Below are positions 1-64,000 of a stretch of DNA of 64,000 nt, piece after piece. The DNA is from Oscillatoria sp. SIO1A7. Its GTDB lineage: Bacteria > Cyanobacteriota > Cyanobacteriia > Cyanobacteriales > Laspinemataceae. The notes below the pieces were generated by a model. The model had not been told where the DNA came from and did not search any database. It worked only from the letters and a program-made list of their open reading frames with translations. Each line of letters starts with the position of its first letter. The first letter of the stretch is position 1. Location: NCBI GenBank assembly GCA_010672965.1, contig JAAHFN010000004.1, forward strand, positions 62,001 through 126,000, given 5' to 3'. The translations under genes and the position numbers were made by a program.

Positions 1-824
1 CCCAAGGGCATTAACAGTAATTGGTAAGCCTTAGCGTAAACCCCTAGTTGCGCTGGTCCCAAGTACAACCCTATTAATACATTATCAAGGCTTCGGATCG
101 AGTAATTCAGAATGCTAACACCTGTGAGGTTCCCTCCGAAGGCTAGCATATTGCCCGTGCCCGAGTAACGCTTTGGCAGCCCCGGTCGCCAGCCACACAT
201 TACCCAAGCTCCTACCATATTTGCAAAAGAGAGAGCTATTTGCAGACCTACCAGCGCCCAATAGCCAGTCCCTAGCAACCCCAAGATGACACCTGTGGTT
301 ATGGCAACCAACTGGGAAGTAATCTCTATGGCGGCCAGGGTTGCAAAGCGCATCTGCCTCCTTAGCAGGGCTTCGTGTTGGACTGTCAGACCGCCAAATA
401 CAAACCCCGACGCTAAAACAATGGTAATCCAAGTCAAACGCGGCTCGTTGTAAAACCAAGCCACAACTGGTGCTAGTGCTGCGGTCAATAGCACGATAGT
501 AATGCTGAAGACCACGTTTACCCAAAACAGATTGCTGACCTGACTCTGCGTTACCTCTGCTCTTTGCACTGTCGCGGTTGACAAACCCAGATCTTTAAAC
601 AACGATATCAAACCAATAAAGACAGCGACCATGCCTATTAGTCCGTAGTCTTCGGGAGTCAGGAGGCGGGCTAGCACGGCAGTCGAGCCCAGTTGGAAGA
701 CGAACTTCCAGATCTGGGCGGCCATTGTAATGGCGCCACCACGAACCGAACGACCCCGGAGGTCGGCATTCAGGCTATCGGTTCGCAAATACTGCTCGGG
801 ATCTGAATTTGGAGGATTTGACAA
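1..824 (-). CDS. Wzx/MOP-type polysaccharide flippase, partial (C-terminus off left edge)
   Basis: The reverse-strand frame stays open to the window edge (about 274 codons visible). The translation has the N-terminal hallmark of Wzx/RfbX-like lipopolysaccharide biosynthesis proteins: a basic LRGRSVRGGAIT stretch, then a hydrophobic helix ending ARLLTPEDYGLIG, followed by alternating hydrophobic segments. The family moves lipid-linked oligosaccharides across the inner membrane. Start choice is difficult. The homologous part begins before the first ATG (position 725), and an in-frame stop lies at 861-863. The TTG at 824 is therefore the best available start, with ATG 725 as the alternative. The gene is divergent from the polysaccharide export gene at 1267, which suggests a shared exopolysaccharide locus. 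Confidence 0.8.
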   Translation of the reverse strand, partial: MSNPPNSDPEQYLRTDSLNADLRGRSVRGGAITMAAQIWKFVFQLGSTAVLARLLTPEDYGLIGMVAVFIGLISLFKDLGLSTATVQRAEVTQSQVSNLFWVNVVFSITIVLLTAALAPVVAWFYNEPRLTWITIVLASGFVFGGLTVQHEALLRRQMRFATLAAIEITSQLVAITTGVILGLLGTGYWALVGLQIALSFANMVGAWVMCGWRPGLPKRYSGTGNMLAFGGNLTGVSILNYSIRSLDNVLIGLYLGPAQLGVYAKAYQLLLMPL

Positions 825-1266
825 TTGGACACCTATCCCAGCTTGCGATCGACAATTTAATTATTGCTCAAAAAATTGCTAGTGTGGGGTTAACCCCATC
901 AATACCAGCCGCATCTAGCAAGGCCCATTTAAATTATGGAAGTAAACGAACGCTCGGGGGTTCGATTGCGATTGGCAAATTTAGAGGATGCCTCGATCGA
1001 ATCTAATAATATATAATAGAACAGACAGCATCCAGGGTAGTTGGCAGGCAGAATTGAGTGCCACTACTATTAAACTTATCATGCTATCTCCTCAAGGACG
1101 ATTCGCTCTCCCATATCTGATTCGGGTTCCCGGGTCTGTGCGACTGGACGCGCCCTCGCAACCGTGGCAACAACCTCTGCTAAGGGTTGCTGCCCATTGG
1201 CATTTCGGGATTGAGCGCCTCCAAGCTAACTTACAAAAAATGCCTCTATAGAGCTTTACAAGTTAT
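825..1266. other. Divergent intergenic region between flippase and export gene
   Basis: No convincing gene is seen. The short open frames here lack recognisable sequence. A TATAAT-like hexamer at 1012-1017 could serve the downstream export gene, but no clear -35 box is spaced correctly, so it is only a candidate. Confidence 0.4.
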
Positions 1267-4266
1267 ATGTCACCTCTAGATCCCACAAAAATCGCCAAAC
1301 CCCTTGCCGGTCTGGCTCTGGGTTCTTTCATTGCTCTGGCTTTGCCGTTGCCCTGGACCAATAAATATTTGTGGGCCCAAACACCTGCCCCAGACATACC
1401 AAACCCCAGCGGAGCGCCAATAGAAAATTACAGAATTAGACCGGGGGATAATATTCGCATCGATAACTTAGAGGGGAGGGAATTCAGTGGCGATTACCTA
1501 GTGCCGCCCGATGGCAGCTTATCCCTGCCCATGATTGGCAGCGTATCCGTGGTAGGGCTAACCATGCAGGAGGCAGCCGAGGTTATTGCCGCTAAATACC
1601 GTCGCTTCTTCAAATATCCCCAAGTTGGGGTCAGTTTGCTCAGGATTAGTCCGCTCAATATTACCATCGCCGGAGAGGTAATTAGTCCAGGTCCCCACAT
1701 CATACTCCTGCAAAACCTCAGAGAACATGCAGGAATAGAATTGCCAACGGTGACCCAAGCTCTGGAGCAATTTGGGGGAATTACTCTAGCGGGGGATCTC
1801 AGTCGCGTGCAGGTGCGCCGAAGGGAAAGCAATGGTGAGGAGCGGATCGTAGTCCTCGACCTATGGGAATTTGCGCGCACGGGAAATCCGCGTCAAAACA
1901 TCCCTTTGCAAGATGGAGATACAATCTTCGTACCTAAGACAGATGAAGTTAACTTGGCACAAATACGCCAATTGGCAGCGGTTAGCTTTGCTACAGATCT
2001 GAGTACGCCCCGCACCGTAACGGTGCTAGGCGGAGTAACCCGTCCCGGATCTTATGTCATAAAAGGAGGAGACACCACTGGAGGTAACAGGCCATTTGCC
2101 GGACGAGCCGACGGCCTACCCACGGTTATTCGAGCCCTCCAGTTGGCAGGGGGAGTGACTCACAGTGCCGACATTCGCCAAATCCAGATTCGCAGAAACG
2201 CGAAGACTGGAGGGGAACAATTCTTTACTATCAATTTATGGGATTTTTTGCAAACTGGAGATGTGAGCCAAGACACCATTTTGCAAGAAGGAGATACGAT
2301 CTTTATTCCAACGGCCAATCTCAGCCAAACAGAAATCCGCCAAATAGGGAAGGCTAGCTTTGCAGCGGATCCAAATATACCGCGCACGGTGACGGTGGTG
2401 GGAGAAGTGACTCGTCCGGGCACTATTGTCGTCCAAGCAGGAGATACTGTAGGCATCAACACGCAATTTGCTTCTCGTATCGAAGGCTTTCCCACCCTGA
2501 CCCGCGTGCTGCAATTGGCAGGGGGAGTGACTCGCAGCGCGGATATTCGCAACATCCAAATACGCCGTCGCAGCAGGTCTGGCACACAGAGAGTTATTAA
2601 TGTAAGTTTGTGGGATTTTTTGCAGACGGGGGATCTCGATCGAGATCCGATTGTGGAAGATGGAGATACAATCGTGATTCCCATTGCCAGCAATTTTAAT
2701 GATATGGAAGCACGCCGGATAGGGAAGGCTAGCTTTGCAGCGGATCCGAATCTACCGCGCACGGTGACGGTGGTGGGAGAAGTGACTCGTCCGGGCACTA
2801 TTATTGTCCAAGGAGGAGATACCGTAGGCATAAATACGCAATTTGCTTCTCGTACCGAAGGGTTGCCCACCCTGACCCGCGTGCTGCAAGTGGCCGGGGG
2901 AGTTACTCTCAGCGCGGATATTCGCAAGATCCAAATCCGCCGTCGCAGCAGCGACGATACCGAGAGAGTTATTAATGTAAATTTGTGGGAATTTTTGCAG
3001 ACGGGGGATCTCGCTCGAGATCCGATTGTGGAAGATGGAGATACAATCTTGATTCCCATTGCCAACAATTTTAATGAGATGGAAGCACGCCAGATAGGGA
3101 AGGCTAGCTTTGCAGCGGATCCAAACATACCGCGCACGGTGACGGTGGTGGGAGAAGTAACCCGTCCGGGTACGATTGTCGTCCGAGGAGGAGATACCGT
3201 AGGCGTAAACACGCAATTTGCCTCACGCACTGAAGGCTTACCGACTCTAACCCGCGTGCTGCAATTGGTAGGGGGAGTGACTCGCAGCGCTGATATTCGC
3301 AAGATCCAAATCCGCCGTCTCACCAGATCCGATATTGAGAGAGTGATTGATGTAAATTTGGTGGAATTTTTGCAGACGGGGGATCTCGCTCGAGATCCGA
3401 TTGTGGAAGACGGAGATACAATCGTGATTCCCATTGCCAGCAATTTTAACGAGATAGAGGCACGCCGGATAGCCGACACCAGTTTTGCAGCGAATTCAAA
3501 TACACCGCGCACGGTGACAGTGGTGGGAGAGGTGAGACGCCCGGGTCCAATTGTCGTCGAAGGAGGAGATACCGTAGGCATAAACACGCAATTTGCCTCG
3601 CGCATCGAAGGCTTACCCACTCTAACCCGCTCCATTCAATTGGCTGGGGGAATTACGGAATTAGCAGATATTCGCCGCATCCAACTGCGCCGAGCTACCA
3701 AATCTGGAGCCGAAAGGGTCATTAGCGTCAATCTGTGGGAACTCTTGCAGACGGGGGATGCAAGCCAAGACCCGGTTGTGGAACAGGGGGATACCATTGT
3801 GGTTCCTAGGGGAGCAGAAGTCAACCCTGCAGAAGCCGCACGGTTAGCGTCAGCTAGTTTTTCCCCCAATACAATTTCAATTTATATCATGGGGGAAGCA
3901 GCAAGAGCTCCAACATTGAGACAGGACGGAGCCATCGAACTGCCGTCTGGAACTCCCTTGAACCAAGCGCTGCTCGCAGCCGGTGTATTCAACAGCGTTC
4001 GAGCCAACAAAAGTGAGGTAGCTCTTATTCGCCTCAATGCTGATGGAACGGTCAATCAGCGGAGGATAAAGGTTAACCTAGAAGACGGGATTAACGAGGA
4101 AAGCAATCCCCTGCTCCGCAACAACGACGTTCTTTTTATCAACCGTTCTGGCTTCACTAAGGTCAGGGACGCCTCTGGTACGGTTGCCGAGCTTCTATTA
4201 GTCGGTCCGAGGCTGTTGTCGTGGTTTCAACTTCTTGATATTTTCGGAATCCTTAATATTAATTAG
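1267..4266 (+). CDS. SLBB-repeat polysaccharide export protein (Wza-like)
   Basis: 999 aa. A signal peptide-like N-terminus (residues 1-38, ending near YLWAQ) precedes a Poly_export domain at about 55-130 (IRPGDNIRI, DYLVPPDGSLSLP). A series of SLBB-type beta-grasp modules follows. One divergent module (about 131-240) is followed by five tandem modules of 124-125 aa, each with PRTVTVvGeVtRPG, LTRvLQLAGGVT, aDIRkIQIRR, LWdFLQTGD and GDTIvIP. A diverged final module ends near residue 980. The family forms outer-membrane or periplasmic conduits for capsule/exopolysaccharide. Wza itself has far fewer SLBB units, so this is an expanded version. The gene lies 65 bp upstream of the Wzc-like gene on the same strand, consistent with an export operon. 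A long antisense frame over the repeats is a by-product of them. Confidence 0.9.
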   Translation: MSPLDPTKIAKPLAGLALGSFIALALPLPWTNKYLWAQTPAPDIPNPSGAPIENYRIRPGDNIRIDNLEGREFSGDYLVPPDGSLSLPMIGSVSVVGLTMQEAAEVIAAKYRRFFKYPQVGVSLLRISPLNITIAGEVISPGPHIILLQNLREHAGIELPTVTQALEQFGGITLAGDLSRVQVRRRESNGEERIVVLDLWEFARTGNPRQNIPLQDGDTIFVPKTDEVNLAQIRQLAAVSFATDLSTPRTVTVLGGVTRPGSYVIKGGDTTGGNRPFAGRADGLPTVIRALQLAGGVTHSADIRQIQIRRNAKTGGEQFFTINLWDFLQTGDVSQDTILQEGDTIFIPTANLSQTEIRQIGKASFAADPNIPRTVTVVGEVTRPGTIVVQAGDTVGINTQFASRIEGFPTLTRVLQLAGGVTRSADIRNIQIRRRSRSGTQRVINVSLWDFLQTGDLDRDPIVEDGDTIVIPIASNFNDMEARRIGKASFAADPNLPRTVTVVGEVTRPGTIIVQGGDTVGINTQFASRTEGLPTLTRVLQVAGGVTLSADIRKIQIRRRSSDDTERVINVNLWEFLQTGDLARDPIVEDGDTILIPIANNFNEMEARQIGKASFAADPNIPRTVTVVGEVTRPGTIVVRGGDTVGVNTQFASRTEGLPTLTRVLQLVGGVTRSADIRKIQIRRLTRSDIERVIDVNLVEFLQTGDLARDPIVEDGDTIVIPIASNFNEIEARRIADTSFAANSNTPRTVTVVGEVRRPGPIVVEGGDTVGINTQFASRIEGLPTLTRSIQLAGGITELADIRRIQLRRATKSGAERVISVNLWELLQTGDASQDPVVEQGDTIVVPRGAEVNPAEAARLASASFSPNTISIYIMGEAARAPTLRQDGAIELPSGTPLNQALLAAGVFNSVRANKSEVALIRLNADGTVNQRRIKVNLEDGINEESNPLLRNNDVLFINRSGFTKVRDASGTVAELLLVGPRLLSWFQLLDIFGILNIN
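1984..3855 (+). repeat. Five tandem 372-375 bp SLBB-coding repeats
   Basis: Units begin at 1984, 2356, 2731, 3106 and 3481 (aligned on AGCTTTGCAG-like starts), spaced 372, 375, 375 and 375 bp. Units 2 to 4 are nearly identical at the DNA level over long stretches. This indicates recent duplication or gene-conversion-like homogenisation. Confidence 0.9.
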
Positions 4267-4331
4267 ATAGCACAAAAAGCCTGGGTAACTTTTTCAGGAA
4301 TCAAAGTAAACCCTAGAAGAGGGCTCTAAGT

Positions 4332-6530
4332 ATGTATAACGAACAAGAGCATAAGAATTGGTCTAGTCAAACTGGCAATCTGCCTCAAACAGTAGCTCTC
4401 AATTATCAAACGGGGTCGTCGGAACCCAGCGACGAAGAGAAGGTTCTCAAGGAGGTTGCAAAGCTGTTGGCTGCAGCCCGTCGCCGAGCTATTGTAATCG
4501 GTGCGGTAACGATCGCAGTGAGTGCAGGGTTAATCTACAAGCTCTCCAATCGCGCTCCAGTTTATCAAGGGTCGTTTCAGCTTTTGGTAGAGCCAGTAAA
4601 TGCTTCTGAAAGCCGGTTGCAAGCCATCCTGACCGAAACAGAAGGTAACAGAAGAGCAACTTACAACGGCAAGGATTTTGGGTTGGACTACTCGACTCAA
4701 ATTAGGGTCTTAAAGAGTCCAACAGTGATGAAGCCAATTATGGAGGAAATTAAAAAAGAATATTCAGACGTGACGCCTGGTGACATAGTGGTAGAAAGAC
4801 CATTTGAGGAATCGGTAGGAACCAGAATTATAAAAGTTTCATATACGCATGGAGACCCGAAAAAGATAAAGTTTGTGTTGGATAAGGTGCATAAAGGCTA
4901 TCTCTACTATAGTAAAGAATCGCGTCTGTCAAACCTGCGCAATGGAATCGAGTTTATTGAATCTACCCTACCCGCTCTGCGGAAGCGAGTAAATGACTTG
5001 CAAACAGAAATCCAAGCCCTGCGCCAGAAGCACGATCTGATGGAGCCAGATTTTCAGGGTAGAAAATTACTCGAACAGAGTAACTTTTTGGAAGGAAAGC
5101 GTGTAGAAGCCCAAGCCAAACTGGCTCAGGCGCGCGTGCGCTACGCTACCCTGAAAAAAATGTTCGATGAAGGCAATATGGCTGCAGTTCTGAGCCAGGA
5201 CATGGGAGCTTTTGGCACGTTAATACGAGAGGCTCAAGCGACCGAGGGCAAGATGGTCGCAGCGTCAGCCCGCTTGGAAGAAGAACATCCAACCCTGAAG
5301 GCGCTAAGAGAGGAGCAGCAGGGTTATCGCAATCTCTTGCGCCGAGAAGCTCAAAGTATTATGGCAAAAACTGCTGGCGAAATTCGGGAACTAGAAGAGC
5401 GCGATAGCGCCATAGCCTCAGCCCAGAATATATTAAACCAAAGAACGACAATATTGCCGGTCGTTTCTCGCCGGTATGCCGATTTACAGCGAGAATTGCA
5501 AGTAGCCACAGATACCCTCAATCGCTATTTATCAAAACTGGATGGATTGCAGATTGATGCTAAAGTGCAGGAATATCCTTGGCAGGCGATCGCACCTCCA
5601 GGGAAGCCTAAGAAACTTGGAGGTGCTACCAGGAAGACAAAAATTTTAACGGTGATTGTCGGTTTGGTCTTGGGTATAGGGGCTGCTTTTCTCCTAGAGA
5701 TTCTCAACAATGTCTTCCATACCCCTGAAGAGCTGGAAGACGACACGAAATTACCGCTTTTGGCTGTGATTCCTTTTGCCAGGGAGTTCAGGAGACGCCC
5801 GCATCCTGCACGGGGTCCTGGGAAGCAAGTGGCTCCCGTTGGGGTTGGGGTGTCGGCAGGAACTATGGCGGTGGCGAGCGAGCGAACTGTTCGGGGTGCT
5901 GCGCGCGCTGGCGCTGTGCAGTGGTATGGCGTTTCTCCCCTTGTAGAAGCTTTCCGCACTCTCTATACGAATATTCGATTGCTCAGTCCTGAGGAACCAA
6001 TTCACTCTTTGGTGATTAGTGCGGCGAAACCAGGAGAGGGTAAATCTACGGTGGCGATGCATCTGGCTCAAACCGCTGCCGCTATCGGTCAGCGGGTATT
6101 GTTGGTAGATGCCGATATGCGCTCTCCCAAACTTCATACGAAGCTGGACTTGCCAAACCTGCAAGGACTCAGCGATGCCATATCTACAGATCTAAGCCTC
6201 AATGATGCGATTCAGCGATCGCCTTCCGATGACAATCTCTTCGTACTGACTGCTGGCGCTATTTCTAGCGACCCAATCAAGCTCCTCTCATCTAAAAAGA
6301 TGAATTCTCTCATGGAGCAGTTTCAAGACTTTTTCGATCTAGTGATTTACGATACGCCACCCCTAGTAGGTCTGGCTGACGGCAGCATCCTGGCCGCCCA
6401 AACTGATGGAATCGTAATGGTGGTAGGAATTGATAAGACAGACCGTCCTATGGTAACTAAAGCTTTGGATGGATTAAGGATTTCTGGCTCTCGAGTACTA
6501 GGGCTTGTTGCCAATTGCATTAAAGGCTAG
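4332..6530 (+). CDS. Wzc/GumC-like polysaccharide co-polymerase with tyrosine-kinase-type ATPase domain
   Basis: 732 aa. A cytoplasmic N-terminus is followed by a membrane helix at about 52-71 and a Wzz-like periplasmic region with a long coiled coil (about 190-400). A second membrane helix lies at about 436-457, and a BY-kinase-type ATPase domain forms the C-terminus. Walker A is PGEGKST (Lys571), Walker A' is VLLVDADMRSP and Walker B is LVIYDTPP. Such proteins set polysaccharide chain length and work with Wza-type exporters. A Gly/Ala/Arg-rich insert of about 40 residues sits just before the kinase domain. The protein stops at LVANCIKG, right after the ATPase fold, so the C-terminal tyrosine cluster that Wzc autophosphorylates is absent. 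It follows the SLBB exporter by 65 bp, probably in one operon. Confidence 0.9.
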   Translation: MYNEQEHKNWSSQTGNLPQTVALNYQTGSSEPSDEEKVLKEVAKLLAAARRRAIVIGAVTIAVSAGLIYKLSNRAPVYQGSFQLLVEPVNASESRLQAILTETEGNRRATYNGKDFGLDYSTQIRVLKSPTVMKPIMEEIKKEYSDVTPGDIVVERPFEESVGTRIIKVSYTHGDPKKIKFVLDKVHKGYLYYSKESRLSNLRNGIEFIESTLPALRKRVNDLQTEIQALRQKHDLMEPDFQGRKLLEQSNFLEGKRVEAQAKLAQARVRYATLKKMFDEGNMAAVLSQDMGAFGTLIREAQATEGKMVAASARLEEEHPTLKALREEQQGYRNLLRREAQSIMAKTAGEIRELEERDSAIASAQNILNQRTTILPVVSRRYADLQRELQVATDTLNRYLSKLDGLQIDAKVQEYPWQAIAPPGKPKKLGGATRKTKILTVIVGLVLGIGAAFLLEILNNVFHTPEELEDDTKLPLLAVIPFAREFRRRPHPARGPGKQVAPVGVGVSAGTMAVASERTVRGAARAGAVQWYGVSPLVEAFRTLYTNIRLLSPEEPIHSLVISAAKPGEGKSTVAMHLAQTAAAIGQRVLLVDADMRSPKLHTKLDLPNLQGLSDAISTDLSLNDAIQRSPSDDNLFVLTAGAISSDPIKLLSSKKMNSLMEQFQDFFDLVIYDTPPLVGLADGSILAAQTDGIVMVVGIDKTDRPMVTKALDGLRISGSRVLGLVANCIKG

Positions 6531-6848
6531 AGAAAACCTAAGGCTATTTTATCTATTTTATTCTAAAAATGCCCTCTCCTTGTGTCTAACCCAAATTTGC
6601 AGGCTCTACTGGATTTGCTGTGATGGTCAAAAAGTTTAGGTAAAAAATTTTAACCATAGATCTATAGCCTTAATTACTACCCTGGATCTATGGTGAAATT
6701 GTTAAAGGCGATCGAAAATAATATCCTTCAATACTTTGTTGATAAAAATGTCTATTTATAGGGTGGCTGCCCCGATTGGCTTAGGGCGGAAGGGCAGCGC
6801 CCCTAAGGTATTTATGTGCAATTAACCGGATTTGATATAACCAATTAA
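6531..6848. other. Intergenic between convergent genes; degraded element B end
   Basis: No gene is seen. The stretch ending at about 6839 (ATTAACCGGATTTGATATA) matches the right terminus of the repeat family B described elsewhere. The left half is missing or eroded. Confidence 0.5.
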
Positions 6849-7664
6849 TTAAACACGTTCTCCCGTGATAGGACTCCACACAGCAGGCTTACTTTGTGGA
6901 TGCCAAGGTTCTAGATATTCAGGTTGGGGGGCTTGCCACTGAGCTGGTTTGACCACGCGGGCGCAAATTAGCACTGGATAATGAGTATCTTTATTTTCTA
7001 GTTCACTTTTAGTAAGTTCTTCCGCTGGCATATTTATTTGATAGGCGACACGCGCAAACAGATTACCATAAACCTCCAATGTATAGTCCGCATCTGTGAG
7101 GCCAATTTTTCGTAGCAGATTGTCAACGCCAATGGGCGTAAACCAATGGTACAAAAACATTGGCGTGCCCGTTCCCATATCTAAACCGTCAGGAAAGTAA
7201 TAGTCAACGCAGGAGAAATTAACCAGCAACACCCCACCAGGCTTTAGGAGGCGCACGGAGTGATATAATGCCGCCTCCACATCATAGATAACATGCATGG
7301 TGAACTGATTGACGAAGCAGTCGTGAGTATCCGCAGGCACCGTATCCGCCCTGCTTAGATCGGCGACAATGGTTACTTCTGAACTGTGTGCCGAGACATC
7401 TATGACATCGGCCTGTGTCAAAGCTTCACCACCAAAGCGACTGATTGTCTTTGCTGTCCCGATTTCCAGCCCTCGTCCTCGAATGTCTGCTTTATGTTTG
7501 TGGAGATATTGATACCAGTAGTAGCGCACAATTGGCGTACCGCGCATTTTACCATTGCCCAGGGGACGCAATCGGCGAAATTGGGCAGCACGCAAATAGC
7601 GAATTGGAAAACTTTTATTAATTCCCCAATAAACGCTTTTCAATACATTTTTAATTTTAGACAT
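6849..7664 (-). CDS. class I SAM-dependent methyltransferase
   Basis: 271 aa. The Rossmann-fold methyltransferase core starts at about residue 55 (GRGLEIGTAKTISRFGG, motif I). It continues with DVIDVS (the acidic end of strand 2), DCFVNQFTMHVIYDVEAAL and LLKPGGVLLVNFS (post-motif). The pattern fits the Methyltransf_11 type seen in cyanobacterial glycan and glycosyltransferase clusters. The substrate is unknown. It shares architecture and wording (a VIYDV motif, LKPGGVLL, a similar basic N-terminus) with the gene at 8086-8760, so the two look like paralogues. Both point away from the export operon. The nearby surface-polysaccharide genes suggest sugar or glycan methylation, which is inference. 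Confidence 0.75.
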   Translation of the reverse strand: MSKIKNVLKSVYWGINKSFPIRYLRAAQFRRLRPLGNGKMRGTPIVRYYWYQYLHKHKADIRGRGLEIGTAKTISRFGGEALTQADVIDVSAHSSEVTIVADLSRADTVPADTHDCFVNQFTMHVIYDVEAALYHSVRLLKPGGVLLVNFSCVDYYFPDGLDMGTGTPMFLYHWFTPIGVDNLLRKIGLTDADYTLEVYGNLFARVAYQINMPAEELTKSELENKDTHYPVLICARVVKPAQWQAPQPEYLEPWHPQSKPAVWSPITGERV

Positions 7665-7780
7665 TAGGATAACAGCTTCATTTACTGATAAGTTGGCTTT
7701 TTTCTCGTTTGTGTCTGCCTCATAATTTGCTGTAGGCGCTTGTCAGTCGTATGGAGTTATCGAATGCGGCAACGTGTGCT

Positions 7781-7929
7781 TATAGCGGTTCTCAAGTTGA
7801 TGTGATATTTCTCGGGCGAAGCGGCGTTGCATCCCATTACGGAAATTTCCGTTATACAGCCGAGATGGTTGCTCTTGTTGCTGTCGCCCCTACGTTTTTC
7901 TTCGTTACACTAATTTGAGAAACGCTATA
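7781..7929 (-). repeat. Element family A (MITE-like), copy 1
   Basis: 149-bp element with terminal inverted repeats TATAGCGGTTCTCAA and the complement of TATAGCGTTTCTCAAATT. It lies in the reverse orientation to the copies at 20926 and 42152. It shares internal blocks with them (GTAGGGGCGACAGCA and GCTGTATAACGG, seen here as complements). It contains no open frame. Confidence 0.8.
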
Positions 7930-7957
7930 GTTCATCTGAGGTATTAAAGACAGGCGC

Positions 7958-8073
7958 TATATAGCAATCCTAAATAGGATGCGATATATATCTGAGAAAC
8001 CCGGTTTCTTTAATTAAAGAAACCGGGTTTCTGGCTCCCAATATTATCATAACCCATTTAGGATTGCTATATA
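7958..8073. repeat. Element family E (MITE-like), copy 1, with 38-bp palindrome
   Basis: 116-bp element bounded by TATATAGCAATCCTAAAT and its exact reverse complement. Inside, 7995-8032 is a perfect 38-bp palindrome built on AAACCGGGTTTC. A second copy of the family is at 9051-9125. Confidence 0.8.
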
Positions 8074-8085
8074 GTAAGTTGCGTC

Positions 8086-8760
8086 TCATTGCTTCGCTGC
8101 CCGCACAGTAATCACAAGCTGGTAATCGGGGTCATGATAGGTCAGTTCTTTTGGTTTCAGTTCTTGTGCTGCCAGACCATGCAAAAAGGCACAGGCAGAC
8201 AATACATTGCCGAAAGTAGAGGTTGTTACGCGATCGTGACCGAAAACATCACCAAACAGTCGCCGAGCGGAAGCATCGGTAAAACGCCAGTAATCACCCC
8301 AGCGATCCATATCATAGCGGCTGATTTGACTGATTCCTGGAAATGTAGCTAGTAACACTCCACCGGGCTTGAGGGCGGCGTAAGAGTTGGCTATGGCATT
8401 TTGTACGTCGTAAATGACAAGAAAAGTCTGGGTCAATATCATGCAATCGAAAGTCTCTGTGGGAACGCCTTCTCCAGTATCCAAGTTCCCAACCAAAGTG
8501 GCTTTGGGATTGCCAGCCACAGCATGTAAAACATCAGACTGAGTTACTTTTTCTCCTCCAAATTTACGGGTATAGCTAGCATCGCCGATTTCTAGAACCC
8601 GCCCTTGAATATCATCACTATGTTGCTGCAAAAAATTTTCAATATAATAGCGATCTATAGGCAGACCACGATCCAAACCAAAGACGCGGCTAAAAGGAGT
8701 TAGACGTCTTAAATTACCCCACCGAACCAAGCTTAATGTTCTATTAAACTTTTGCCTCAA
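8086..8760 (-). CDS. class I SAM-dependent methyltransferase (paralogue of neighbour)
   Basis: 224 aa. Motif I is RVLEIGDASYTRKFGG at about 55-70, followed by DVLHAVAGN, CMILTQTFLVIYDVQNA and LKPGGVLLATFPG. The order and spacing match the methyltransferase 420 bp downstream, so the pair probably arose by duplication, but this one is about 50 residues shorter. Near residue 150 it has a tryptophan- and aspartate-rich stretch (YDMDRWGDYWRF) typical of cyanobacterial methyltransferases that sit beside glycosyltransferases. Function is only assigned at family level. The two genes are separated by two repeat elements, so they may not be co-transcribed. Confidence 0.75.
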   Translation of the reverse strand: MRQKFNRTLSLVRWGNLRRLTPFSRVFGLDRGLPIDRYYIENFLQQHSDDIQGRVLEIGDASYTRKFGGEKVTQSDVLHAVAGNPKATLVGNLDTGEGVPTETFDCMILTQTFLVIYDVQNAIANSYAALKPGGVLLATFPGISQISRYDMDRWGDYWRFTDASARRLFGDVFGHDRVTTSTFGNVLSACAFLHGLAAQELKPKELTYHDPDYQLVITVRAAKQ

Positions 8761-9213
8761 TAGTTTTCCTCCATTATAAAATACCCAGAAAATACCCTAT
8801 CCTGAGTTTGACAGAAATGTTTTTGCTTTTCCCAGAATCATATTGCAGTACCAAGACGGCTTAGGACAAGGGAAACTGCAGGGGAGATTCGCGAATCGCC
8901 CCTACAGTTTCCCTAACCTTAATGTGTAATGCCATGTAATTTAATTGACGATTATTACCTTATAACTTGCTGCTTTGCGAACCAGTTGCTTAGGGGGACT
9001 TGGATGACTTTTGTCCGGGAAATTTAGATGCGGCTTCCACGAGAGAAAGCATAGCAATCCTAAGTAATTAGCGATAAGGAACGGAGGGTCAGCTCGAAGC
9101 AATATCGCTTATTTAGGATTGCTATATCTCTTAACTTCCGATCTTATGTGCGTTTTCCCTGGTAGGATGCCGAGAGTCCTGACTTGGGTATTTAATGTCA
9201 CTTGAGTCAACTC
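8761..9213. other. Intergenic with repeat elements
   Basis: No gene is seen. The region holds an inverted repeat around GGGGAGATTCGCGAATCGCCCC (near 8880-8905) and element family E copy 2 (9051-9125). Confidence 0.5.
9051..9125. repeat. Element family E, copy 2
   Basis: 75-bp element bounded by ATAGCAATCCTAA and its complement TTAGGATTGCTAT. It is shorter than the copy at 7958 and lacks the AAACCGGGTTTC palindrome. Confidence 0.7.
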
Positions 9214-9924
9214 TTAGGATTCTCGATCTTGTTTGCGACGGCGAGATAGAGCCATGCCACCGAGGACCAATCCCAAACCTGCCAAGGTGGCCGGTTCTGG
9301 TACTGCTACAGTTTCAGCTGTAGCGGTGACCAGGAAGTCATTGTAGTCTATATGGCCGCCTGCAACGCCAATGAATGAATCGTCGAAGGCTATCAGAACC
9401 TCGCCAGCAAAGGGGTTAGCATCCTGGATTCCAGCAGTAGTAGAAAGGAGACTATCCGGGCTGGTGTCATATTCCGTGTAGCTGGTATCGCTTAGTACCG
9501 ATGTCCCCTGGAGAAACTTGGCTTGTGTGGTCGAGGACAAATCCCGAACCAACTCGCCATGCTGATTAATGCTAGTCAAAAAGAGTTCATAGTCCGTATT
9601 TGCTTTAAAGAGGAATTCTTGAGTGCAATCTCCTTGAACAGCAGATTGATCGTTTCCACAGGTCCCCCAGCTATCTTTCCAACCGCCGTAGTCGCTGTTT
9701 CGGCTTTCTACAAACACATTGGTTTCGGAGCCACCGGCTTCTCGGAAGCCAAACTCGGACTTGAAGCCATTGTGAGATTCTAGAAAGTTAAACGTGACTT
9801 TGGTATCCTGGCTAAAACGGATTCCGCCGTTGCCAAAGGAGAAGGCTTGGGCTGGGCCAGCGGAGAGGAGGCCGAGTACTGCCGTTGCGGCCGCTGCTTT
9901 GAGAATTTGTTTTTGTGGATTCAT
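9214..9924 (-). CDS. PEP-CTERM sorting domain protein
   Basis: 236 aa. A signal peptide (residues 1-27, ending GPAQA) precedes an extracellular domain that begins FSFGNGGIRF. The C-terminal sorting signal is VPEPATLAGLG, a hydrophobic helix and SRRRKQDRES. This is the substrate signature for exosortase, which anchors or releases such proteins at the cell surface. A DYNDF motif just before the signal, and the FxFGxxGIR start, are also in the PEP-CTERM protein at 49172-49831 beside the exosortase, so the two belong to one family. It is likely processed by the cyanoexosortase encoded at 50264. The ligand or role of the domain is not known. Confidence 0.88.
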   Translation of the reverse strand: MNPQKQILKAAAATAVLGLLSAGPAQAFSFGNGGIRFSQDTKVTFNFLESHNGFKSEFGFREAGGSETNVFVESRNSDYGGWKDSWGTCGNDQSAVQGDCTQEFLFKANTDYELFLTSINQHGELVRDLSSTTQAKFLQGTSVLSDTSYTEYDTSPDSLLSTTAGIQDANPFAGEVLIAFDDSFIGVAGGHIDYNDFLVTATAETVAVPEPATLAGLGLVLGGMALSRRRKQDRES

Positions 9925-10728
9925 ATTCTTCGTCCTCAGTTATCTTTGCGGTTAAATAGGTTTTCTGCCGATGCTTCCCTATTGCTTGTGGGCTAGATTC
10001 CTCGCGGCACTTGATATGGCGGAGGGAGCGATCGCCCTCTTATCTTCCATTAAGCCACTACATTCCCTGAAATAGCAACCCCTATATGGCATCTTTAACA
10101 AGTCTTTAAAAAACTGCTTGTGTTTTATGAAGGAGATTTACACTTTTTTCTAAGAGAGATCGCTCTTATTTTGGACCTAAACAAATTATACTACTATATA
10201 AACTATTCTATAACTTTATGTATGGCCTTGGGTGCCCGGATCGCACCTAGGGCGTGGCGGTAGGGTGTAGGATGTAGGGAAACTTCATGCTCTTTTTGTA
10301 TTCTCTTCTATTTTATTGATAGTAAAACCAGTCGGCTAGGGGGTTGCGGAATTTAAAACTGGGAACGATCCCCTCCACGCCGTCTTGGGCACGAAAAACC
10401 CGAGTGAGTCAACACCTTTCGGGTTTCCAGGGGGAACGAGCCCCATATGTCACCAAAACGGTGAAAAAACTCAGAGTCAACACCCCAGTCAACACCCTAG
10501 ATCGCACCCTAAAAATTGGGAAATGGCGTAAGTTCTATATTATATATAGCGTATAGCGATCGCCTTGGCATTCAGCGTTTTTGCGGAACTTCCCAAATTA
10601 AAATTAGAGATGGGATACTCGGGGACCGAGGTAGGGAAAGTCCCCATGTCTCCCATGACCCCATGTCTCCCCTGCCCCGAAGGTTCCCATTTCCCCAGGG
10701 GGCGGGCTGCGGGAACGAGTAAGGTTTA
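9925..10728. other. Gene-free stretch with GGGTGTA-type repeats
   Basis: 804 bp. A short GGGTGTAGG run lies near 10260-10285, followed by GGAAACTTCATGCT, a tail also found after the repeats near 27040 and (variant) 55220. Two small open frames here translate to repeat-derived sequence and are not supported as genes. Confidence 0.5.
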
Positions 10729-13119
10729 TTAAAAACTATCCTTGCGCTTTTGCCAGCACCAGGTTAATCCTAAGTAAATGGCTGCATGCAGCAATAACAT
10801 TCCCCAATTGAGAGCTAGATTTTGCCATGCAGGCTCGTAAACCGGAGTTGGGTCAAATGGCATCGGGATGGGCTCGCCGGTATAAAAGTTCAAAATTTCT
10901 TCTTCCGGCACCATTGCATTGACATCGACTAAAGCGCCATAGGCTCCCACAGACCAGCGACTAAGCATAAACCAAGATAGCTTGCTGGCAAAGCCTTCCA
11001 TTTTAAATAAAACGCCAGAAAAGATAATCTGGGGTAGCAGCAATAAGGGCAGGGCGCTATTGGCTTGAGCGCTGTTTTTGGCTACAGCCGAAACTAGCAA
11101 TCCCAGGGAGAGGCTTGCGAAGAGAGTCAGAAAGCTGGTAATGCCCAAACCTAACTGCCAGGAAATTAACTCTGGTTCGGGATTTTGAAACCCGAGCAAA
11201 ATTGCTCCGGTCATTAATAGAGTTTGTAGTAAAGCTACGGAGCCTAAGACGAATAGCTTGGAATGGAGATAAGGCCATAAGCCTAAGTTGACCAATCGCT
11301 CCCGCAGATAAATGGCGGTTTCTTTAACTATTTCTTGGAGAGAGGCGGATAGTCCTACCCAAATGGCGGCACAAGTAAAGACAAATAAGACTCGCAGGGC
11401 GAGGGGAGCTAAGGTGGGTTCTGGGTCGCCAATTAAGGGGTTTTTATCTCGGAGGGCAAAGGGAATTAGGCCGATGCCTGCGGGGGCGGTGAGTAGGGTT
11501 AAGGTTAAATAGAGGCGATCGCGCAGTATCAGCCGCCAATAGCGCTGGGCGAGAATCGAGAACTGCTGCCAGGGAGAAGGTTTGACCTGCTGGGGGGCGT
11601 TGCCTGAGTTCCCTCGATCGCCGGTACTGAGGTGATTGGTAATGTAGCGCTGATAATAGGGAGATTGCCGGAAAAGTTCCGCCCATTGTTTTACTTGACT
11701 TGCGTCAGTTTCCAGTTGGTTGTATATTTCGGCGAAGTCCCCGCTAGTAAGGTGGAAAAAATCAAATACTTCGGCGGGAGAACCGAAGTAACATAGGCGA
11801 CCGCCGCGTCCTAGGAAGGCAATGCGATCGCACAATTTAATATTGGCGGTGGCATGGGTTACCAGAATAATAGTTCGTCCCTGGTCTGCCAACTTGCGCA
11901 ACAGTTCCATCATCTTTTTCTCTAAGCCCGGGTCTAGTCCCGAGGTCGGCTCGTCTAAAAAGAATAGTTTCGGATCTGCCAGTAGCTCTACGCCAATACT
12001 CACCCGCTTGCGCTGACCGCCGCTGAGCTTGCCGACTAAGGTATTGCGTCGATCGCGATCGCTCATTTCTATCATATCTAGAGTTTGTTTTACCAGGGGC
12101 TCTACCTCTGTATCCGGCGGCAGTCGCAGCTTGGCAGCATAAGTCAGTACCTCCGTCACCGTTAATTGCTTGTGAATAATATCGTCTTGGGGCACATAGC
12201 CAATTTGAGTGCGATAGATATTAAAGTTTTTGCGCAAATCATCGCCATTAAGATAGACTTTGCCGCTACTAATCCGGTTAATACCCAGCAGAGTCCGCAT
12301 TAAACTGGATTTGCCAGCGCCACTGCCTCCTACCAGCGCTACAAATTGCCCCGGCTCTATAGCCAAACTAATATTGTCGAGCAATCGCTTTCGCATTCCC
12401 CGTTTTTCGGGAACTTCCCAAATCAAACTTTCTGCATCGAGACGAATTTCGTTACCCCGATCCAGCAGCTCTAGCTCGTCCCCTCGCAGCACTAAGGTAA
12501 ACGGGCCAATACGAATCGCATCGCCATCGTTTAGTTTGGCTCTATCGCTAACGCGCTCGTTGTTGACAAATACGCCATTGGTACTATAGTCCCGAAGCAG
12601 ATAGCCCCCCCGAGGAGCCGGTTCTATGGTGGCATGACGGCGAGAAACAATGGGCGCATCTAGTTGAAAGTTGGCATTCGGGTCGCGGCCGAGCAAGACC
12701 GAGCGGTTTTGCAAAGAAATAGAACGCTCTTTTGGAGGGGAAACGCCGCTGAGAGGATTGAAATAGGCGAGCAAAATTTGGTCTTTGGGATTTTGACCTA
12801 TCCATATTTCGGTGCCGTTGGTTAGGGGATGTCCTCTATCTGGGGTAATGCGGGTGCGTTCTAGAAATAAACCATTGCTGCTGGATTTCTGTCCGTCGCC
12901 ATCGTAGATGTGGTAGTCGTTAGCGCTTTGAGTGAGGATTGCTTGGCAACGACTGATTACTAGCCAATCTGGCGGAACTACTAGGTCGGCGATCGCTCTA
13001 TCTCGTCCCAAAGTATGTTGTTTTTTTTCCAGTTCTAAACGGATTGTTTGGCCTCGATTGTTTAACTGCAAATAGGGATTGCTCCCCACCACGGTTTGCT
13101 GCCCAATATTGCCACTCAT
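10729..13119 (-). CDS. ABC transporter: two FHA domains fused to ABCG-type ATPase and permease
   Basis: 796 aa. Two FHA phosphothreonine-binding domains come first (about 20-110 and 150-215; the second has VLLGRDPNANF, VSRRHATIE and STNGVFVNN). An ABC ATPase follows: Walker A GGSGAGKSS, signature LSGGQRKRVSIG, Walker B LFFLDEPTSGLD. An ABC2-type membrane domain of about six helices fills the last 270 residues. This is the ABCG/White half-transporter layout with N-terminal FHA domains, known in cyanobacteria. The FHA domains suggest control by Ser/Thr phosphorylation, and a Ser/Thr kinase gene starts 530 bp away on the other strand. The substrate cannot be told from sequence. Confidence 0.92.
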   Translation of the reverse strand: MSGNIGQQTVVGSNPYLQLNNRGQTIRLELEKKQHTLGRDRAIADLVVPPDWLVISRCQAILTQSANDYHIYDGDGQKSSSNGLFLERTRITPDRGHPLTNGTEIWIGQNPKDQILLAYFNPLSGVSPPKERSISLQNRSVLLGRDPNANFQLDAPIVSRRHATIEPAPRGGYLLRDYSTNGVFVNNERVSDRAKLNDGDAIRIGPFTLVLRGDELELLDRGNEIRLDAESLIWEVPEKRGMRKRLLDNISLAIEPGQFVALVGGSGAGKSSLMRTLLGINRISSGKVYLNGDDLRKNFNIYRTQIGYVPQDDIIHKQLTVTEVLTYAAKLRLPPDTEVEPLVKQTLDMIEMSDRDRRNTLVGKLSGGQRKRVSIGVELLADPKLFFLDEPTSGLDPGLEKKMMELLRKLADQGRTIILVTHATANIKLCDRIAFLGRGGRLCYFGSPAEVFDFFHLTSGDFAEIYNQLETDASQVKQWAELFRQSPYYQRYITNHLSTGDRGNSGNAPQQVKPSPWQQFSILAQRYWRLILRDRLYLTLTLLTAPAGIGLIPFALRDKNPLIGDPEPTLAPLALRVLFVFTCAAIWVGLSASLQEIVKETAIYLRERLVNLGLWPYLHSKLFVLGSVALLQTLLMTGAILLGFQNPEPELISWQLGLGITSFLTLFASLSLGLLVSAVAKNSAQANSALPLLLLPQIIFSGVLFKMEGFASKLSWFMLSRWSVGAYGALVDVNAMVPEEEILNFYTGEPIPMPFDPTPVYEPAWQNLALNWGMLLLHAAIYLGLTWCWQKRKDSF

Positions 13120-13646
13120 CGTTTTTTCCCCTTGCCCTTTGCTGTGGTTATAGTAGGCGATCGATAGTGCCGCCTCTTTTACCAGGATATCAAAAGGTAA
13201 CGATCGCGGCCGCTTTTGTTATCATAAGTCAGTTGTTAACTTGTAATCTCTCAATATGGTTCGACTCTTGCAAGCCCAAGATATTACCCTCAGTCAATTA
13301 ACCGAACTCTTTAGTATTGCCATTACTGAGGATTCTCTTTGGAAAAAAGAAAACGAACTGTATAGAGTATTGAAAATTTAAAAAAAACTGGGGCAGGCGA
13401 TCGGGCAATAAATTTATCAAATATTGGCTTTCCCCTGTAGAAGGGGCGTCCCGCTTCCCCTTAGAACGGGCGAGACCCCCGTTTCCTCAAAGCCTACGAA
13501 ATCTTTCCCCCGTTATGGTAGCGCTCGGCAATTGGTCATTGGCCTTTGGCATTCAAAAGTAAATTCTGGTTTGGTAAAAGTTCTGAGGTGACCGATCCAG
13601 TTCCCAGTGATAAGATCGGGAAGGAGCGTTTTTCCGCTGTAAGCTT
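13120..13646. other. Intergenic between divergent FHA-ABC and kinase genes
   Basis: Apart from the 41-codon relic at 13256-13381, the stretch contains one block of GTAGAAGGGGCGTCCCGC/GGGCGAGACCCC-type repeat near 13437-13480. No promoter element is clear enough to call. Confidence 0.4.
13256..13381 (+). pseudogene. N-terminal fragment resembling a cyanobacterial restriction-endonuclease-like protein
   Basis: A 41-codon frame reads MVRLLQAQDITLSQL, then ELF, TEDSLWKKENEL, then stop. This resembles the first 40 residues of cyanobacterial type I restriction subunit R-like/PD-(D/E)XK proteins, which commonly begin with MV-LQA-D-TL and a TED-xF/W pattern (from memory, not searched). The rest of the gene is absent, so it is probably a relic. 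It could also be a chance small frame. Confidence 0.35.
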
Positions 13647-15056
13647 ATGACAACACAAAGAATTCTGAGCAACCGCTATCGCATTATTAGGAAGCTAGGG
13701 GATGGCGGGTTTGGCGAAACATTTTTGGGGGAAGATAGCTTGACGCCCGCTAAGCGCCCCTGCGTTATCAAGCAGCTAAAGCCTGTTGACAGCGAGCCCA
13801 AGGTAGCTCAGCTAGTGCGGGAGCGATTCCAAAGAGAGGCGGCTATCCTGGAGGAATTGGGAGATGGTTGCAATCAAATCCCTAAGTTGTACGCCTACCT
13901 TTCCGAAGGCGGCCATTTTTATTTGGTGCAGGAATGGGTTGAGGGCAAAACTTTGAGCGACAAGGTGGCGACAGAGGGTCCGCTAGGCGAAGACGAGGTG
14001 CGAGAGATGCTCGCGAGCCTCCTGCCCGTGCTGGATTATGTCCATAGCAAGCGAATTGTCCATCGGGATATTAAACCGGACAATATTATTTGGCGCCAGT
14101 CGGATTGCCAGCCCGTGCTGATTGACTTTGGCGCGGTTAAGGAAGCAATGGGCACGGTGGCGAGCCCTTCCGGCAATAAGGTCACCAATAGCATTGTAAT
14201 CGGCACGCCCGGGTTCATGCCGCCGGAACAGGGAATAGGCAGACCCGTTTATGCTAGCGATTTATATAGTTTGGGGCTGACCGCGATTTATTTGCTGACC
14301 GGGAAGCCGCCGCAACAGTTGGGGACAGACCCTGGCAGCGGAGAGATTGTTTGGCATCAACACGCGCCCCAAGTTGCTTCCTCTTTGGTAGCAGTGCTGG
14401 ATAAGGCGATTATGTCGCATCCTCGCGATCGCTATTCAAGTGCTAAAGAAATGCTCTATGCTTTGGAGTCAGGCAATTATAAAAAAACCACTCTAACGGA
14501 AGCAACCGCCAATTTTACCCCCACACAAACCCCCTCCCGCAGTCAGCGACTGCCGATCTCTACCATTCTGCTAGGGATTTTTGGAGCCTCGGCTATTGCG
14601 TCGGCTATTGGATCCGCGATCTCCAGACAACCCGTGTATTCCCCAACAGTTCCCTCGGATCCTAAAAGGTTCGCCGGTTCGCAGGCACCGGTACCTTCAC
14701 CCAGAAAGCCAGATACCAAATTATCGCCAGAACAAGCGGTGCGATCGCAATACTCTGTTATTAACAATCGCCAGTATGAAACCGCTTGGAAAAACCTATC
14801 TCCCGGATTCCAAAATAATAAAGTCATTTTTCCAGATGGTTACATGACCTATGTCAATTGGTGGGAAACAGTCGATTGGGTGGAAGTTGAGGAAGCTATT
14901 GCCCTTGAAACCACTGCTACAACGGCCACTGTAAGGGTTCGGTTGACGTATAGCATGAAAAACGAACTAGGATCGTCAGAATCTAGGCGCATCGATCTTG
15001 TACGAGACGTCTCAAGTGGCAACTGGCTCCTTGATTCCACAACAAGTCTAGACTAG
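13647..15056 (+). CDS. Ser/Thr protein kinase with single membrane helix and C-terminal ARC6-IMS-like domain
   Basis: 469 aa. The Hanks-type kinase domain covers about 10-275: glycine loop KLGDGGFGET, catalytic loop HRDIKPDN (His139-Arg140-Asp141), DFG at IDFGAVKEA, and PGFMPPEQ in the activation segment. A proline-rich linker is followed by a membrane helix at about 297-318 (STILLGIFGASAIASAIGSA). An NTF2/ARC6-IMS-like domain runs from about 355 to the end (SPEQAVRSQYSVINN, YVNWWETVDWV). Cyanobacterial kinases of this design sense envelope or stress cues, but the signal is unknown. A YARHG-domain fragment lies just downstream in another frame (see 15072-15285), so the ancestral protein may have been longer. 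Confidence 0.9.
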   Translation: MTTQRILSNRYRIIRKLGDGGFGETFLGEDSLTPAKRPCVIKQLKPVDSEPKVAQLVRERFQREAAILEELGDGCNQIPKLYAYLSEGGHFYLVQEWVEGKTLSDKVATEGPLGEDEVREMLASLLPVLDYVHSKRIVHRDIKPDNIIWRQSDCQPVLIDFGAVKEAMGTVASPSGNKVTNSIVIGTPGFMPPEQGIGRPVYASDLYSLGLTAIYLLTGKPPQQLGTDPGSGEIVWHQHAPQVASSLVAVLDKAIMSHPRDRYSSAKEMLYALESGNYKKTTLTEATANFTPTQTPSRSQRLPISTILLGIFGASAIASAIGSAISRQPVYSPTVPSDPKRFAGSQAPVPSPRKPDTKLSPEQAVRSQYSVINNRQYETAWKNLSPGFQNNKVIFPDGYMTYVNWWETVDWVEVEEAIALETTATTATVRVRLTYSMKNELGSSESRRIDLVRDVSSGNWLLDSTTSLD

Positions 15057-15071
15057 GCGGGTCGGGCGGTA

Positions 15072-15285
15072 AAGTCTATCTTTCAGCAAGCAGGGAAATT
15101 CGATTTATGCCCGTCACGGTCGCCGTTTTGACGATAGGGCGCTACAAAGCTACTTTAATAGTCAGTCTTGGTATCGCCCAATTTACTCTCCAGAAGTTTT
15201 TCCGGCTGAGAGCTTGCTGACTGAGTTAGAAAAGGACAATGCTTTTTACATAAAAGATTATCAAGATCGTAACGGTTTGAACTAG
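15072..15285 (+). pseudogene. YARHG-domain fragment, orphaned
   Basis: Immediately after the kinase, in a different frame, a 70-codon open stretch reads GNSIYARHGRRF, then LQSYFNSQSWY and a tail ending DRNGLN before a stop at 15283-15285. This is the YARHG domain core (YARHG, then SYFxxQxWY). The frame has a stop at 15069-15071 and no start codon, so it cannot be expressed as it stands. It may be the lost C-terminus of the kinase (kinase stop 15054-15056) or a relic of a separate gene. Confidence 0.65.
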
Positions 15286-15904
15286 GGCATCGAGTGGCTG
15301 GTATTTCTTTCGATCGCATAGTTTGTTGAAAAATGAGAGCGATTGCGATCGCTCTCACTTTTCAAATATTGGCCTTCCCCCGTAGAACGGGGCAGTTGCC
15401 TAAATAGATGGCGGGCGGCCTTATGCAACAAAAGCCAAAATCCACAATTGCCCTCGCAGATATTTACTTAGTTTGTGAAAATTTGCTTAAGTCAGTTCTC
15501 CTCCAAAACGAGGATAGAGCGTTCCCAGCTTACTGCCAAATCTTTAAACCTGCGCTATCTATGGAAAAAAGGTGAAGATAGAAAAAGGGGGAGACCCCGA
15601 GAACCGTGATATCAAATCCGAACATATACTTGCGGAATCAGGGGGAGTCTAGACCTAGGGTGTAAGGTGTAGGTTGTGGGAGGCACAGCCTAAGCCAAGA
15701 AGGAGAGGCGATCGCCAACGGTGGCGTTACCTTAGCCATACTTGCTCCGGGTACTACTCAAAAAGCTGTGGTTGCCTTTTGCTTTTTGGGGGGACGAGCC
15801 AGAATTGGGCTTTGATTTCTAAATTGGGATTAGTTTGCTGTCGTTGAATAGCTTCCCGAACGGTATTGGGTGCTTATTGTTGGGTATGCGTTTCTTATAA
15901 AAAA
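15286..15904. other. Intergenic upstream of hybrid histidine kinase
   Basis: No intact gene is seen. A HIP1-containing hairpin (15334-15357) lies near the left end. A TATCAAATCCG stub of element family B is near 15609, and a short GGTGTAAGGTGTAGG run follows at about 15657-15675. Confidence 0.4.
15334..15357. terminator. HIP1-based hairpin
   Basis: TGAGAGCGAT and ATCGCTCTCA form a perfect 10-bp stem with a 4-nt loop, followed by CTTTTC on the plus strand. It could act as a terminator for the kinase transcript. The T-run is short. Confidence 0.35.
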
Positions 15905-18900
15905 ATGACTTTAAAACGCAGTAAAGCAAGTAAAGGAGATATATTAGTAATTGATGATATGCCGGATAATTTGCGGCTTTTATCATCTATGCTAATCGAG
16001 CAGGGTTATAAAGTGCGCCGAGTGATTAACGGGAACCTCGGGTTACAGGCTGCGCAAGCTGTGGCACCGGATCTGATTTTACTAGATATTATGATGCCAG
16101 AAATCGATGGTTATGCAGTGTGCGAAAGGTTAAAAAAGTCTGAAAAAACCAGGGATATTCCGGTAATTTTTCTGAGTGCAAAAGATAATTTAATGGATAA
16201 AGTAAAAGCATTTAAGGTAGGCGGAGTCGATTATATCACCAAACCGTTTCATGTGGCCGAGGTCGCAATCAGGGTAGAAACTCAGCTCAATCTCAGCAAG
16301 CTACAAAGAAAACTACAGGAGCAAAATGCCAAGCTTCAAGAAGAGATTAGCGCCAGAGAAAAGGCTGGTCGCGATCGCGATTATGCCCGAGCGGCCATGC
16401 GTCTGTCAGAAGAAAAATTTTATAAGGCTTTTCTTTCCAGCCCCAATCCCATAACTATTACCAATTTAGCCGACGGACGACATATAGAAGTAAACGAGAG
16501 CTTTTGCTCTTTGACGGGTTATAGCAGCGAAGAAACTCTGGGGCGGACGGCGATAGATCTGAATTTGTGGGTCGATAGAGAAGACCGCACCCGACTGTTC
16601 GAGATTTTAAAGCGCGATCGCGCCATTCGTAATTATGAATTTGATTTGAAAACCAAGTCTGGGGAAATCAAAACGGCTCTTTTATCCGCAGAAATAATCA
16701 ATATTGACGGATTGGATTGTTTGCTATCGGTGAGCAACGATATCACCGATCGCAAGCGGGCTGAAGAAAAGTTGCGACTCCTAGAACGGGCGATCGCCGC
16801 TACTAGCAATGGCGTTATCATTACGGATCCGACCCAAGCAGATAATCCCATTATCTATACCAATTCCGGTTTCGAGCGGATAACCGGTTACACGGCCACT
16901 GATGCGATCGGCAAAAACTGCCGCTTCTTGCAAGGACCAGATACCGAGCAACCCTGTCTCGAAAGAATCCGGCAAGCTATTGCCCGAGAAGAGGAATGCT
17001 CGGTGACCTTGCGCAACTATGGCAAAGATGGCACTCCTTTTTGGAACGAACTCACAATATCTCCAATTCGAGATAGTTCTGGGAAATTAACTCAATTTAT
17101 TGGAGTTCAAACTGATATCACAGAACTCAAGCAGACAGAAGAAGCTCTGCAACATTCCCAGTCTCTGCTAGCGGGTGTCTTGAATAGTTCCCTGGATGGG
17201 GTTATGGCTTTCGAGTCGGTTCGGGATAGCGAAGGAAAGATTATCGATTTTAAATGGCTATTGCTCAACAAGGCGGCGGAAAAAATGGTGGGGCGAAGCC
17301 GAGAGGAATTGCTGGGTCGCTATTTGCTAGAGGAGATGCCGGGAAATCGAGAATTCGGGCTGTTTGATTTGTACGTCAGAGTGGTGGAAACCGGCGAACC
17401 TTTAGAAAACGAGTTTTATTACGATCGCGAAGGTGTCCGAGCTTGGCTCCACAATGTAGCCGTCAAGTTAGAAGATGGTTTCGCAGTAACTTTCCGAGAT
17501 ATTAGCGAACGCAAACAGGCGGAAAAAGAACTGCAAGAAGAAGAGGCGGCTATCCGAGCTTTGTATAAAGTGGCCTCCTCTCCGAAACTTGATTTTCAAA
17601 AGCGCTTGCAAGGATTGTTGGCAATGGGGCGCAGGCGCTTCGGGCTGGAGATTGGCACTATCGGACGAATAGAAGGGTATAACTACGAACCGATCGCCGC
17701 TCAAGTCCCGCCTAAATTTCCCTTTTCTATTGCGGCGCAGAATCGTTTTGAATTAGGCGATAGTTTGTGCCGAGAAACTTTTACGGCCAAAGAACCGATC
17801 GCCTTCCAAGCGGCTATTGGTTCGGAGGGTCGGGATTGGCTTGGGTCAATTTTCCAGGTCAAAGCCTACATTGGCACCCAAGTTAGAGTCTGGGGAAAAC
17901 CTGATGGTGTTCTAGAATTTGCCAGTCTGGAACTGCGTAATAGCTCTTTTAAAAATGGCGATCGCCAGTTACTAAAATTGATGGCGCAGTGGATTGGCAA
18001 TGAAATCGAACGCGAGCAGTCAAAGGCTACTCTAAAACGACAAATCCAACGAGCCCTGCTGCTGGGACAAATTACCCAAGAAATTCGCCAAAGCCTGGAC
18101 GCTCAGAAAATTTTTCAAACTTCTGTCGCCCAAATGGGGCAAGTCTTTGGCGTCAATCGCTGCACGATTCATACTTACTTAGCTAAGCCATTGCCCAAAA
18201 TTCCTCAAGTGGCAGAGTATCTCGAACCGGGTTACGAGTCGATTTTGGAAGTGGAAATTCCAGTAGCGGGAAATCTTTATGCCCAGCAAATATTGGCCCA
18301 AGACCGCGCGATCGCTGCTTCCGATATTGAGAACGACCCCCTTCTGCGGGGAGCCGGTTCGATTTACGGCCAACTTGGGATTAAATCCATGCTGGCGGTG
18401 CGAACCTCCTATATGAGTCAAGCCAATGGGGCAATTGTCTTGCAACAATGCAACAAGCGTACCTGGACGAGAGATGAAATCGAACTCCTAGAAGCGGTTG
18501 CCGCTCAAGTGGGTATTGCTCTAGCTCAGGCACATCTGCTCGAACAAGAAAAACAGCGGCGCTCCCAACTAGAAATAGCTCGGCGAGAGGCAGAAAAAGC
18601 CAACCGGACAAAAAGCGATTTTTTGGCTATGATGAGCCATGAAATCCGTACTCCGATGAATGCTGTCATTGGTATGACCGAGCTGCTGTTAGATAGTAAG
18701 ATTACTGTCCAACAGCGTAATTTTTTAGAAACTATTCATAGCAGCACCGATGCTCTACTGGCAATTATTAACGATATTCTAGATTTTTCTAAAATTGAAT
18801 CCGGGAAGCTAGAGTTAGAACAAAAGCCATTTAAATTGCGCGATTGTTTGGAATCTGCTTTAAATATTGTAGCTACCGCTGCAGGGCAAAAAAATCTCGA

Positions 18901-20671
18901 TGTAGTCTGCTCTCTAGACTCTGCAATACCTAAAGCAATCTCTGGAGATGTAACTCGACTGCGCCAAATTATTATTAATCTGCTTGGCAATGCAGTAAAA
19001 TTTACAGACAAGGGGGAAGTCGTACTGTCAGCGATCGCCGAGAGAATAGATAGCAGCAGTATTGCTAAAAATAATTTAGAGCAAAATCGGGGATCTAAAT
19101 TTAAAATAATCTTTTCCGTGCGGGATACTGGTATCGGTATTCCCGCAAGCAGGATAGACCGACTATTTAAACCCTTCAGTCAGGTGGATGCTTCTACCAC
19201 CCGAGAGTATGGAGGGACGGGATTGGGTTTGGCGATCGCCAAGCGCCTGAGCGAAATGATGGGAGGCAAAATCTGGTTAGAAAGCGAGGAAGGAAAAGGA
19301 TCTATATTTTATTTTACGATAGTAGCGATCGCCGCTCCTTGTCCTGTGGTCTTTAACTTAGAAGAAAAAATACCGGAGCTAGCAGGAAAAAAACTGCTGA
19401 TAGTAGATGACAACAAAACTAATCGGGAAGAGATAGCGAAGCAAGCAAAATTATGGGGAATGGAGCCTCGCCCTGCCAGATCGGGACAACAAGCCCTAGA
19501 ATGGTTAAGCAAAAACCGGCAGTTTGACTTAGCGATTTTAGACCGGCAAATGCCCGAGATAGATGGCTGGAGTTTAGCGAGGGCAATTCGCCAAATCGAT
19601 ACTGCATCGGAAATGCCTTTAATAATAATGAGTTTTGCGGGTCGGCAAATGTTGGCAGAGCTGGAAGAGCGGGTTGAGGTTGCTGCATTTTTGACCAAGC
19701 CGATTAAACAGCGCTACTTATACGAGGTCTTAGTAGCTGCCTTACGCGGGGAATCCCATTCCCCCGGGCTCGCTCTTACCTCGTCAGCAGAATATAATTT
19801 TCAACTGGGAGAACTGCTGCCATTGCGAATTTTGTTGGTAGATGATGTAGTGACTAATCAAAAGGTCGCCCTTGAGGTCTTGAAGCACTTGGGCTATAGC
19901 GCCGAGGTGGCCAATAACGGACGAGAGGCCCTCGAAGCTTTGCGCCGTCAACCTTACGATTTGGTCTTTATGGACGTACAGATGCCGGAAATGGACGGAC
20001 TGGAGGCGACTCGTCGGATTTGCCAGGAATGGCCAGAAGCTTCCGAACGCCCTTGGATTGTGGCTATGACGGCTCATGCAATGGAGAGCGATCGCGCTCT
20101 TTGCTTTAGCGCTGGAATGAATGACTATATTAGCAAGCCAATTCGAGTGCGAGCAATTTTCCGCGTTTTTTATGAATACGCAGAAAAGCATTCCTACAGC
20201 GAACTTCTGCCATTAGTAGAAATGCAGGTAGAGACCGCCAAAGCTGCTGCCAAGCAGTTAGCGCCAGAAAACGAAAACTCCTTATCTTTCTTATCTTACC
20301 CAGATAGCCACTGTCAGAATCATCCTCTCCCTGCAATTGATGCCCTTATCTTTCAGGACTTAAAGGAGCTGACCGGAGATGATACAATTTTGGCTGAGAT
20401 TATTAATAGCTATCTGAAAGATGCTCCCCAAAGGTTGCAATCCGTCGCAGACGCTATTGCCCGAGGAAATGCCTCAGCGCTGCAACAGTCAGCTCATGCT
20501 TTTAAAGGTCTCAGTGCTACTATTGGGGCAATACCTATGTCGAAGATTTGTCGCTCCTTGGAAGCGATCGGTCGCCGTGGAACTATCCAAGGTGCTGCTA
20601 GCTCCCTGGAACTGCTTCGGCTGGAGTATCGGCGAGTAGAGACCGCCTTAAAAAACTTTGACTTTGTGTAG
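15905..20671 (+). CDS. Hybrid sensor histidine kinase with LOV domain, three receiver domains and HPt
   Basis: 1588 aa from the ATG at 15905. The open frame extends 13 codons upstream to an ATG at 15866, but that extension is cysteine-rich and unlike the family. Domains in order: receiver (Asp61), coiled coil, PAS (about 145-270), a LOV-type PAS (about 285-400), PAS (about 410-530), two GAF domains (about 545-880), HisKA (His912 in MMSHEIRTPMN), HATPase_c, receiver (Asp1213), receiver (Asp1357) and HPt (His1531 in AHAFKG). The LOV segment has GKNCRFLQG (adduct cysteine Cys339), the FMN-contacting NYGKDGTPFWN and a terminal GVQTDIT, so it is predicted to bind flavin and sense blue light. All phosphorelay residues are present. 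It stands alone, with no adjacent response regulator. Confidence 0.9.
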   Translation: MTLKRSKASKGDILVIDDMPDNLRLLSSMLIEQGYKVRRVINGNLGLQAAQAVAPDLILLDIMMPEIDGYAVCERLKKSEKTRDIPVIFLSAKDNLMDKVKAFKVGGVDYITKPFHVAEVAIRVETQLNLSKLQRKLQEQNAKLQEEISAREKAGRDRDYARAAMRLSEEKFYKAFLSSPNPITITNLADGRHIEVNESFCSLTGYSSEETLGRTAIDLNLWVDREDRTRLFEILKRDRAIRNYEFDLKTKSGEIKTALLSAEIINIDGLDCLLSVSNDITDRKRAEEKLRLLERAIAATSNGVIITDPTQADNPIIYTNSGFERITGYTATDAIGKNCRFLQGPDTEQPCLERIRQAIAREEECSVTLRNYGKDGTPFWNELTISPIRDSSGKLTQFIGVQTDITELKQTEEALQHSQSLLAGVLNSSLDGVMAFESVRDSEGKIIDFKWLLLNKAAEKMVGRSREELLGRYLLEEMPGNREFGLFDLYVRVVETGEPLENEFYYDREGVRAWLHNVAVKLEDGFAVTFRDISERKQAEKELQEEEAAIRALYKVASSPKLDFQKRLQGLLAMGRRRFGLEIGTIGRIEGYNYEPIAAQVPPKFPFSIAAQNRFELGDSLCRETFTAKEPIAFQAAIGSEGRDWLGSIFQVKAYIGTQVRVWGKPDGVLEFASLELRNSSFKNGDRQLLKLMAQWIGNEIEREQSKATLKRQIQRALLLGQITQEIRQSLDAQKIFQTSVAQMGQVFGVNRCTIHTYLAKPLPKIPQVAEYLEPGYESILEVEIPVAGNLYAQQILAQDRAIAASDIENDPLLRGAGSIYGQLGIKSMLAVRTSYMSQANGAIVLQQCNKRTWTRDEIELLEAVAAQVGIALAQAHLLEQEKQRRSQLEIARREAEKANRTKSDFLAMMSHEIRTPMNAVIGMTELLLDSKITVQQRNFLETIHSSTDALLAIINDILDFSKIESGKLELEQKPFKLRDCLESALNIVATAAGQKNLDVVCSLDSAIPKAISGDVTRLRQIIINLLGNAVKFTDKGEVVLSAIAERIDSSSIAKNNLEQNRGSKFKIIFSVRDTGIGIPASRIDRLFKPFSQVDASTTREYGGTGLGLAIAKRLSEMMGGKIWLESEEGKGSIFYFTIVAIAAPCPVVFNLEEKIPELAGKKLLIVDDNKTNREEIAKQAKLWGMEPRPARSGQQALEWLSKNRQFDLAILDRQMPEIDGWSLARAIRQIDTASEMPLIIMSFAGRQMLAELEERVEVAAFLTKPIKQRYLYEVLVAALRGESHSPGLALTSSAEYNFQLGELLPLRILLVDDVVTNQKVALEVLKHLGYSAEVANNGREALEALRRQPYDLVFMDVQMPEMDGLEATRRICQEWPEASERPWIVAMTAHAMESDRALCFSAGMNDYISKPIRVRAIFRVFYEYAEKHSYSELLPLVEMQVETAKAAAKQLAPENENSLSFLSYPDSHCQNHPLPAIDALIFQDLKELTGDDTILAEIINSYLKDAPQRLQSVADAIARGNASALQQSAHAFKGLSATIGAIPMSKICRSLEAIGRRGTIQGAASSLELLRLEYRRVETALKNFDFV

Positions 20672-20925
20672 AATGACCAATAAGGTAATAGGCCCGTTTT
20701 TGTGCCGCTTGCTGTCAATTGGCTAAGCACATCTATCAAATCAATCGGCAATATGAGACTATCAAGTCATTTAGATATACTCGCGATGGGGTCTTACAAT
20801 GACATAGGTATAGCACTACAGATTCGGGGAACGGACAGTGTAGGGACAAGGGAGAGGGCGTTTCGCGCTTAGCGACATGAAAGGCTAGCCTACGCCCCTA
20901 CGAACAAGAGCGTCCTAAACTGTCT

Positions 20926-21064
20926 TATAGCGTTTCTCAAATTAGTGTAATGAACGAAAACGTAGGGGCGACAGCATCCCCGGAACCATCTCGGCTGTAT
21001 AACGGTAATTTCCGTACTGGATGCTTCGCCCCAGATACCTTACATCAATTTGAGAAACGCTATA
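20926..21064 (+). repeat. Element family A (MITE-like), copy 2
   Basis: 139 bp with perfect 18-bp terminal inverted repeats (TATAGCGTTTCTCAAATT and its complement). TA occurs at both edges, consistent with a TA target. It is non-coding and the cleanest copy of the family in the window. Confidence 0.85.
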
Positions 21065-21140
21065 GTAGTACAATTATAAAAATAATGGTGATTTCTATCT
21101 TGTAGTCTCTTAAGTTAAGTAAAAGGGGTTAACAATTTCC

Positions 21141-21320
21141 ATGACTAGACCCGGAGCAAATCTTAAAATTGACAGAAATTGTAAGCTAACCCGCGACGTT
21201 AGGATTCATTGCGAAAAAGAAATCACAATAGGACAATACAATTTATTCGGTTCGGGAAGTTTTATAACTGATGCTAAAATAAATCACCTTAGATCCGGAA
21301 CCGCGCCTGTTGGAAATTGA
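21141..21320 (+). pseudogene. Short frame resembling an acyltransferase N-terminus
   Basis: A 59-codon frame starts MTRPGANLKIDRNCKLT, continues DVRIHCEKEITIGQYNLFGS, and stops after TAPVGN. The I-G-x(4) spacing recalls the left-handed beta-helix of hexapeptide acyltransferases that modify polysaccharides. That family would need over 150 residues, so this is a truncated relic if the match is real. AAAAGGGG lies 12 nt upstream of the ATG. A chance open frame cannot be excluded. Confidence 0.3.
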
Positions 21321-21439
21321 AAATATGTTGGGCTATCGTCATAAGGTGCCAAGCACTGTCGATTTGCAAATGCGCCTGATGTCCAAAGCCATCAATCTGC
21401 TGTACCGTGAATTACGGGATGCTTTTTGCCTCGCATAAC
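21275..21439 (+). pseudogene. Unrecognised C-terminal coding relic
   Basis: In the frame overlapping the previous relic, a start-less stretch reads LDPEPRLLEIENMLGY, then RLMSKAINLLYREL and DAFCLA before a stop. Its composition is protein-like (Leu/Glu/Arg-rich helix), but I do not recognise the family. It looks like the end of a lost gene abutting the fragment at 21141. Confidence 0.25.
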
Positions 21440-21459
21440 CTGCGTTTCCGTCTAACTAA

Positions 21460-21611
21460 TATCAAATCCGTTTAAACAGTCACAGTTTGTAGGGGCGGTG
21501 CCCCCGGGAGCGCCCCTTTTCCTACGGGGCGATAGCTTCGCTGACCTGACGGTGCGCTCTTGGGATTGCCCCTACGGGATTTATGGAACAGCGGAAGCGG
21601 ATTTGATATAA
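21460..21611. repeat. Element family B (MITE-like), copy 1
   Basis: 152 bp bounded by TATCAAATCCG and its complement CGGATTTGATA. It contains ACAGTCACAGTTTGTAGGGG, a block shared by the copies at 52751, 60148 and 27290. Confidence 0.8.
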
Positions 21612-21704
21612 CTTATGCCTTGGTACGGTCCCCATGTTTGCCTGCATGGGGTTTTTTGTTTGGGTTAGGGTGAGTCTAAGAAGAATTAAAAGGAGAATTG
21701 AGCA

Positions 21705-22844
21705 ATGAACTTGGAATCCCATCGCTTTATTTCATATTTTGAACGAGAGCAAGCAGATGAACTCTGCGAACTCGCCGTTCTGGAGAGGTTTCCCGAGCAA
21801 GGGTTAATTTTTGAAGAAAACGAAATTCCAGATTCCTTATACCTAGTCCTAGATGGGGAAGTGGAGTTTGGCAAGCGGACTGGTCCGGGGCAGTATCAAG
21901 TGATTGCCGTGGCCCGTCCCAACGAGTTTTTTGGCGAGTTCGGGGTCTTGGACGGACAACCGCGCAGCGCCCGAGCGGTAGCAAGCAAGGACGGAGCTAC
22001 CTTGGCCAAGATTCCCAGAGAAACTCTGATGGAAATTTTGCAGCGGTCTCCAGGCACTGTGGTTCTGAGACTGTTTCGTCACATTATCCAATATCTGCGC
22101 TCTACCACCGAGCGATATGTGGATCAAGTCGTCCACAAACAAAAAATGGCCGTGGTTGGGGAGATGGTCAACACGATAGTCCATGATTTCAAAAGTCCGG
22201 TGACGGGAATTCAGTTAGCCAGCTCCATGCTTAAGGAAATGCATATCGATGAGGATACTCAAGAATGGTGCGAGCTGATTCAAGCTCAGGTGACGCGGAT
22301 GCTGGCTATGGCAGAGGAAGTATTGGAATTTACCCGGGGCAGCTCTGTCTTGCATAAAAAACCCGTCAACTTGGCCGATACTCTAAGGCAATTTGAAAAA
22401 CTAAACAGGGTTTATTTTAAGGATGCTAATGTCGAGTTTGTTATGGAGGCGAAGGATCTGTGGGTAAACGCAGATGAGGGTAAGCTGATGAGAGTTTGGC
22501 AAAATTTGGTCAGTAATGCAGTGGATGCTCTGGAAGGTTGTAACGGTCGGATAGAAATAGCTACTGTCGCCCGGGAAGGATGGGTAGAAATAGATATTGC
22601 AGATAACGGTTCCGGTATCCCCGAGGCGATTCGAGATCGTTTGTTTGAACCGTTTATTACTTATGGCAAGAGAGGGGGAACTGGATTGGGAACGGCGATC
22701 GCTAAGTCAATTATCGACGCTCATGGGGGGGAGATTGATTTTACTTCCTCGGATACGGGCACTACTTTCTACATTAGATTACCTATCGCAAAGCAAGATA
22801 ATAGCGAAAAAGCTAGTGAAAAAGAGGCTCTTGCTAAATGTTAA
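21705..22844 (+). CDS. Histidine kinase with N-terminal cyclic-nucleotide-binding domain
   Basis: 379 aa. A cNMP-binding domain (about 10-125) carries the phosphate-binding cassette FGEFGVLDGQPRSARAV, with the Glu and Arg-Ser expected of ligand-binding members. A short linker leads to a DHp helix with VHDFKSP (His160) and an HATPase_c domain: N box WQNLVSNAVDAL, G1 DNGSGIP and G2 GGTGLGTAIAKS. There is no membrane segment, so it is a soluble kinase. A strong ribosome-binding site (AAGGAG, 21690-21695) fixes the start. Its stop overlaps the first in-frame ATG of the cruP reading frame, and an adenylate cyclase follows that gene, suggesting cAMP as ligand (inference). No cognate response regulator is adjacent. 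Confidence 0.9.
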   Translation: MNLESHRFISYFEREQADELCELAVLERFPEQGLIFEENEIPDSLYLVLDGEVEFGKRTGPGQYQVIAVARPNEFFGEFGVLDGQPRSARAVASKDGATLAKIPRETLMEILQRSPGTVVLRLFRHIIQYLRSTTERYVDQVVHKQKMAVVGEMVNTIVHDFKSPVTGIQLASSMLKEMHIDEDTQEWCELIQAQVTRMLAMAEEVLEFTRGSSVLHKKPVNLADTLRQFEKLNRVYFKDANVEFVMEAKDLWVNADEGKLMRVWQNLVSNAVDALEGCNGRIEIATVAREGWVEIDIADNGSGIPEAIRDRLFEPFITYGKRGGTGLGTAIAKSIIDAHGGEIDFTSSDTGTTFYIRLPIAKQDNSEKASEKEALAKC

Positions 22845-22915
22845 GCAAGAAGGAAGGCAAGACCGAAAGCAAGACCCAAAGCAAGCCTAAAAATCAGCTA
22901 ATAACTTTAGTGAAG

Positions 22916-24574
22916 ATGAGTCTAACTGAAACTATTCTGTCTCAACTGCAAGGGGACGTTCTGGGAAGGTTGCGGCAAGCCGATCGCTTCTGGCAATCTC
23001 TCAAAGAAAATACAGCTCCGGTGAAGCCGGTTGTAACCCAAAGCCAAGAGCCCCTAGGAAGCGCGGATTGGGATGTCGTCGTTGCTGGCGGGACTTTGGG
23101 CATTTTTATTGCTGCTGCTTTGACCCTGCGGGGTTGGCGGGTTGCAGTTCTAGAACGGGGTGTTTTGCGCGGTAGAGAACAAGAGTGGAATATCTCCCGC
23201 AGCGAGCTGGGGGTTTTAGAAGAACTAAAGCTGTTGACGCCGGAGCAACTGGAAGAAGCGATCGCCACTGAATATAACCCAGCTCGCATCCAGTTTGGAG
23301 GCAGTCGAGAATTCTTAGTGCGCGATGTTCTCAACTTGGGGGTAGATCCGGTCTATCTCCTGGAAGCGCTCAAATGCTGCTTTTTAGAAAATGGAGGAAA
23401 GCTGTTTGAAAAAACTCCTTTTACTGCTGCTGTAGTACATCCCGATGGCATCGCTATAGAAACCGATACTTCTGCCTCGGAGATTAGCGGCGCTCTTGGA
23501 GCCGGGGGAGAGGGAGCCTACGCGCCGGTGCTGGCTAAGGAAGTCGAGCAGAAAAAAGGAACTATTTTTAAAACCCGCTTGTTGCTGGATGTGATGGGTC
23601 ATTTTTCGCCGATAGTTCGCCAAGCTCGACAAGGGCAAAAACCAGATGGCGTTTGTTTGGTCGTAGGCAGTTGCGCCAAAGGCTTTGCCAAAAACGATAG
23701 CGGAGATTTAATGGTCTCGTTTACCCCGACCCAGAATCAATGCCAGTATTTTTGGGAAGCTTTTCCCGCTCGCTCTGGGCGAACCACTTATTTATTCACT
23801 TATATAGATGCCCATCCCGAGCGGATGAGTTTGGAGGATTTGTTTGAAGATTACCTGCGCCTATTGCCAGAGTATCAGGGCGTGCAAGGGCAAGCAGGCA
23901 AATCGGCTTTGGAGCAATTGGAATTTGTCAGAGCGCTTTTTGGATTTTTTCCTTCCTATCGGCAAAGTCCCCTGCGATCGCCTTGGGATAGACTTCTATT
24001 CGTAGGGGATAGCAGTGCCAGTCAATCTCCCCTCAGCTTTGGCGGCTTTGGCGCTCTTCTTCGACATCTCAAGCGCCTGACTTCGGCAATTGACGAAAGC
24101 CTCCGTCTGGATCTGCTCGATCGCCGCTCTCTTTCCCAGATCGTGCCCTACCAGCCGAATATTTCTGTGGCTTGGATGTTCCAAAGAGCAATGACTGTTG
24201 GAGTGAACCAAAACCTCGACAAGGAGCAAATCAACCAATTGCTTTCGACGGTTTTTGAATGTATGGAAGAACTTGGAGACGCGGTGCTGAAGCCTTTTCT
24301 CCAGGATGTGGTGGAGTTCAAGGGCCTGTCGCAGACCCTGTTCAAGATGACTCTAACTCAGCCCGTATTAGCACTGAAAATTATTCCCCAAGTTGGGCTG
24401 TTGCCTCTGATAGACTGGATGCAACATTATCTTAATCTGGGCGCTTACAGCGCTCTGTATCCCCTAGGGCGATCGATAGAGCCTTGGCTCCAATCTCTGC
24501 CAGAGACCCAGCAGTATGTATGGCGTCGCTGGATTGATGCTTGGAAGTATGGCTCCGGGGGCGATCGGCATTAG
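22916..24574 (+). CDS. cruP: CruP, lycopene cyclase-family FAD-dependent protein
   Basis: 552 aa from the ATG at 22916. An in-frame ATG at 22838 adds a lysine-rich tail and overlaps the previous gene. The FAD-binding Rossmann motif is DWDVVVAGGTLGIFIAAALT, and further typical blocks are GWRVAVLERG, REQEWNISRSEL, DVLNLGVDPVYLLE and FVGDSSASQSPLSFGGFG. This pattern is that of CruP, a CruA/lycopene-cyclase relative universal in cyanobacteria and chloroplasts. Its proposed role is limiting reactive oxygen species rather than a proven cyclase activity. A 35-residue Gly/Ala/Glu-rich insert (near residues 190-225) sits in the FAD domain. It follows the cNMP-binding kinase within 75 bp and is probably co-transcribed. 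Confidence 0.82.
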   Translation: MSLTETILSQLQGDVLGRLRQADRFWQSLKENTAPVKPVVTQSQEPLGSADWDVVVAGGTLGIFIAAALTLRGWRVAVLERGVLRGREQEWNISRSELGVLEELKLLTPEQLEEAIATEYNPARIQFGGSREFLVRDVLNLGVDPVYLLEALKCCFLENGGKLFEKTPFTAAVVHPDGIAIETDTSASEISGALGAGGEGAYAPVLAKEVEQKKGTIFKTRLLLDVMGHFSPIVRQARQGQKPDGVCLVVGSCAKGFAKNDSGDLMVSFTPTQNQCQYFWEAFPARSGRTTYLFTYIDAHPERMSLEDLFEDYLRLLPEYQGVQGQAGKSALEQLEFVRALFGFFPSYRQSPLRSPWDRLLFVGDSSASQSPLSFGGFGALLRHLKRLTSAIDESLRLDLLDRRSLSQIVPYQPNISVAWMFQRAMTVGVNQNLDKEQINQLLSTVFECMEELGDAVLKPFLQDVVEFKGLSQTLFKMTLTQPVLALKIIPQVGLLPLIDWMQHYLNLGAYSALYPLGRSIEPWLQSLPETQQYVWRRWIDAWKYGSGGDRH

Positions 24575-25311
24575 GGCAAAAAGCAGAGGGGACATGGGGA
24601 CAAGGAAATATGGGGACAAGGGGACAAGGAAATATGGGGACAAGGGGACAAGGAAATATGGGGACCAATAAATGGGGACCAGGAGACACGGGGAGCCTTG
24701 GTGCATAAGTCCTATTCCAGTGCAAGGGAGCTTTCATAGGACTTACGCACCAAGCGATTCCCCTCCTGGGAGGGGTTGGGGTGGGTTCCGCAAGTTATAC
24801 CCACCCACACCGCCCGCAAGAGGGGAACTCGTCGCTTCCCAACGAGCGGTACTTTCTTTCCCAGAAATCATCTAAGTCCTGTTTCAGTGCAAATTTCCTA
24901 CTTTTCTCCAAGTCTCCTTGTCTCCAAGTCTCCTTGTCCCCCATGCCCAATTCCCAATGCCCAATGCCCAATGCCCAATTCCCAATTCCCAATTCCAAGG
25001 GTGCATCTCAATTTAGCTCGGCCCTCCGCCAATCTCTCCCGAGTCACAGGGTGTTTGGCCGTGCATCTATAAGCGTCAATATATGGCTGGAGGTTTGCGA
25101 GTAGGGCAAATCGACAACTATATATAGTCATTTCAATTAAGTTTGATACAGCTAGGTTCGCTAGCTTGTAGGGGCGATTCGCGAAATCGCCCCTACATCT
25201 TGTCTCATTTTTATTTGAAATGATAATAAAAGCCAGGTAAAAGCTTTTGCTTTTACTAGGTTTTGGCGCGAGCAATAGAAAGAGAAATTGAGAAAGACTC
25301 CAGGAGGTTTT
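24575..25311. other. Gene-free region of short tandem repeats
   Basis: 737 bp. It starts with a GGGGACAAGGAAATAT-type repeat (about 24590-24680). Pieces of element family C (CATAGGACTTACGCACC, near 24736) follow, then CCCAATGCCCAATTC heptamers (about 24945-25000) and a GTAGGGGCGATTCGCGAAATCGCCCCTAC inverted repeat (about 25168-25196). Small open frames here are repeat translations. Confidence 0.55.
25302..25307 (+). promoter_or_regulatory. Ribosome-binding site deciding the cyclase start
   Basis: A perfect AGGAGG lies 4 nt before the ATG at 25312. The upstream in-frame ATG at 25288 has none, so translation should begin at 25312. Confidence 0.8.
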
Positions 25312-26964
25312 ATGGAGGGAAGGCTCGCGCGCGGCAACCGCCCAGGCAACTTCAAGATTACCGGCCAATTTACTTTGGCATTTGTTGGTCTATTGCTGCT
25401 CTTAGGTGGAGTAGCAGCAACAGGCTGGATTTCCCTAAGCTTTGTGCGGCGAGAGACAGAGGCAGCGATCGTCACTAGCATTAAGATTCAGCGCTTGGTA
25501 TTCGAGATGAAAGAAAAACTAGACCAAGCGCGCCGAAAAGAAAGAGAATTTTTTCAGGAATGGTCGGCGAATAGTTTTTTGCAGGCTTATGACGAATACG
25601 CTAGAGAGCATCGGGAAAAAATTGGCGAAGTGCTGCGCCTCGGCGGCGAGTTGCAAGATTTGCTCTCTAGTGCCGATGCCAGTGCTGCCCTGCGCCAGAG
25701 CAATCCCGACTTGCTCGCTTATGTAGATGCAGTACGAGAGTATGCCGATAGTTTTAGGGAAACTATGCAATTAGTCGGGGACTTAGGTATGGATGGAACT
25801 GGAGCGATCGCCAAGATGAAACAAAGCTCCAATAGATTGCAAGATATGCTGTCCCTGGCCGATCGCCCGGAGCTAATGGCCGGCCACAGTCAAATTCTGG
25901 CTGCGGAAGGAGAATATCGGCTCCAGCCCGATAGCTTGAGTTTGGAAAAACTGCTGGAGACAATAGAAGCTTTGCGCCAAGGAATAGTTAATACTACGGA
26001 GTTGGATGAAGAGCAGCAGAAAAAGGCTCTGGGCTATCTCCGGGATTACGAACTGTTGGCAGATAACATTGTTAATCTGGATACGAAGATTGGCAGCCAG
26101 ATAGAAGGATTTGAAGAGCAAGTTGCCAGCTTTTCCCATAAATTAATTGAGTTAGCCAATGATGAAGTGCAGCAAGCTCGGGCTCGGATTGACGCGACGA
26201 GCGAATGGGCGACGATATTGCTAATGTCGGCGCTGGTGCTGGCTCTGGCTCTGGCAGCGGCGATCGCCAATCGTTTTTTATGGGCGCTCGGCGAATTGGC
26301 AGCAGAGCAGGAAAAGTCCGAGCGATTGCTGCTCAATATTTTGCCCAAGGTTATTGCCGATCGCCTCAAACAAAACGAAAAAACTATTGCCGATAGTTTC
26401 CCAGAAGTCACGGTTTTGTTTGCCGATATCGCTGGCTTCACCCAGCTTTCGGCTCGGGTGTCTCCCCAAGAATTAGTACAGTTGCTAAACGAGATTTTTT
26501 CCGGCTTCGACTTCCTGGTCGAGCAACATAGTTTGGAAAAAATCAAAACTATTGGCGATGCTTATATGGTAGTAGGGGGACTGCCGATGCCCCGCTCGGA
26601 TCATGCCGAAGCTATAGCCGATATGGCTCTGGATATGCAAGAGGAAGTCGATCGCTTTAATGCCAAACATAACGCCAGTTTGAGCATTCGCATCGGCATT
26701 AATACCGGGCCGGTGGTAGCCGGAGTGATTGGCACGAAAAAATTTATCTACGATTTGTGGGGAGATGCAGTCAATACCGCTAGCCGCATGGAGTCTCATG
26801 GGATTCCCGGCTATATTCAGTTGACTTCTAGCACTTACGAGTTGTTGCGCGATCGCTATCTTTTGGAAGACCGGGGAACTATTGAGGTTAAGGGCAAAGG
26901 AGAAATGAATACCTATCTGCTTAAAGGCAAAAAAGTTCCCCTCTTGGCGATCGGCGATCGTTGA
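25312..26964 (+). CDS. Membrane-bound class III adenylate cyclase
   Basis: 550 aa. A membrane helix at about 20-42 is followed by a mostly helical extracytoplasmic sensor region (about 45-295). A second helix (about 300-322) leads into the class III cyclase domain from about 335. The metal-binding aspartates are Asp372 (FADIAGF) and Asp416 (IGDAYMV). Lys412 and Asp481 (YDLWGDAVN) are the adenine-selecting pair, and NTASRM supplies the transition-state Asn and Arg. All catalytic residues are intact, so cAMP synthesis is predicted. No HAMP domain is evident; a short linker (LAAEQEKSERLLLNILPK) joins sensor and cyclase. It lies on the same strand as a cNMP-binding histidine kinase gene, with cruP between. 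Confidence 0.92.
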   Translation: MEGRLARGNRPGNFKITGQFTLAFVGLLLLLGGVAATGWISLSFVRRETEAAIVTSIKIQRLVFEMKEKLDQARRKEREFFQEWSANSFLQAYDEYAREHREKIGEVLRLGGELQDLLSSADASAALRQSNPDLLAYVDAVREYADSFRETMQLVGDLGMDGTGAIAKMKQSSNRLQDMLSLADRPELMAGHSQILAAEGEYRLQPDSLSLEKLLETIEALRQGIVNTTELDEEQQKKALGYLRDYELLADNIVNLDTKIGSQIEGFEEQVASFSHKLIELANDEVQQARARIDATSEWATILLMSALVLALALAAAIANRFLWALGELAAEQEKSERLLLNILPKVIADRLKQNEKTIADSFPEVTVLFADIAGFTQLSARVSPQELVQLLNEIFSGFDFLVEQHSLEKIKTIGDAYMVVGGLPMPRSDHAEAIADMALDMQEEVDRFNAKHNASLSIRIGINTGPVVAGVIGTKKFIYDLWGDAVNTASRMESHGIPGYIQLTSSTYELLRDRYLLEDRGTIEVKGKGEMNTYLLKGKKVPLLAIGDR

Positions 26965-26968
26965 GTTA

Positions 26969-27038
26969 GGGTGTGGGGTGTAGGGTGTGGGGTGTTGGGT
27001 GTGGGGTGTGGGGTGTGGGGTGTAGGGTGTAGGGTGTA
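26969..27038 (+). repeat. Ten tandem heptamers GGGTGT(A/G/T)
   Basis: Exactly 70 bp, ten units. It is followed by GGAAACTTCATGCTATTTTCC, a tail shared with the loci near 10275 and 55220. This is a short tandemly repeated repetitive (STRR) type sequence as known from cyanobacteria. Confidence 0.85.
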
Positions 27039-27058
27039 GGGAAACTTCATGCTATTTT

Positions 27059-27134
27059 CCCGTAGGACAGGCGTCCCGCCTGTCCCTAGCTAGCTAATTT
27101 GAATCGCGGACAGGCGAGACGCCTGTCCTACGGG
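27059..27134. repeat. Inverted repeat, 27-bp arms
   Basis: CCCGTAGGACAGGCGTC at the left is mirrored by GACGCCTGTCCTACGGG at the right. The arms are 27059-27085 and 27108-27134 with one mismatch and a 22-nt spacer. Confidence 0.75.
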
Positions 27135-27173
27135 AACAGGACTTACGCAAATTGTAGAGATGCATGCCTTTAT

Positions 27174-27250
27174 GTAGGTTGAGCCCGCCATCTACGAAAC
27201 AAGGGCGAGAGAGTCATTGTTGGGTTTCGTTGATGGCGGGCTCAACCTAC
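27174..27250. repeat. Inverted repeat, 18-bp arms
   Basis: GTAGGTTGAGCCCGCCAT (27174-27191) and its exact complement (27233-27250) flank a 41-bp spacer. Confidence 0.75.
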
Positions 27251-27289
27251 TTGCTGTTATGGGCGGGCGATCGAATGGATTTGATATAT

Positions 27290-27369
27290 TATATCAAAGA
27301 AGGTTAAACAGTCACAGTTTGTAGGGGTTCCCCGGAGGGATTTATGTGTAATTAACCGGATTTGATATT
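27290..27369. repeat. Element family B, shortened copy
   Basis: 80 bp with the ACAGTCACAGTTTGTAGGGG block and the right end TTAACCGGATTTGATA. The left terminus is altered (TATATCAAAGAAGG). Confidence 0.6.
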
Positions 27370-27517
27370 AGGAGCGATCGCCCATCGCCGCTAATAGCGG
27401 GGGAAGTGAAAAGTGAATAGTGAATAGTGAATAATTCGCTTTGTTAACTTTTCACTCTTCACTTTTCACTTTAATGCCCAATGCCCAATGCCCAATGCCC
27501 AATGCCCAGCTATTATT

Positions 27518-28153
27518 ATGTCCTTTGATTCTTATAAAACAATTGCGGAAGTTCTGACAGCCTATAGCATTACTTCCATTGAGGAGCGCTATATTGTGGA
27601 AACCGAAGTGCCCATCCGAGATGCTTTTCGAGAGGAATTAGAATTTTGCCTGCGAGAATTTGCCTTTGAAGAGTCAGAGGCTGCGGTTTGCGAAACCATC
27701 ATTTTTCCCGTTTTGAAAGAAGCTTATCGCAACCACAGAGACCGACTCGCGCTCTGGAGTCACAAAGCAATAGCTTATGACGAACAGCTCTCGGGAACGC
27801 CGGATTATATTTTAGCCAAACGCTCTCCCCTGGGCAAGCAAGTTTTTGAAAAACCCTATTTGGTCGCGATCGAAGCTAAAAAAGATGACTTTATCAAAGG
27901 ATGGGCTCAATGCTTGGCGGAGATGGTAGCGATTCAGAAGATTAACCAACTTCCGGAGCAAACCGTATTTGGCATAGTGTCCAACGGTCAGCTTTGGCAG
28001 TTTGGCAAACTCAAGGCCGCCCTATTTGTGAAAGAGGTTAGATCTTATACTATTTCAGACCTAGAGCGACTTTTTGCAGCGATTAATTATGTATTTGGGC
28101 AGTGCCAGTTAGAGTTGGATGAGAAGGGATGGGAAGGAATAAGCGAAGAGTAA
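27518..28153 (+). CDS. PD-(D/E)XK nuclease-like hypothetical protein
   Basis: 211 aa from the ATG at 27518. The open frame continues 10 codons upstream, but those codons lie in an AATGCCC repeat. Motif order fits a PD-(D/E)XK fold: a helical N-terminus with a conserved-looking Glu (REELEF), then GTPDYILAKRS (catalytic Asp), strand VAIEAKKDDF (the E-x-K pair), and GWAQCLAEM with the Gln/Ala often found in the following helix. Homologues are widespread in cyanobacteria as hypothetical proteins. A nuclease fold is likely, but a biological role such as defence is only inference. It sits between repeat clusters with no operon partner. Confidence 0.72.
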   Translation: MSFDSYKTIAEVLTAYSITSIEERYIVETEVPIRDAFREELEFCLREFAFEESEAAVCETIIFPVLKEAYRNHRDRLALWSHKAIAYDEQLSGTPDYILAKRSPLGKQVFEKPYLVAIEAKKDDFIKGWAQCLAEMVAIQKINQLPEQTVFGIVSNGQLWQFGKLKAALFVKEVRSYTISDLERLFAAINYVFGQCQLELDEKGWEGISEE

Positions 28154-29043
28154 GTGAAAGATAAGCGATCGCTTATTCTTCGGTGCAGCTAGGCGCGATC
28201 GCAATAGCCAAATTGCTACTGTAGAAGAGGCTGCCGAAAAGTACCGGGGTTTAGCCCGGACTTTTCAGAGCCCGACTTAGAGGAGTTTTGAATTTTTTGG
28301 GCGAGTTACAACGGATTTGCTGAAACAAACACGATCGCTCTCCCCAAATACGGCTTCTTGACCGAAGCCAAAGCATCCCACACTTGTTTGAGCCAGAACG
28401 GTGCCCGGACAAACCCATCGCTCTTGCCATCCCCCAATTAGAGGGTGGCTACTTCGACTCTTAGCGTGGCCTTACAAAGGTTACGAATAGACTTTAAATA
28501 GGTATTTTCATAATGTAAATACCCAAAGTTCATAAGTTTTTTTGAGTTAATTTACTCAGCAGACCTCAACTTCGTAGTAAGTAAGCTCATAAAGTTCATA
28601 AAGTTCACAAAGTTCAGGCTGGCCGCTTCGGGCAAAACTCGTCATTTACAAAATTAAGTTTCAAAATACAGTATTTACACGGTAAATCATTATAAAAATC
28701 AAAAACTAAATCCGTTTCTTAACATCAATTAACAAAAAAAAAATATAATATCCGGGATATTACTGATATATCCGGCAAAATACTGGGGAAAAGTATAAAT
28801 ATAGGGAAAAAAATTAAGCGGCGTCCTCGCGACTGCAAGCATCCTTAAATGGAGGTTCCTAATTGAGTCGAGTCATAACTTGACTGCGATCGCAGCTATC
28901 CGACCTGCTTCATAAATCCAAAAGCCCCTTTTTTTTAAAGGGGTTTGGGGGAATCGATTTGTTTTTTTTCAACAATAACAATTACTTCAATAATTTAGAG
29001 GCGCTCTCTAATGAGAAGTAAATCTTTAAATCAGGGCAAGCAG
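28154..29043. other. AT-rich region upstream of the AAA-like gene
   Basis: A start-less frame on the minus strand (28306-28437) encodes a relic with GKSDGFVRAPFWLKQVW. Four AAGTTCA(T/C) repeats lie at about 28579-28617, after a further copy near 28526. A very AT-rich tract follows at 28640-28830 with two ATATCCGG boxes. A CCCCTTT/AAAGGGG hairpin is at about 28921-28945. Confidence 0.45.
28306..28437 (-). pseudogene. Unrecognised coding relic
   Basis: An open 43-codon minus-strand stretch without a start codon reads LGDGKSDGFVRAPFWLKQVW, then DALASVKKPYLGRAIVFVSA, and stops at 28306-28308. The composition is that of a globular protein end. I do not recognise the family. In-frame stops bound it on both sides, so it is a fragment if it was ever coding. 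Confidence 0.25.
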
Positions 29044-30285
29044 ATGAACATCGAAGAAGTGCTAAGGGAGCTAGATAAGCTGGCTGAAGCTAAGACAGGA
29101 AGGGTATTGAAGCCTCTTGAAAAGCAGATTATTCGTAATTCCTGGGAGGGTAAGACATACGATTGCATGGATATTCCCGGCTATACCATTGGCTATATAA
29201 AGAAAAATGTGGCTCCTAGTTTATGGAAGCTACTCTCAGCTTTGGCAGGAGAACAGGTCAGCAAAAAAAACCTTGTTCTAACGATCGAGCGACTGCTAAA
29301 AGAGAAAGCAGAGCAACCAGAGCAACCAGAGCAACCAGAGCAACCAGAGCAACCAGAGCAACCAGAGCAACCAGAGCAACCAGAGCAACCAGAGCAACCG
29401 CATTCGACCCTGCCGACCCTAGAGGCAGATCCGCCACAGTACCGGGAACCAGAGCAACTCCAGGAACCGGAGCAACTCCAACATCCAGAGCAACTCCAAC
29501 ATCCAGGAGATCCTTTGCCTGCCGATTCTCCTTTTTACATCGATCGCCCGCCGATTGAGTCCGATTGTTACCGAGAAATTTTGAAACCGGGAGCCTTGAT
29601 TCTGATTAAAGCCCCCAATAAGATGGGCAAAACTTCTCTGCTCAACTGCATTCTGGCTCGCGGAGCTGCCAAGGGCTGTCAAACGGTAAATTTAAACTTT
29701 TCCCTGGCAGAAAGAGAATCTTTTGACAGCACCGACCAGTTTTTGCGCTGGTTCTGTGGCAATGTCAGTAGCCTGCTCGATCTGCCGCGAAAACTAGATG
29801 ATTGGCAGCGGGAGGATTTAGGTAGCACCGGCAGTTGCACCTCTTACTTTGAGAAATATTTATTAGAGCCAATAGAGACTCCTTTGGTCTTGGGTTTGGA
29901 TGAAGTGGATAGGCTCTTCGAGTATCCCGATATCGCTAGCAGCTTTTTTGCCCTACTGCGAGTCTGGCATGAAAAAGCAAATAATTTGGCAATCTGGCAA
30001 AAACTGCGACTGGTGGTGGTTCGCTCTACTACCCATGTTTCTGTCGATATTCATCAATCCCCGTTTAATAATGTCGGTTTTCCCGTTAAGCTGCCAGAGT
30101 TGACTCTGGAGCAGATTCAAAAATTGGCCAAGTTGTATGGACTAGATTGGGCTAGCGGCCAAGAAGCGAAGCAACTACAGGCGGCGATCGGCGGACATCC
30201 TTATTTAGTGCAAATCGCTCTCTATCATTTATGTAAAAGCGATACAAGTTACTGGATGAGTTGTTGCAGGAAGCACCAACCCTAG
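29044..30285 (+). CDS. AAA-like ATPase with N-terminal HTH-like domain, truncated by frameshift
   Basis: 413 aa in this frame. The start at 29044 gives MNIEEVLRELDKL, the usual N-terminus of this domain. An ATG at 29011 is an in-frame alternative. Residues 1-80 (AKTGRVLKPLEKQIIRNSWE, TYDCM, GYTIGYIKKNVAPSLWKLLS) match the helix-turn-helix-like module found at the N-terminus of many cyanobacterial STAND/WD40/AAA signalling proteins (vWA-MoxR-associated type). Ten Glu-Gln-Pro repeats form a linker, followed by an AAA-like ATPase domain (Walker A APNKMGKTSLL, Walker B LVLGLDEVDRL). The frame breaks at about 30250, and the expected C-terminus continues in another frame to 30506. It is a pseudogene, a sequencing error or, less likely, a programmed shift. 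Confidence 0.8.
   Translation: MNIEEVLRELDKLAEAKTGRVLKPLEKQIIRNSWEGKTYDCMDIPGYTIGYIKKNVAPSLWKLLSALAGEQVSKKNLVLTIERLLKEKAEQPEQPEQPEQPEQPEQPEQPEQPEQPEQPHSTLPTLEADPPQYREPEQLQEPEQLQHPEQLQHPGDPLPADSPFYIDRPPIESDCYREILKPGALILIKAPNKMGKTSLLNCILARGAAKGCQTVNLNFSLAERESFDSTDQFLRWFCGNVSSLLDLPRKLDDWQREDLGSTGSCTSYFEKYLLEPIETPLVLGLDEVDRLFEYPDIASSFFALLRVWHEKANNLAIWQKLRLVVVRSTTHVSVDIHQSPFNNVGFPVKLPELTLEQIQKLAKLYGLDWASGQEAKQLQAAIGGHPYLVQIALYHLCKSDTSYWMSCCRKHQP
29311..29400 (+). repeat. Ten tandem 9-bp units encoding Glu-Gln-Pro
   Basis: GAGCAACCA repeated ten times in frame (the last unit ends CCG). A looser series of GAGCAACTCC blocks continues at 29450-29510. The array forms the linker of the AAA-like protein and should vary in length between strains. 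Confidence 0.9.
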
Positions 30286-30506
30286 GGGGGATTTATGGCC
30301 AGCACCTGCGCGATCTCTTCAGCGATCTGCAAAAATATCCCGAACTGGTAGAAGCTTTTAAAAAAGTAGTCGATGCTGGCGCTGCACAATTACAGCCGAT
30401 TCTGGCATATAAATTGGAATGTATTGGCCTGGTGCAGTGCGATGGGGATGAGGTCAAGCCAAGCTGCCGTCTGTATCGACAGTATTTCCGGGATAAACTA
30501 CTATAG
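30252..30506 (+). pseudogene. Out-of-frame C-terminus of the AAA-like ATPase
   Basis: From 30252 the frame reads LDELLQEAPTLGGIYGQHL, then LVQCDGDEVKPSCRLYRQYF, and ends at a stop at 30506. This is the normal ending of the AAA-like (AAA_35-type) family. It is offset from the upstream part, as if two extra bases (TA, 30250-30251) were inserted or one was lost. Confidence 0.75.
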
Positions 30507-31315
30507 CAATTTCTTTAAACTGTGCTGTTGGCGCGTATCTGCACGGATCTGCTGAGCTGACTGCTTCTGAGCTGACTGCTTCTGAGCTGACTGCTGAGAT
30601 CTATAATAGATTTTTAGCTGGCAATGCTATCCGGGTAGATTGGCTCGATAGTGGCAAGTTTTGTTATAGAAACTTTGGCCATAGAAACTGTGGTGCGATC
30701 GCAGGAGTCAATATCAGTAGTAGGCAATGTAGGCAATGTAGGCAATAGGCGATCGGCCTCGGGAATTGCCGGCTCCTCAAATAGATTGTCGCAGCCAATT
30801 ACCTGGCTGGAGGTCAGAGCTGGTGCGGCCATAAAAGTAGGATCGGGGGAGACAGAGACTTTTTGGTTTTGGGAAAGGGAGCAAGACTGCGATCGCAAAG
30901 AAGAAGACATCTATATACCTTAGTTGCGGTTTATCTTATAATTCAGCATAACCAGCTCGCTACTGAAAACACAACCAATACTCATTGGTAATTAGAGGGG
31001 TACTTAGAGCGATAACTTGGTTGGTCAACAAGTGGCTTGGCTATAAATTCGCCTATGAAAAACAGAAATATAGCAGTAAGCAGTCAGCTATCAGCAGTCA
31101 GCTTTTAGCACAAGCCTTGCCGTTACTAGCCAGGAGCGAGATTTGAATTGTCCGTTCCCTGAGTGCGTAGTGCTATAACCCAGAAAAATAGAAGCCCCAG
31201 AAAATCGGTAGTTTCAAAAAACAGTTTTCTCATGCTTCATATACTTCATGCTAAATGGCAGCAAGAAGCCCGGTTTTTTTCAAGAAACCGGGCTTCTCAG
31301 CTATCGCTTAAAGTT
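30507..31315. other. Gene-free region after the AAA-like gene
   Basis: Contains a TGAGCTGACTGCTTC tandem repeat (about 30550-30596), a GTAGGCAAT triplet repeat (about 30719-30747), element D (31069-31177) and an AAACCGGG(T/C)TTCT hairpin (about 31266-31297). Overlapping small frames on both strands at 30614-30923 have no recognisable sequence. Confidence 0.45.
31069..31177 (+). repeat. Element family D (MITE-like), copy 1
   Basis: 109 bp from TATAGCAGTAAGCAGTCAGC to GTAGTGCTATA. It is nearly identical to 56118-56226. A reverse-oriented relative is at 41237-41337. Confidence 0.8.
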
Positions 31316-32035
31316 CTAAATAAATCCGTGTTCTGCCAAAAAGTCGGGAGTAATATCGTTCATATTTTTTGGATTTGAGGTTGCCTTTTGGGAGTCGCCT
31401 ATTGCCCTGTCGCCCAAGCCAGAGCGGATAAACTTGGCCACATATTTGCCCAGAATATCTCCCTCCATATTCACCAAACTGCCGCGTTCCAGATAGCGCA
31501 GATTGGTTTCCTGAAAACTATGGGGAATAACGGCGACTTTAAACCAATTGCCCCCGGGGTCGCAATCGGCAACGGTCAAGCTGATGCCGTTAACGGCAAT
31601 ACTCCCTTTAGGAATAATATAAGGAGCAATCTGCTCCTGCCAGAGGGAAGCCCATTCCGCAGGAGCGCCAAAAGTCATTTCCCAAGAGCTTCCGGTTTCT
31701 ACGGATTCTTGCAGGCAGCCTAGACCATCCACATGACCCGTTACAAAATGACCGCCAATTTTGCTGCCCGCCCGCAGAGAAGTTTCTAAGTTAACAAAGG
31801 CATTAGCTCGATCGCCCAGAGTAGTGCGGCCGAGAGTTTCTGGGGAGGCGATCGCGACAAATCCTTGGGGCAAAATTTCCACCACCGTCAGGCAAACACC
31901 ATCCACAGCCACGCTGTCTCCCAACGCCAAACCGGGCAAAATCAACTCGCGAACTGCCCTCATGCAAGAAATCTCTATTTCATCCTCTCCTCGGCGAGTG
32001 AGGGTTCCCAATCCCTGAATTAATCCTGTAAACAT
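31316..32035 (-). CDS. ribE: Riboflavin synthase, alpha chain
   Basis: 239 aa from MFTGLIQGLG; the open frame extends 7 codons upstream, which is not typical of the family. It has the two tandem lumazine-binding halves of riboflavin synthase. The first contains DSVAVDGVCLTV and GGHFVTGHVDG; the second contains GSIAVNGISLTV and NLEGD-like NMEGDILGKYV. The enzyme dismutates two 6,7-dimethyl-8-ribityllumazine molecules to riboflavin in the cytoplasm. It is divergent from the bifunctional nuclease gene (DUF151), a neighbour often seen in cyanobacteria. All expected motifs are intact. Confidence 0.95.
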   Translation of the reverse strand: MFTGLIQGLGTLTRRGEDEIEISCMRAVRELILPGLALGDSVAVDGVCLTVVEILPQGFVAIASPETLGRTTLGDRANAFVNLETSLRAGSKIGGHFVTGHVDGLGCLQESVETGSSWEMTFGAPAEWASLWQEQIAPYIIPKGSIAVNGISLTVADCDPGGNWFKVAVIPHSFQETNLRYLERGSLVNMEGDILGKYVAKFIRSGLGDRAIGDSQKATSNPKNMNDITPDFLAEHGFI

Positions 32036-32750
32036 TATTGATATAGCAGTCAGCACTCAGCACTCAGCACAAGCATTGCATACAGTTAGTAGGGGCGATC
32101 GCGCGAAATCGCCCCTACAGGCAAACTTGAAGTTGTCTCCCACACTTCCCACACTTCCCACACCTCCCACACTTCCCACACTTCCCACACTTCCCACACC
32201 TCCCCACCCTCTTTCCTCGGGGTATGTTTTTTATAATTCCCCTTTTTGGAGTTGCCGACGAGCGGCATAAATGTCTGGGGCGAAGCATTCCAATACAATA
32301 ATTTTCTTTAAGAACAAAGTCTGTCTCGGGAATGCTATCGCCCCTACGCGCCGGGTCGATACACACAATAATGCCAAATCTAAAAAACATACCCGCAGAT
32401 TGCCCCCACACCTCGTAGGCGGCCTCCCACACCTCCCACACTTCCCACACCTCGTAGGCGGCCTCCCACACTCCCCACACCTCCCATATCAAAAGGGCCT
32501 TTTAAACTTTTTCTGCAACTATGGTAGGGACAAATAGCGATCCGACCCAAGAACGAGGCATACTGTAATGGAAGTATATGGCGCGAGTCATTTTAGGCTG
32601 CGCGCCTTGGGTTGTGTCCAGGCCCTATGATGCTGGCAAACCCATTGGCATTAATTCCCGGTTGAGCGTTTGGGCCTAGGATAAGAAATACGTTTGATTG
32701 CCCGCATTTGTTAACCCATTTGCCTACCCTATTCTAATGAGGCTGACCCG
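32036..32750. other. Repeat-rich divergent spacer between ribE and the nuclease gene
   Basis: Two CCCACACTTCCCACACCTCC-type arrays (about 32138-32210 and 32405-32488) flank a 175-bp element with 14-bp inverted ends (32220-32394). The last 200 bp before 32751 must hold the promoter, but no boxes are obvious. Confidence 0.55.
32220..32394. repeat. Inverted-end element between CCCACACTT arrays
   Basis: Ends GGGTATGTTTTTTA and TAAAAAACATACCC are exact complements. The interior contains GTAGGGGCGATAGCATTCCC on the minus strand, recalling the core of other elements here. Only one copy is in the window. Confidence 0.55.
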
Positions 32751-33299
32751 ATGATTGAGATGAAAGTCGCCGGAATTGCGCTAGATGCAGCAACGCGGAG
32801 TCCCATTGTGTTGCTCAGAGACACTATAGATAGACGGGCTTTGCCTATTTATATTGGCCAAGACCAAGCCCGGTCAATCATCAGCGCTCTGGAAAATAAT
32901 AAGCCACCGAGGCCCCTGACGCACGACCTGATGGCAAATATTCTACAAGAATGGACCCTGGCTCTAGAGAAGGTAATCATTCATTCTCTACAGGACAATA
33001 CATTTTATGCTGTAATGACCTTTCGCCAAGGGGAGAAGAAAAAAGAAATAGACGCTCGCCCGAGCGACGCGATCGCCCTAGCCCTGCGCACCGATACTCC
33101 CATCTGGGTCATGGAAGAAGTAGTTGCCGATGCCTCGATTCCCGTGGACCGAGAGGCTGACGAAGCAGAACGACAAGCCTTCCGAGATTTTGTCTCCAAC
33201 CTCAGCCCAGAGGAGCTAATTAAGCGATCGGGCGCGAGCCTTACAGAAGGTCAAAGTCTTACAGAAGAAGGAGAAAGAATGGGAGGAGATGAGGGATAA
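32751..33299 (+). CDS. Bifunctional nuclease family protein (DUF151)
   Basis: 182 aa. The DUF151/BFN domain is complete: MIEMKVAGIALDAATRSPIV, LPIYIGQDQARSI, RPLTHDLMANIL, TFYAVMTFRQG, DARPSDAIALALRTDTPIWV. Plant and algal members have RNase/DNase activity, while bacterial members are mostly uncharacterised. Residues 150-182 form an acidic, Gly/Glu-rich tail (SLTEEGERMGGDEG) that is probably disordered. The gene begins 715 bp from ribE in a divergent arrangement. Confidence 0.9.
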   Translation: MIEMKVAGIALDAATRSPIVLLRDTIDRRALPIYIGQDQARSIISALENNKPPRPLTHDLMANILQEWTLALEKVIIHSLQDNTFYAVMTFRQGEKKKEIDARPSDAIALALRTDTPIWVMEEVVADASIPVDREADEAERQAFRDFVSNLSPEELIKRSGASLTEGQSLTEEGERMGGDEG

Positions 33300-33496
33300 G
33301 AGTACGCCGACAAGAGTATAGAGACGCATAAAAACGTAGAGGCGATAGTATCCCTGCGAAAATCTCGGCTCTTAAAATAAATCTCTGTACTGGTATCTTC
33401 GCGGGTATCTTCGCCGCTATAAAAAAATATTTTTAATATACCTTTTCCTTTTCGTGCTGAGCTTTTTCTAGCGCGCCTTTTCGCGCTTCGCGTCTA

Positions 33497-34624
33497 ATGC
33501 GCTATCGTAAATTTGGCAAAAATGCTCCGTACCTGTCGGTTTTTTCTCTGGGAACCATGCGCTATTTGGCTTCCGAGGAGAATGCTATAGCGACAGTAAG
33601 GCGGGCTGTGGCTCTGGGTATCAATCACTTGGAAACAGCTAGAGCTTATGGCAAAAGCGAGCAATATCTTGGTGCTGCCTTAGCCGCTGGATTGCCATTG
33701 CCTAGAGAAAAGCTACATATCACTACAAAAATAACTCCTCAGGCAAGTGCTGCCGAGATGAGCCGCTGCATTGACGAGTCTTTAGAGCGGTTGAAGATAG
33801 ACTATATAGACTCTGTGGCCATACATGGTCTCAATACCTGGGAACAATTGGACTTGGTAAAGAGCGATCGCTGCATCCCGGCAGTCCGCAAAGCTCTTGC
33901 AGATGGCAGAGTCAGACAGATTGGCTTTTCCTCCCACGGTTCTCTGGACTTAATCTTAGCGGCGATAGAGACCGACTTATTTCAATTCGCGAATTTGCAC
34001 TATTACTTATTTTTCCAGCGTAACGCCCCAGCAATAGAGCTGGCTGCCAAAAAAGAGATGGGCATTTTTATCATCTCTCCAGCAGACAAAGGCGGCCGCC
34101 TCTACAGTCCACCCCCAGCCCTAGAAAAGCTCTGTTATCCTTTCTCGCCTCTGGAATTAAACTATCGATTTTTATTGAGCAATCCTTATATTACGACTCT
34201 GAGCCTGGGGGCAGCCAGCCCAGAAGAATTAGACTGGCCGCTCTCCGTCGCCGACCGAACAGAGCCGCTAACTCCTGAAGAAAAAGCAACTCTAGAACGT
34301 TTGGAAGCCAGGGCTACAGATACCTTGGCTGGGGACAAATGCAGCCAATGCTATCAATGCTTGCCTTGCCCGGAAAAAATCCAGATTCCCGAAGTTTTGC
34401 GCCTGCGCAATCTGGCAGTTGCTTACGATATGACGGAATACGGCCAATATCGCTACCGAATGTTTGAAAATGCCGGTCATTGGTTTCCCGGTATGAAGGC
34501 AGACGAATGCACGGAATGCGGCGACTGTTTGCCCCGCTGCCCCGAACAACTGAATATTCCCAAATTGCTCCGAGATACTCACCAGCGATTGAACGGCAAG
34601 GGGAGGCGGCGGTTGTGGGAATAA
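33497..34624 (+). CDS. Aldo/keto reductase with C-terminal 2[4Fe-4S] ferredoxin-like domain
   Basis: 375 aa. The AKR barrel (about 1-270) has the tetrad in usual contexts: HLETARAYGKSE (Tyr), HITTKI (Lys) and VAIHGLN (His). The C-terminus has two cysteine clusters, CSQCYQCLPCP (about 282-292) and CTECGDCLPRCP (about 341-352), fitting two [4Fe-4S] centres. The family is found in cyanobacteria as Fe-S aldo/keto reductases of unknown substrate, with electrons probably coming from ferredoxin or NADPH. No operon partner is visible, and the downstream gene is convergent. Confidence 0.92.
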   Translation: MRYRKFGKNAPYLSVFSLGTMRYLASEENAIATVRRAVALGINHLETARAYGKSEQYLGAALAAGLPLPREKLHITTKITPQASAAEMSRCIDESLERLKIDYIDSVAIHGLNTWEQLDLVKSDRCIPAVRKALADGRVRQIGFSSHGSLDLILAAIETDLFQFANLHYYLFFQRNAPAIELAAKKEMGIFIISPADKGGRLYSPPPALEKLCYPFSPLELNYRFLLSNPYITTLSLGAASPEELDWPLSVADRTEPLTPEEKATLERLEARATDTLAGDKCSQCYQCLPCPEKIQIPEVLRLRNLAVAYDMTEYGQYRYRMFENAGHWFPGMKADECTECGDCLPRCPEQLNIPKLLRDTHQRLNGKGRRRLWE

Positions 34625-34859
34625 GGTTTGAGTTTTGAGTTTTGAATTTTGAGTTTTGAGTTTTGAGTTTTGAGTTATAGCAGTAAGCAGTCAGCAGGAG
34701 AGCTGTAGGGGCGTTGGCGTTGGCGTAGCTTGTCCTCCGGGGCATAGCCTGCCCAAGGAGGGCGAATACCATTCGCCCCTACGAATCCCTTGTCCTAAGC
34801 AGCCTTAGTAGTGCCATACAACTTCTTTGACTCAAAACTCAAAACTCAAAACTTAAAAT

Positions 34860-35507
34860 TTAAGTGTTGCGCCCGCTGTTTAATTTCGTTAAGAATTCGT
34901 GAGTGTCAAAGAAATGTTCTACAGACTCAATCTTTAAGTCTTCTGTCACTTTAGCAATGCTAAGACCGACAATTTCAATGGTTTCTTCTGTGGGTTGATG
35001 GTTTTTGAAGGCTCCCTTGAAACTGCCCCAGTGCCTCCATTTGAAAACTACTTTAGGAGGTCCTGCAACAACCTCAATTAGTTCCCAGTGAAAGCCATTG
35101 GGAAAGGCTGTGTGAAATAGGTTATAGGAGGATTCAAAGTCCTCATCAGAGGCACTGTACTGCTCCGAGTCTCCGAGAAAGAGGTTATAGGTTCCTTCAT
35201 CTACGATATCGCGAGCAGTGTATTCTGGCCCTCCATTGGTACTCATGCGGAATTTCCCCTCCACCACCGAAAGCCACTGTTGAGGGTTGGTTTTGAAGGA
35301 TGCCTCCATCTCAAAGGTTTTTACCAAGTTATGGGCGATCGCATTCAAAGATGCTTCCGCATGATTAAATTTTCGTTCTTTTTCCTGAAATTCATTTATG
35401 CGGGAATAGTCAGGACGCTCCCCGTAGCGCCATTCTACTCCATCGTCGCTTTTAAGAACTTCTTCGCGATCTTGCACCCACAGAGGTAGATTTTGCCCTG
35501 CACTCAT
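34860..35507 (-). CDS. SnoaL/NTF2-like protein related to plant 'pathogen-related protein'
   Basis: 215 aa. The order of motifs matches the plant pathogen-related protein family: WRYGERPDYSRIN, then SLNAIAHNLVKTFEMEASFKT, EGTYNLFLGDSE, FHTAFPNGFHWELIEV, GPPKVVFKWRHWG and GAFKNHQPTEETIEIVGLSI. The fold is expected to be SnoaL-like (a cone-shaped hydrophobic pocket). Ligand and activity are unknown. No signal peptide or membrane helix is present, so it is probably cytoplasmic. It is flanked by TTGAGTTTTGAG and CTCAAAACTC heptamer arrays and has no operon partners. Assignment to this family is from remembered sequence patterns. Confidence 0.72.
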   Translation of the reverse strand: MSAGQNLPLWVQDREEVLKSDDGVEWRYGERPDYSRINEFQEKERKFNHAEASLNAIAHNLVKTFEMEASFKTNPQQWLSVVEGKFRMSTNGGPEYTARDIVDEGTYNLFLGDSEQYSASDEDFESSYNLFHTAFPNGFHWELIEVVAGPPKVVFKWRHWGSFKGAFKNHQPTEETIEIVGLSIAKVTEDLKIESVEHFFDTHEFLTKLNSGRNT

Positions 35508-36280
35508 ATCGATTATTCCTGTATTTTTGGACGGCCAGCATTTGAGAGACTATTTATAAAAAAAACCTTAAGGCAAATCCATCCCTATATAAGAGCTATT
35601 TAGGAGGGCGATCGCCACAAATCAATATTGGGACTCAGGCATTATCTCTATATTTACTGCTAGACCGGGGCGCTCCCGGGGCTTCTCCCGGGGGCACTGC
35701 CCCTACAGATTCTGTCAGTGCGTAAGTCGTGCATAAGTCCTAAATATTTCAGAGCTGGGCTCTCTGCCAAATTTGCGCTAGATACCCGAATCGTCTTAAG
35801 ATTTGCTTTATAAACAGTCCCTCATATCTATGCCAACGGTAAAAGTCTAATTGCTTCTGTCGAGCTATTCTAATTAACTTTTGTAACAAATAGGGGATAG
35901 TGGGCGATCGGCAAGGTTACACCTCCTGTGGTCTTGGCAAGAGGTTTGAGTTTTTAATTTTTGAATTTTGAGTTTTGACGTTAAAATAATTGAACCTAGG
36001 ACTTACGCAAATTGCCAGCCCTAAGAATGTATTTGTAGGGTGCGCGGTGCGGCACCCTACAAATAGAGTCTATGCGTCTATGCGGGGAGCATTTCACTTT
36101 TGCAACCAGTAGCCCGCAAGGGCTTTGTTTGTGTAGCCGCGCCTAAAGGCGTTAGGCGGTAGCGTACAAAATTGAAACGCTCCCGTCTATGCGTAAGTCC
36201 TGTGAATTCAAAATTAAAAATTCAAACCTCAAAACTCAAAACTCTCCCAATGCCCAATGCCCAATGCCCAATGCCCTTGT
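35508..36280. other. Gene-free spacer upstream of the PRP-like gene and downstream of dnaN
   Basis: Holds element C (35998-36201), TTTGAGTTTT heptamers at about 35943-35980, AAAACTCAAA heptamers at about 36205-36243 and AATGCCC heptamers at 36246-36275. No gene is seen. Confidence 0.55.
35998..36201. repeat. Element family C (MITE-like), long copy
   Basis: 204 bp bounded by AGGACTTACGCAAA and GCGTAAGTCCT. An insert from about 36106 to 36166 matches the block found twice inside the glycosyltransferase gene at 61546-61676 (GTAGCCGCGCCT-AAGGCGTTAGGCGG). Confidence 0.75.
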
Positions 36281-37432
36281 TTAATTTCTAAGCTGAATTG
36301 GCATCAATAAGTGAGTGATGTTGGTGCCGCCTAATGGAACTAAAATTACTGGAGTAGTTGCGGAATTAAGTTTTATAGTAACGTTGTCATTAGGAATGTT
36401 TTTCAAGGAGTCCATTGCGTATTTGACGTTAAAAGCTATCTCTAGACTTTCGCCAGAAATCTGGGCTTGGATAGACTCTCGTCCGCTGCCAATATCTTGA
36501 GCTTCGACAGATAGAGAAAGAACTTGAGCCTCGCTATCGATATTAAACTTAACTAAGTCGGTTTTCTGGCTTTTCTGATTGGCTAAAATAGCAATCCGCT
36601 CTAGGGCACTTATGAGTTCGCGGCGTTCGACGCTGACGAGAATCTCGAAGCTCTCGGGAATCAATAGGCGATAGTCGGGATATTGCCCTTCTAGGGTGCG
36701 GCTGGTTAAGCGGCGATCGCCCAACTCAAAGACCGCCTGTCCCGGTTCTAGGTAAGCCTTAACCATCAGAGGCTCGTCTTTTTCCGGTTGCACCGATGCG
36801 ATCGTTCTTTCCAATTCCCGCAAAGCCTTAGCAGGAACGGTAACTTGCAAGTCTTCTGTATCTATTTCTTTCTCATTAATCGTCTCCACCACTGCCAAGC
36901 GATGCCCGTCGGTAGCAGCAAATTCCATAGATTCCGATCGCACGATTAAATGAATTCCCGCCAGCACTTGTTTGGTTTCGTCGTTGCTGGCGGCAAACAG
37001 GGAACCTCGCAAACCTTCCAGCAATGCTTCGGCACTCAGATCTACAGTTTTAGCCTCTTCTACTTTTGGCAATTCTGGAAATTCTTCTGAGTTAAGACCT
37101 CTCATCTGATAGCTACCAGTCTGACAGGTTAGAGTAATAATTTCTTCTCCTTGAGAGTCGTCCAAGATGATTTCTCCCGGAGGCAATCGGGAAATAATGT
37201 CGTTGAGCAGCTTGGCGGGAATAGTAATAGAACCAGCTTCTTCTATCCGAGCCGATACGCTAGTTTTCAATCCCAAACTCAGGTCGAATGCAGTAATCTC
37301 TAGGCGCTGGTCTTCCTCATTCGCGGTCAACAAAACATTGGAAAGAATTGGTTGGCTGGGACGGGAAGGTACTGCACGACTGACTAGGGATAGATTGCTA
37401 TTGAGGTCGCTTTGCTTGCAAACGAATTTCAT
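36281..37432 (-). CDS. dnaN: DNA polymerase III beta subunit (sliding clamp)
   Basis: 383 aa, full length. It begins MKFVCKQSDLNSNLSLVSRA and shows the three clamp repeats: PILSNVLLTA and LLNDIISRLP in the first, QVLAGIHLIV and TDGHRLAVV in the second, and LEGQYPDYRLLIPES and LMPIQLRN in the third. The C-terminal MPIQL is the conserved clamp ending. The dimeric ring tethers DNA polymerase to the template. It is transcribed alone. dnaA and recF are not adjacent, as in many cyanobacteria. Confidence 0.96.
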   Translation of the reverse strand: MKFVCKQSDLNSNLSLVSRAVPSRPSQPILSNVLLTANEEDQRLEITAFDLSLGLKTSVSARIEEAGSITIPAKLLNDIISRLPPGEIILDDSQGEEIITLTCQTGSYQMRGLNSEEFPELPKVEEAKTVDLSAEALLEGLRGSLFAASNDETKQVLAGIHLIVRSESMEFAATDGHRLAVVETINEKEIDTEDLQVTVPAKALRELERTIASVQPEKDEPLMVKAYLEPGQAVFELGDRRLTSRTLEGQYPDYRLLIPESFEILVSVERRELISALERIAILANQKSQKTDLVKFNIDSEAQVLSLSVEAQDIGSGRESIQAQISGESLEIAFNVKYAMDSLKNIPNDNVTIKLNSATTPVILVPLGGTNITHLLMPIQLRN

Positions 37433-37631
37433 GTAATTGTTTGGGTTTTATGCTACAAATTTTGCTTTTCAGAAATGAGAGCTGTAAGTTAAGTTTGGGA
37501 CTTATCGGCGAACAGGCGAACAGGCGGGACGCCCGTCCTACGCAGAAGCTGACTTTTTTTTAGGGCGATTAACCAGATTTGCCATATTCTACCTTAAAAC
37601 TTAAAACTTAAAACTTAAAATTATTTCATCG

Positions 37632-38516
37632 TCAATTCTTTTGTCGAAGTTTCGGATTGACGAACTGATTGAGCCCTTCTCCTAGAAGCGATAGGCCGAC
37701 AACCATTAATGTCATAGTGCAGCCGGGGAAAAAGGCAGTCCACCAAATGCCAGTGGGCAGAGCTTCTAGGGCTTGGCGCAGGTCGTGACCCCATTCGGGA
37801 ATTTCTTCGGGAAGTCCCAAACCGAGGAAGCCCAAGCCGCCGAGAACTAAAACGGCATCGGCGGCATTGAGAGTAAACAGTACGGGCACGCTTTGGATGA
37901 CATTAAGAAATAGGTAGCGAGAGAGAACGCGCCAGGGGTCGGCTCCCATTGCTTGGGCGGCTTCGATAAATAGTTCGGTTTTAACGCTGGTGGTATGGTT
38001 GCGAACGACCCGATAGTATTGGGGCACATAGGAAATGCTGAGGGCGATCGCGGCATTAAATACTCCTTTGCCGACTACAAAAGCTAGAGTAATAGATAGC
38101 AACAACCCGGGCAGGGTATAAATTGTATCCATTAAAAATAACAAAATCCTATCTACTCTACCCCCGAGATAGCCGCTAATCATACCCAGGGGCACTCCCA
38201 GAGCCATGCTCAGAGCGGTTGCCATAATCACCACTTGCCAAGCCACGCGGCTGGCAACCAAGGTCCGGGCGAAAACATCATAGCCCAGGCGATTGGTGCC
38301 GAACCAATGAGTAAATGAGGGGGGTTCGTGGATGGGATTGCTGAGAAACTCAGTGGGATTCTGGATTGCGCCGGAAGCTTGCAGGAGCGGGGCGAATACG
38401 GCGACGAAGACAAACAGGGCCGTAATGCCCAGTCCCGCCCATAACAAAAGCCGGTCGAGAGTAGAACTTCCAGAGAGTCGCAAAAAGCGCGGAATTTTTA
38501 GCCCGGTCAGGTTCAT
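37632..38516 (-). CDS. ABC transporter permease, DppC/OppC type
   Basis: 294 aa. An N-terminal OppC_N segment with one membrane helix (about 26-46) precedes a BPD_transp_1 domain with five helices. Motifs are THWFGTNRLGYDVFARTL (the typical substrate-translocation N-terminus) and the ATPase-coupling EAAQAMGADPWRVLSRYLF. Family members import di-/oligopeptides, and nickel relatives exist. None of the other components (ATPases, partner permease, binding protein) is adjacent, so the transporter is assembled from unlinked genes, which is common in cyanobacteria. Confidence 0.9.
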   Translation of the reverse strand: MNLTGLKIPRFLRLSGSSTLDRLLLWAGLGITALFVFVAVFAPLLQASGAIQNPTEFLSNPIHEPPSFTHWFGTNRLGYDVFARTLVASRVAWQVVIMATALSMALGVPLGMISGYLGGRVDRILLFLMDTIYTLPGLLLSITLAFVVGKGVFNAAIALSISYVPQYYRVVRNHTTSVKTELFIEAAQAMGADPWRVLSRYLFLNVIQSVPVLFTLNAADAVLVLGGLGFLGLGLPEEIPEWGHDLRQALEALPTGIWWTAFFPGCTMTLMVVGLSLLGEGLNQFVNPKLRQKN

Positions 38517-38775
38517 CTAGATTTTTGCAGAAAAAAAAGATTTTGGTTTGACGATACCACTTGTTATACTAAATCTGGCAAGGGAGGGTATGGTATCCCA
38601 CCGCCGCCTAATGCCTAAAAGCGGGCTACACAATAAAACTAAGCTTTTTGGTTTGAACTTCTGAGATTAAAGCTAAGCATAACGACGATGCGTTAAAAAT
38701 GACACTGGGCCGCAACGACCAAGCCTCGGGACAGGCTATAGAGCCCACAAGCATTGGGTACTCAGCTCTCAGCAA

Positions 38776-39165
38776 TCAGCTCTCAGCAATCGGTCCCTTG
38801 CTGAAAGCTGAAAGCTGAAAGCTAATAGCTCTTCTGCCGCCATTTTTGATAGCCAACAAGCGAGAACGAATTAAACTTATGTCTGGTTGAATTTCGGCTA
38901 GCTTTTTACGGACGGATTCGGCAAGGCGATCGCGTCGTTCGAGATAAGCTTCTATTGCTTCTTTATGGCGCAGATAGTAGCCAATTGTTAGATAAACATC
39001 TGACAAGGATAAGGTAGAGTAACTGCTTACAATCGACTCTGGAGATGCACCATCCTGAAAAGCCCTAATCACCAATTCCAGCAAAACCCTCGATTGTCCT
39101 ACTCGAATGGCTCCTGTTTCATCTTCTTTAAAGGGCGGTGCTTCTCGTTCTACAATCAAGGTCAT
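38776..39165 (-). CDS. DUF433-family protein, orphan antitoxin-like
   Basis: 129 aa. Residues 15-105 match DUF433: IRVGQSRVLLELVIRAFQDG, SPESIVSSYSTLSLSDVYLTI, YYLRHKEAIEAYLERRD. The domain is a winged-helix-like module, usually paired with a DUF5615 PIN-like toxin gene. No such partner lies downstream. The last 20 residues (RRAISFQLSAFSKGPIAES) translate a CAGCTTTCAGCTTTCAGC intergenic repeat, so the original end seems to have been replaced. It could still be functional. A toxin partner, if any, is unlinked or lost. Confidence 0.7.
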   Translation of the reverse strand: MTLIVEREAPPFKEDETGAIRVGQSRVLLELVIRAFQDGASPESIVSSYSTLSLSDVYLTIGYYLRHKEAIEAYLERRDRLAESVRKKLAEIQPDISLIRSRLLAIKNGGRRAISFQLSAFSKGPIAES

Positions 39166-39326
39166 AAATTTGTCTCCTATAAAATTAGCTTTTAGCAGTA
39201 AGCGATCGGTGGGCGTAAGGGTCGGTACAGTTAACTTTTAGCATAGCTTACTCTACCGCTAAGCCCTACGCCTTTTGACCTCGTTGCTGTAGAAATGGTT
39301 TTGCCCAGTTGCATTAGCGCCCGAGA

Positions 39327-40700
39327 TTAAAGATTGTTTTTAATCGTTTCTCGGTATTGGCTCTTTTGCTTGACTCCCATCATTTGAGAGACTAAAGCTT
39401 TGTCCTTAAAAAATTGAATAGTAGGCGTTCCTGTGACTCCGGCAGTTTCGGCAATATCTTGGTCTTGTTCGATGTCGATTTCTACAAAGTGAATTTTGCC
39501 ATCGAATTCGTCAACTACTTTATTGAGGATGGGCTTGAGGGTATGGCACGGGCCACAGGTGGGAGAGACATATTTAACCATTAGCAGGCGATCGCTCTCG
39601 TGATAAAGCTTGCGCAAAGCATAGCTGCCAACATGGCGAGTTACCGCTATATCGAAGGAATCGGCAGTATCGGCTACTTCCTTCTCTTCTTTAGCTGCTG
39701 GAGCCGGATGCTCCGATTCGGCAGTTTGATGAAACTCCCGAATCAAGCCTTTTTCCGATAGCCACCGTTCTGCCAGCATCGCGGCCATGCAACCCGTACC
39801 GGCAGCGGTGATGGCTTGACGAAATTCATGGTCTTGCACGTCTCCGGCAGCATACACTCCTTCAACGCTAGTTTCCACAGACCCGGGTTTGGTAATGATA
39901 TAACCCACTTCGTCGAGTTCCAACTGACCTTGGAAAAGCTTAGTATTGGGGTCGTGACCGATCGCATAAAAAAGTCCCCGAGCCGACAGTTCTTCTAAGG
40001 TGCCAGTTTTATTATTTTTTATTTTCAGCCCTTCCATCTGATACCCTTCAGTGCCGAAAACATCCACTGCCTCAGTATTCCAATGAACTGTTATTTTTTC
40101 GTTATTCAAAACCCGGTCTTGCATGGCTTTCGAGGCTCGCATCTTGTCGCCCCGCACTAGGAGATTGACGTGGGAGCCGTATTTGGTTAGATAGACTGCT
40201 TCTTCTGCGGCCGTATCGCCACCGCCAATTACTGCCAGTTCTACTTTTTTAAATATGGGGCTGGCACCGTCGCAAATAGCACAAGCAGAAATGCCCATGT
40301 TCCAGAACTTCTCTTCGCTGGGCAATCCCAATCGCTTTGCCGTCGCCCCAGTGGCGATCGCAATACTGTGGGTTTTGACTTCGCGCTCCTGAGACCGGAC
40401 TACAAAAGGACGCTGGCTCAGATCTACGGAAATGACATCTTCGGTATAGAGTTCGGCTCCCCAGCGCTCTGCTTGGGCTTTCATCCGATCCATCAGTTGC
40501 GGGCCAGTGATGCCTTCGGGAAAGCCGGGAAAGTTCTCCACTTCTGTGGTGGTCATCAATTGACCCCCCGGCAAGCCACCCATTTGATAGCCCTCAAAGA
40601 CTACAGGCTTTAGGTTCGCCCGAGCCGCATAGATAGCAGCAGTGAATCCTGCTGGGCCAGAGCCAATAATAACTAAGTTTTCTACTTGTGGGTTTGCCAT
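39327..40700 (-). CDS. NADPH-dependent thioredoxin reductase C (TrxR-thioredoxin fusion, NTRC)
   Basis: 457 aa. The thioredoxin reductase part (about 1-320) has FAD motif [17 protein letters not shown] motif [12 protein letters not shown] and active-site dithiol CAIC (Cys140, Cys143). A charged linker (about 325-345) leads to a thioredoxin domain with CGPC (Cys382, Cys385) and the cis-proline segment GTPTIQFF. This is the NTRC architecture, which uses NADPH directly to reduce 2-Cys peroxiredoxins and other targets in cyanobacteria and chloroplasts. All active residues are intact. The gene is monocistronic by spacing. 'ntrC' is avoided as a symbol because it also names a nitrogen regulator. 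Confidence 0.95.
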
Positions 40701-40893
40701 AGTTCTTTAATTAAACTCATAATGACTTCGCTTTATTTGATTATAGCAGCTTTTCTTTAATTATGGAATGCGATTGGGAATTGGGAATTGGGCATTGGGC
40801 ATGGGGCATTGGGCATTGGGGGCATGGGGCATTGGTAGGGAAGGGATGGGCCACAAGCATTGGGGCATTTGTCAAAAACTTTCTATATGTATC

Positions 40894-41009
40894 AGGACTT
40901 ACGCAAACTATCCACATCTAGTATTTGTAGGGGCAATCCCCCCGCGATTCTCAGGGGCCCAGACGCGGGGCGCGTTCGCCCCTATTCATAGAGTCAATGC
41001 GTAAGTCCT
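40894..41009. repeat. Element family C, copy 2
   Basis: 116 bp bounded by AGGACTTACGCAAA and GCGTAAGTCCT, with GTAGGGGCAATCCCCCCGCG inside. Confidence 0.75.
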
Positions 41010-41184
41010 ATGTATGTAGAGTTCGACCTAACAATTTGCGACTTCGCCGCTTAATTTCCAATGCGATGCCCAATGCCCGATGCCCGATGCCCGATGCCCA
41101 ATGCCCCATGCCCCATGCCCAATGCCCCATGCCCCATGCCCCATGCCCCATGCCCAATTCCTTCTAATAAAAACTCAATAAATA

Positions 41185-41218
41185 ATCGGGGCGGAGTCTA
41201 GCTAGACTCCGCCCCGAT
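41185..41218 (-). terminator. 34-bp perfect palindrome, possible terminator
   Basis: ATCGGGGCGGAGTCTAG followed directly by its exact complement. On the minus strand it is followed by ATTATTTATTGAG and lies about 125 bp beyond the stop of the secreted-protein gene at 41342, which could make it that gene's terminator. A role as a recombination or structural site is equally possible. Confidence 0.4.
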
Positions 41219-41236
41219 CGCGCTCGAAATAAAAAT

Positions 41237-41337
41237 TATAGCACTACGAATGTTTGGCTAGGACAACTTAGCATTTGCCAAAGCTACTAACGGCAATGCT
41301 TGTGCTAAAAGCTGACTGCTGACTGCTGACTGCTATA
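41237..41337 (-). repeat. Element family D, copy 2 (reverse orientation)
   Basis: 101 bp from TATAGCACTAC to GACTGACTGC-like GACTGCTATA. It shares AACGGCAA, GCTTGTGCTAAAAGCTGACT and the ends with 31069 and 56118, read on the other strand. Confidence 0.7.
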
Positions 41338-41341
41338 TCAA

Positions 41342-41695
41342 CTAATCTCTCATCCGATTTCGCAGGCTATTGCGAATGCTCCTTGCCTCATTGCCTCGGT
41401 TGCTGGTAACGGCGATCGCGGCCAAGGTATCTCCTTCGTGGCGCACGCACATTACTATAGCCCGAGAGTATTCGGTATCTCCCTGAACCAGTTCTCGATC
41501 TTTGATCTTGACATCATCGAGTCCCATATCCCTCATAGAGCTGGCGGCTTTTCGCAGACAGCCATCTTTGCTAGCACCCCGCACCCGAATCATCGATACC
41601 CGCAAATCGGGAGTGTCGTCTGCTAAGGTTGGCGCTGCCCAGAGGAGCAAACCCGCACTGAGAACCCCTGCTAACCCGAAGCGAACTGATTTCAT
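41342..41695 (-). CDS. Small secreted hypothetical protein
   Basis: 117 aa from the ATG at 41695. A longer in-frame start at 41812 is rejected because GGAGGT sits just before 41695 and a signal peptide begins there (MKSVRFGLAGVLSAGLLLWA, cleavage near TLADD). The mature part has two cysteines (GCLRKAA and IVMCVRH) that could form a disulfide, a SMIRVRGASKDG start and a basic end (RSIRNSLRNRMRD). I do not recognise the family. Export to the periplasm or outside is likely. No operon partner is visible. Confidence 0.72.
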   Translation of the reverse strand: MKSVRFGLAGVLSAGLLLWAAPTLADDTPDLRVSMIRVRGASKDGCLRKAASSMRDMGLDDVKIKDRELVQGDTEYSRAIVMCVRHEGDTLAAIAVTSNRGNEARSIRNSLRNRMRD

Positions 41696-41700
41696 AAAAA

Positions 41701-41706
41701 ACCTCC
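41701..41706 (-). promoter_or_regulatory. Ribosome-binding site deciding the start at 41695
   Basis: GGAGGT on the minus strand, 5 nt before the ATG at 41695. Confidence 0.7.
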
Positions 41707-42109
41707 AAATGAAGGGATTATTTATTTGCAAATCCTTTATAGAATAGAACGTCGAGTTGTGAGCCTCGGTTCCAAGGGTGGCTGGTAGAAAAGCCAGATC
41801 CCAAGAAGTCACGGCTCGCCCTTGGAGATCGCCGATCGCTGTTTCGATACGATCGCCAGCACTTTAAGTTACTTTTTGCTAAAACATATTAATAAATAAT
41901 ACGTTACCGCAATAAAACTTATCTATACAAGTCAGAGAGCTTGTCAATGAGAGACAAGGGTTAAGCGAGATATAGTTGCAAATTTTCTTTAATTTGCGAT
42001 CGCAGGTGGGCATTTTCGAGAGGATTTATTAAAATCGACAATAGTTTTGAAAGTAAGTAATCGGGTCCAGCAGCCTAGAATAGGGAGATAGGTGTCTGTC
42101 CATTCCTAT

Positions 42110-42448
42110 TAGTCTCTAAGTTTGGAATGGTTGCGGGTATCAGAGGCAAACTATAGCGTTTCTCAAATAAGTGTAATAAACGATCGGGTTGGGAAATGTA
42201 GGGGCGACAGCATCCCCGCTCTGGATCTCGGCTGTATAACGGGAATTTCCGTATTGGGATGCTTCGCCCGCTTCGCCCCAGAAACCTCACATCAATTTGA
42301 GAACCGCTATAATCCCCGTTTTACAGCCGAGATCCAGAGCGGGGATGCTGTCGCCCCTACATTTCCCAACCCGATCGTTTATTACACTTATTTGAGAAAC
42401 GCTATAGTTTGCCTCTGATACCCGCAACCATTCCAAACTTAGAGACTA
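42110..42448. repeat. Inverted duplication with 138-bp arms
   Basis: Arms 42110-42247 and 42311-42448 are complementary almost throughout (mismatches only near the inner ends), separated by 63 bp. The left arm includes 42 bp of unique DNA (TAGTCTCTAAGTTTGG and on), then the left half of an element A copy (42152-42311). The right arm repeats both in inverted order. Confidence 0.85.
42152..42311 (+). repeat. Element family A, copy 3
   Basis: 160 bp, from TATAGCGTTTCTCAAAT to TTTGAGAACCGCTATA. Its left half is re-copied in inverted orientation immediately downstream (to 42406). Confidence 0.8.
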
Positions 42449-42481
42449 CTATTTTGAGACAATAGTCTTGTCTCAAAATAG
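42449..42481. terminator. Perfect 14-bp-stem hairpin
   Basis: CTATTTTGAGACAA and its exact complement flank a 5-nt loop. It may terminate the minus-strand permease transcript, 145 bp past its stop, but lacks a clear T-run. Confidence 0.4.
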
Positions 42482-42625
42482 GGCCAATAGTCTTGTCTTC
42501 CTGGCGAGCCTTCATCTTAGCATATTTTCTGTATGAAAACCATCTCTTTTGATGAGTCCCAGAGTGAACACCCTACCCTACACCCTAAACCCCACACCCC
42601 ACACCCTAAACCCCACACCCTCAGT

Positions 42626-43843
42626 CTAGGCAGTACGCAAAGCCACAATTGGGTCGAGTTTGGCGGCTTGTCGTGCGGGGATGACGCCGAAGAACAGGCC
42701 GATCGCTCCAGAGACGCCAGTAGCCAGGGCGATCGCGACTGGAGATATTCCTGCCTCCAATGGACTAAAAGCGCCAATCAGCATTACCCCGCTAACGCCG
42801 ACAGTTATACCAACCAAGCCACCAGCGATCGATAAAATAACTGCTTCTATTGTAAATTGAATTAAAATATCCTTTTGCGATGCCCCGATTGCTTTTCGCA
42901 AGCCAATCTCTTTGGTGCGCTCCGTCACCGAAACGAGCATGATATTCATAATACCAATGCCGCCCACAAAAAGAGAAATGCTGGCGATCGCCGCGAGCAT
43001 TAAGGTTAGAGCCCCTGTTATAGCCCCGACAATTAGCAAGATATCTTTCTGGCTATCTACTGTAAAGTCATCCTCTCCAACAATTTGGTGTCGCAATCTT
43101 AAAAGGTTGGTAATCTGAAACTGAGCGGCTTGCACGCTATTTTCGTCTTTAGCAGAAATCGAGATAAAGGTCACGTCAAGACCGTAAGGAGAGGTGCGCC
43201 CCGTAACCCGATTAATCATAGTAGTAATAGGGATAAAAACCGCATCATCTTGATTGGTGCCCATAAAAGAGCCTTTGGTTTTCATCACTCCAACCACTTC
43301 AAAGCTAGTCCCTTTGATGCGAATCTGCTCCCCAATCGGATCGGCGGGGCCAAAGACGCGATTGGCGAAATCGGAACCGATCGCCACCACCAGTTTATTG
43401 CGCTTAACATCTATATGTTTAATAAAGCGACCTTGAGCCACCTCAAAACCCCGCACTCCCAAAAAGTCTGGGGTTGTGCCGACAACCAGAGTCTGGGTAT
43501 TTTTGTTGCGGTAAGTAACCGTTTGTCGGTTTTGGCGTTGAGGGGCGACGGCTTTGACCGAAGGTACTTGGGTAGCGATCGCCGTTGCATCCGCCAGCAC
43601 TAGCGTTTTGGGAATATCGAAAGAGGTATTCTGAGTTTCGCGAGAACCGGGAACCACAAACAGGACATTTGGCCCAAGCGCCTCAAACTGTTTCGATGCT
43701 AGCTTCTGAGCCCCTTGTCCCACCCCCACCATAAAAATGACTGATGCATTACCAATAACAATACCCAACATAGTCAGACTGCTGCGTAGCTTATTTGCTA
43801 CTAGCGTCCTTCCTGCCATCTTAATACTTTCTACTATATCCAT
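42626..43843 (-). CDS. MacB/FtsX-type ABC transporter permease
   Basis: 405 aa from MDIVESIKMAGRTL; the longer start at 43870 is less likely. It has the MacB periplasmic core domain between a first membrane helix (about 22-45, LTMLGIVIGNASVIFMVGVG) and three C-terminal helices (about 275-400) of the FtsX fold, with TKEIGLRKAIGASQKDILIQF as the cytoplasmic coupling segment and the ending PARQAAKLDPIVALRTA. MacB-type transporters move peptides, lipoproteins or toxins across the envelope by mechanotransmission. The expected ATPase (and membrane-fusion protein) are not adjacent. It is preceded by a kinase gene on the same strand, 50 bp away, so they may be co-transcribed. Confidence 0.9.
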   Translation of the reverse strand: MDIVESIKMAGRTLVANKLRSSLTMLGIVIGNASVIFMVGVGQGAQKLASKQFEALGPNVLFVVPGSRETQNTSFDIPKTLVLADATAIATQVPSVKAVAPQRQNRQTVTYRNKNTQTLVVGTTPDFLGVRGFEVAQGRFIKHIDVKRNKLVVAIGSDFANRVFGPADPIGEQIRIKGTSFEVVGVMKTKGSFMGTNQDDAVFIPITTMINRVTGRTSPYGLDVTFISISAKDENSVQAAQFQITNLLRLRHQIVGEDDFTVDSQKDILLIVGAITGALTLMLAAIASISLFVGGIGIMNIMLVSVTERTKEIGLRKAIGASQKDILIQFTIEAVILSIAGGLVGITVGVSGVMLIGAFSPLEAGISPVAIALATGVSGAIGLFFGVIPARQAAKLDPIVALRTA

Positions 43844-43894
43844 ACTTGTAATCCCCCGATCGGGGAGCAAATCAATCTCCCTGGCTTATTTTCC

Positions 43895-45961
43895 TCAGCA
43901 AGCTCTCCGCCAAATCTTGATGCTGCAGTCCCAGCCGGCGGTAGCGATCGTTTTGCCATCGGCAGCGAAAGCCACAGAACTAACTCGAATAGAATGACCT
44001 CGCAGAGAGTGAACTTCTTCTCCGGTTTTGGGATTCCAGAATTTAATATTTTCGTCCCAAGCCCCATTGGCCAGAGTTTTGCCATCAGGGCTAAAAGAAA
44101 GAGATAAAACCCAATCGGAATTTCCTTTGAGAGTTCTAATTTCCTCGCCGGATGTCACATCCCAGAGCTTAATAGTCTTGTCTTCGCTACCGCTGGCAAC
44201 TGTCCGACCATCAGGACTGAAGGTAATGCAGCGAACGCCACTGGAATGACCCCAAAGGGTATGAAGCAATTCCCCCGTATTGAGATTCCACAAGCGTGCG
44301 GTATTATCGGAACTACCGCTAGCTAAGGTTTGACCGTCGGGACTAATTGCCACGCATAAAACCCAATCTGAATGACCCGTCAGAGTATGAATAACTTCTG
44401 TAGAGGCGAGATTCCAAAGCTTAATCGTCCTGTCCTCGCTAGCACTAGCCAAAATTTTTCCTTCCCGGTCTATTGCTACTGAATTAACTCCATTAGAATG
44501 AGCGGTAAGGGCAGTCTTTTTCCAATCGGAGCTGCGCAGATTCCAAATAGCGATCGTGCTGTCATCGCTACTACTGGCTAAGGTCTGGCCGTCCGGGCTC
44601 ATGGCCACGGAAGTTACCGAGTTTAGAAGCGAAGAAAACAACGGACCGAGGGTAGAAATTTCTTTGCCAGTGTCCAGATTCCACAAGCGAATCGTGCTGT
44701 CATTGCTAGCGCTGGCGAGAGTCTGACCGTCAGCACTGATAGCAAGGCAATTAATTGGCTCCGAATGCCCCGGGAGGACATACTCTAATCTAACATTTTG
44801 CCAAGGGTTCTCTGCTGTTAGGCCACAGTGAATAGTTGGTGGTGCAGTAGGGGGACTTTCAATATCGACGATCGCAGTAATAGGACGAGACGAGATAGAT
44901 GGCGGCGAGATTGGTGCTGGGGGTGGGATAGATTTTGGCTTAAATCCCCTAGCTGCGAGTTGATATTGGGGCGGTGGCGGTGGGGGAATGCGAAGCTCGG
45001 GGGAATAGCGATCGTTTTTTAGCTCGTTTTTTCGCTGGTCTTGTACCTCGTTTTTTAGCTCGTTTTTTATCTCTATCAGCCGCTCCAAAATTACCCCAGT
45101 ACTTGCTGGGCGCTGATTGGGGGTACGAGCCATGAGGCGCTCGATAAAATCTGCCAGAACTGGCGATATTCCCGGAGCATAATCCCGCCAGCGCAACTCA
45201 TCTCTGTTTGGATCGTATAGATCCGGATGATTTGGTTTTTTTCCCGACAGTAAATAGACGAAAGTTCTCCCCAAGGCAAAGAAGTCAGATTGTAGCAGTG
45301 CGTGACCGTTTAATTGCTCCGGTGGCGTATAGCCAGCAGAGACAAAGCCCGTTACCTGTCCTTCTTCTTGTTTGACATAATAAGTGCCGGTTACTTCCCG
45401 CACCGTGCCAAAGTCAATCAAAGCCAGCTTGCCGTCTGGTCGCAGCATAATATTCGCTGGTTTTATGTCCCTGTGAAAAAAGTTCTCTGCGTGAACTAAA
45501 TCCAAAATAGCAGTCAGTTGCAACAGCCATTCTATGGCTAGATCTTGGTCTATAGAACGCCCTCGTTTGGTCATGTACTCTTGTAAGTCAGCACCATCTA
45601 TTTTCTCCATCACTAGGCAATGCAAAGGAGTTTGACTATTTTTGGGCAAAAATTCAAAATATCTATCTCCCCGGGGAATCCCCGGATGATTGAGATCCAT
45701 CAATACTTTCGCTTCTTGCTGAAACAGAGACAAGACTTTTGGTCTAGCGCGCTCCGGTATTTTATCCAGGCGTAAAATTTTTAAAAGTTTAATATCGTTG
45801 TCCTGCTTAATCTCGTAAATGTCGCTAAAGCCACCGCTCTTGCGCTTTTTTATTACCTTATAGCGCCCAACCAGCAGCAGCTCCGAGCCGCAGGCAAAGC
45901 AAAACATCAAGCGGTCTGGATTGTTGGGGTTTGGACAGTGGGGATTAATGCACAGGCTCAT
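43895..45961 (-). CDS. Ser/Thr protein kinase with zinc-ribbon N-terminus and seven WD40 repeats
   Basis: 688 aa. A four-cysteine ribbon lies at 4-25 (CINPHCP, CFACGSEL). The kinase domain (about 33-310) has catalytic loop HRDIKPANI and DFG at LIDFGTV; the glycine loop is weak (KKRKSGGFSDI). A Lys/Glu and proline-rich linker (about 315-395) leads to seven WD40 repeats (about 410-688), each ending like TIRLWNLDTG. The repeats form a full beta-propeller scaffold. Such kinase-WD40 proteins are common in filamentous cyanobacteria, and their targets are unknown. No membrane helix is present. The permease gene follows within 52 bp on the same strand. Confidence 0.92.
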   Translation of the reverse strand: MSLCINPHCPNPNNPDRLMFCFACGSELLLVGRYKVIKKRKSGGFSDIYEIKQDNDIKLLKILRLDKIPERARPKVLSLFQQEAKVLMDLNHPGIPRGDRYFEFLPKNSQTPLHCLVMEKIDGADLQEYMTKRGRSIDQDLAIEWLLQLTAILDLVHAENFFHRDIKPANIMLRPDGKLALIDFGTVREVTGTYYVKQEEGQVTGFVSAGYTPPEQLNGHALLQSDFFALGRTFVYLLSGKKPNHPDLYDPNRDELRWRDYAPGISPVLADFIERLMARTPNQRPASTGVILERLIEIKNELKNEVQDQRKNELKNDRYSPELRIPPPPPPQYQLAARGFKPKSIPPPAPISPPSISSRPITAIVDIESPPTAPPTIHCGLTAENPWQNVRLEYVLPGHSEPINCLAISADGQTLASASNDSTIRLWNLDTGKEISTLGPLFSSLLNSVTSVAMSPDGQTLASSSDDSTIAIWNLRSSDWKKTALTAHSNGVNSVAIDREGKILASASEDRTIKLWNLASTEVIHTLTGHSDWVLCVAISPDGQTLASGSSDNTARLWNLNTGELLHTLWGHSSGVRCITFSPDGRTVASGSEDKTIKLWDVTSGEEIRTLKGNSDWVLSLSFSPDGKTLANGAWDENIKFWNPKTGEEVHSLRGHSIRVSSVAFAADGKTIATAGWDCSIKIWRRAC

Positions 45962-46533
45962 AGCACCACGCGATATTTTTTTAGATTGACCGTTAATACA
46001 GGGGGCTTTCGCTCGAAGCAGGGGGTGGGATTAGGGTGTTGGGTGTGGGGTGTAGGGGGAATTCCTGCTGTTTTCCGTTCGCGGGGAGCGTAGCCTGCGC
46101 GCAAGCGCAAGAGCGTCTGCGCCCCTGAGAATCGCGCTTCGGGAGCCAGAAAGTCCGTTCCCGTTCGGAGGTTTCGAGTTTTCACCTTGACGATACCCAA
46201 ATGTCTCCTATGTCAACACCCTAGTGGGATGCGCCTCCAGACTTGCCCTCCAAGCTCGCCCTCCAAGCTCGCCCTCCAGATGCGATCCCTTGCCAAACAA
46301 CTGTAGCAATAACCAGAATCCTCGTTCCCCAGCTTATTGATAAAGTCCACCTATACACCTTTTACCCCCAAAGCGCCCTTTCCGAGTCTTGCAGCCGGTG
46401 AGTCGCTTGGGTTTTCAGCTTTGGACCAATACCCGAACTGAAACGATCGCTACTTTCAAGGTACTGCTTAACATTTGCTTTATAAATAAGCTCTTTCAAA
46501 GGCGAGCGGGCTTATTACCTACCAACAATGTTA
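45962..46533. other. Gene-free spacer between kinase and bioF
   Basis: Contains a short GGGTGTTGGGTGTGGGG run (about 46034-46057), a CGGGGAGCGTAGCCTGCGCG-type repeat (about 46082-46125) and three CTCGCCCTCCAAG-like blocks (about 46243-46275). No gene is seen. Confidence 0.45.
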
Positions 46534-47700
46534 CTACAAACAATGTAACGCTTTGACCAGTTGTTCGCAGTGAATTGGTTCGTGAGTTGCCATCACCGCG
46601 ATGCGAATCCTGCTGGTAGGCACGGTAGGCGGACGGACTGCTCCTACAAAAAGACCGGCTTCTTTTAACTTTCGCCCTGCTTCTAGTACCGCATCGGCAT
46701 CAGACATTTGCAAGCAGGAGATGGGCGAGTCGGAAGGGAGCAAATTGAATCCGGAGGGGAGGCTTTCGGCGAGCAACTGTTTGAGATAATCGACATTTTG
46801 CCACAGTGACGTTCGGCGTTCCGGTTCTTCTTGGATAATGGCGATCGCCTCTAGAGCTGCTGCCGTATCCCCCGGAGATAGCCCAGTAGTATAGATCCAA
46901 CTCGGGGCTCGATTGCGCAGGAAGTCAATTAAAGGAGCCGTACCGGCCACATACCCTCCCAAACTGCCTAAAGCTTTGCTCAGAGTGCCCATTTGAATCA
47001 GCGGTTTCCCTACAAGGCCGAAATGTTCCGCGCATCCGGCACCAGTAGCCCCAAAAATGCCAGTCGCGTGAGCTTCATCCACCAAAAGCATACAGCTAAA
47101 TTCTTCGGCAATAGCTAACAACTCTGGTAAGGGACAAATATCCCCATCCATGCTAAAAACACTATCGCTAAGGATGAGGCAACGGCGATACTGGTCTCGG
47201 CATTCTTGCAATTTAGTTGTTAAATCTCGAATGTCGCAGTGGAGATATTCTTTAACGGTAGCGCCGCTGAGGATAGCGCCATTTTTAAGGCTGGAGTGGT
47301 TGTATCGATCGCCTATAATTAGGTCCCTCTTGCCTACTAGAGCGGCAATAGTGCCAATATTAGCTAGATAGCCAGAACTAAAGACAAGGGCATCGTCGGT
47401 TTTTTTTAAGCGAGCGATCGCCAACTCTAGTTCTCGATGCAACGGGCGATGACCTGTAATCAGTCGAGAACCCGTGGTGCCGGTGCCGTATTTTTGGGTA
47501 GCATTGGTGGCTGCTAGGATGAGGCGATCGCTCCCTGCTAAACCCAGATAGTCGTTACTGGCAAAATTGATAACCGAGCGACCTTCTAGCCGTATCGCGG
47601 GTCCAGGGCGACTGGCGATCGCTTGCACGGAGCGATACCAGTTTGCCGAGCGAATCGTAGCCAAAGATTTTTCTATCCAAGCATAAGGATCTATTGGCAT
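46534..47700 (-). CDS. bioF: 8-amino-7-oxononanoate synthase
   Basis: 388 aa. It is a fold-type I PLP enzyme of the alpha-oxoamine synthase family: [14 protein letters not shown] near the start, [31 protein letters not shown] (PLP-contacting Asp and His) and [16 protein letters not shown] with the Schiff-base lysine. BioF joins pimeloyl thioester and L-alanine in biotin synthesis. KBL and serine palmitoyltransferase have the same fold, but the length and motif wording fit BioF best. Other biotin genes are not adjacent. A 77-residue hypothetical gene lies 90 bp upstream on the same strand. Confidence 0.9.
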
Positions 47701-47790
47701 AGGGCTATCTGATTACTCCCGCCTCCACTCCCACATCTAAAATTTTTCCAAACCCAATCCGCAGTTGTCGCCTTATCAATTATAATTCAG

Positions 47791-48024
47791 TCATTTGTTA
47801 TGGGCATCTGTGGCTCGCTCCCCGGTCTCCTGCTCTGTTTCCTCCAAAAAAGGCTTTTGGGCTCGTCTTTCCACCAAGCCCATTTCAAAAGCAATATCGG
47901 GCAAATCTTCTACTTTGTATTTCCCGGGCTGAAAAACCCGTTCTAGGGTAAAGCAGGATTGTGTAAGTTCTACCACTTCTGCCGGAGCAAACATGACTCT
48001 AGATCTGATGCGCTGAATTCCCAT
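47791..48024 (-). CDS. Small hypothetical protein
   Basis: 77 aa, starting at 48024 with GGGAG about 8 nt before the ATG. An internal Met at residue 11 (MFAPAEVVEL) is an alternative start. The sequence is soluble and acidic (TQSCFTLERVFQPGKYKVED, MGLVERRAQKPF) with a Glu/Thr-rich end. No known family is recognised, but codon use and spacing look like a real gene. It lies just upstream of bioF on the same strand and may share its transcript. Confidence 0.55.
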   Translation of the reverse strand: MGIQRIRSRVMFAPAEVVELTQSCFTLERVFQPGKYKVEDLPDIAFEMGLVERRAQKPFLEETEQETGERATDAHNK

Positions 48025-48332
48025 GATTCTCGCTCCCTGATTGCTTGGTTTTATTCTGCCAGTTTTACATACCAGTTTTGGGTGTCAGTTTTGCTTTCTA
48101 GCAAAAGTATGACTTACGCATTAAATCTACTAACGGTGCAACCACAGGGGCATTGCCCCTAAAAAACACTATATCTGGATATTTGACGTAAGTCCGAAAA
48201 GGGAGACATCTGTCATTCTAGGACTATTTCGACTGTAAGCGGAACCTCGATCTCTGTCCCTAAGCATTGGATCGGATGTGGTGGATGTCGATAAAGTGGA
48301 TAAAATGGAAGCCAAAAATCCAGAGAATCTTC
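48025..48332. other. Divergent spacer between small hypothetical gene and petJ
   Basis: Holds a short element C (48111-48194). The open frame continues upstream of petJ to 48267 but has no family support there. Confidence 0.45.
48111..48194. repeat. Element family C, short copy
   Basis: 84 bp bounded by GACTTACG and CGTAAGTC, with the central block GGGGCATTGCCCC. Confidence 0.6.
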
Positions 48333-48671
48333 ATGCCCAGACCCCTCGCGGCTCTAATTATTGCCCTAACCTTACTGGTCCTAACTCCCTCTAACCCTGC
48401 TTTGGCAACAGATTTCACTAATGGAGCCCAAGTCTTTGCTGCCAACTGTGCCGCTTGTCACTCTGGGGGCGGCAACATTATCAGGAGGGGGAAAAATCTG
48501 AAGCGACGGGCGCTGGGGCGCAATAAAATGAATTCTATCAAGGCGATTTCTTCTTTGGTGACAAATGGCAAATATGCTATGCCAGCCTATAAAGACCGAT
48601 TGAGCTACCAACAGATACAGGATGTCGCTGCTTATGTGCTACAGCAGGCAGACAATAACTGGAAATCCTAA
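48333..48671 (+). CDS. petJ: Cytochrome c6 (PetJ-type)
   Basis: 112 aa from MPRPLAALIIALTLL; the upstream ATG at 48267 adds an unlikely Trp/Lys-rich tail. A signal peptide ends near PALATDF and targets the thylakoid lumen. The mature protein has the c6 pattern: NGAQVFAANCAACH (heme binding), then GGGNII, MNSIKAISSLVTNGKYAMPAY (axial Met) and IQDVAAYVLQQA. It carries electrons from cytochrome b6f to photosystem I or the terminal oxidase. The segment RRGKNLKRRALGRNK is unusually basic for c6, so the protein may be a c6-like isoform with a different partner preference. Confidence 0.85.
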   Translation: MPRPLAALIIALTLLVLTPSNPALATDFTNGAQVFAANCAACHSGGGNIIRRGKNLKRRALGRNKMNSIKAISSLVTNGKYAMPAYKDRLSYQQIQDVAAYVLQQADNNWKS

Positions 48672-49171
48672 TGAGACTTAATTGGGCTCAATGTAAAAGT
48701 TATGTAAATAATAAAACTTGTTCATAAAAAATTAAAATAAAATAAATGAATATTGACTATATAAAACATATAGACATAGCATAGACTATTCCGTTAATTA
48801 TTTGCTAGTTATATTTCTTGCTGGCGAATTATAATATAAGTGATGAATATGTCAAATCTTGACAGACTAGGCTCGAAGAAATAACCAGAGCGATCGCTCT
48901 TTATGGCGCGATCGCGATCGCTGCCTTGCCAAGACTCATCCCTTACTATAAAAAAACAGTAGTTACGCAGAGGTGCTAGCCTAGCACCAGACCATATATC
49001 TAGATTCAGATGCGTAAATACCGAGAAACTAACCTCTGGGACTTTAGCAACCAAAGTTAGCCCAAAACACTTTTTAAAGATTGAGTGAAGACTAGAGTAA
49101 AGTGTTAATAGTTAAGGTGAAGGCGGGTAAGATAGAAGAAATATAAGCCTAAGAACAAAGGGGAAACTGCC
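48672..49171. other. AT-rich promoter region before the PEP-CTERM gene
   Basis: 500 bp, AT-rich, with TATA-like tracts at about 48740-48790 and a GCGATCGCGATCGC pair near 48906-48920. No gene is supported. Confidence 0.4.
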
Positions 49172-49831
49172 ATGAAAGAGACACTAATTAAAGGAATCGC
49201 CGCTACAGCTGCAGCTGTAACAACATCTGTATTCGGCTTCTCTAACGCAGCCTCGGCCTTCATGTTCGGAACCGACGGCATCCGCTATGAAGAAAACACC
49301 ACGATTGAATTTACATTTAAACAAAACGGCGGTGGGTACGATTCAATCTTGTCAGTGTATGAGGTTTTGGATAATGGCCGCACCGCTTTTCGTCAGGAGC
49401 TACTTGGCGAGGAGCTAAATAGCACAGGTAGCTTCGAGTTTCTGGCGAACAAGACTTACACTCTGGGCCTGACAAACTACCACCCAAAGAGCGGCGCGTC
49501 ACTCGGAACAGTGTACTCCACAACCAGGCTCAATTGGGCCTACAAAAACGGAGGGGTAGGATACCAGCAGGCCCTGTTTGGAGCTCAGCCCGGACTCGAA
49601 GCAGAAGGGCAGACATTTGCAAATCCTGGTGACTACACTGGAGGAGTCGATCCGACCCAAAAAACGGTGAAAATTTCCTTCAACGATGGGGGACAGGTCT
49701 TCGGTTCCGATGCCGACTACAATGACTTCGTAGTTTACGCAGCTCCAGAGCCCGTCAGCATGGGTGGGATGGCTCTCGGAGCTGCCGGATTGGCTGTGGC
49801 CCGTCGCCGTCGCCGTAACAAAAGCGCTTAA
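49172..49831 (+). CDS. PEP-CTERM sorting domain protein beside the exosortase
   Basis: 219 aa. A signal peptide (1-29, ending NAASA) precedes an extracellular domain starting FMFGTDGIRYEENTTIEFTF. A DADYNDFVVYA motif and the sorting signal APEPVSMGGMALGAAG with an RRRRRNKSA end complete the protein. It is homologous to the PEP-CTERM protein at 9214-9924 (same FxFGxxGIR start and DYNDF motif). The Asp-rich motif may bind calcium (inference). It is the likely substrate of the cyanoexosortase encoded 430 bp downstream, and its own transcript ends at the strong terminator at 49877. Confidence 0.88.
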   Translation: MKETLIKGIAATAAAVTTSVFGFSNAASAFMFGTDGIRYEENTTIEFTFKQNGGGYDSILSVYEVLDNGRTAFRQELLGEELNSTGSFEFLANKTYTLGLTNYHPKSGASLGTVYSTTRLNWAYKNGGVGYQQALFGAQPGLEAEGQTFANPGDYTGGVDPTQKTVKISFNDGGQVFGSDADYNDFVVYAAPEPVSMGGMALGAAGLAVARRRRRNKSA

Positions 49832-50263
49832 TAGTCTAGAAAAACGATTGCAAAACTCAATGGCAATTAAAAAAGCAAAAGCAGTTGGCTGGTAGATAAG
49901 CCAACTGCTTTTATTTGCTAGATTTTATTTGCTAGGCTTTATAGCAGAAAGCGATAGGCTTTGAGCAGTCAGCTAAGAGTACGAGTATTGCCAATATTAG
50001 GTGTGGAGATTTTTGAATTATACTAAAATACATATTTATTTATGTATTTAATGTATTTATCTATGCCAGACTTTATTTAGTCTCTCTTGGAACTATTGTG
50101 GCAAAGCAGTCCGCGTTAGACGATAATATAAGGGTTATAGCACAAATGGTAAAACGCTCGATGACTTTGAACCCAAGGACTAAAAATTACTTCTGCCTAG
50201 TGTAATCAGTGGCATTATGTCCCCCCATCAGCCTTTAGATGCGATCGCAATAAAGCAAATGTT
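49832..50263. other. Spacer between PEP-CTERM gene and exosortase
   Basis: Contains the terminator at 49877-49912 and a TTTATGTATTTAATGTATTTAT tract near 50038-50060. A weak tRNA-like string (AAATGGTAAAACGC, GACTTTGAAC) at about 50140-50185 does not fold into a cloverleaf. Confidence 0.4.
49877..49912 (+). terminator. Rho-independent terminator after PEP-CTERM gene
   Basis: AAAAGCAGTTGGCT and its exact complement form a 14-bp stem with an 8-nt loop. The hairpin ends in TTTT and is followed by ATTTGCTAGATTTTATTT. It lies 45 bp after the stop codon. Confidence 0.85.
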
Positions 50264-51127
50264 ATGATATCAAATCAACTGGCTCAAAAATGTAGCGAAC
50301 CAAAATACTGGCTATTAGGAATAGCAGCCAGTTTAATGGCTGTTAACCTGACTTTGATATGGCGATCGGATAATGTTGATGTTATGGGTACGAGCCTGCT
50401 TTTTTGGGGTTGCGTAGCGGTTCTCATCTCGGAAAGAAAAGACGAGCTTCGTCTTGATAGCGACCTATTTTCCAGTTTGGCTGGCGTCTTGCTAATTGCC
50501 TTGGTAATGCTGAAAAGTGCCACGGTTTCGGGTTATGATATTTTTCTGCGCGTCGCGCCGTTGATGTCCGGTCTGGGTATCGGCCTGCTGGCCTCTGGTG
50601 CAAGAGGAATAAAGCAATATTGGCAGGAAATACTGATGCTGGGCTTTATTGCTATACCTCCGGGATTGGTTTTGCGGTTGGTGGATACGGCTCCAGCTAC
50701 GGCAAAATTTAGCGGATTTTTGCTCTGGTATTTAGGGGCTGACGTGACTCGGGAAGGGATATATATAATGCTGCCAGAAGGGAGTGTAGAAGTGGGAATA
50801 GGCTGTAATGGTCTGAATTTAATTCTACAATTATTAGGGCTGTCAATGCTTGTTTTGTTGATGTTTCCGACCAAAAAAATTCACAAAGTAATCGTGCCGG
50901 TGGTAGGAGCGATAGTGGCATTTGCAGTAAACGCAGCTCGCGTAGCTCTCTTGGCTGCGATCGTAGCTAGTGGTAATAACAAAGCATTTGCTTACTGGCA
51001 TCATGGGGATGGCTCTCTGATATTTTCTACGATCGCCGTTGCAATTTTTGGGGCATTCTGCTGGTTGGCGATTTTGCGCGAGGAACCGGATAATGAGGAA
51101 CCGGATAACAAGGTGGCAGGAGAGTGA
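50264..51127 (+). CDS. Cyanoexosortase (A-like)
   Basis: 287 aa, about eight membrane helices. The exosortase catalytic set is present: Cys181 in VGIGCNGLNL, Arg226 in NAARVALLA and His246/His247 in YWHHGDG. The enzyme is a membrane transpeptidase/protease that recognises PEP-CTERM signals and links cargo to surface polysaccharide. The two genes downstream (an exosortase-associated protein and an HpsJ-family protein) place it in a cyanoexosortase system. Subtype A versus C cannot be settled by eye. Its stop is 4 nt before the next gene's start, so they form an operon. A likely substrate gene lies just upstream. Confidence 0.88.
   Translation: MISNQLAQKCSEPKYWLLGIAASLMAVNLTLIWRSDNVDVMGTSLLFWGCVAVLISERKDELRLDSDLFSSLAGVLLIALVMLKSATVSGYDIFLRVAPLMSGLGIGLLASGARGIKQYWQEILMLGFIAIPPGLVLRLVDTAPATAKFSGFLLWYLGADVTREGIYIMLPEGSVEVGIGCNGLNLILQLLGLSMLVLLMFPTKKIHKVIVPVVGAIVAFAVNAARVALLAAIVASGNNKAFAYWHHGDGSLIFSTIAVAIFGAFCWLAILREEPDNEEPDNKVAGE
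51118..51122 (+). promoter_or_regulatory. Ribosome-binding site for the exosortase-associated gene
   Basis: AGGAG inside the last codons of the exosortase gene, 9 nt before the ATG at 51132. It decides that start over the in-frame ATG at 51039. Confidence 0.75.
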
Positions 51128-51131
51128 AAGA

Positions 51132-51800
51132 ATGGCGATCGCCCGATGGAGTTCGCTCCGCATTTGGCTTTTGGCTGCTACCTTTGGTGGCGTTACTATA
51201 GTTTTGGCAAAATCAGTTCTATATCCTGCTGGAGATAAGCAAGTTACTCCCTTTGAGTTTCCAACCGCAATCCCCTTAGCAAAGTGGCAGCAGTTAGAGA
51301 ACGCTCCCCTAGAAAAAACAGAGGAAAAAGATGTCGCGGCAGAAATGGGCTATAGATTTATTCAAAAAAACATTGTTTTGGATATAAAAATGCGCTATAT
51401 TAATAGCGAACAAGTAGATGTAAAACAACTGATGAAAAAATACGGTGGCGATCGCTCCTATCGAAATAACTTCCCATTACGCGAGCAAGAAGGGGTCGGT
51501 TTCTATAGCGTCTGGACTACCCCAGAGCGAACTTATCTAAGTGCTTGCATCAACCCGCAGGGGGGCAGTACGGTGACAGCGGAACAGTTTAGGAAAAATA
51601 GGAATATCTACGATATGCGGCCAATTCGGATCTGGTATTGGTTGCTTGGCAGAGGGGAACTGCGAGACTGGCGCTGTTTGTGGGCTGTATTGTCTATCCC
51701 TATAGAACCAACTTCTTCTCAGGAGGAAGCGCAGACAATTCTATTAGACGCCTGGTTGTCCTGGCATGAATGGTGGCAGCCCCGCTTTCCGAAAGAGTAA
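51132..51800 (+). CDS. Cyanoexosortase-associated protein
   Basis: 222 aa from the ATG at 51132 (AGGAG precedes it). An N-terminal membrane anchor (about 8-27, LRIWLLAATFGGVTIVLAKS) is followed by a soluble extracytoplasmic domain with LAKWQQLENAPL, ALDIKMRY-like VLDIKMRYIN, FYSVWTTPERTYLSACINP and RDWRCLWAVLSIP. This fits the small protein encoded directly downstream of cyanoexosortases and expected to assist sorting. No catalytic motif is recognised. Translation is probably coupled to the exosortase, and the HpsJ-type gene follows 38 bp later. Confidence 0.78.
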   Translation: MAIARWSSLRIWLLAATFGGVTIVLAKSVLYPAGDKQVTPFEFPTAIPLAKWQQLENAPLEKTEEKDVAAEMGYRFIQKNIVLDIKMRYINSEQVDVKQLMKKYGGDRSYRNNFPLREQEGVGFYSVWTTPERTYLSACINPQGGSTVTAEQFRKNRNIYDMRPIRIWYWLLGRGELRDWRCLWAVLSIPIEPTSSQEEAQTILLDAWLSWHEWWQPRFPKE

Positions 51801-51838
51801 AAAAAAATATATATAGCAGAGAAAAGAGTGAAAAAATT

Positions 51839-52516
51839 ATGACTGTATCGCAAGGTCAAGGAGACCTATCTACAAATAGATTGCGTTTGGTAGGTTATGG
51901 TTTGTTGCTGTTTGCAGTAGTTGACGTGGTTCAGCTATTATACCCACCACAACTTACGAATGCGGTCTGGGAATTGCAAACAATGGGAGCAATAGTGGAA
52001 CGTTTGCCCGTTCCCTTGTTAGGTCTGGTAATGGTATTTTTTGGCGAGCAATACGATCGCAGAATGTGGGAAGATATTTTTTTAAAGTTCTTATCCTGGT
52101 TCTGCGTGCTGTTGGCTCTATTATTTTTCTTGCTAGTCCCCTTAGGAGTTGTAAATACGATGCGCATTAATACCCAAAATAGCGCTCGTATCGAAGCTCA
52201 ATCCCAAGCGCGTCTTGAGGAACTAGAACAAGTAGAAAGACAAGTTAGCCAAGGGACGGCTCAAGACCTAAAAACCCTAGCCATAGAACTCAACCGCTTG
52301 GGGTTACCTGTGGATACCCAAAAAACTGACGAACTAAAAAGTGAAATTCTCTCTAGAGTTACTGCTGCAAAAGAGCAGTTACCCGCCCAAACCGAAGGAA
52401 CTCGGAAAAATCAGCGCAGAGTGCTACTGAAAAATTCGATTAAATGGAATATTGGGGCTCTAGTGTCGAGTCTTTTATTGTTTTACATTTGGCGCGGAAC
52501 CGGCTGGGCGCGATAA
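51839..52516 (+). CDS. hpsJ: HpsJ-family membrane protein
   Basis: 225 aa from MTVSQGQGDL; an upstream in-frame ATG at 51770 overlaps the previous gene. There are four hydrophobic helices: about 19-37, 45-70, 82-105 (FLSWFCVLLALLFFLLVPLG) and a last one near 200-218. A polar coiled coil (about 115-150, ARIEAQSQARLEELEQVERQ) lies between. The layout and position downstream of a cyanoexosortase match HpsJ-like proteins. HpsJ is one of the hormogonium polysaccharide (hps) proteins described in Nostoc punctiforme, so a link to motility or surface polysaccharide is likely but inferred. Confidence 0.75.
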   Translation: MTVSQGQGDLSTNRLRLVGYGLLLFAVVDVVQLLYPPQLTNAVWELQTMGAIVERLPVPLLGLVMVFFGEQYDRRMWEDIFLKFLSWFCVLLALLFFLLVPLGVVNTMRINTQNSARIEAQSQARLEELEQVERQVSQGTAQDLKTLAIELNRLGLPVDTQKTDELKSEILSRVTAAKEQLPAQTEGTRKNQRRVLLKNSIKWNIGALVSSLLLFYIWRGTGWAR

Positions 52517-52750
52517 CTAGGTGCCGCTGCGCGGAAGTCAAAAGTCTCAAGGTAATAAGTCAAAATGCCTTTGTACTCTGGCTCCCGGCCCGATCGCCCT
52601 GGTGGATTATTTCTGCCACGCTGCACTAGGCTTTAGCACTATCTATATATCCCAAAATTGAAGAGCCTCGGTTGAGAAACGGCTAAATCCCGATTATTGA
52701 CCGAGGTTCTGCTATCTAGTGCCGCTGCGCTCCATGTCTCAAGGTAATAA

Positions 52751-52886
52751 TATCAAATCCGGTTAATTACCCATGAATCCCGTAGGGGCAATCCCCCCGT
52801 GGTTGCCCCGGCCGCCCCGGCTGGTCTGGGGCGCTCCCGGGGGCACCGCCCCTACAAACTGTGACTGTTTAACCGGATTTGATATA
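52751..52886. repeat. Element family B, copy 2
   Basis: 136 bp bounded by TATCAAATCCGGTTAA and its complement TTAACCGGATTTGATA. The core includes CCCGTAGGGGCAATCC and GCCCCTACAAACTGTGACTG. Confidence 0.85.
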
Positions 52887-53022
52887 AGTCTCAAGGTACA
52901 ATACCTTCGCCAAAAGACAAAAATCCCTTATTTGTAGGGAGTGGCTCGGGAACCAACCCAACAAATGCCTGTTCGCGCTGCACTAGGTTGTCCGGCTATC
53001 GGAGAGACTTTATAAATGGCGA

Positions 53023-53120
53023 TCGCCCCAAACAAATCGCCCCAAACAAATCGCCCCAAACAAATCGCCCCAAGCAAATCGCCCCAAACAAATCGCCCCA
53101 AACAAATCGCCCCAAACAAA
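53023..53120 (+). repeat. Seven tandem 14-bp units TCGCCCCAAACAAA
   Basis: 98 bp, with one variant base (AAG for AAA in unit 4), continuing into a partial unit TCGCCCTAC. On the minus strand it opens a frame of alternating Gly-Ala-Ile/Trp-Gly-Asp repeats that is not a gene. Confidence 0.9.
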
Positions 53121-53402
53121 TCGCCCTACTAGGCTAAATGGCCCTATTAAATTACCTCAGCCAAATCGTCCCAATGCCCAATGCCCAATGCCCAATTCCC
53201 CATTCCCCATTCCCAATGCCCAATGCCCAATTCCCAATTCCCCATTCCCAATTCCCCATTCCCAATTCCCCATTCCCAATTCCCCATTTATAATGTAGTA
53301 CGCTATAATACAACTCTACCTGCGTGCCCTGACTGCGATCGCAAATTTCCCAGGATGCGTGGCGCTAGGATTCCATCGGCACAGTAGCAACCACTGGAAA
53401 AT

Positions 53403-54611
53403 ATGGGAACGAGATACTTTGGGGACTATGAAGACAATGCCATGCGCAAAAAACCCCAAGACAACGACTTGCTCAAAAATGGCTGGCGGCCGCTCTACCG
53501 TCAGATTGATTTAGATTTTCTCTGGGAGCTTGTATCCAAAGATCCAATCAAACTCACTCAGCAAACCCTCAATTTAGCCAGCAACTTGGCCGATAATCTC
53601 GGTCGCAAAGACTATACCTGGTGGGCCAACATATTAAATCTTTTTTCAGAAAACGCCCGATACGACCTAGATGAATATTGGGATTACATAACCCCAGAAC
53701 CCCCTGCGCCCGATCGCCATCACAAAGACATCCTAAGTATGGAAAGCCCGGTCGTTCAGATGGTCAGCCGGGACATGATTCCGATGGATTTCGTTCTCAA
53801 GCGCCTAGAGGAGATTATCATTTTCAAGATTCTGGATTTCTTGGGCAAGCCAGCCGAAATTATCCAATCTTATGAAGAGCGACATTTTTATTATCCCATC
53901 GATCGCTTTCGCAAATGGGAGAACCTCGAAACCATTGGCACCATTTTAGCCTTTTGGCCGGGGCAAGATGTTTGGCTGCAAATCGATAGTGCTGGGGTGA
54001 ATCGCAAGCGATATACTCTCATCGCCAAAGAACTGGCACCGCTGATTAACAAGGCTACTTATAACTTAGCAGTAATGCTCAGCGGATACCACAGCCGCGT
54101 CGGTACTATTCACAGCGAATACCCAATTAGAACATTTCCGCCAGATATCCAAAACTTGAGCGATCGCGTCCAGCAGGAAGTTCTCGACCAAGACCGCCTT
54201 GCCGTACTCGTACAGGGAAAACCGGGTACTGGGAAAACCGCCTGGACTCAAGCGGTTGCCCGAGAAATTCTCGCACCTTTAGGTTATGTCATTTTTATCC
54301 TCGACCACGATGCTGTTGAAAACTTCGTTCCCCCCAATCACTTAGAGCGGATTGCTATTATTATTAACGAAGCCGATAACTTAGCCCAGGATAGAGGCAG
54401 CGAAGCGGCTCAACATACTAGCAAAACCGAGCATATTCTCGGCTTGCTAGATGGAACTTTATACCGCAGCGTGATTGAAGAAAACGGCATCCAATCCGGG
54501 CAGCGACTGGTGGTTTTAATGACTTGCAATACCACTGAAAGGCTCGATCCAGCTTTTTTGCGCAAAGGTAGGGTGGATATCATGTATGAATTTAGCCATC
54601 AATTTGTGTGA
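53403..54611 (+). CDS. AAA-family ATPase upstream of kptA
   Basis: 402 aa. An N-terminal region of unknown fold (about 1-250) is rich in Trp and Asp (RKDYTWWANILNLF, DEYWDYITPEPP, DRFRKWENLETIGTILAFWP). A single AAA domain follows: Walker A GKPGTGKTAW (Lys278), sensor 1 VLMTCNTTERLDP and arginine finger RKGRVD. The Walker B box reads IIINEADNL, with Asn322 where AAA proteins normally have the magnesium-binding Asp, while the catalytic Glu323 is kept. Start 53403 is taken; an internal ATG at 53442 is possible. kptA begins 7 nt after the stop, so the two are probably co-transcribed. The function is unknown. Confidence 0.8.
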   Translation: MGTRYFGDYEDNAMRKKPQDNDLLKNGWRPLYRQIDLDFLWELVSKDPIKLTQQTLNLASNLADNLGRKDYTWWANILNLFSENARYDLDEYWDYITPEPPAPDRHHKDILSMESPVVQMVSRDMIPMDFVLKRLEEIIIFKILDFLGKPAEIIQSYEERHFYYPIDRFRKWENLETIGTILAFWPGQDVWLQIDSAGVNRKRYTLIAKELAPLINKATYNLAVMLSGYHSRVGTIHSEYPIRTFPPDIQNLSDRVQQEVLDQDRLAVLVQGKPGTGKTAWTQAVAREILAPLGYVIFILDHDAVENFVPPNHLERIAIIINEADNLAQDRGSEAAQHTSKTEHILGLLDGTLYRSVIEENGIQSGQRLVVLMTCNTTERLDPAFLRKGRVDIMYEFSHQFV

Positions 54612-54618
54612 TTTTTTT

Positions 54619-55182
54619 ATGAATCAATCTCGCCTGGTTAAAATCAGCAAATATCTGAGCTATCACCTGCGGCACCGACCCGATAAGCTCGGCCTAGAAC
54701 TGGCTCCGGGAGGCTGGGTTCCGATTAAGCAACTCCTGGCCGCCAGCAAAAAAGATCGTTTTCCCATAAGCCATGCGGAGCTAGAGGAAGTTGTTGACCA
54801 AAATGACAAAAAACGCTTTTCTTTTGACGCTACTGGTAAGTTGGTGCGGGCAAATCAAGGCCATAGTATCGAGATTGACCTCCAGTTAGAGACCGAGGTG
54901 CCGCCGGATATTCTTTACCACGGTACGGGGCGTCGCGCTGTCGAGTCTATTCTTAGGGATGGTTTGCATAAAATGAAACGGCATCACGTCCATTTATCCG
55001 CAGATGTGGAAACCGCAACTCAGGTAGGGGCGCGGCACGGCAATCCAGTGGTTTTTGTTGTAGATGCAGCAGCTATGCAGCAGGATGGTTATTTATTTTA
55101 TTGTTCTGAGAATGGAGTTTGGCTGGTAGATAGCGTTCCTCCAGAATATCTTTTAGAACTTACGCACGGACAGAATCTGTAG
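54619..55182 (+). CDS. kptA: RNA 2'-phosphotransferase, Tpt1/KptA family
   Basis: 187 aa from MNQSRLVKISKYLSYHLRH; the frame's earlier ATG at 54586 lies inside the upstream gene. Family signatures are LSYHLRHRPDKLGLEL, ILYHGTGRRAVESIL (NAD-binding), HVHLSADVETATQVG and a C-terminal YFYxSENGVWL-like LFYCSENGVWLVD. KptA removes an internal 2'-phosphate from RNA using NAD+, forming ADP-ribose 1'',2''-cyclic phosphate. Bacteria lack the yeast-type splicing pathway, so the natural substrate is unknown. The 7-nt spacing from the AAA ATPase gene suggests a functional pair. Confidence 0.92.
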   Translation: MNQSRLVKISKYLSYHLRHRPDKLGLELAPGGWVPIKQLLAASKKDRFPISHAELEEVVDQNDKKRFSFDATGKLVRANQGHSIEIDLQLETEVPPDILYHGTGRRAVESILRDGLHKMKRHHVHLSADVETATQVGARHGNPVVFVVDAAAMQQDGYLFYCSENGVWLVDSVPPEYLLELTHGQNL

Positions 55183-55346
55183 GGGCAGTGCCTCTAGCTA
55201 GGGTGTGGGGTGTGGGGTGTAGGGAAACTTAATGCTATTTTTCCGTATCGCGCCCCACGTCTCGACCCCTGAGAATTGCGGTTGGGAGCCGGAAAAGTCC
55301 GTTCGCGTTCGGAGGTTTCGGGATGTTCGTCGTGACGATCCGATTT

Positions 55347-55961
55347 TTAACTTTGATTGAGATCGAGAAGGCCGGCGGGAGGATCTATCTCGATGCGACC
55401 ATTGGCGATATTTACTACCGGGACAATCTCCCTTACAAAAGGAATCAAAATCTCGGAGTTTTTGGTGCTGGTTTTTTTACCTTTTGGCCTGGAAGTTTGG
55501 GAGTGGCTCTCAGAGGCAGGAGCATTTTCTTTTGGCTCTTTTGGCTCGGGATTGACTACGAGCAAATCGTGACCGGCGGATACTAGATCGACTACGGTGC
55601 CTATAGTTTTGCCAGTTTTTTGGTCGATAACTGACAAGCCAATTAAATCGAGAACGTGATATTCGTCCTCTGCTAAGACCGGGCGATCGCTTTCAGGAAC
55701 CAGCAACTTGGAGCCGCGCAGGGTTTCCGCGCGATCGCGATTCTCCACGCCAGCTAAAGTCACCACATATAACCCTTTGCCAGACAAATAGCGGCCCCCG
55801 AGTAATTCTACCGGCTGGGGTTCTGTCTGCTTTTCCGACAAAAGCCATCGCTGTCCCGGTTCTAAAAATCTTTCGGGAAAGTCGGTTAAAGGATAAACTC
55901 GCATTTCACCCTTGAGACCTTGAGCCGAGACAATTTTGCCTATTTCTATCCATTCAGACAT
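55347..55961 (-). CDS. rimM: Ribosome maturation factor RimM
   Basis: 204 aa. It begins [23 protein letters not shown] (the RimM N-terminal beta barrel) and has [19 protein letters not shown]. The PRC-barrel domain includes [23 protein letters not shown] and [15 protein letters not shown]. An insert of about 30 residues rich in Glu, Ser and Lys ([14 protein letters not shown], then TSRPKGKKT) lies in the PRC barrel between two strands, which is unusual in length. RimM assists 16S rRNA processing and 30S head assembly. It is alone; rpsP, trmD and rplS are not adjacent. Confidence 0.94.
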
Positions 55962-56325
55962 AGTTTTTTTAGTAAGCAGTCAGCTTTCAGCGGTCAGCTT
56001 TCAGCTGACTACGCTCCGTGCGGGAGCGCAACTCTGTAGGGGCGAATGGTACTCGCCCGGGGTTTCATTTCGGCCCTACGAATACCATTCCCCGGGGTTT
56101 CATGTCGGCCCTACGAATATAGCAGTAAGCAGTCAGCTATCAGCAGTCAGCTTTTAGCACAAGCCTTGCCGTTACTAGCAAGGAGCGAGATTTGAACTGT
56201 CCGTTCCTTGAGTGCGTAGTGCTATACCATATGCCCTCCTTGGGCAGGCGGAGCCTTTCATGTCGCGACAGCGAAACGCCCATACTATGGCGATCGCCTC
56301 TTTTTTTATATCCCATTATTTTAAA
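55962..56325. other. Spacer between rimM and tRNA-Ala
   Basis: Contains CAGTCAGCTTTCAGC repeats (about 55975-56010), two GGTTTCATGTCGGCCCTACGAAT-type blocks (about 56060-56118) and element D (56118-56226). No gene is seen. Confidence 0.55.
56118..56226 (+). repeat. Element family D, copy 3
   Basis: 109 bp, differing from 31069-31177 at only a few positions. Both copies include AGGAGCGAGATTTGAA, which resembles a tRNA T-arm complement. Confidence 0.8.
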
Positions 56326-56398
56326 TGGAGCTAAGCGGATTCGAACCGCTGACTTCCTCAATGCCATTGAGGCGCTCTACCAACTGAGCTATAGCCCC
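56326..56398 (-). tRNA. tRNA-Ala(GGC)
   Basis: 73 nt on the minus strand. Acceptor GGGGCTA pairs with TAGCTCC. The D-arm is GCTCAGTTGGTAGAGC, and the anticodon stem-loop is CCTCA-ATGGCAT-TGAGG (anticodon GGC). The T-arm is CAGCGGTTCGAATCCGCTT-like with TTCGAAT. CCA is not encoded (the discriminator A is followed by TTT). Confidence 0.95.
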
Positions 56399-56608
56399 GT
56401 TAACTTCATTCTGATTATGAACCATAGTTTGCCAGTTTGTCAACTGTTTTTTTAAAAAAATTTTTTTGCTCTAATTAACAGGGCCATTATCTGGTTTAAG
56501 TAGGTTATTAATATGGACCCAATATTAATCTTAACACCCAATTTCAAGGACTAAACTTATATGGAGAATATGGCGATTGGACTTAATGCACAATTTTCAT
56601 GCAGAACC

Positions 56609-56956
56609 TTAATGCACGACGGGGGAGGCTGTGAGCATGGCTCTGTCGATCGCGTCTTCGTATTCGTTCCAATTTACGCTAACGCTGGTCATAGGGTCCG
56701 GGTATTCGCTTAGAGAGGCTGACTGCTGTCCCATTTCTTGCAAATAAACTACATAGTTACCCATCAAGAAATATACGCCTAACATAGCTGCAGCAGCCAT
56801 TGCTACAAGGGTCCCAGCTAACATTAGAGAGAATTCCTGCTCTTGCAGAGCCTGTTGCATTAGGCGCAGCGACCATGCCGCTAAGCCTATGACTAATATG
56901 ATAATTAGAATCATAACTTTACATATAAAATTTCTTTTCATTAAGTATTGTAACAT
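56609..56956 (-). CDS. Small two-helix membrane protein
   Basis: 115 aa from the ATG at 56956; a TTG at 56986 and an ATG at 56941 are alternatives. There are two hydrophobic helices, about 15-31 (VMILIIILVIGLAAWSL) and about 45-68 (LMLAGTLVAMAAAAMLGVYFL). A polar, acidic C-terminus follows (EYPDPMTSVSVNWNEYEDAI). No family is recognised. The N-terminus is basic (KRNFICK), so it is probably cytoplasmic, placing both ends inside. It lies 240 bp downstream of hisF on the same strand, with no evidence of functional linkage. Confidence 0.6.
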   Translation of the reverse strand: MLQYLMKRNFICKVMILIIILVIGLAAWSLRLMQQALQEQEFSLMLAGTLVAMAAAAMLGVYFLMGNYVVYLQEMGQQSASLSEYPDPMTSVSVNWNEYEDAIDRAMLTASPVVH

Positions 56957-57228
56957 TCGCTGCTTTATTTTGACCGCTTTTTCCAAAACTTTTAATTATT
57001 GAGTCAAGTGACCAATTTTAAAAGCCACTTGTCACTTTTTTGAAAAAGTTTTTTTACAAAAGTTGAAGTAGCTATAAGTTTTCAGCGATCGCCACTTAGC
57101 TTCGATCGGCAGCCAAACATGGGCTTTTGGCTAGGGCCGAAATAGCTTCGTATAAGGCCCCAGAGAAAGCACCCTAGCTAAAAGCCCTTGAAGTCCGATG
57201 CCCTGAAAACTCATAGCCACAATGCTAG

Positions 57229-57996
57229 CTAGAGGCGAACGGCAACTTGTCGTTCATTTAGATAAGTTTTAATTTCGGCCACAGTGAGCTGGCCGTAATG
57301 GAGCAACGAAGCCAGCAGAGCGGCTTCCGACTTCCCGGTGGTAAGGGCTTCGTAAATATGTTGGCAATTGCCAGCGCCGCCGGAAGCGATCGCCGGAATT
57401 TCCACTTGGGAAGCAATGGTGCTGGTTAGCTCTAAGTCATAGCCAGCTTGGGTTCCATCCGCATCCATACTGGTGATTAGCAGTTCCCCAGCACCTCTTT
57501 TTTCTGCTTCTTTTGCCCAGGCGATCGCATCGATTCCGGTGTTTTCTCTTCCCCCCCGCACATATACGTCCCAACCTAAATTGGCCGGATCCTGGCGGCG
57601 ACGGGCATCAATCGCCACGACGATACATTGGTTGCCAAAGCGATCGCTTGCCCGGTTAATAAATTCTGGGTCTCTCACTGCTGCTGAATTAATACTTACC
57701 TTGTCAGCTCCAGCTCGTAGCAATTGTTTAATAGTATCTAAAGATTGAATTCCGCCTCCGACTGTTAACGGTATAAATACCTGCTCGGCAGTGCGATAGA
57801 CAACATCAATAATAATGTTGCGATCTTCGTGGGTCGCTGTTATATCCAGAAATACCAATTCATCGGCACCAGCATCGTTGTAAGCCTTAGCCAGCTCTAC
57901 AGGGTCTCCAGCATCGCGGAGGTTGACAAAATTCACCCCCTTAACAACGCGACCGGCTTTAACATCCAAACAAGGCAATATTCTTTTGGCAAGCAT
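57229..57996 (-). CDS. hisF: Imidazole glycerol phosphate synthase subunit HisF
   Basis: 255 aa. It is a (beta/alpha)8 barrel with conserved HisF blocks: [20 protein letters not shown] (catalytic Asp), [53 protein letters not shown] (second catalytic Asp) and [10 protein letters not shown]. With HisH it makes imidazole glycerol phosphate and AICAR in histidine synthesis. hisH is not adjacent, which is normal for dispersed cyanobacterial his genes. The frame is full length. Confidence 0.97.
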
Positions 57997-58333
57997 AGCG
58001 ATTCTTTATATTTTTGAATTGGGCATTGAGCCGAAGGGCATTGGGAGGTGTGGGAAGGGTGGGAAGTGTGGGGAGAGAGGGGAGAAATGGGAGTTTGGGG
58101 AGAGATGGAACATTTTCAGCAGTCCACCCACCCTTCTCATACTTCCCACACTTCCCAAACCTCCCACACCTCCCGGTCTCCCGGTCCCCATGTATCCCTA
58201 TCTCTCGGTCCCCATGTCTCCCTATTTCCCGGTCCCCATGTCCCCATGTCCCTTGACTTGACCTACGGGGTACAAGGACTGATAAACTATGGGATGGTTC
58301 TGAGAGAGGAAATATACGGGAATTATATTGGCA
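57997..58333. other. Divergent spacer between hisF and petP
   Basis: Contains GGGAAGTGTGGGGAGAGAGG-type repeats (about 58035-58110), CCCACACTTCCC repeats (about 58140-58175) and CCCGGTCCCCATGT repeats (about 58180-58250). No gene is seen. Confidence 0.5.
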
Positions 58334-58534
58334 ATGGAAATAGGTCAGAAGGTCAAGGTACTCCGTCTGAGAGAGAAAATGTCGTCAGACAAGATTGATA
58401 AGATCAAAGAAAATCCTATCGGCACCATTAAGGATTTCAAAATGACTGATGGTAGCGGCGTAGGAGTTCAGGTGGAGTTTGAAAGCGGCCTATCGACTTG
58501 GTTCTTTGAGGACGAAGTAGAATTGGCGCAGTAG
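58334..58534 (+). CDS. petP: PetP, cytochrome b6f-associated SH3-like subunit (DUF2862)
   Basis: 66 aa from MEIGQKVKVLRLRE; a TTG two codons upstream is less likely. The sequence IGTIKDFKMTDGSGVGVQVEF and the ending TWFFEDEVEL match the small SH3-like PetP protein found in cyanobacteria and red algae. PetP binds peripherally to cytochrome b6f and is linked to regulation of linear electron flow. The gene lies 165 bp upstream of a Get3d-like ATPase gene on the same strand. Confidence 0.85.
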   Translation: MEIGQKVKVLRLREKMSSDKIDKIKENPIGTIKDFKMTDGSGVGVQVEFESGLSTWFFEDEVELAQ

Positions 58535-58549
58535 GGCCGTCGCTCTTCT

Positions 58550-58570
58550 GGGGCACTTTTGCGGTGCCCC
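58550..58570. terminator. Hairpin after petP
   Basis: GGGGCAC and GTGCCCC form a 7-bp stem with a 7-nt loop, 15 bp past the petP stop. There is no T-run afterwards. Confidence 0.4.
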
Positions 58571-58589
58571 CAATATTCTTAAGCATTCA

Positions 58590-58658
58590 GGAATTACGCC
58601 TCTAAATGTAGGGTGTGCAATGCGCACCAAAGTCCATATATGATTTGCGTAAGTTCTA
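58590..58658. repeat. Degenerate element family C
   Basis: AGGAATTACGCCTC at the left and TTTGCGTAAGTTCT at the right approximate the family C ends. GTAGGGTGTGCAATGCGCAC lies inside. Confidence 0.45.
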
Positions 58659-58699
58659 GCATTAATAACTAAACGTCGAGTGGCAAGCGGGAAAAAGAC

Positions 58700-59797
58700 A
58701 TGGCCCTGATTTTGACCTTTTTGGGTAAAGGTGGCACTGGTCGGACCACGATCGCGATCGCTACAGCCAAAAAGCTAGCCTCTGAAGGCAAGCGAGTGCT
58801 ATTGGCGGGGCAGGATTCGGGCCCGGGTTTGGGAATGCTCTTGGGGGTTACCCTCAGTTCCGAACCCCAGCAGGTGGAGGCAAACCTAAAAGCCGTACAG
58901 TTCCAAACCGCGCAGCTTCTGGAAAAAGGCTGGGAAGAACTAAAACAGCTAGAAGCGAAGTATGCCCGCACCCCTTTTTTGAAAGAAGTTTATGGCCAAG
59001 AGCTGGGCGTTTTGCCAGGAATGGACAGCGCTGCGGCATTATGGGCTATTCGCAAATACGATACTAGCGATGAATACGATGCAATAGTTTATGACAGCAC
59101 TGGGGACAAACAAACCCTGCGGATGCTCGGTATGCCAGAGATTTTGAGCTGGTATTGGCGAAGGTTTCGGGGCGTTCTAGCGGACTCCGAACTAGGCCAA
59201 GCGCTCTCTCCTTTTCTCCAACCGATTACTAGCGCTGTCTTTAATGTTGGTTGGTCGCTTGATGACTTTGGCGGCAAGCCAGTTCAAGAATTCAACAGTT
59301 TATTGGATCGGGTCAAAAGCACGGTTACAGATCCAAATCGAACTGCAGCCTATTTGGTTACAACGGACGACCCAACTTCAATAGAAACCAGTCGCTATCT
59401 CTGGGGAAGCGCCCAGCAGGTAGGTCTGGCTGTTGCTGGGGTTATTGTGAACCAGGGGACGGGAAGCTCGGAACTCGCCGATCGCTTCAGCCCTTTATCC
59501 ATTAGTTCGGTTCCCCGTCTGGATGGCGATCGCTGGCAAGAGGCGATCGATGCTTTGCCCGATTTCAGCAGAGCAGCTCAGATGCCAAGACCCGTGGAAA
59601 TAGATGTCGCTTCTGGCCAAGTGCGCTTGTTTTTGCCCAGTTTTGATAAAAAACAAGTTAAACTTGCCCAATACGGACCGGAGGTTACCGTTGAAGCTGG
59701 CGACCAACGCCGCAATATTTTCCTCCCCGAGGAGTTGCGAGGCAAGCCAGCTAAGGGTGCTAAGTTTCAAAATGGTTACTTAATCGTATCTTTTTAG
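58700..59797 (+). CDS. Get3d/ArsA-like ATPase with C-terminal alpha-crystallin-like domain
   Basis: 365 aa. The N-terminal SIMIBI ATPase fold starts MALILTFLGKGGTGRTT. The deviant P-loop keeps the signature Lys10, but the usual Walker lysine is Arg15. Further motifs are VLLAGQDSGPGLGMLLG, DAIVYDSTGD and AYLVTTDDPTSIE. The last 80 residues (RPVEIDVASGQVRLFLPSFD, NIFLPEELRG, AKFQNGYLIV) form an HSP20/alpha-crystallin-like domain. This matches Get3d, a Get3 homologue typical of photosynthetic organisms that is thought to handle client proteins. CxxC zinc ligands of eukaryotic Get3 are absent. It probably shares a transcript with petP. Confidence 0.82.
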   Translation: MALILTFLGKGGTGRTTIAIATAKKLASEGKRVLLAGQDSGPGLGMLLGVTLSSEPQQVEANLKAVQFQTAQLLEKGWEELKQLEAKYARTPFLKEVYGQELGVLPGMDSAAALWAIRKYDTSDEYDAIVYDSTGDKQTLRMLGMPEILSWYWRRFRGVLADSELGQALSPFLQPITSAVFNVGWSLDDFGGKPVQEFNSLLDRVKSTVTDPNRTAAYLVTTDDPTSIETSRYLWGSAQQVGLAVAGVIVNQGTGSSELADRFSPLSISSVPRLDGDRWQEAIDALPDFSRAAQMPRPVEIDVASGQVRLFLPSFDKKQVKLAQYGPEVTVEAGDQRRNIFLPEELRGKPAKGAKFQNGYLIVSF

Positions 59798-60113
59798 AAT
59801 TGGGCATTGGGCATTGGGCATTGGGGGCATTGGGTATCGGGCATGGGGGTGCAGCGCGGCAGAAGTAATGGGAGCATTTCAATTTTGTAATCCGATCTTT
59901 TTGGTTGCGTAGGGAGCGGCCCGGGAAGGAAACCAGGGCAATAGCCCTTTGTTGGGTTTCGTTCCCCAGGCCACTCCCTACTAGCTTGGCGACGGTTAAA
60001 ATTGTGGGTTCGATCCGCGACAGCGCACCTATCCCCCCAAACCCCCCTTAAAAAGGGGTTGGATCCCCCCAACCCCCCTTAAAAAGCTTAAAAAGGGGGG
60101 CTTCAGAGCTTAT

Positions 60114-60342
60114 AGGACTTACGCTTTCTTGTAGAGATGTGCCCTAATATCAAATCCGCGTAGCTGTTCCATAAATAAATCCCGTAGGGGTGCCCCCGTG
60201 CCCGCCCCGGCCGCCTCGGTTGGTCTGGGGCGGGCACGGGGAACCCCTACAAACTGTGACTGTTTAAGCGGATTTGATATAAGTGTAGGGGTACTCCGGC
60301 CGTTGACCTCTACCTTTCGCAGCGAGGTAATGCGTAAGTCCT
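60114..60342. repeat. Element family C, copy interrupted by element B
   Basis: Bounded by AGGACTTACGC and GCGTAAGTCCT. The interior is split by a complete element B at 60148-60281, leaving about 34 bp on the left and 61 bp on the right. Confidence 0.75.
60148..60281. repeat. Element family B, copy 3, nested in element C
   Basis: 134 bp bounded by TATCAAATCCG and CGGATTTGATATA, with GTAGGGGTGCCCCCGTG and CCTACAAACTGTGACTGTTT inside. Confidence 0.8.
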
Positions 60343-60446
60343 GACTTAGCCCCCCTTTTTAAGAGCCTTTTTAAGGGGGGTTGGGGGGATCGTTCCCTGC
60401 AGAAAATGGCGAGAGTATTGTCCGAAAAACCGGGTTTCTTTGTATC

Positions 60447-63400
60447 TCAACCGATCGACTTTTCCCACATTTGCCAAAACGCCGCTTCTAAAGAGCGGGC
60501 AAATGTGGGCAGATCGAACAGGGGCAAGCGCTGCCAATTTTCGGTTAAATGACGGCGCAGTTTTGTTAGTTCTTCGGGATGAGTTGCCAGATAAATGGCT
60601 CGTTCTTCGTATTCGGCATTGCTGGCGCAAATTAAAGATTCTAACTCGGCGGCAGCGCAAATGCTCGCTCCCATGCGAGAGGCATTGGTTTTGCCCGGGC
60701 GCGTGAGAACCGGACATCCCGCCCGCAAAGCACTAATGGCTGTGGAACCGGCATTATAAATAAAGGTGTCTAAAAATAAGTCTGCCAAACGGTAGCGAGC
60801 TAAGTATGACGGCTCGGGCAATTTTTGGGCAAAAACCAGGCGAGATGCTTCGACTCCTCGCGTCCTGGCTTCCCGACGCAAGTTTGCCATTAATTGCTCG
60901 CTTGCTTGAGATAGCCATAGGACGGAGTTGGGAACTTGCTGCAAGACTCGCATCCAAACGTCAAATACCTCGGGATTGATTTTATAGTGGGAGTTAAAGC
61001 AGCAAAAGACTGTGCCATCTTCGGGCAAGCCAAATTGAGAACGCTCTAGCTTGCTGTCGGAGATTTCCATCGAGGAAGTAAAGAAGGCATGGGGCAAGTA
61101 GATTAATTCTTCTTTGTAGGATGTGGCAATTTCTGGGTTCATTAGCCATTCATCTACCAGGGCGTATTGAATAAAGTCGGCTCCCATCGTATCGGGATAG
61201 CCCAAAAACTGGGCTTGGACGGGAGCGGGCTGGAGGGCTAAAACTTCCAGGCGGTTGCCAATGGTATAACCGGCGAGGTCGATTAAGATATCAATCCCGT
61301 CGGCGCGAATTTGGCGAGCGGCTTTTTCCGCTGTCATTGCAGAAATGTTGAGAAAGCGATTGCACCCGGCTCGGACGCGATCGGTAATCTCGTCGTTGTA
61401 GTCAACCGTCGAGTAGCAGTAAATTTCAAAAGCGGAGCGATCGTGATTTTCAAACAGCTCGCAGACGATTTTCCCGACTGCATGGGCGCGAAAGTCGGGA
61501 GACATATAGCCAACCCGCAGTTTTTGCGAAGATAGCTTTTGCTCGGAGCCTGCTTCGAGCTTTGTTTGCATAGCCGCGCCTTTAGGCGTTAGGCGGCGAT
61601 CGCTTACCTGCTTCCCCGAGCCCGCTTCGGGCTTTGTTTGCATAGCCGCGCCTTTAGGCGTTAGGCGGCGATCGCTGGAATATTGGAAATTGCAGCGTTC
61701 CTTAGTTGCCGCCATTCTCTGACTGATATTGTTTGCTTGACTTTCGGCCATTTGCCGATGCAATTCTAGGGAAACGGGGAAGGCGCTCAGAGACAGCAGG
61801 CTTAGGGCAATAGAGGTTTCTTGGTTTAAATACTTGTGGAGCGATCGCCTCAGTTTCTCGATGCGAGCCTCGTAGTTTTCCCAGTCGCAGAGCTTCAGGC
61901 GGATATAATCTATATAAGCATCAATATTATAAGTGTCCGGGTCGAGCTGCTGCACCTGGCGATAATGTTTTAAGGCAACTTCAATGCTACCCTGATACTC
62001 GAAGATCTCGCCCAGATTAAAATGGGCTTCGGCTCGCTTCGGTTCCAGACTAATGACTTGCTGGTAGTGAGAGACTGCCCCGGGCAAGCGCCCCTCTTGC
62101 TTGTAAATGTTGGCTAAGTTCAAATGAGCCGGTGCGTAGTTGGGCTGAATCTGCAAAGCTCGGTTAAATCCTTCCTTGGCTCGCTCTAATTCTCCTTGCA
62201 GTTGCCAGACCGTCGCGAGATTGGCGCGGGCTTCGGCAAAATTGGGATTATAGCTAATCGCCGTTTCATAGCATTGGCTGGCTTCCTCTAGATTCTCCCG
62301 CTCTTGTAGTAGCGTGCCCAAATTGTTGTAAGCGCCCCAAAAGTCGGGCTGGAGCCGGATGGCTTCCCGCAAGCAGGATTCTACTGCCTCTAAGTTACCC
62401 TGCTGCTTGAGGGATTTGCTCAGGTAAAAATGCAGTTGTGCCGCCTTGGGATTGAGTTTAATCGCTTGGCGCAAAGGCACGATCGCTTCCTCATGGCGTC
62501 CTAGCATTTGCAGGCATTTGCCCAAGTTGGTGAGGGCGATAATATTGTTGGCTTCTAGGGATAATACCCGTCGGTAGAGCGCGATCGCTTCCTGGAATTT
62601 TTGCTGCTGGTGACAATTAACCGCACGGTTTAATATCTGCCGAGCAGCATTGCCATTAGTTGCGCCCTGAAATAGGCTATTGGTAGATTGCCCGGGTAAT
62701 TTTTTAACGCTAGATTGCCGGCTAGTTTTAAAAATCCCCTCAGAATTGCTAGCTAGCTCGACGAGCTGCGGAGTAGCGCTAAAAATATAAGGATAGCGCA
62801 GCATCAAATTAAATTTGAGAATATCGCCTATTTCTTTTTCCTTCCGAATTATCGGTTCGGGAGGAGAAACTGCTAGTCCTTCTGCGGAGAGGAGCGACGG
62901 GTCTTTCTTGGGCGATCTAATCGACAGGTCTGCGCAGGATTGGGGAGCTTGTATTATATCCTTTCCCTTATTAGTCGTAGAGTTAGAAAGAGAGGCACCA
63001 GCCGAAGTAGGAGCAGAAACAGAAATAGGCGCGATCGCATCTAGGGTAATCAACTGCTCGATTTCCGGAGTTTTAAATCCCAAAGCCATCGGACGCCGCA
63101 CTCCGGGCAAAACGCCTACGTCATAGAGTTCGGTAATAGCTCCTTCTATCCGCAGCCAATGCACCGTTGCTCCGGTATTCAAGTCAATAACTAGCAAGCC
63201 GCAGCGAGGTTCGGCATCTTTGGCTGCCAATTTTTCCTCTAGCGCCAACCCGGAAAAGCTTCTATCTCCTCCTCTGGGTTTAGAAAGGCCGATAATCGCA
63301 TAGTTTTCCCAAAAGGCCAGACCCCGGGCATACCCCGGACAAAAAGCAACGGGCTGGAACGATTTTGGATTTTGGATTTTGGATTTTGGATTGGCTAGCT

Positions 63401-64000
63401 CGATATAGCCAAATTCGCCTTTGCCGGAGTTTAGCAGCCAGAGCTTGTTTCGATAGACTCGCGGCGAATGGGGCATGCTCAAGCCGTCGAGAATTATTTC
63501 GTTGGCTAATACGTCAATGACAACGCCGCCATTTTCTCTGCGATCGCGCCAACCATCTACAATATCCGAGCGACTGCAAGCAGTGACATAGCGCGGTTGG
63601 CCGTCTGCCATTGCCAAGCCATTGAGGTGGCAGCGGTCTTCGTTGATAATTTTGGAAATAAACGGCGGTTTCCAGATTGGCTGGCAACTGTTGCGATCGC
63701 TCGTTGTTGCCAGACAATTCAAAAGGCTGCTAATAAAAATCGGCTGTCCCGACTTGTCAATCCCCACATCGTGAACGTCCAAGTCCCCGGTAGTGTAGCC
63801 AATTCGGGGAATGTAGAGTTTGTCGTAACCTTGATGGATCTGCCCTGGAGAGAGAACGTTATCCAGTTGCCACAGTTGATATTTGGAACTGAGATAAAGA
63901 CGTTCCGAGGTGCAATGCAAACCCATCGCTCGGTTAAATTGCCGCTGAAAAGCAGAAATTTTTCCGCTTTCGGGATTGACGCCAATCAAGCAGAGCCAAT
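60447..64000 (-). CDS. TIGR03032-TPR-GT41 (OGT/SPINDLY-like) protein, partial (N-terminus off right edge)
   Basis: About 1184 visible residues. The frame is open to the window edge (WLCLIGVNPESGKI), so a TTG at 63989 is probably not the true start. The first 330 residues match the TIGR03032 beta-propeller-like family (GLHCTSERLYLSS, LDVHDVGID, HLNGLAMADGQPRYVTA, MPHSPRVYRNKLWLLNSG). A low-complexity linker is followed by about eight TPRs (about 450-720). A GT41 glycosyltransferase domain ends the protein (LRVGYMSPDFRAHAVG, DILIDLAGYT, QAQFLGYPDTMGADFIQY, CCFNSHYKINPEVF, DTFIYNAGSTAISALRAGCP). The enzyme probably adds a sugar to protein or glycan acceptors. Two in-frame 24-residue repeats lie between TPR and GT41. 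Confidence 0.88.
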   Translation of the reverse strand, partial: WLCLIGVNPESGKISAFQRQFNRAMGLHCTSERLYLSSKYQLWQLDNVLSPGQIHQGYDKLYIPRIGYTTGDLDVHDVGIDKSGQPIFISSLLNCLATTSDRNSCQPIWKPPFISKIINEDRCHLNGLAMADGQPRYVTACSRSDIVDGWRDRRENGGVVIDVLANEIILDGLSMPHSPRVYRNKLWLLNSGKGEFGYIELANPKSKIQNPKSFQPVAFCPGYARGLAFWENYAIIGLSKPRGGDRSFSGLALEEKLAAKDAEPRCGLLVIDLNTGATVHWLRIEGAITELYDVGVLPGVRRPMALGFKTPEIEQLITLDAIAPISVSAPTSAGASLSNSTTNKGKDIIQAPQSCADLSIRSPKKDPSLLSAEGLAVSPPEPIIRKEKEIGDILKFNLMLRYPYIFSATPQLVELASNSEGIFKTSRQSSVKKLPGQSTNSLFQGATNGNAARQILNRAVNCHQQQKFQEAIALYRRVLSLEANNIIALTNLGKCLQMLGRHEEAIVPLRQAIKLNPKAAQLHFYLSKSLKQQGNLEAVESCLREAIRLQPDFWGAYNNLGTLLQERENLEEASQCYETAISYNPNFAEARANLATVWQLQGELERAKEGFNRALQIQPNYAPAHLNLANIYKQEGRLPGAVSHYQQVISLEPKRAEAHFNLGEIFEYQGSIEVALKHYRQVQQLDPDTYNIDAYIDYIRLKLCDWENYEARIEKLRRSLHKYLNQETSIALSLLSLSAFPVSLELHRQMAESQANNISQRMAATKERCNFQYSSDRRLTPKGAAMQTKPEAGSGKQVSDRRLTPKGAAMQTKLEAGSEQKLSSQKLRVGYMSPDFRAHAVGKIVCELFENHDRSAFEIYCYSTVDYNDEITDRVRAGCNRFLNISAMTAEKAARQIRADGIDILIDLAGYTIGNRLEVLALQPAPVQAQFLGYPDTMGADFIQYALVDEWLMNPEIATSYKEELIYLPHAFFTSSMEISDSKLERSQFGLPEDGTVFCCFNSHYKINPEVFDVWMRVLQQVPNSVLWLSQASEQLMANLRREARTRGVEASRLVFAQKLPEPSYLARYRLADLFLDTFIYNAGSTAISALRAGCPVLTRPGKTNASRMGASICAAAELESLICASNAEYEERAIYLATHPEELTKLRRHLTENWQRLPLFDLPTFARSLEAAFWQMWEKSIG
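61546..61676 (-). repeat. Two 59-bp copies of an intergenic repeat inside the GT41 gene
   Basis: Copies at 61546-61604 and 61618-61676, 72 bp apart, each contain TTTGTTTGCATAGCCGCGCC, TTTAGGCGTTAGGCGG and a HIP1 site. They encode SDRRLTPKGAAMQTKxEAGS twice. A related block occurs in a spacer at about 36106-36166. Confidence 0.85.

Follow-up and report, generated by a model that had tools for sequence, protein, structure and literature searches.

The described systems closest to this locus are cyanobacterial MITEs, the palindromic products of whole-genome amplification, and misassembly at repeats in de Bruijn graphs. Nezha is a cyanobacterial MITE named in a review (PMC10969869), and element A of the present locus is likened to the Nezha type, as outlined there, by general features and not by sequence: it is ~140-160 bp long, has 17-bp terminal inverted repeats, exists in hundreds of copies and carries a terminal TA. 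Whole-genome amplification by MDA is known to produce palindromic chimeras (PMC13265396). As in the chimeras described in that source, foldback copying at a short inverted segment would give a hybrid edge here; unlike them, the present structure is known from assembled contigs alone.

With de Bruijn misassembly at repeats (k = 127), the locus shares contig-end overlaps of exactly 127 bp, an exact 127-bp repeat pair and a two-vertex chimeric path. It differs in that the path folds back via a nested inverted MITE pair, and in that its second join has neither overlap nor N. No title on exactly such an artefact was found among the literature matches listed.

In this study, an inverted duplication was analyzed in a 64,000-nucleotide stretch of Oscillatoria sp. 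SIO1A7 DNA (the window; the contig carrying it is referred to as C117). The comparisons below indicate, with a probability of roughly 0.88, that the duplication is an artefact of assembly, at a site where one MITE is genuinely nested in another.

Inverted Repeat in the Deposited Sequence

An inverted-repeat search of the window returned two arms at 42107-42247 and 42311-42451 (141 nt, 98% complementary, spacing 63 nt), the longest of 33 inverted pairs in the window. Between 42110-42247 and 42311-42448, 136 of 138 positions agree, with mismatches only at 42237 and 42244. The longest exact run is exactly 127 bp, extending over 42110-42236 on the plus strand and, inverted, over 42322-42448 on the minus strand. 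Each arm comprises 42 bp of flanking sequence, designated F (42110-42151; inverted copy at 42407-42448, minus strand, by arm comparison), and 96 bp of the 160-bp element A. These measurements agree with the sequence-only reading, which had described a 138-bp inverted duplication around a 63-bp centre, each arm holding half of element A and about 42 bp of flank.

The free energy of the single-stranded fold was −176.6 kcal/mol, compared to −37.9 kcal/mol (sd 3.7) in 100 shuffles. The inverted repeat is present in the deposited record beyond chance. A known structured RNA was considered and rejected: the one match in the window at the gathering score is a tRNA at 56326-56398, and five related stretches gave none. 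The repeat is probably absent from the organism's own DNA, judging by the contig comparisons that follow, and the strong cruciform proposed earlier is moot for a structure that the DNA does not contain.

The left copy of F extends over 42088-42154 (plus strand), 67 bp that exactly match positions 222-288 of contig C144. Its 25-base core occurs at three sites in the 9.08-Mb genome (≤3 mismatches), namely both arms and C144.

Element A and the Nested MITE Pair

Element A had been called mobile-like, and its distribution bears this out. Its 17-base end, ATTTGAGAANCGCTATA, which forms terminal inverted repeats, has 599 exact sites in the genome and none in the reversed control. In the stretches examined, 56 of 65 inward-facing end pairs (≤400 bp apart; some loci overlap) span 138-160 bp, and nearly all such pairs have TA at their ends. 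Short, multicopy and uniform in length, element A forms a MITE-like family with several hundred members.

The first 127 bp of C144 (37,107 bp) are the reverse complement of window positions 42203-42329, after which the two sequences diverge. Positions 1-224 of C144 contain a full 150-bp MITE, A2 (19-168), lying reversed inside a second copy, A1, which extends to 224 on the right; F follows at 222-288, identical to the left copy in the window, and then other sequence. The A2/A1 junction is found at two genome sites, in C117 and C144. When modelled without A2 and one TA, A1 is a complete element of 153 bp, 96.8% identical to an un-nested sister in contig C123, indicating that A2 was inserted into A1 at a TA. 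The A2-free site in C123 is regained on deleting A2 and one TA, in line with target duplication of TA (one event). By these alignments, the nested A1/A2 pair is a real structure. The direct duplication of F, one copy on each side of the pair, is by inference also real. If the left flank joins C144, the 67-bp F is a direct repeat around A1, much longer than the TA duplication; a repeat of such length could derive from crossing-over between two insertion alleles.

In contrast to the modelled A1, the 160-bp element of the window is only 85.7% identical to the C123 sister. This apparently complete MITE (42152-42311, plus strand) is in fact an A1/A2 hybrid by alignment: it is A1-like over 42152-42202 and identical to A2 over 42203-42311, with A2-specific sequence from 42237. 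The switch lies within 34 bp common to A1 and A2 (42203-42236, plus strand), which stand in inverted orientation between the two elements; C144 94-127 matches the inverted copy at 42322-42355. The left half of A1 appears reversed at 42312-42406 (minus strand), up to the A2 insertion point, as judged from the junction and the sister comparison.

A 26-base stretch of the left half has 36 similar sites in the genome (≤3 mismatches) and is exact only in both arms and in C123. Among the 30 of these 36 sites that were read, the C123 sister extends like arm 2 and C144, unlike arm 1, which makes the arm-2 side look natural and the arm-1 side switched. One of these 30 copies, in contig C107, is similar in its left half (1 mismatch) and A2-like in its right half. 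Since this combination is natural, an A1-like/A2-like pairing is not impossible in itself.

Repeat Lengths and Contig Ends

Repeat lengths were counted over 814,708 bases of the genome (65 stretches including the window; low-complexity matches dropped). Sixteen maximal exact repeats had a length of exactly 127, 13 at contig ends and 3 internal; every other length in the range 120-134 had between 0 and 3. Excluding this locus and the repeat W described below (5 contig-end, 1 internal), 8 contig-end and 2 internal repeats of length 127 remained, still a spike; internal repeats of 100-160 bp, 127 excepted, numbered 32 across 60 lengths. An exact 127-bp match elsewhere was present for 16 of the 112 contig ends examined (the two ends of contig C60, all N, excluded). 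The other two internal 127-bp pairs both lie in contig C24, and one of them flanks a 100-N scaffold gap (locus L056, 7113-7466), a second scaffold join alike in kind.

Such a spike at 127 is characteristic of assembly on a de Bruijn graph with k = 127. The assembler was presumably SPAdes-like, going by the typical behaviour of such programs. The perfect part of arm 1 can be read as one k = 127 graph vertex, and the 127 bp equal to the start of C144 (42203-42329, minus strand) as a second, given the exact match and the spike. The repeat length at the locus thus equals the assembly k, and its breakpoints coincide with the ends of other contigs: the start of C144, contigs C32, C51 and C137 at 42449, and C139 and C120 at 42451.

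To the right of arm 2 lies W (42449-42575, plus strand), the 127-bp end of a multicopy repeat present in six other contigs. It is terminal in the five that end at 42449 or 42451 (terminal 125-127 bp) and internal in C97, the sole contig reading through it, with a copy 99% identical. Leftward of W, C97 carries GCC, which completes a palindrome; C117 breaks this palindrome with CTA exactly between 42448 and 42449. With W terminal elsewhere and the palindrome broken at this point, the right-hand part of C117 starts like a contig ending in a collapsed repeat. Since arm 2 ends at 42448 and the next 127 bp are terminal in five contigs, 42448/42449 is probably a blunt join of two contigs, a position marked both by the arm end and by the other contig ends. 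The hybrid nature of element A here and the contig end at the right boundary of the repeat are two features missed by the sequence-only reading.

W is nearly identical at 7 places and has a hairpin at its start, and contigs break within it. Its interpretation as a retroelement end was rejected: a YMDD frame lies beside the C97 copy, yet that frame has no Pfam family.

Flanking Genes in Relatives

The gene to the left of the repeat (41342-41812, minus strand) had no family in the Pfam search, and the gene to the right (42626-43870, minus strand) matched MacB_PCD and FtsX. The left gene was matched in 9 of 38 relatives, its own genome not counted, and for 7 of them 20 kb around the match was read. 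Genes of C144 lie near the left gene in 6 of these 7. The seventh, G003, has no C144 gene nearby, but its contig stops ~0.2 kb beyond the left gene. Two such neighbours were searched back against the Oscillatoria genome, and the best match of each was on C144 (619 vs. 121 and 725 vs. 372 bits for the next contig). At 10 loci of the right gene, neither the left gene nor a C144 gene was found nearby (E 1e-15; query ORFs of at least 110 aa).

The C144 genes are 3′ of the left gene in the relatives, but the join proposed here would put them 5′ of it. The comparison with related strains suggested earlier therefore supports, at gene level, the linkage of the left gene to C144, but not the gene order. 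The sequences to the left and right of the repeat are probably not true chromosomal neighbours. The window is probably chimeric between 42448 and 42449, and adjacency of the genes on the two sides (left of ~42.1 kb, right of ~42.45 kb) should not be assumed.

Proposed Origin of the Inverted Duplication

Under the artefact reading, the true order would be left flank, F, left half of A1, reversed A2 at the TA in A1, right half of A1, a second direct F, and C144. In graph terms, the natural path would run from the left flank through vertex U (42110-42236) and vertex V (the reverse of 42203-42329) into C144. One extra edge, from V to reversed U across the shared 34 bp (A2 to A1), would suffice to divert it. 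Such an edge may stem from a molecule with a folded-back 3′ end, formed in vitro or in vivo, from an inversion of the middle, or perhaps from graph simplification. The assembler would then walk F and A1, cross into A2, return via A1 and F reversed, and halt at the 127-mer vertex 42322-42448 (reversed U). The halted path was presumably then placed end to end, with no overlap, against an unrelated contig starting in the multicopy repeat at 42449, a join that reads would probably not support.

The earlier proposal had been either a foldback or template switch in the genome or an amplification chimera. Its artefact branch is favoured here, with the assembly graph as the visible direct cause (127-mer vertices, path end at 42448, blunt join at 42449). 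Amplification may still contribute, since the wrong edge could come from a chimeric read that folds back where the MITEs are nested. Besides the C107 copy and the gene order in the relatives, two further points weigh against the artefact reading: something in the data must have given rise to the extra edge, and a minor form that really exists could be its source; and an assembler has no evident reason to make a join free of both overlap and N. For draft genomes in general, a cheap test is whether the arm length equals the assembly k and whether other contigs end at the breakpoints.

Alternative Explanations

A real minor form, either a foldback or a small inversion between the 34-bp segments, may have been carried by some chromosomes or part of the culture and mixed by the assembler with the main form. 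The contig does contain a hybrid A1-A2 edge, and an inverted middle segment would produce an edge indistinguishable from that of a foldback. Nothing besides this edge calls for a minor form, and chimeras arising in library making yield an identical one; we consider this explanation very unlikely. If it were true, with template switching between the 34-bp segments, palindromes would form preferentially at nested MITEs.

A real foldback fixed in the genome is very unlikely. In this scenario, a template switch during replication, at the 34-bp inverted segment, would have led to backward copying of A1 and F before synthesis rejoined the original template further on. This matches the deposited contig as it reads, and the 34-bp segment is a fair substrate for template switching. 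The price is three coincidences with k = 127 (the arm length, the C144 overlap, and the end of arm 2 abutting the W end of three contigs); C144 would moreover lack a left neighbour, and the left and right genes are linked in no relative examined.

Despite the large size of the A family, an origin of the symmetry from two separate insertions of A, or from F being a repeat family in its own right, can be rejected, because two of the three F sites are the arms themselves and because the second half-element starts where A2 entered A1 and not at a MITE end. The sequence-only reading was right that separate insertions would leave the flank unduplicated.

Other Repeats in the Window

Window positions 1850-3814 contain a 375-bp unit in 5-6 tandem copies, 65-90% alike, probably a coding repeat. 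Short direct-repeat arrays with units of 7-14 bases (e.g., CCCAATG, CCCACACTT and ATCGCCCCAAACAA) were observed at 24925-25024, 32112-32222, 41055-41189, 53008-53311 and 58109-58261.
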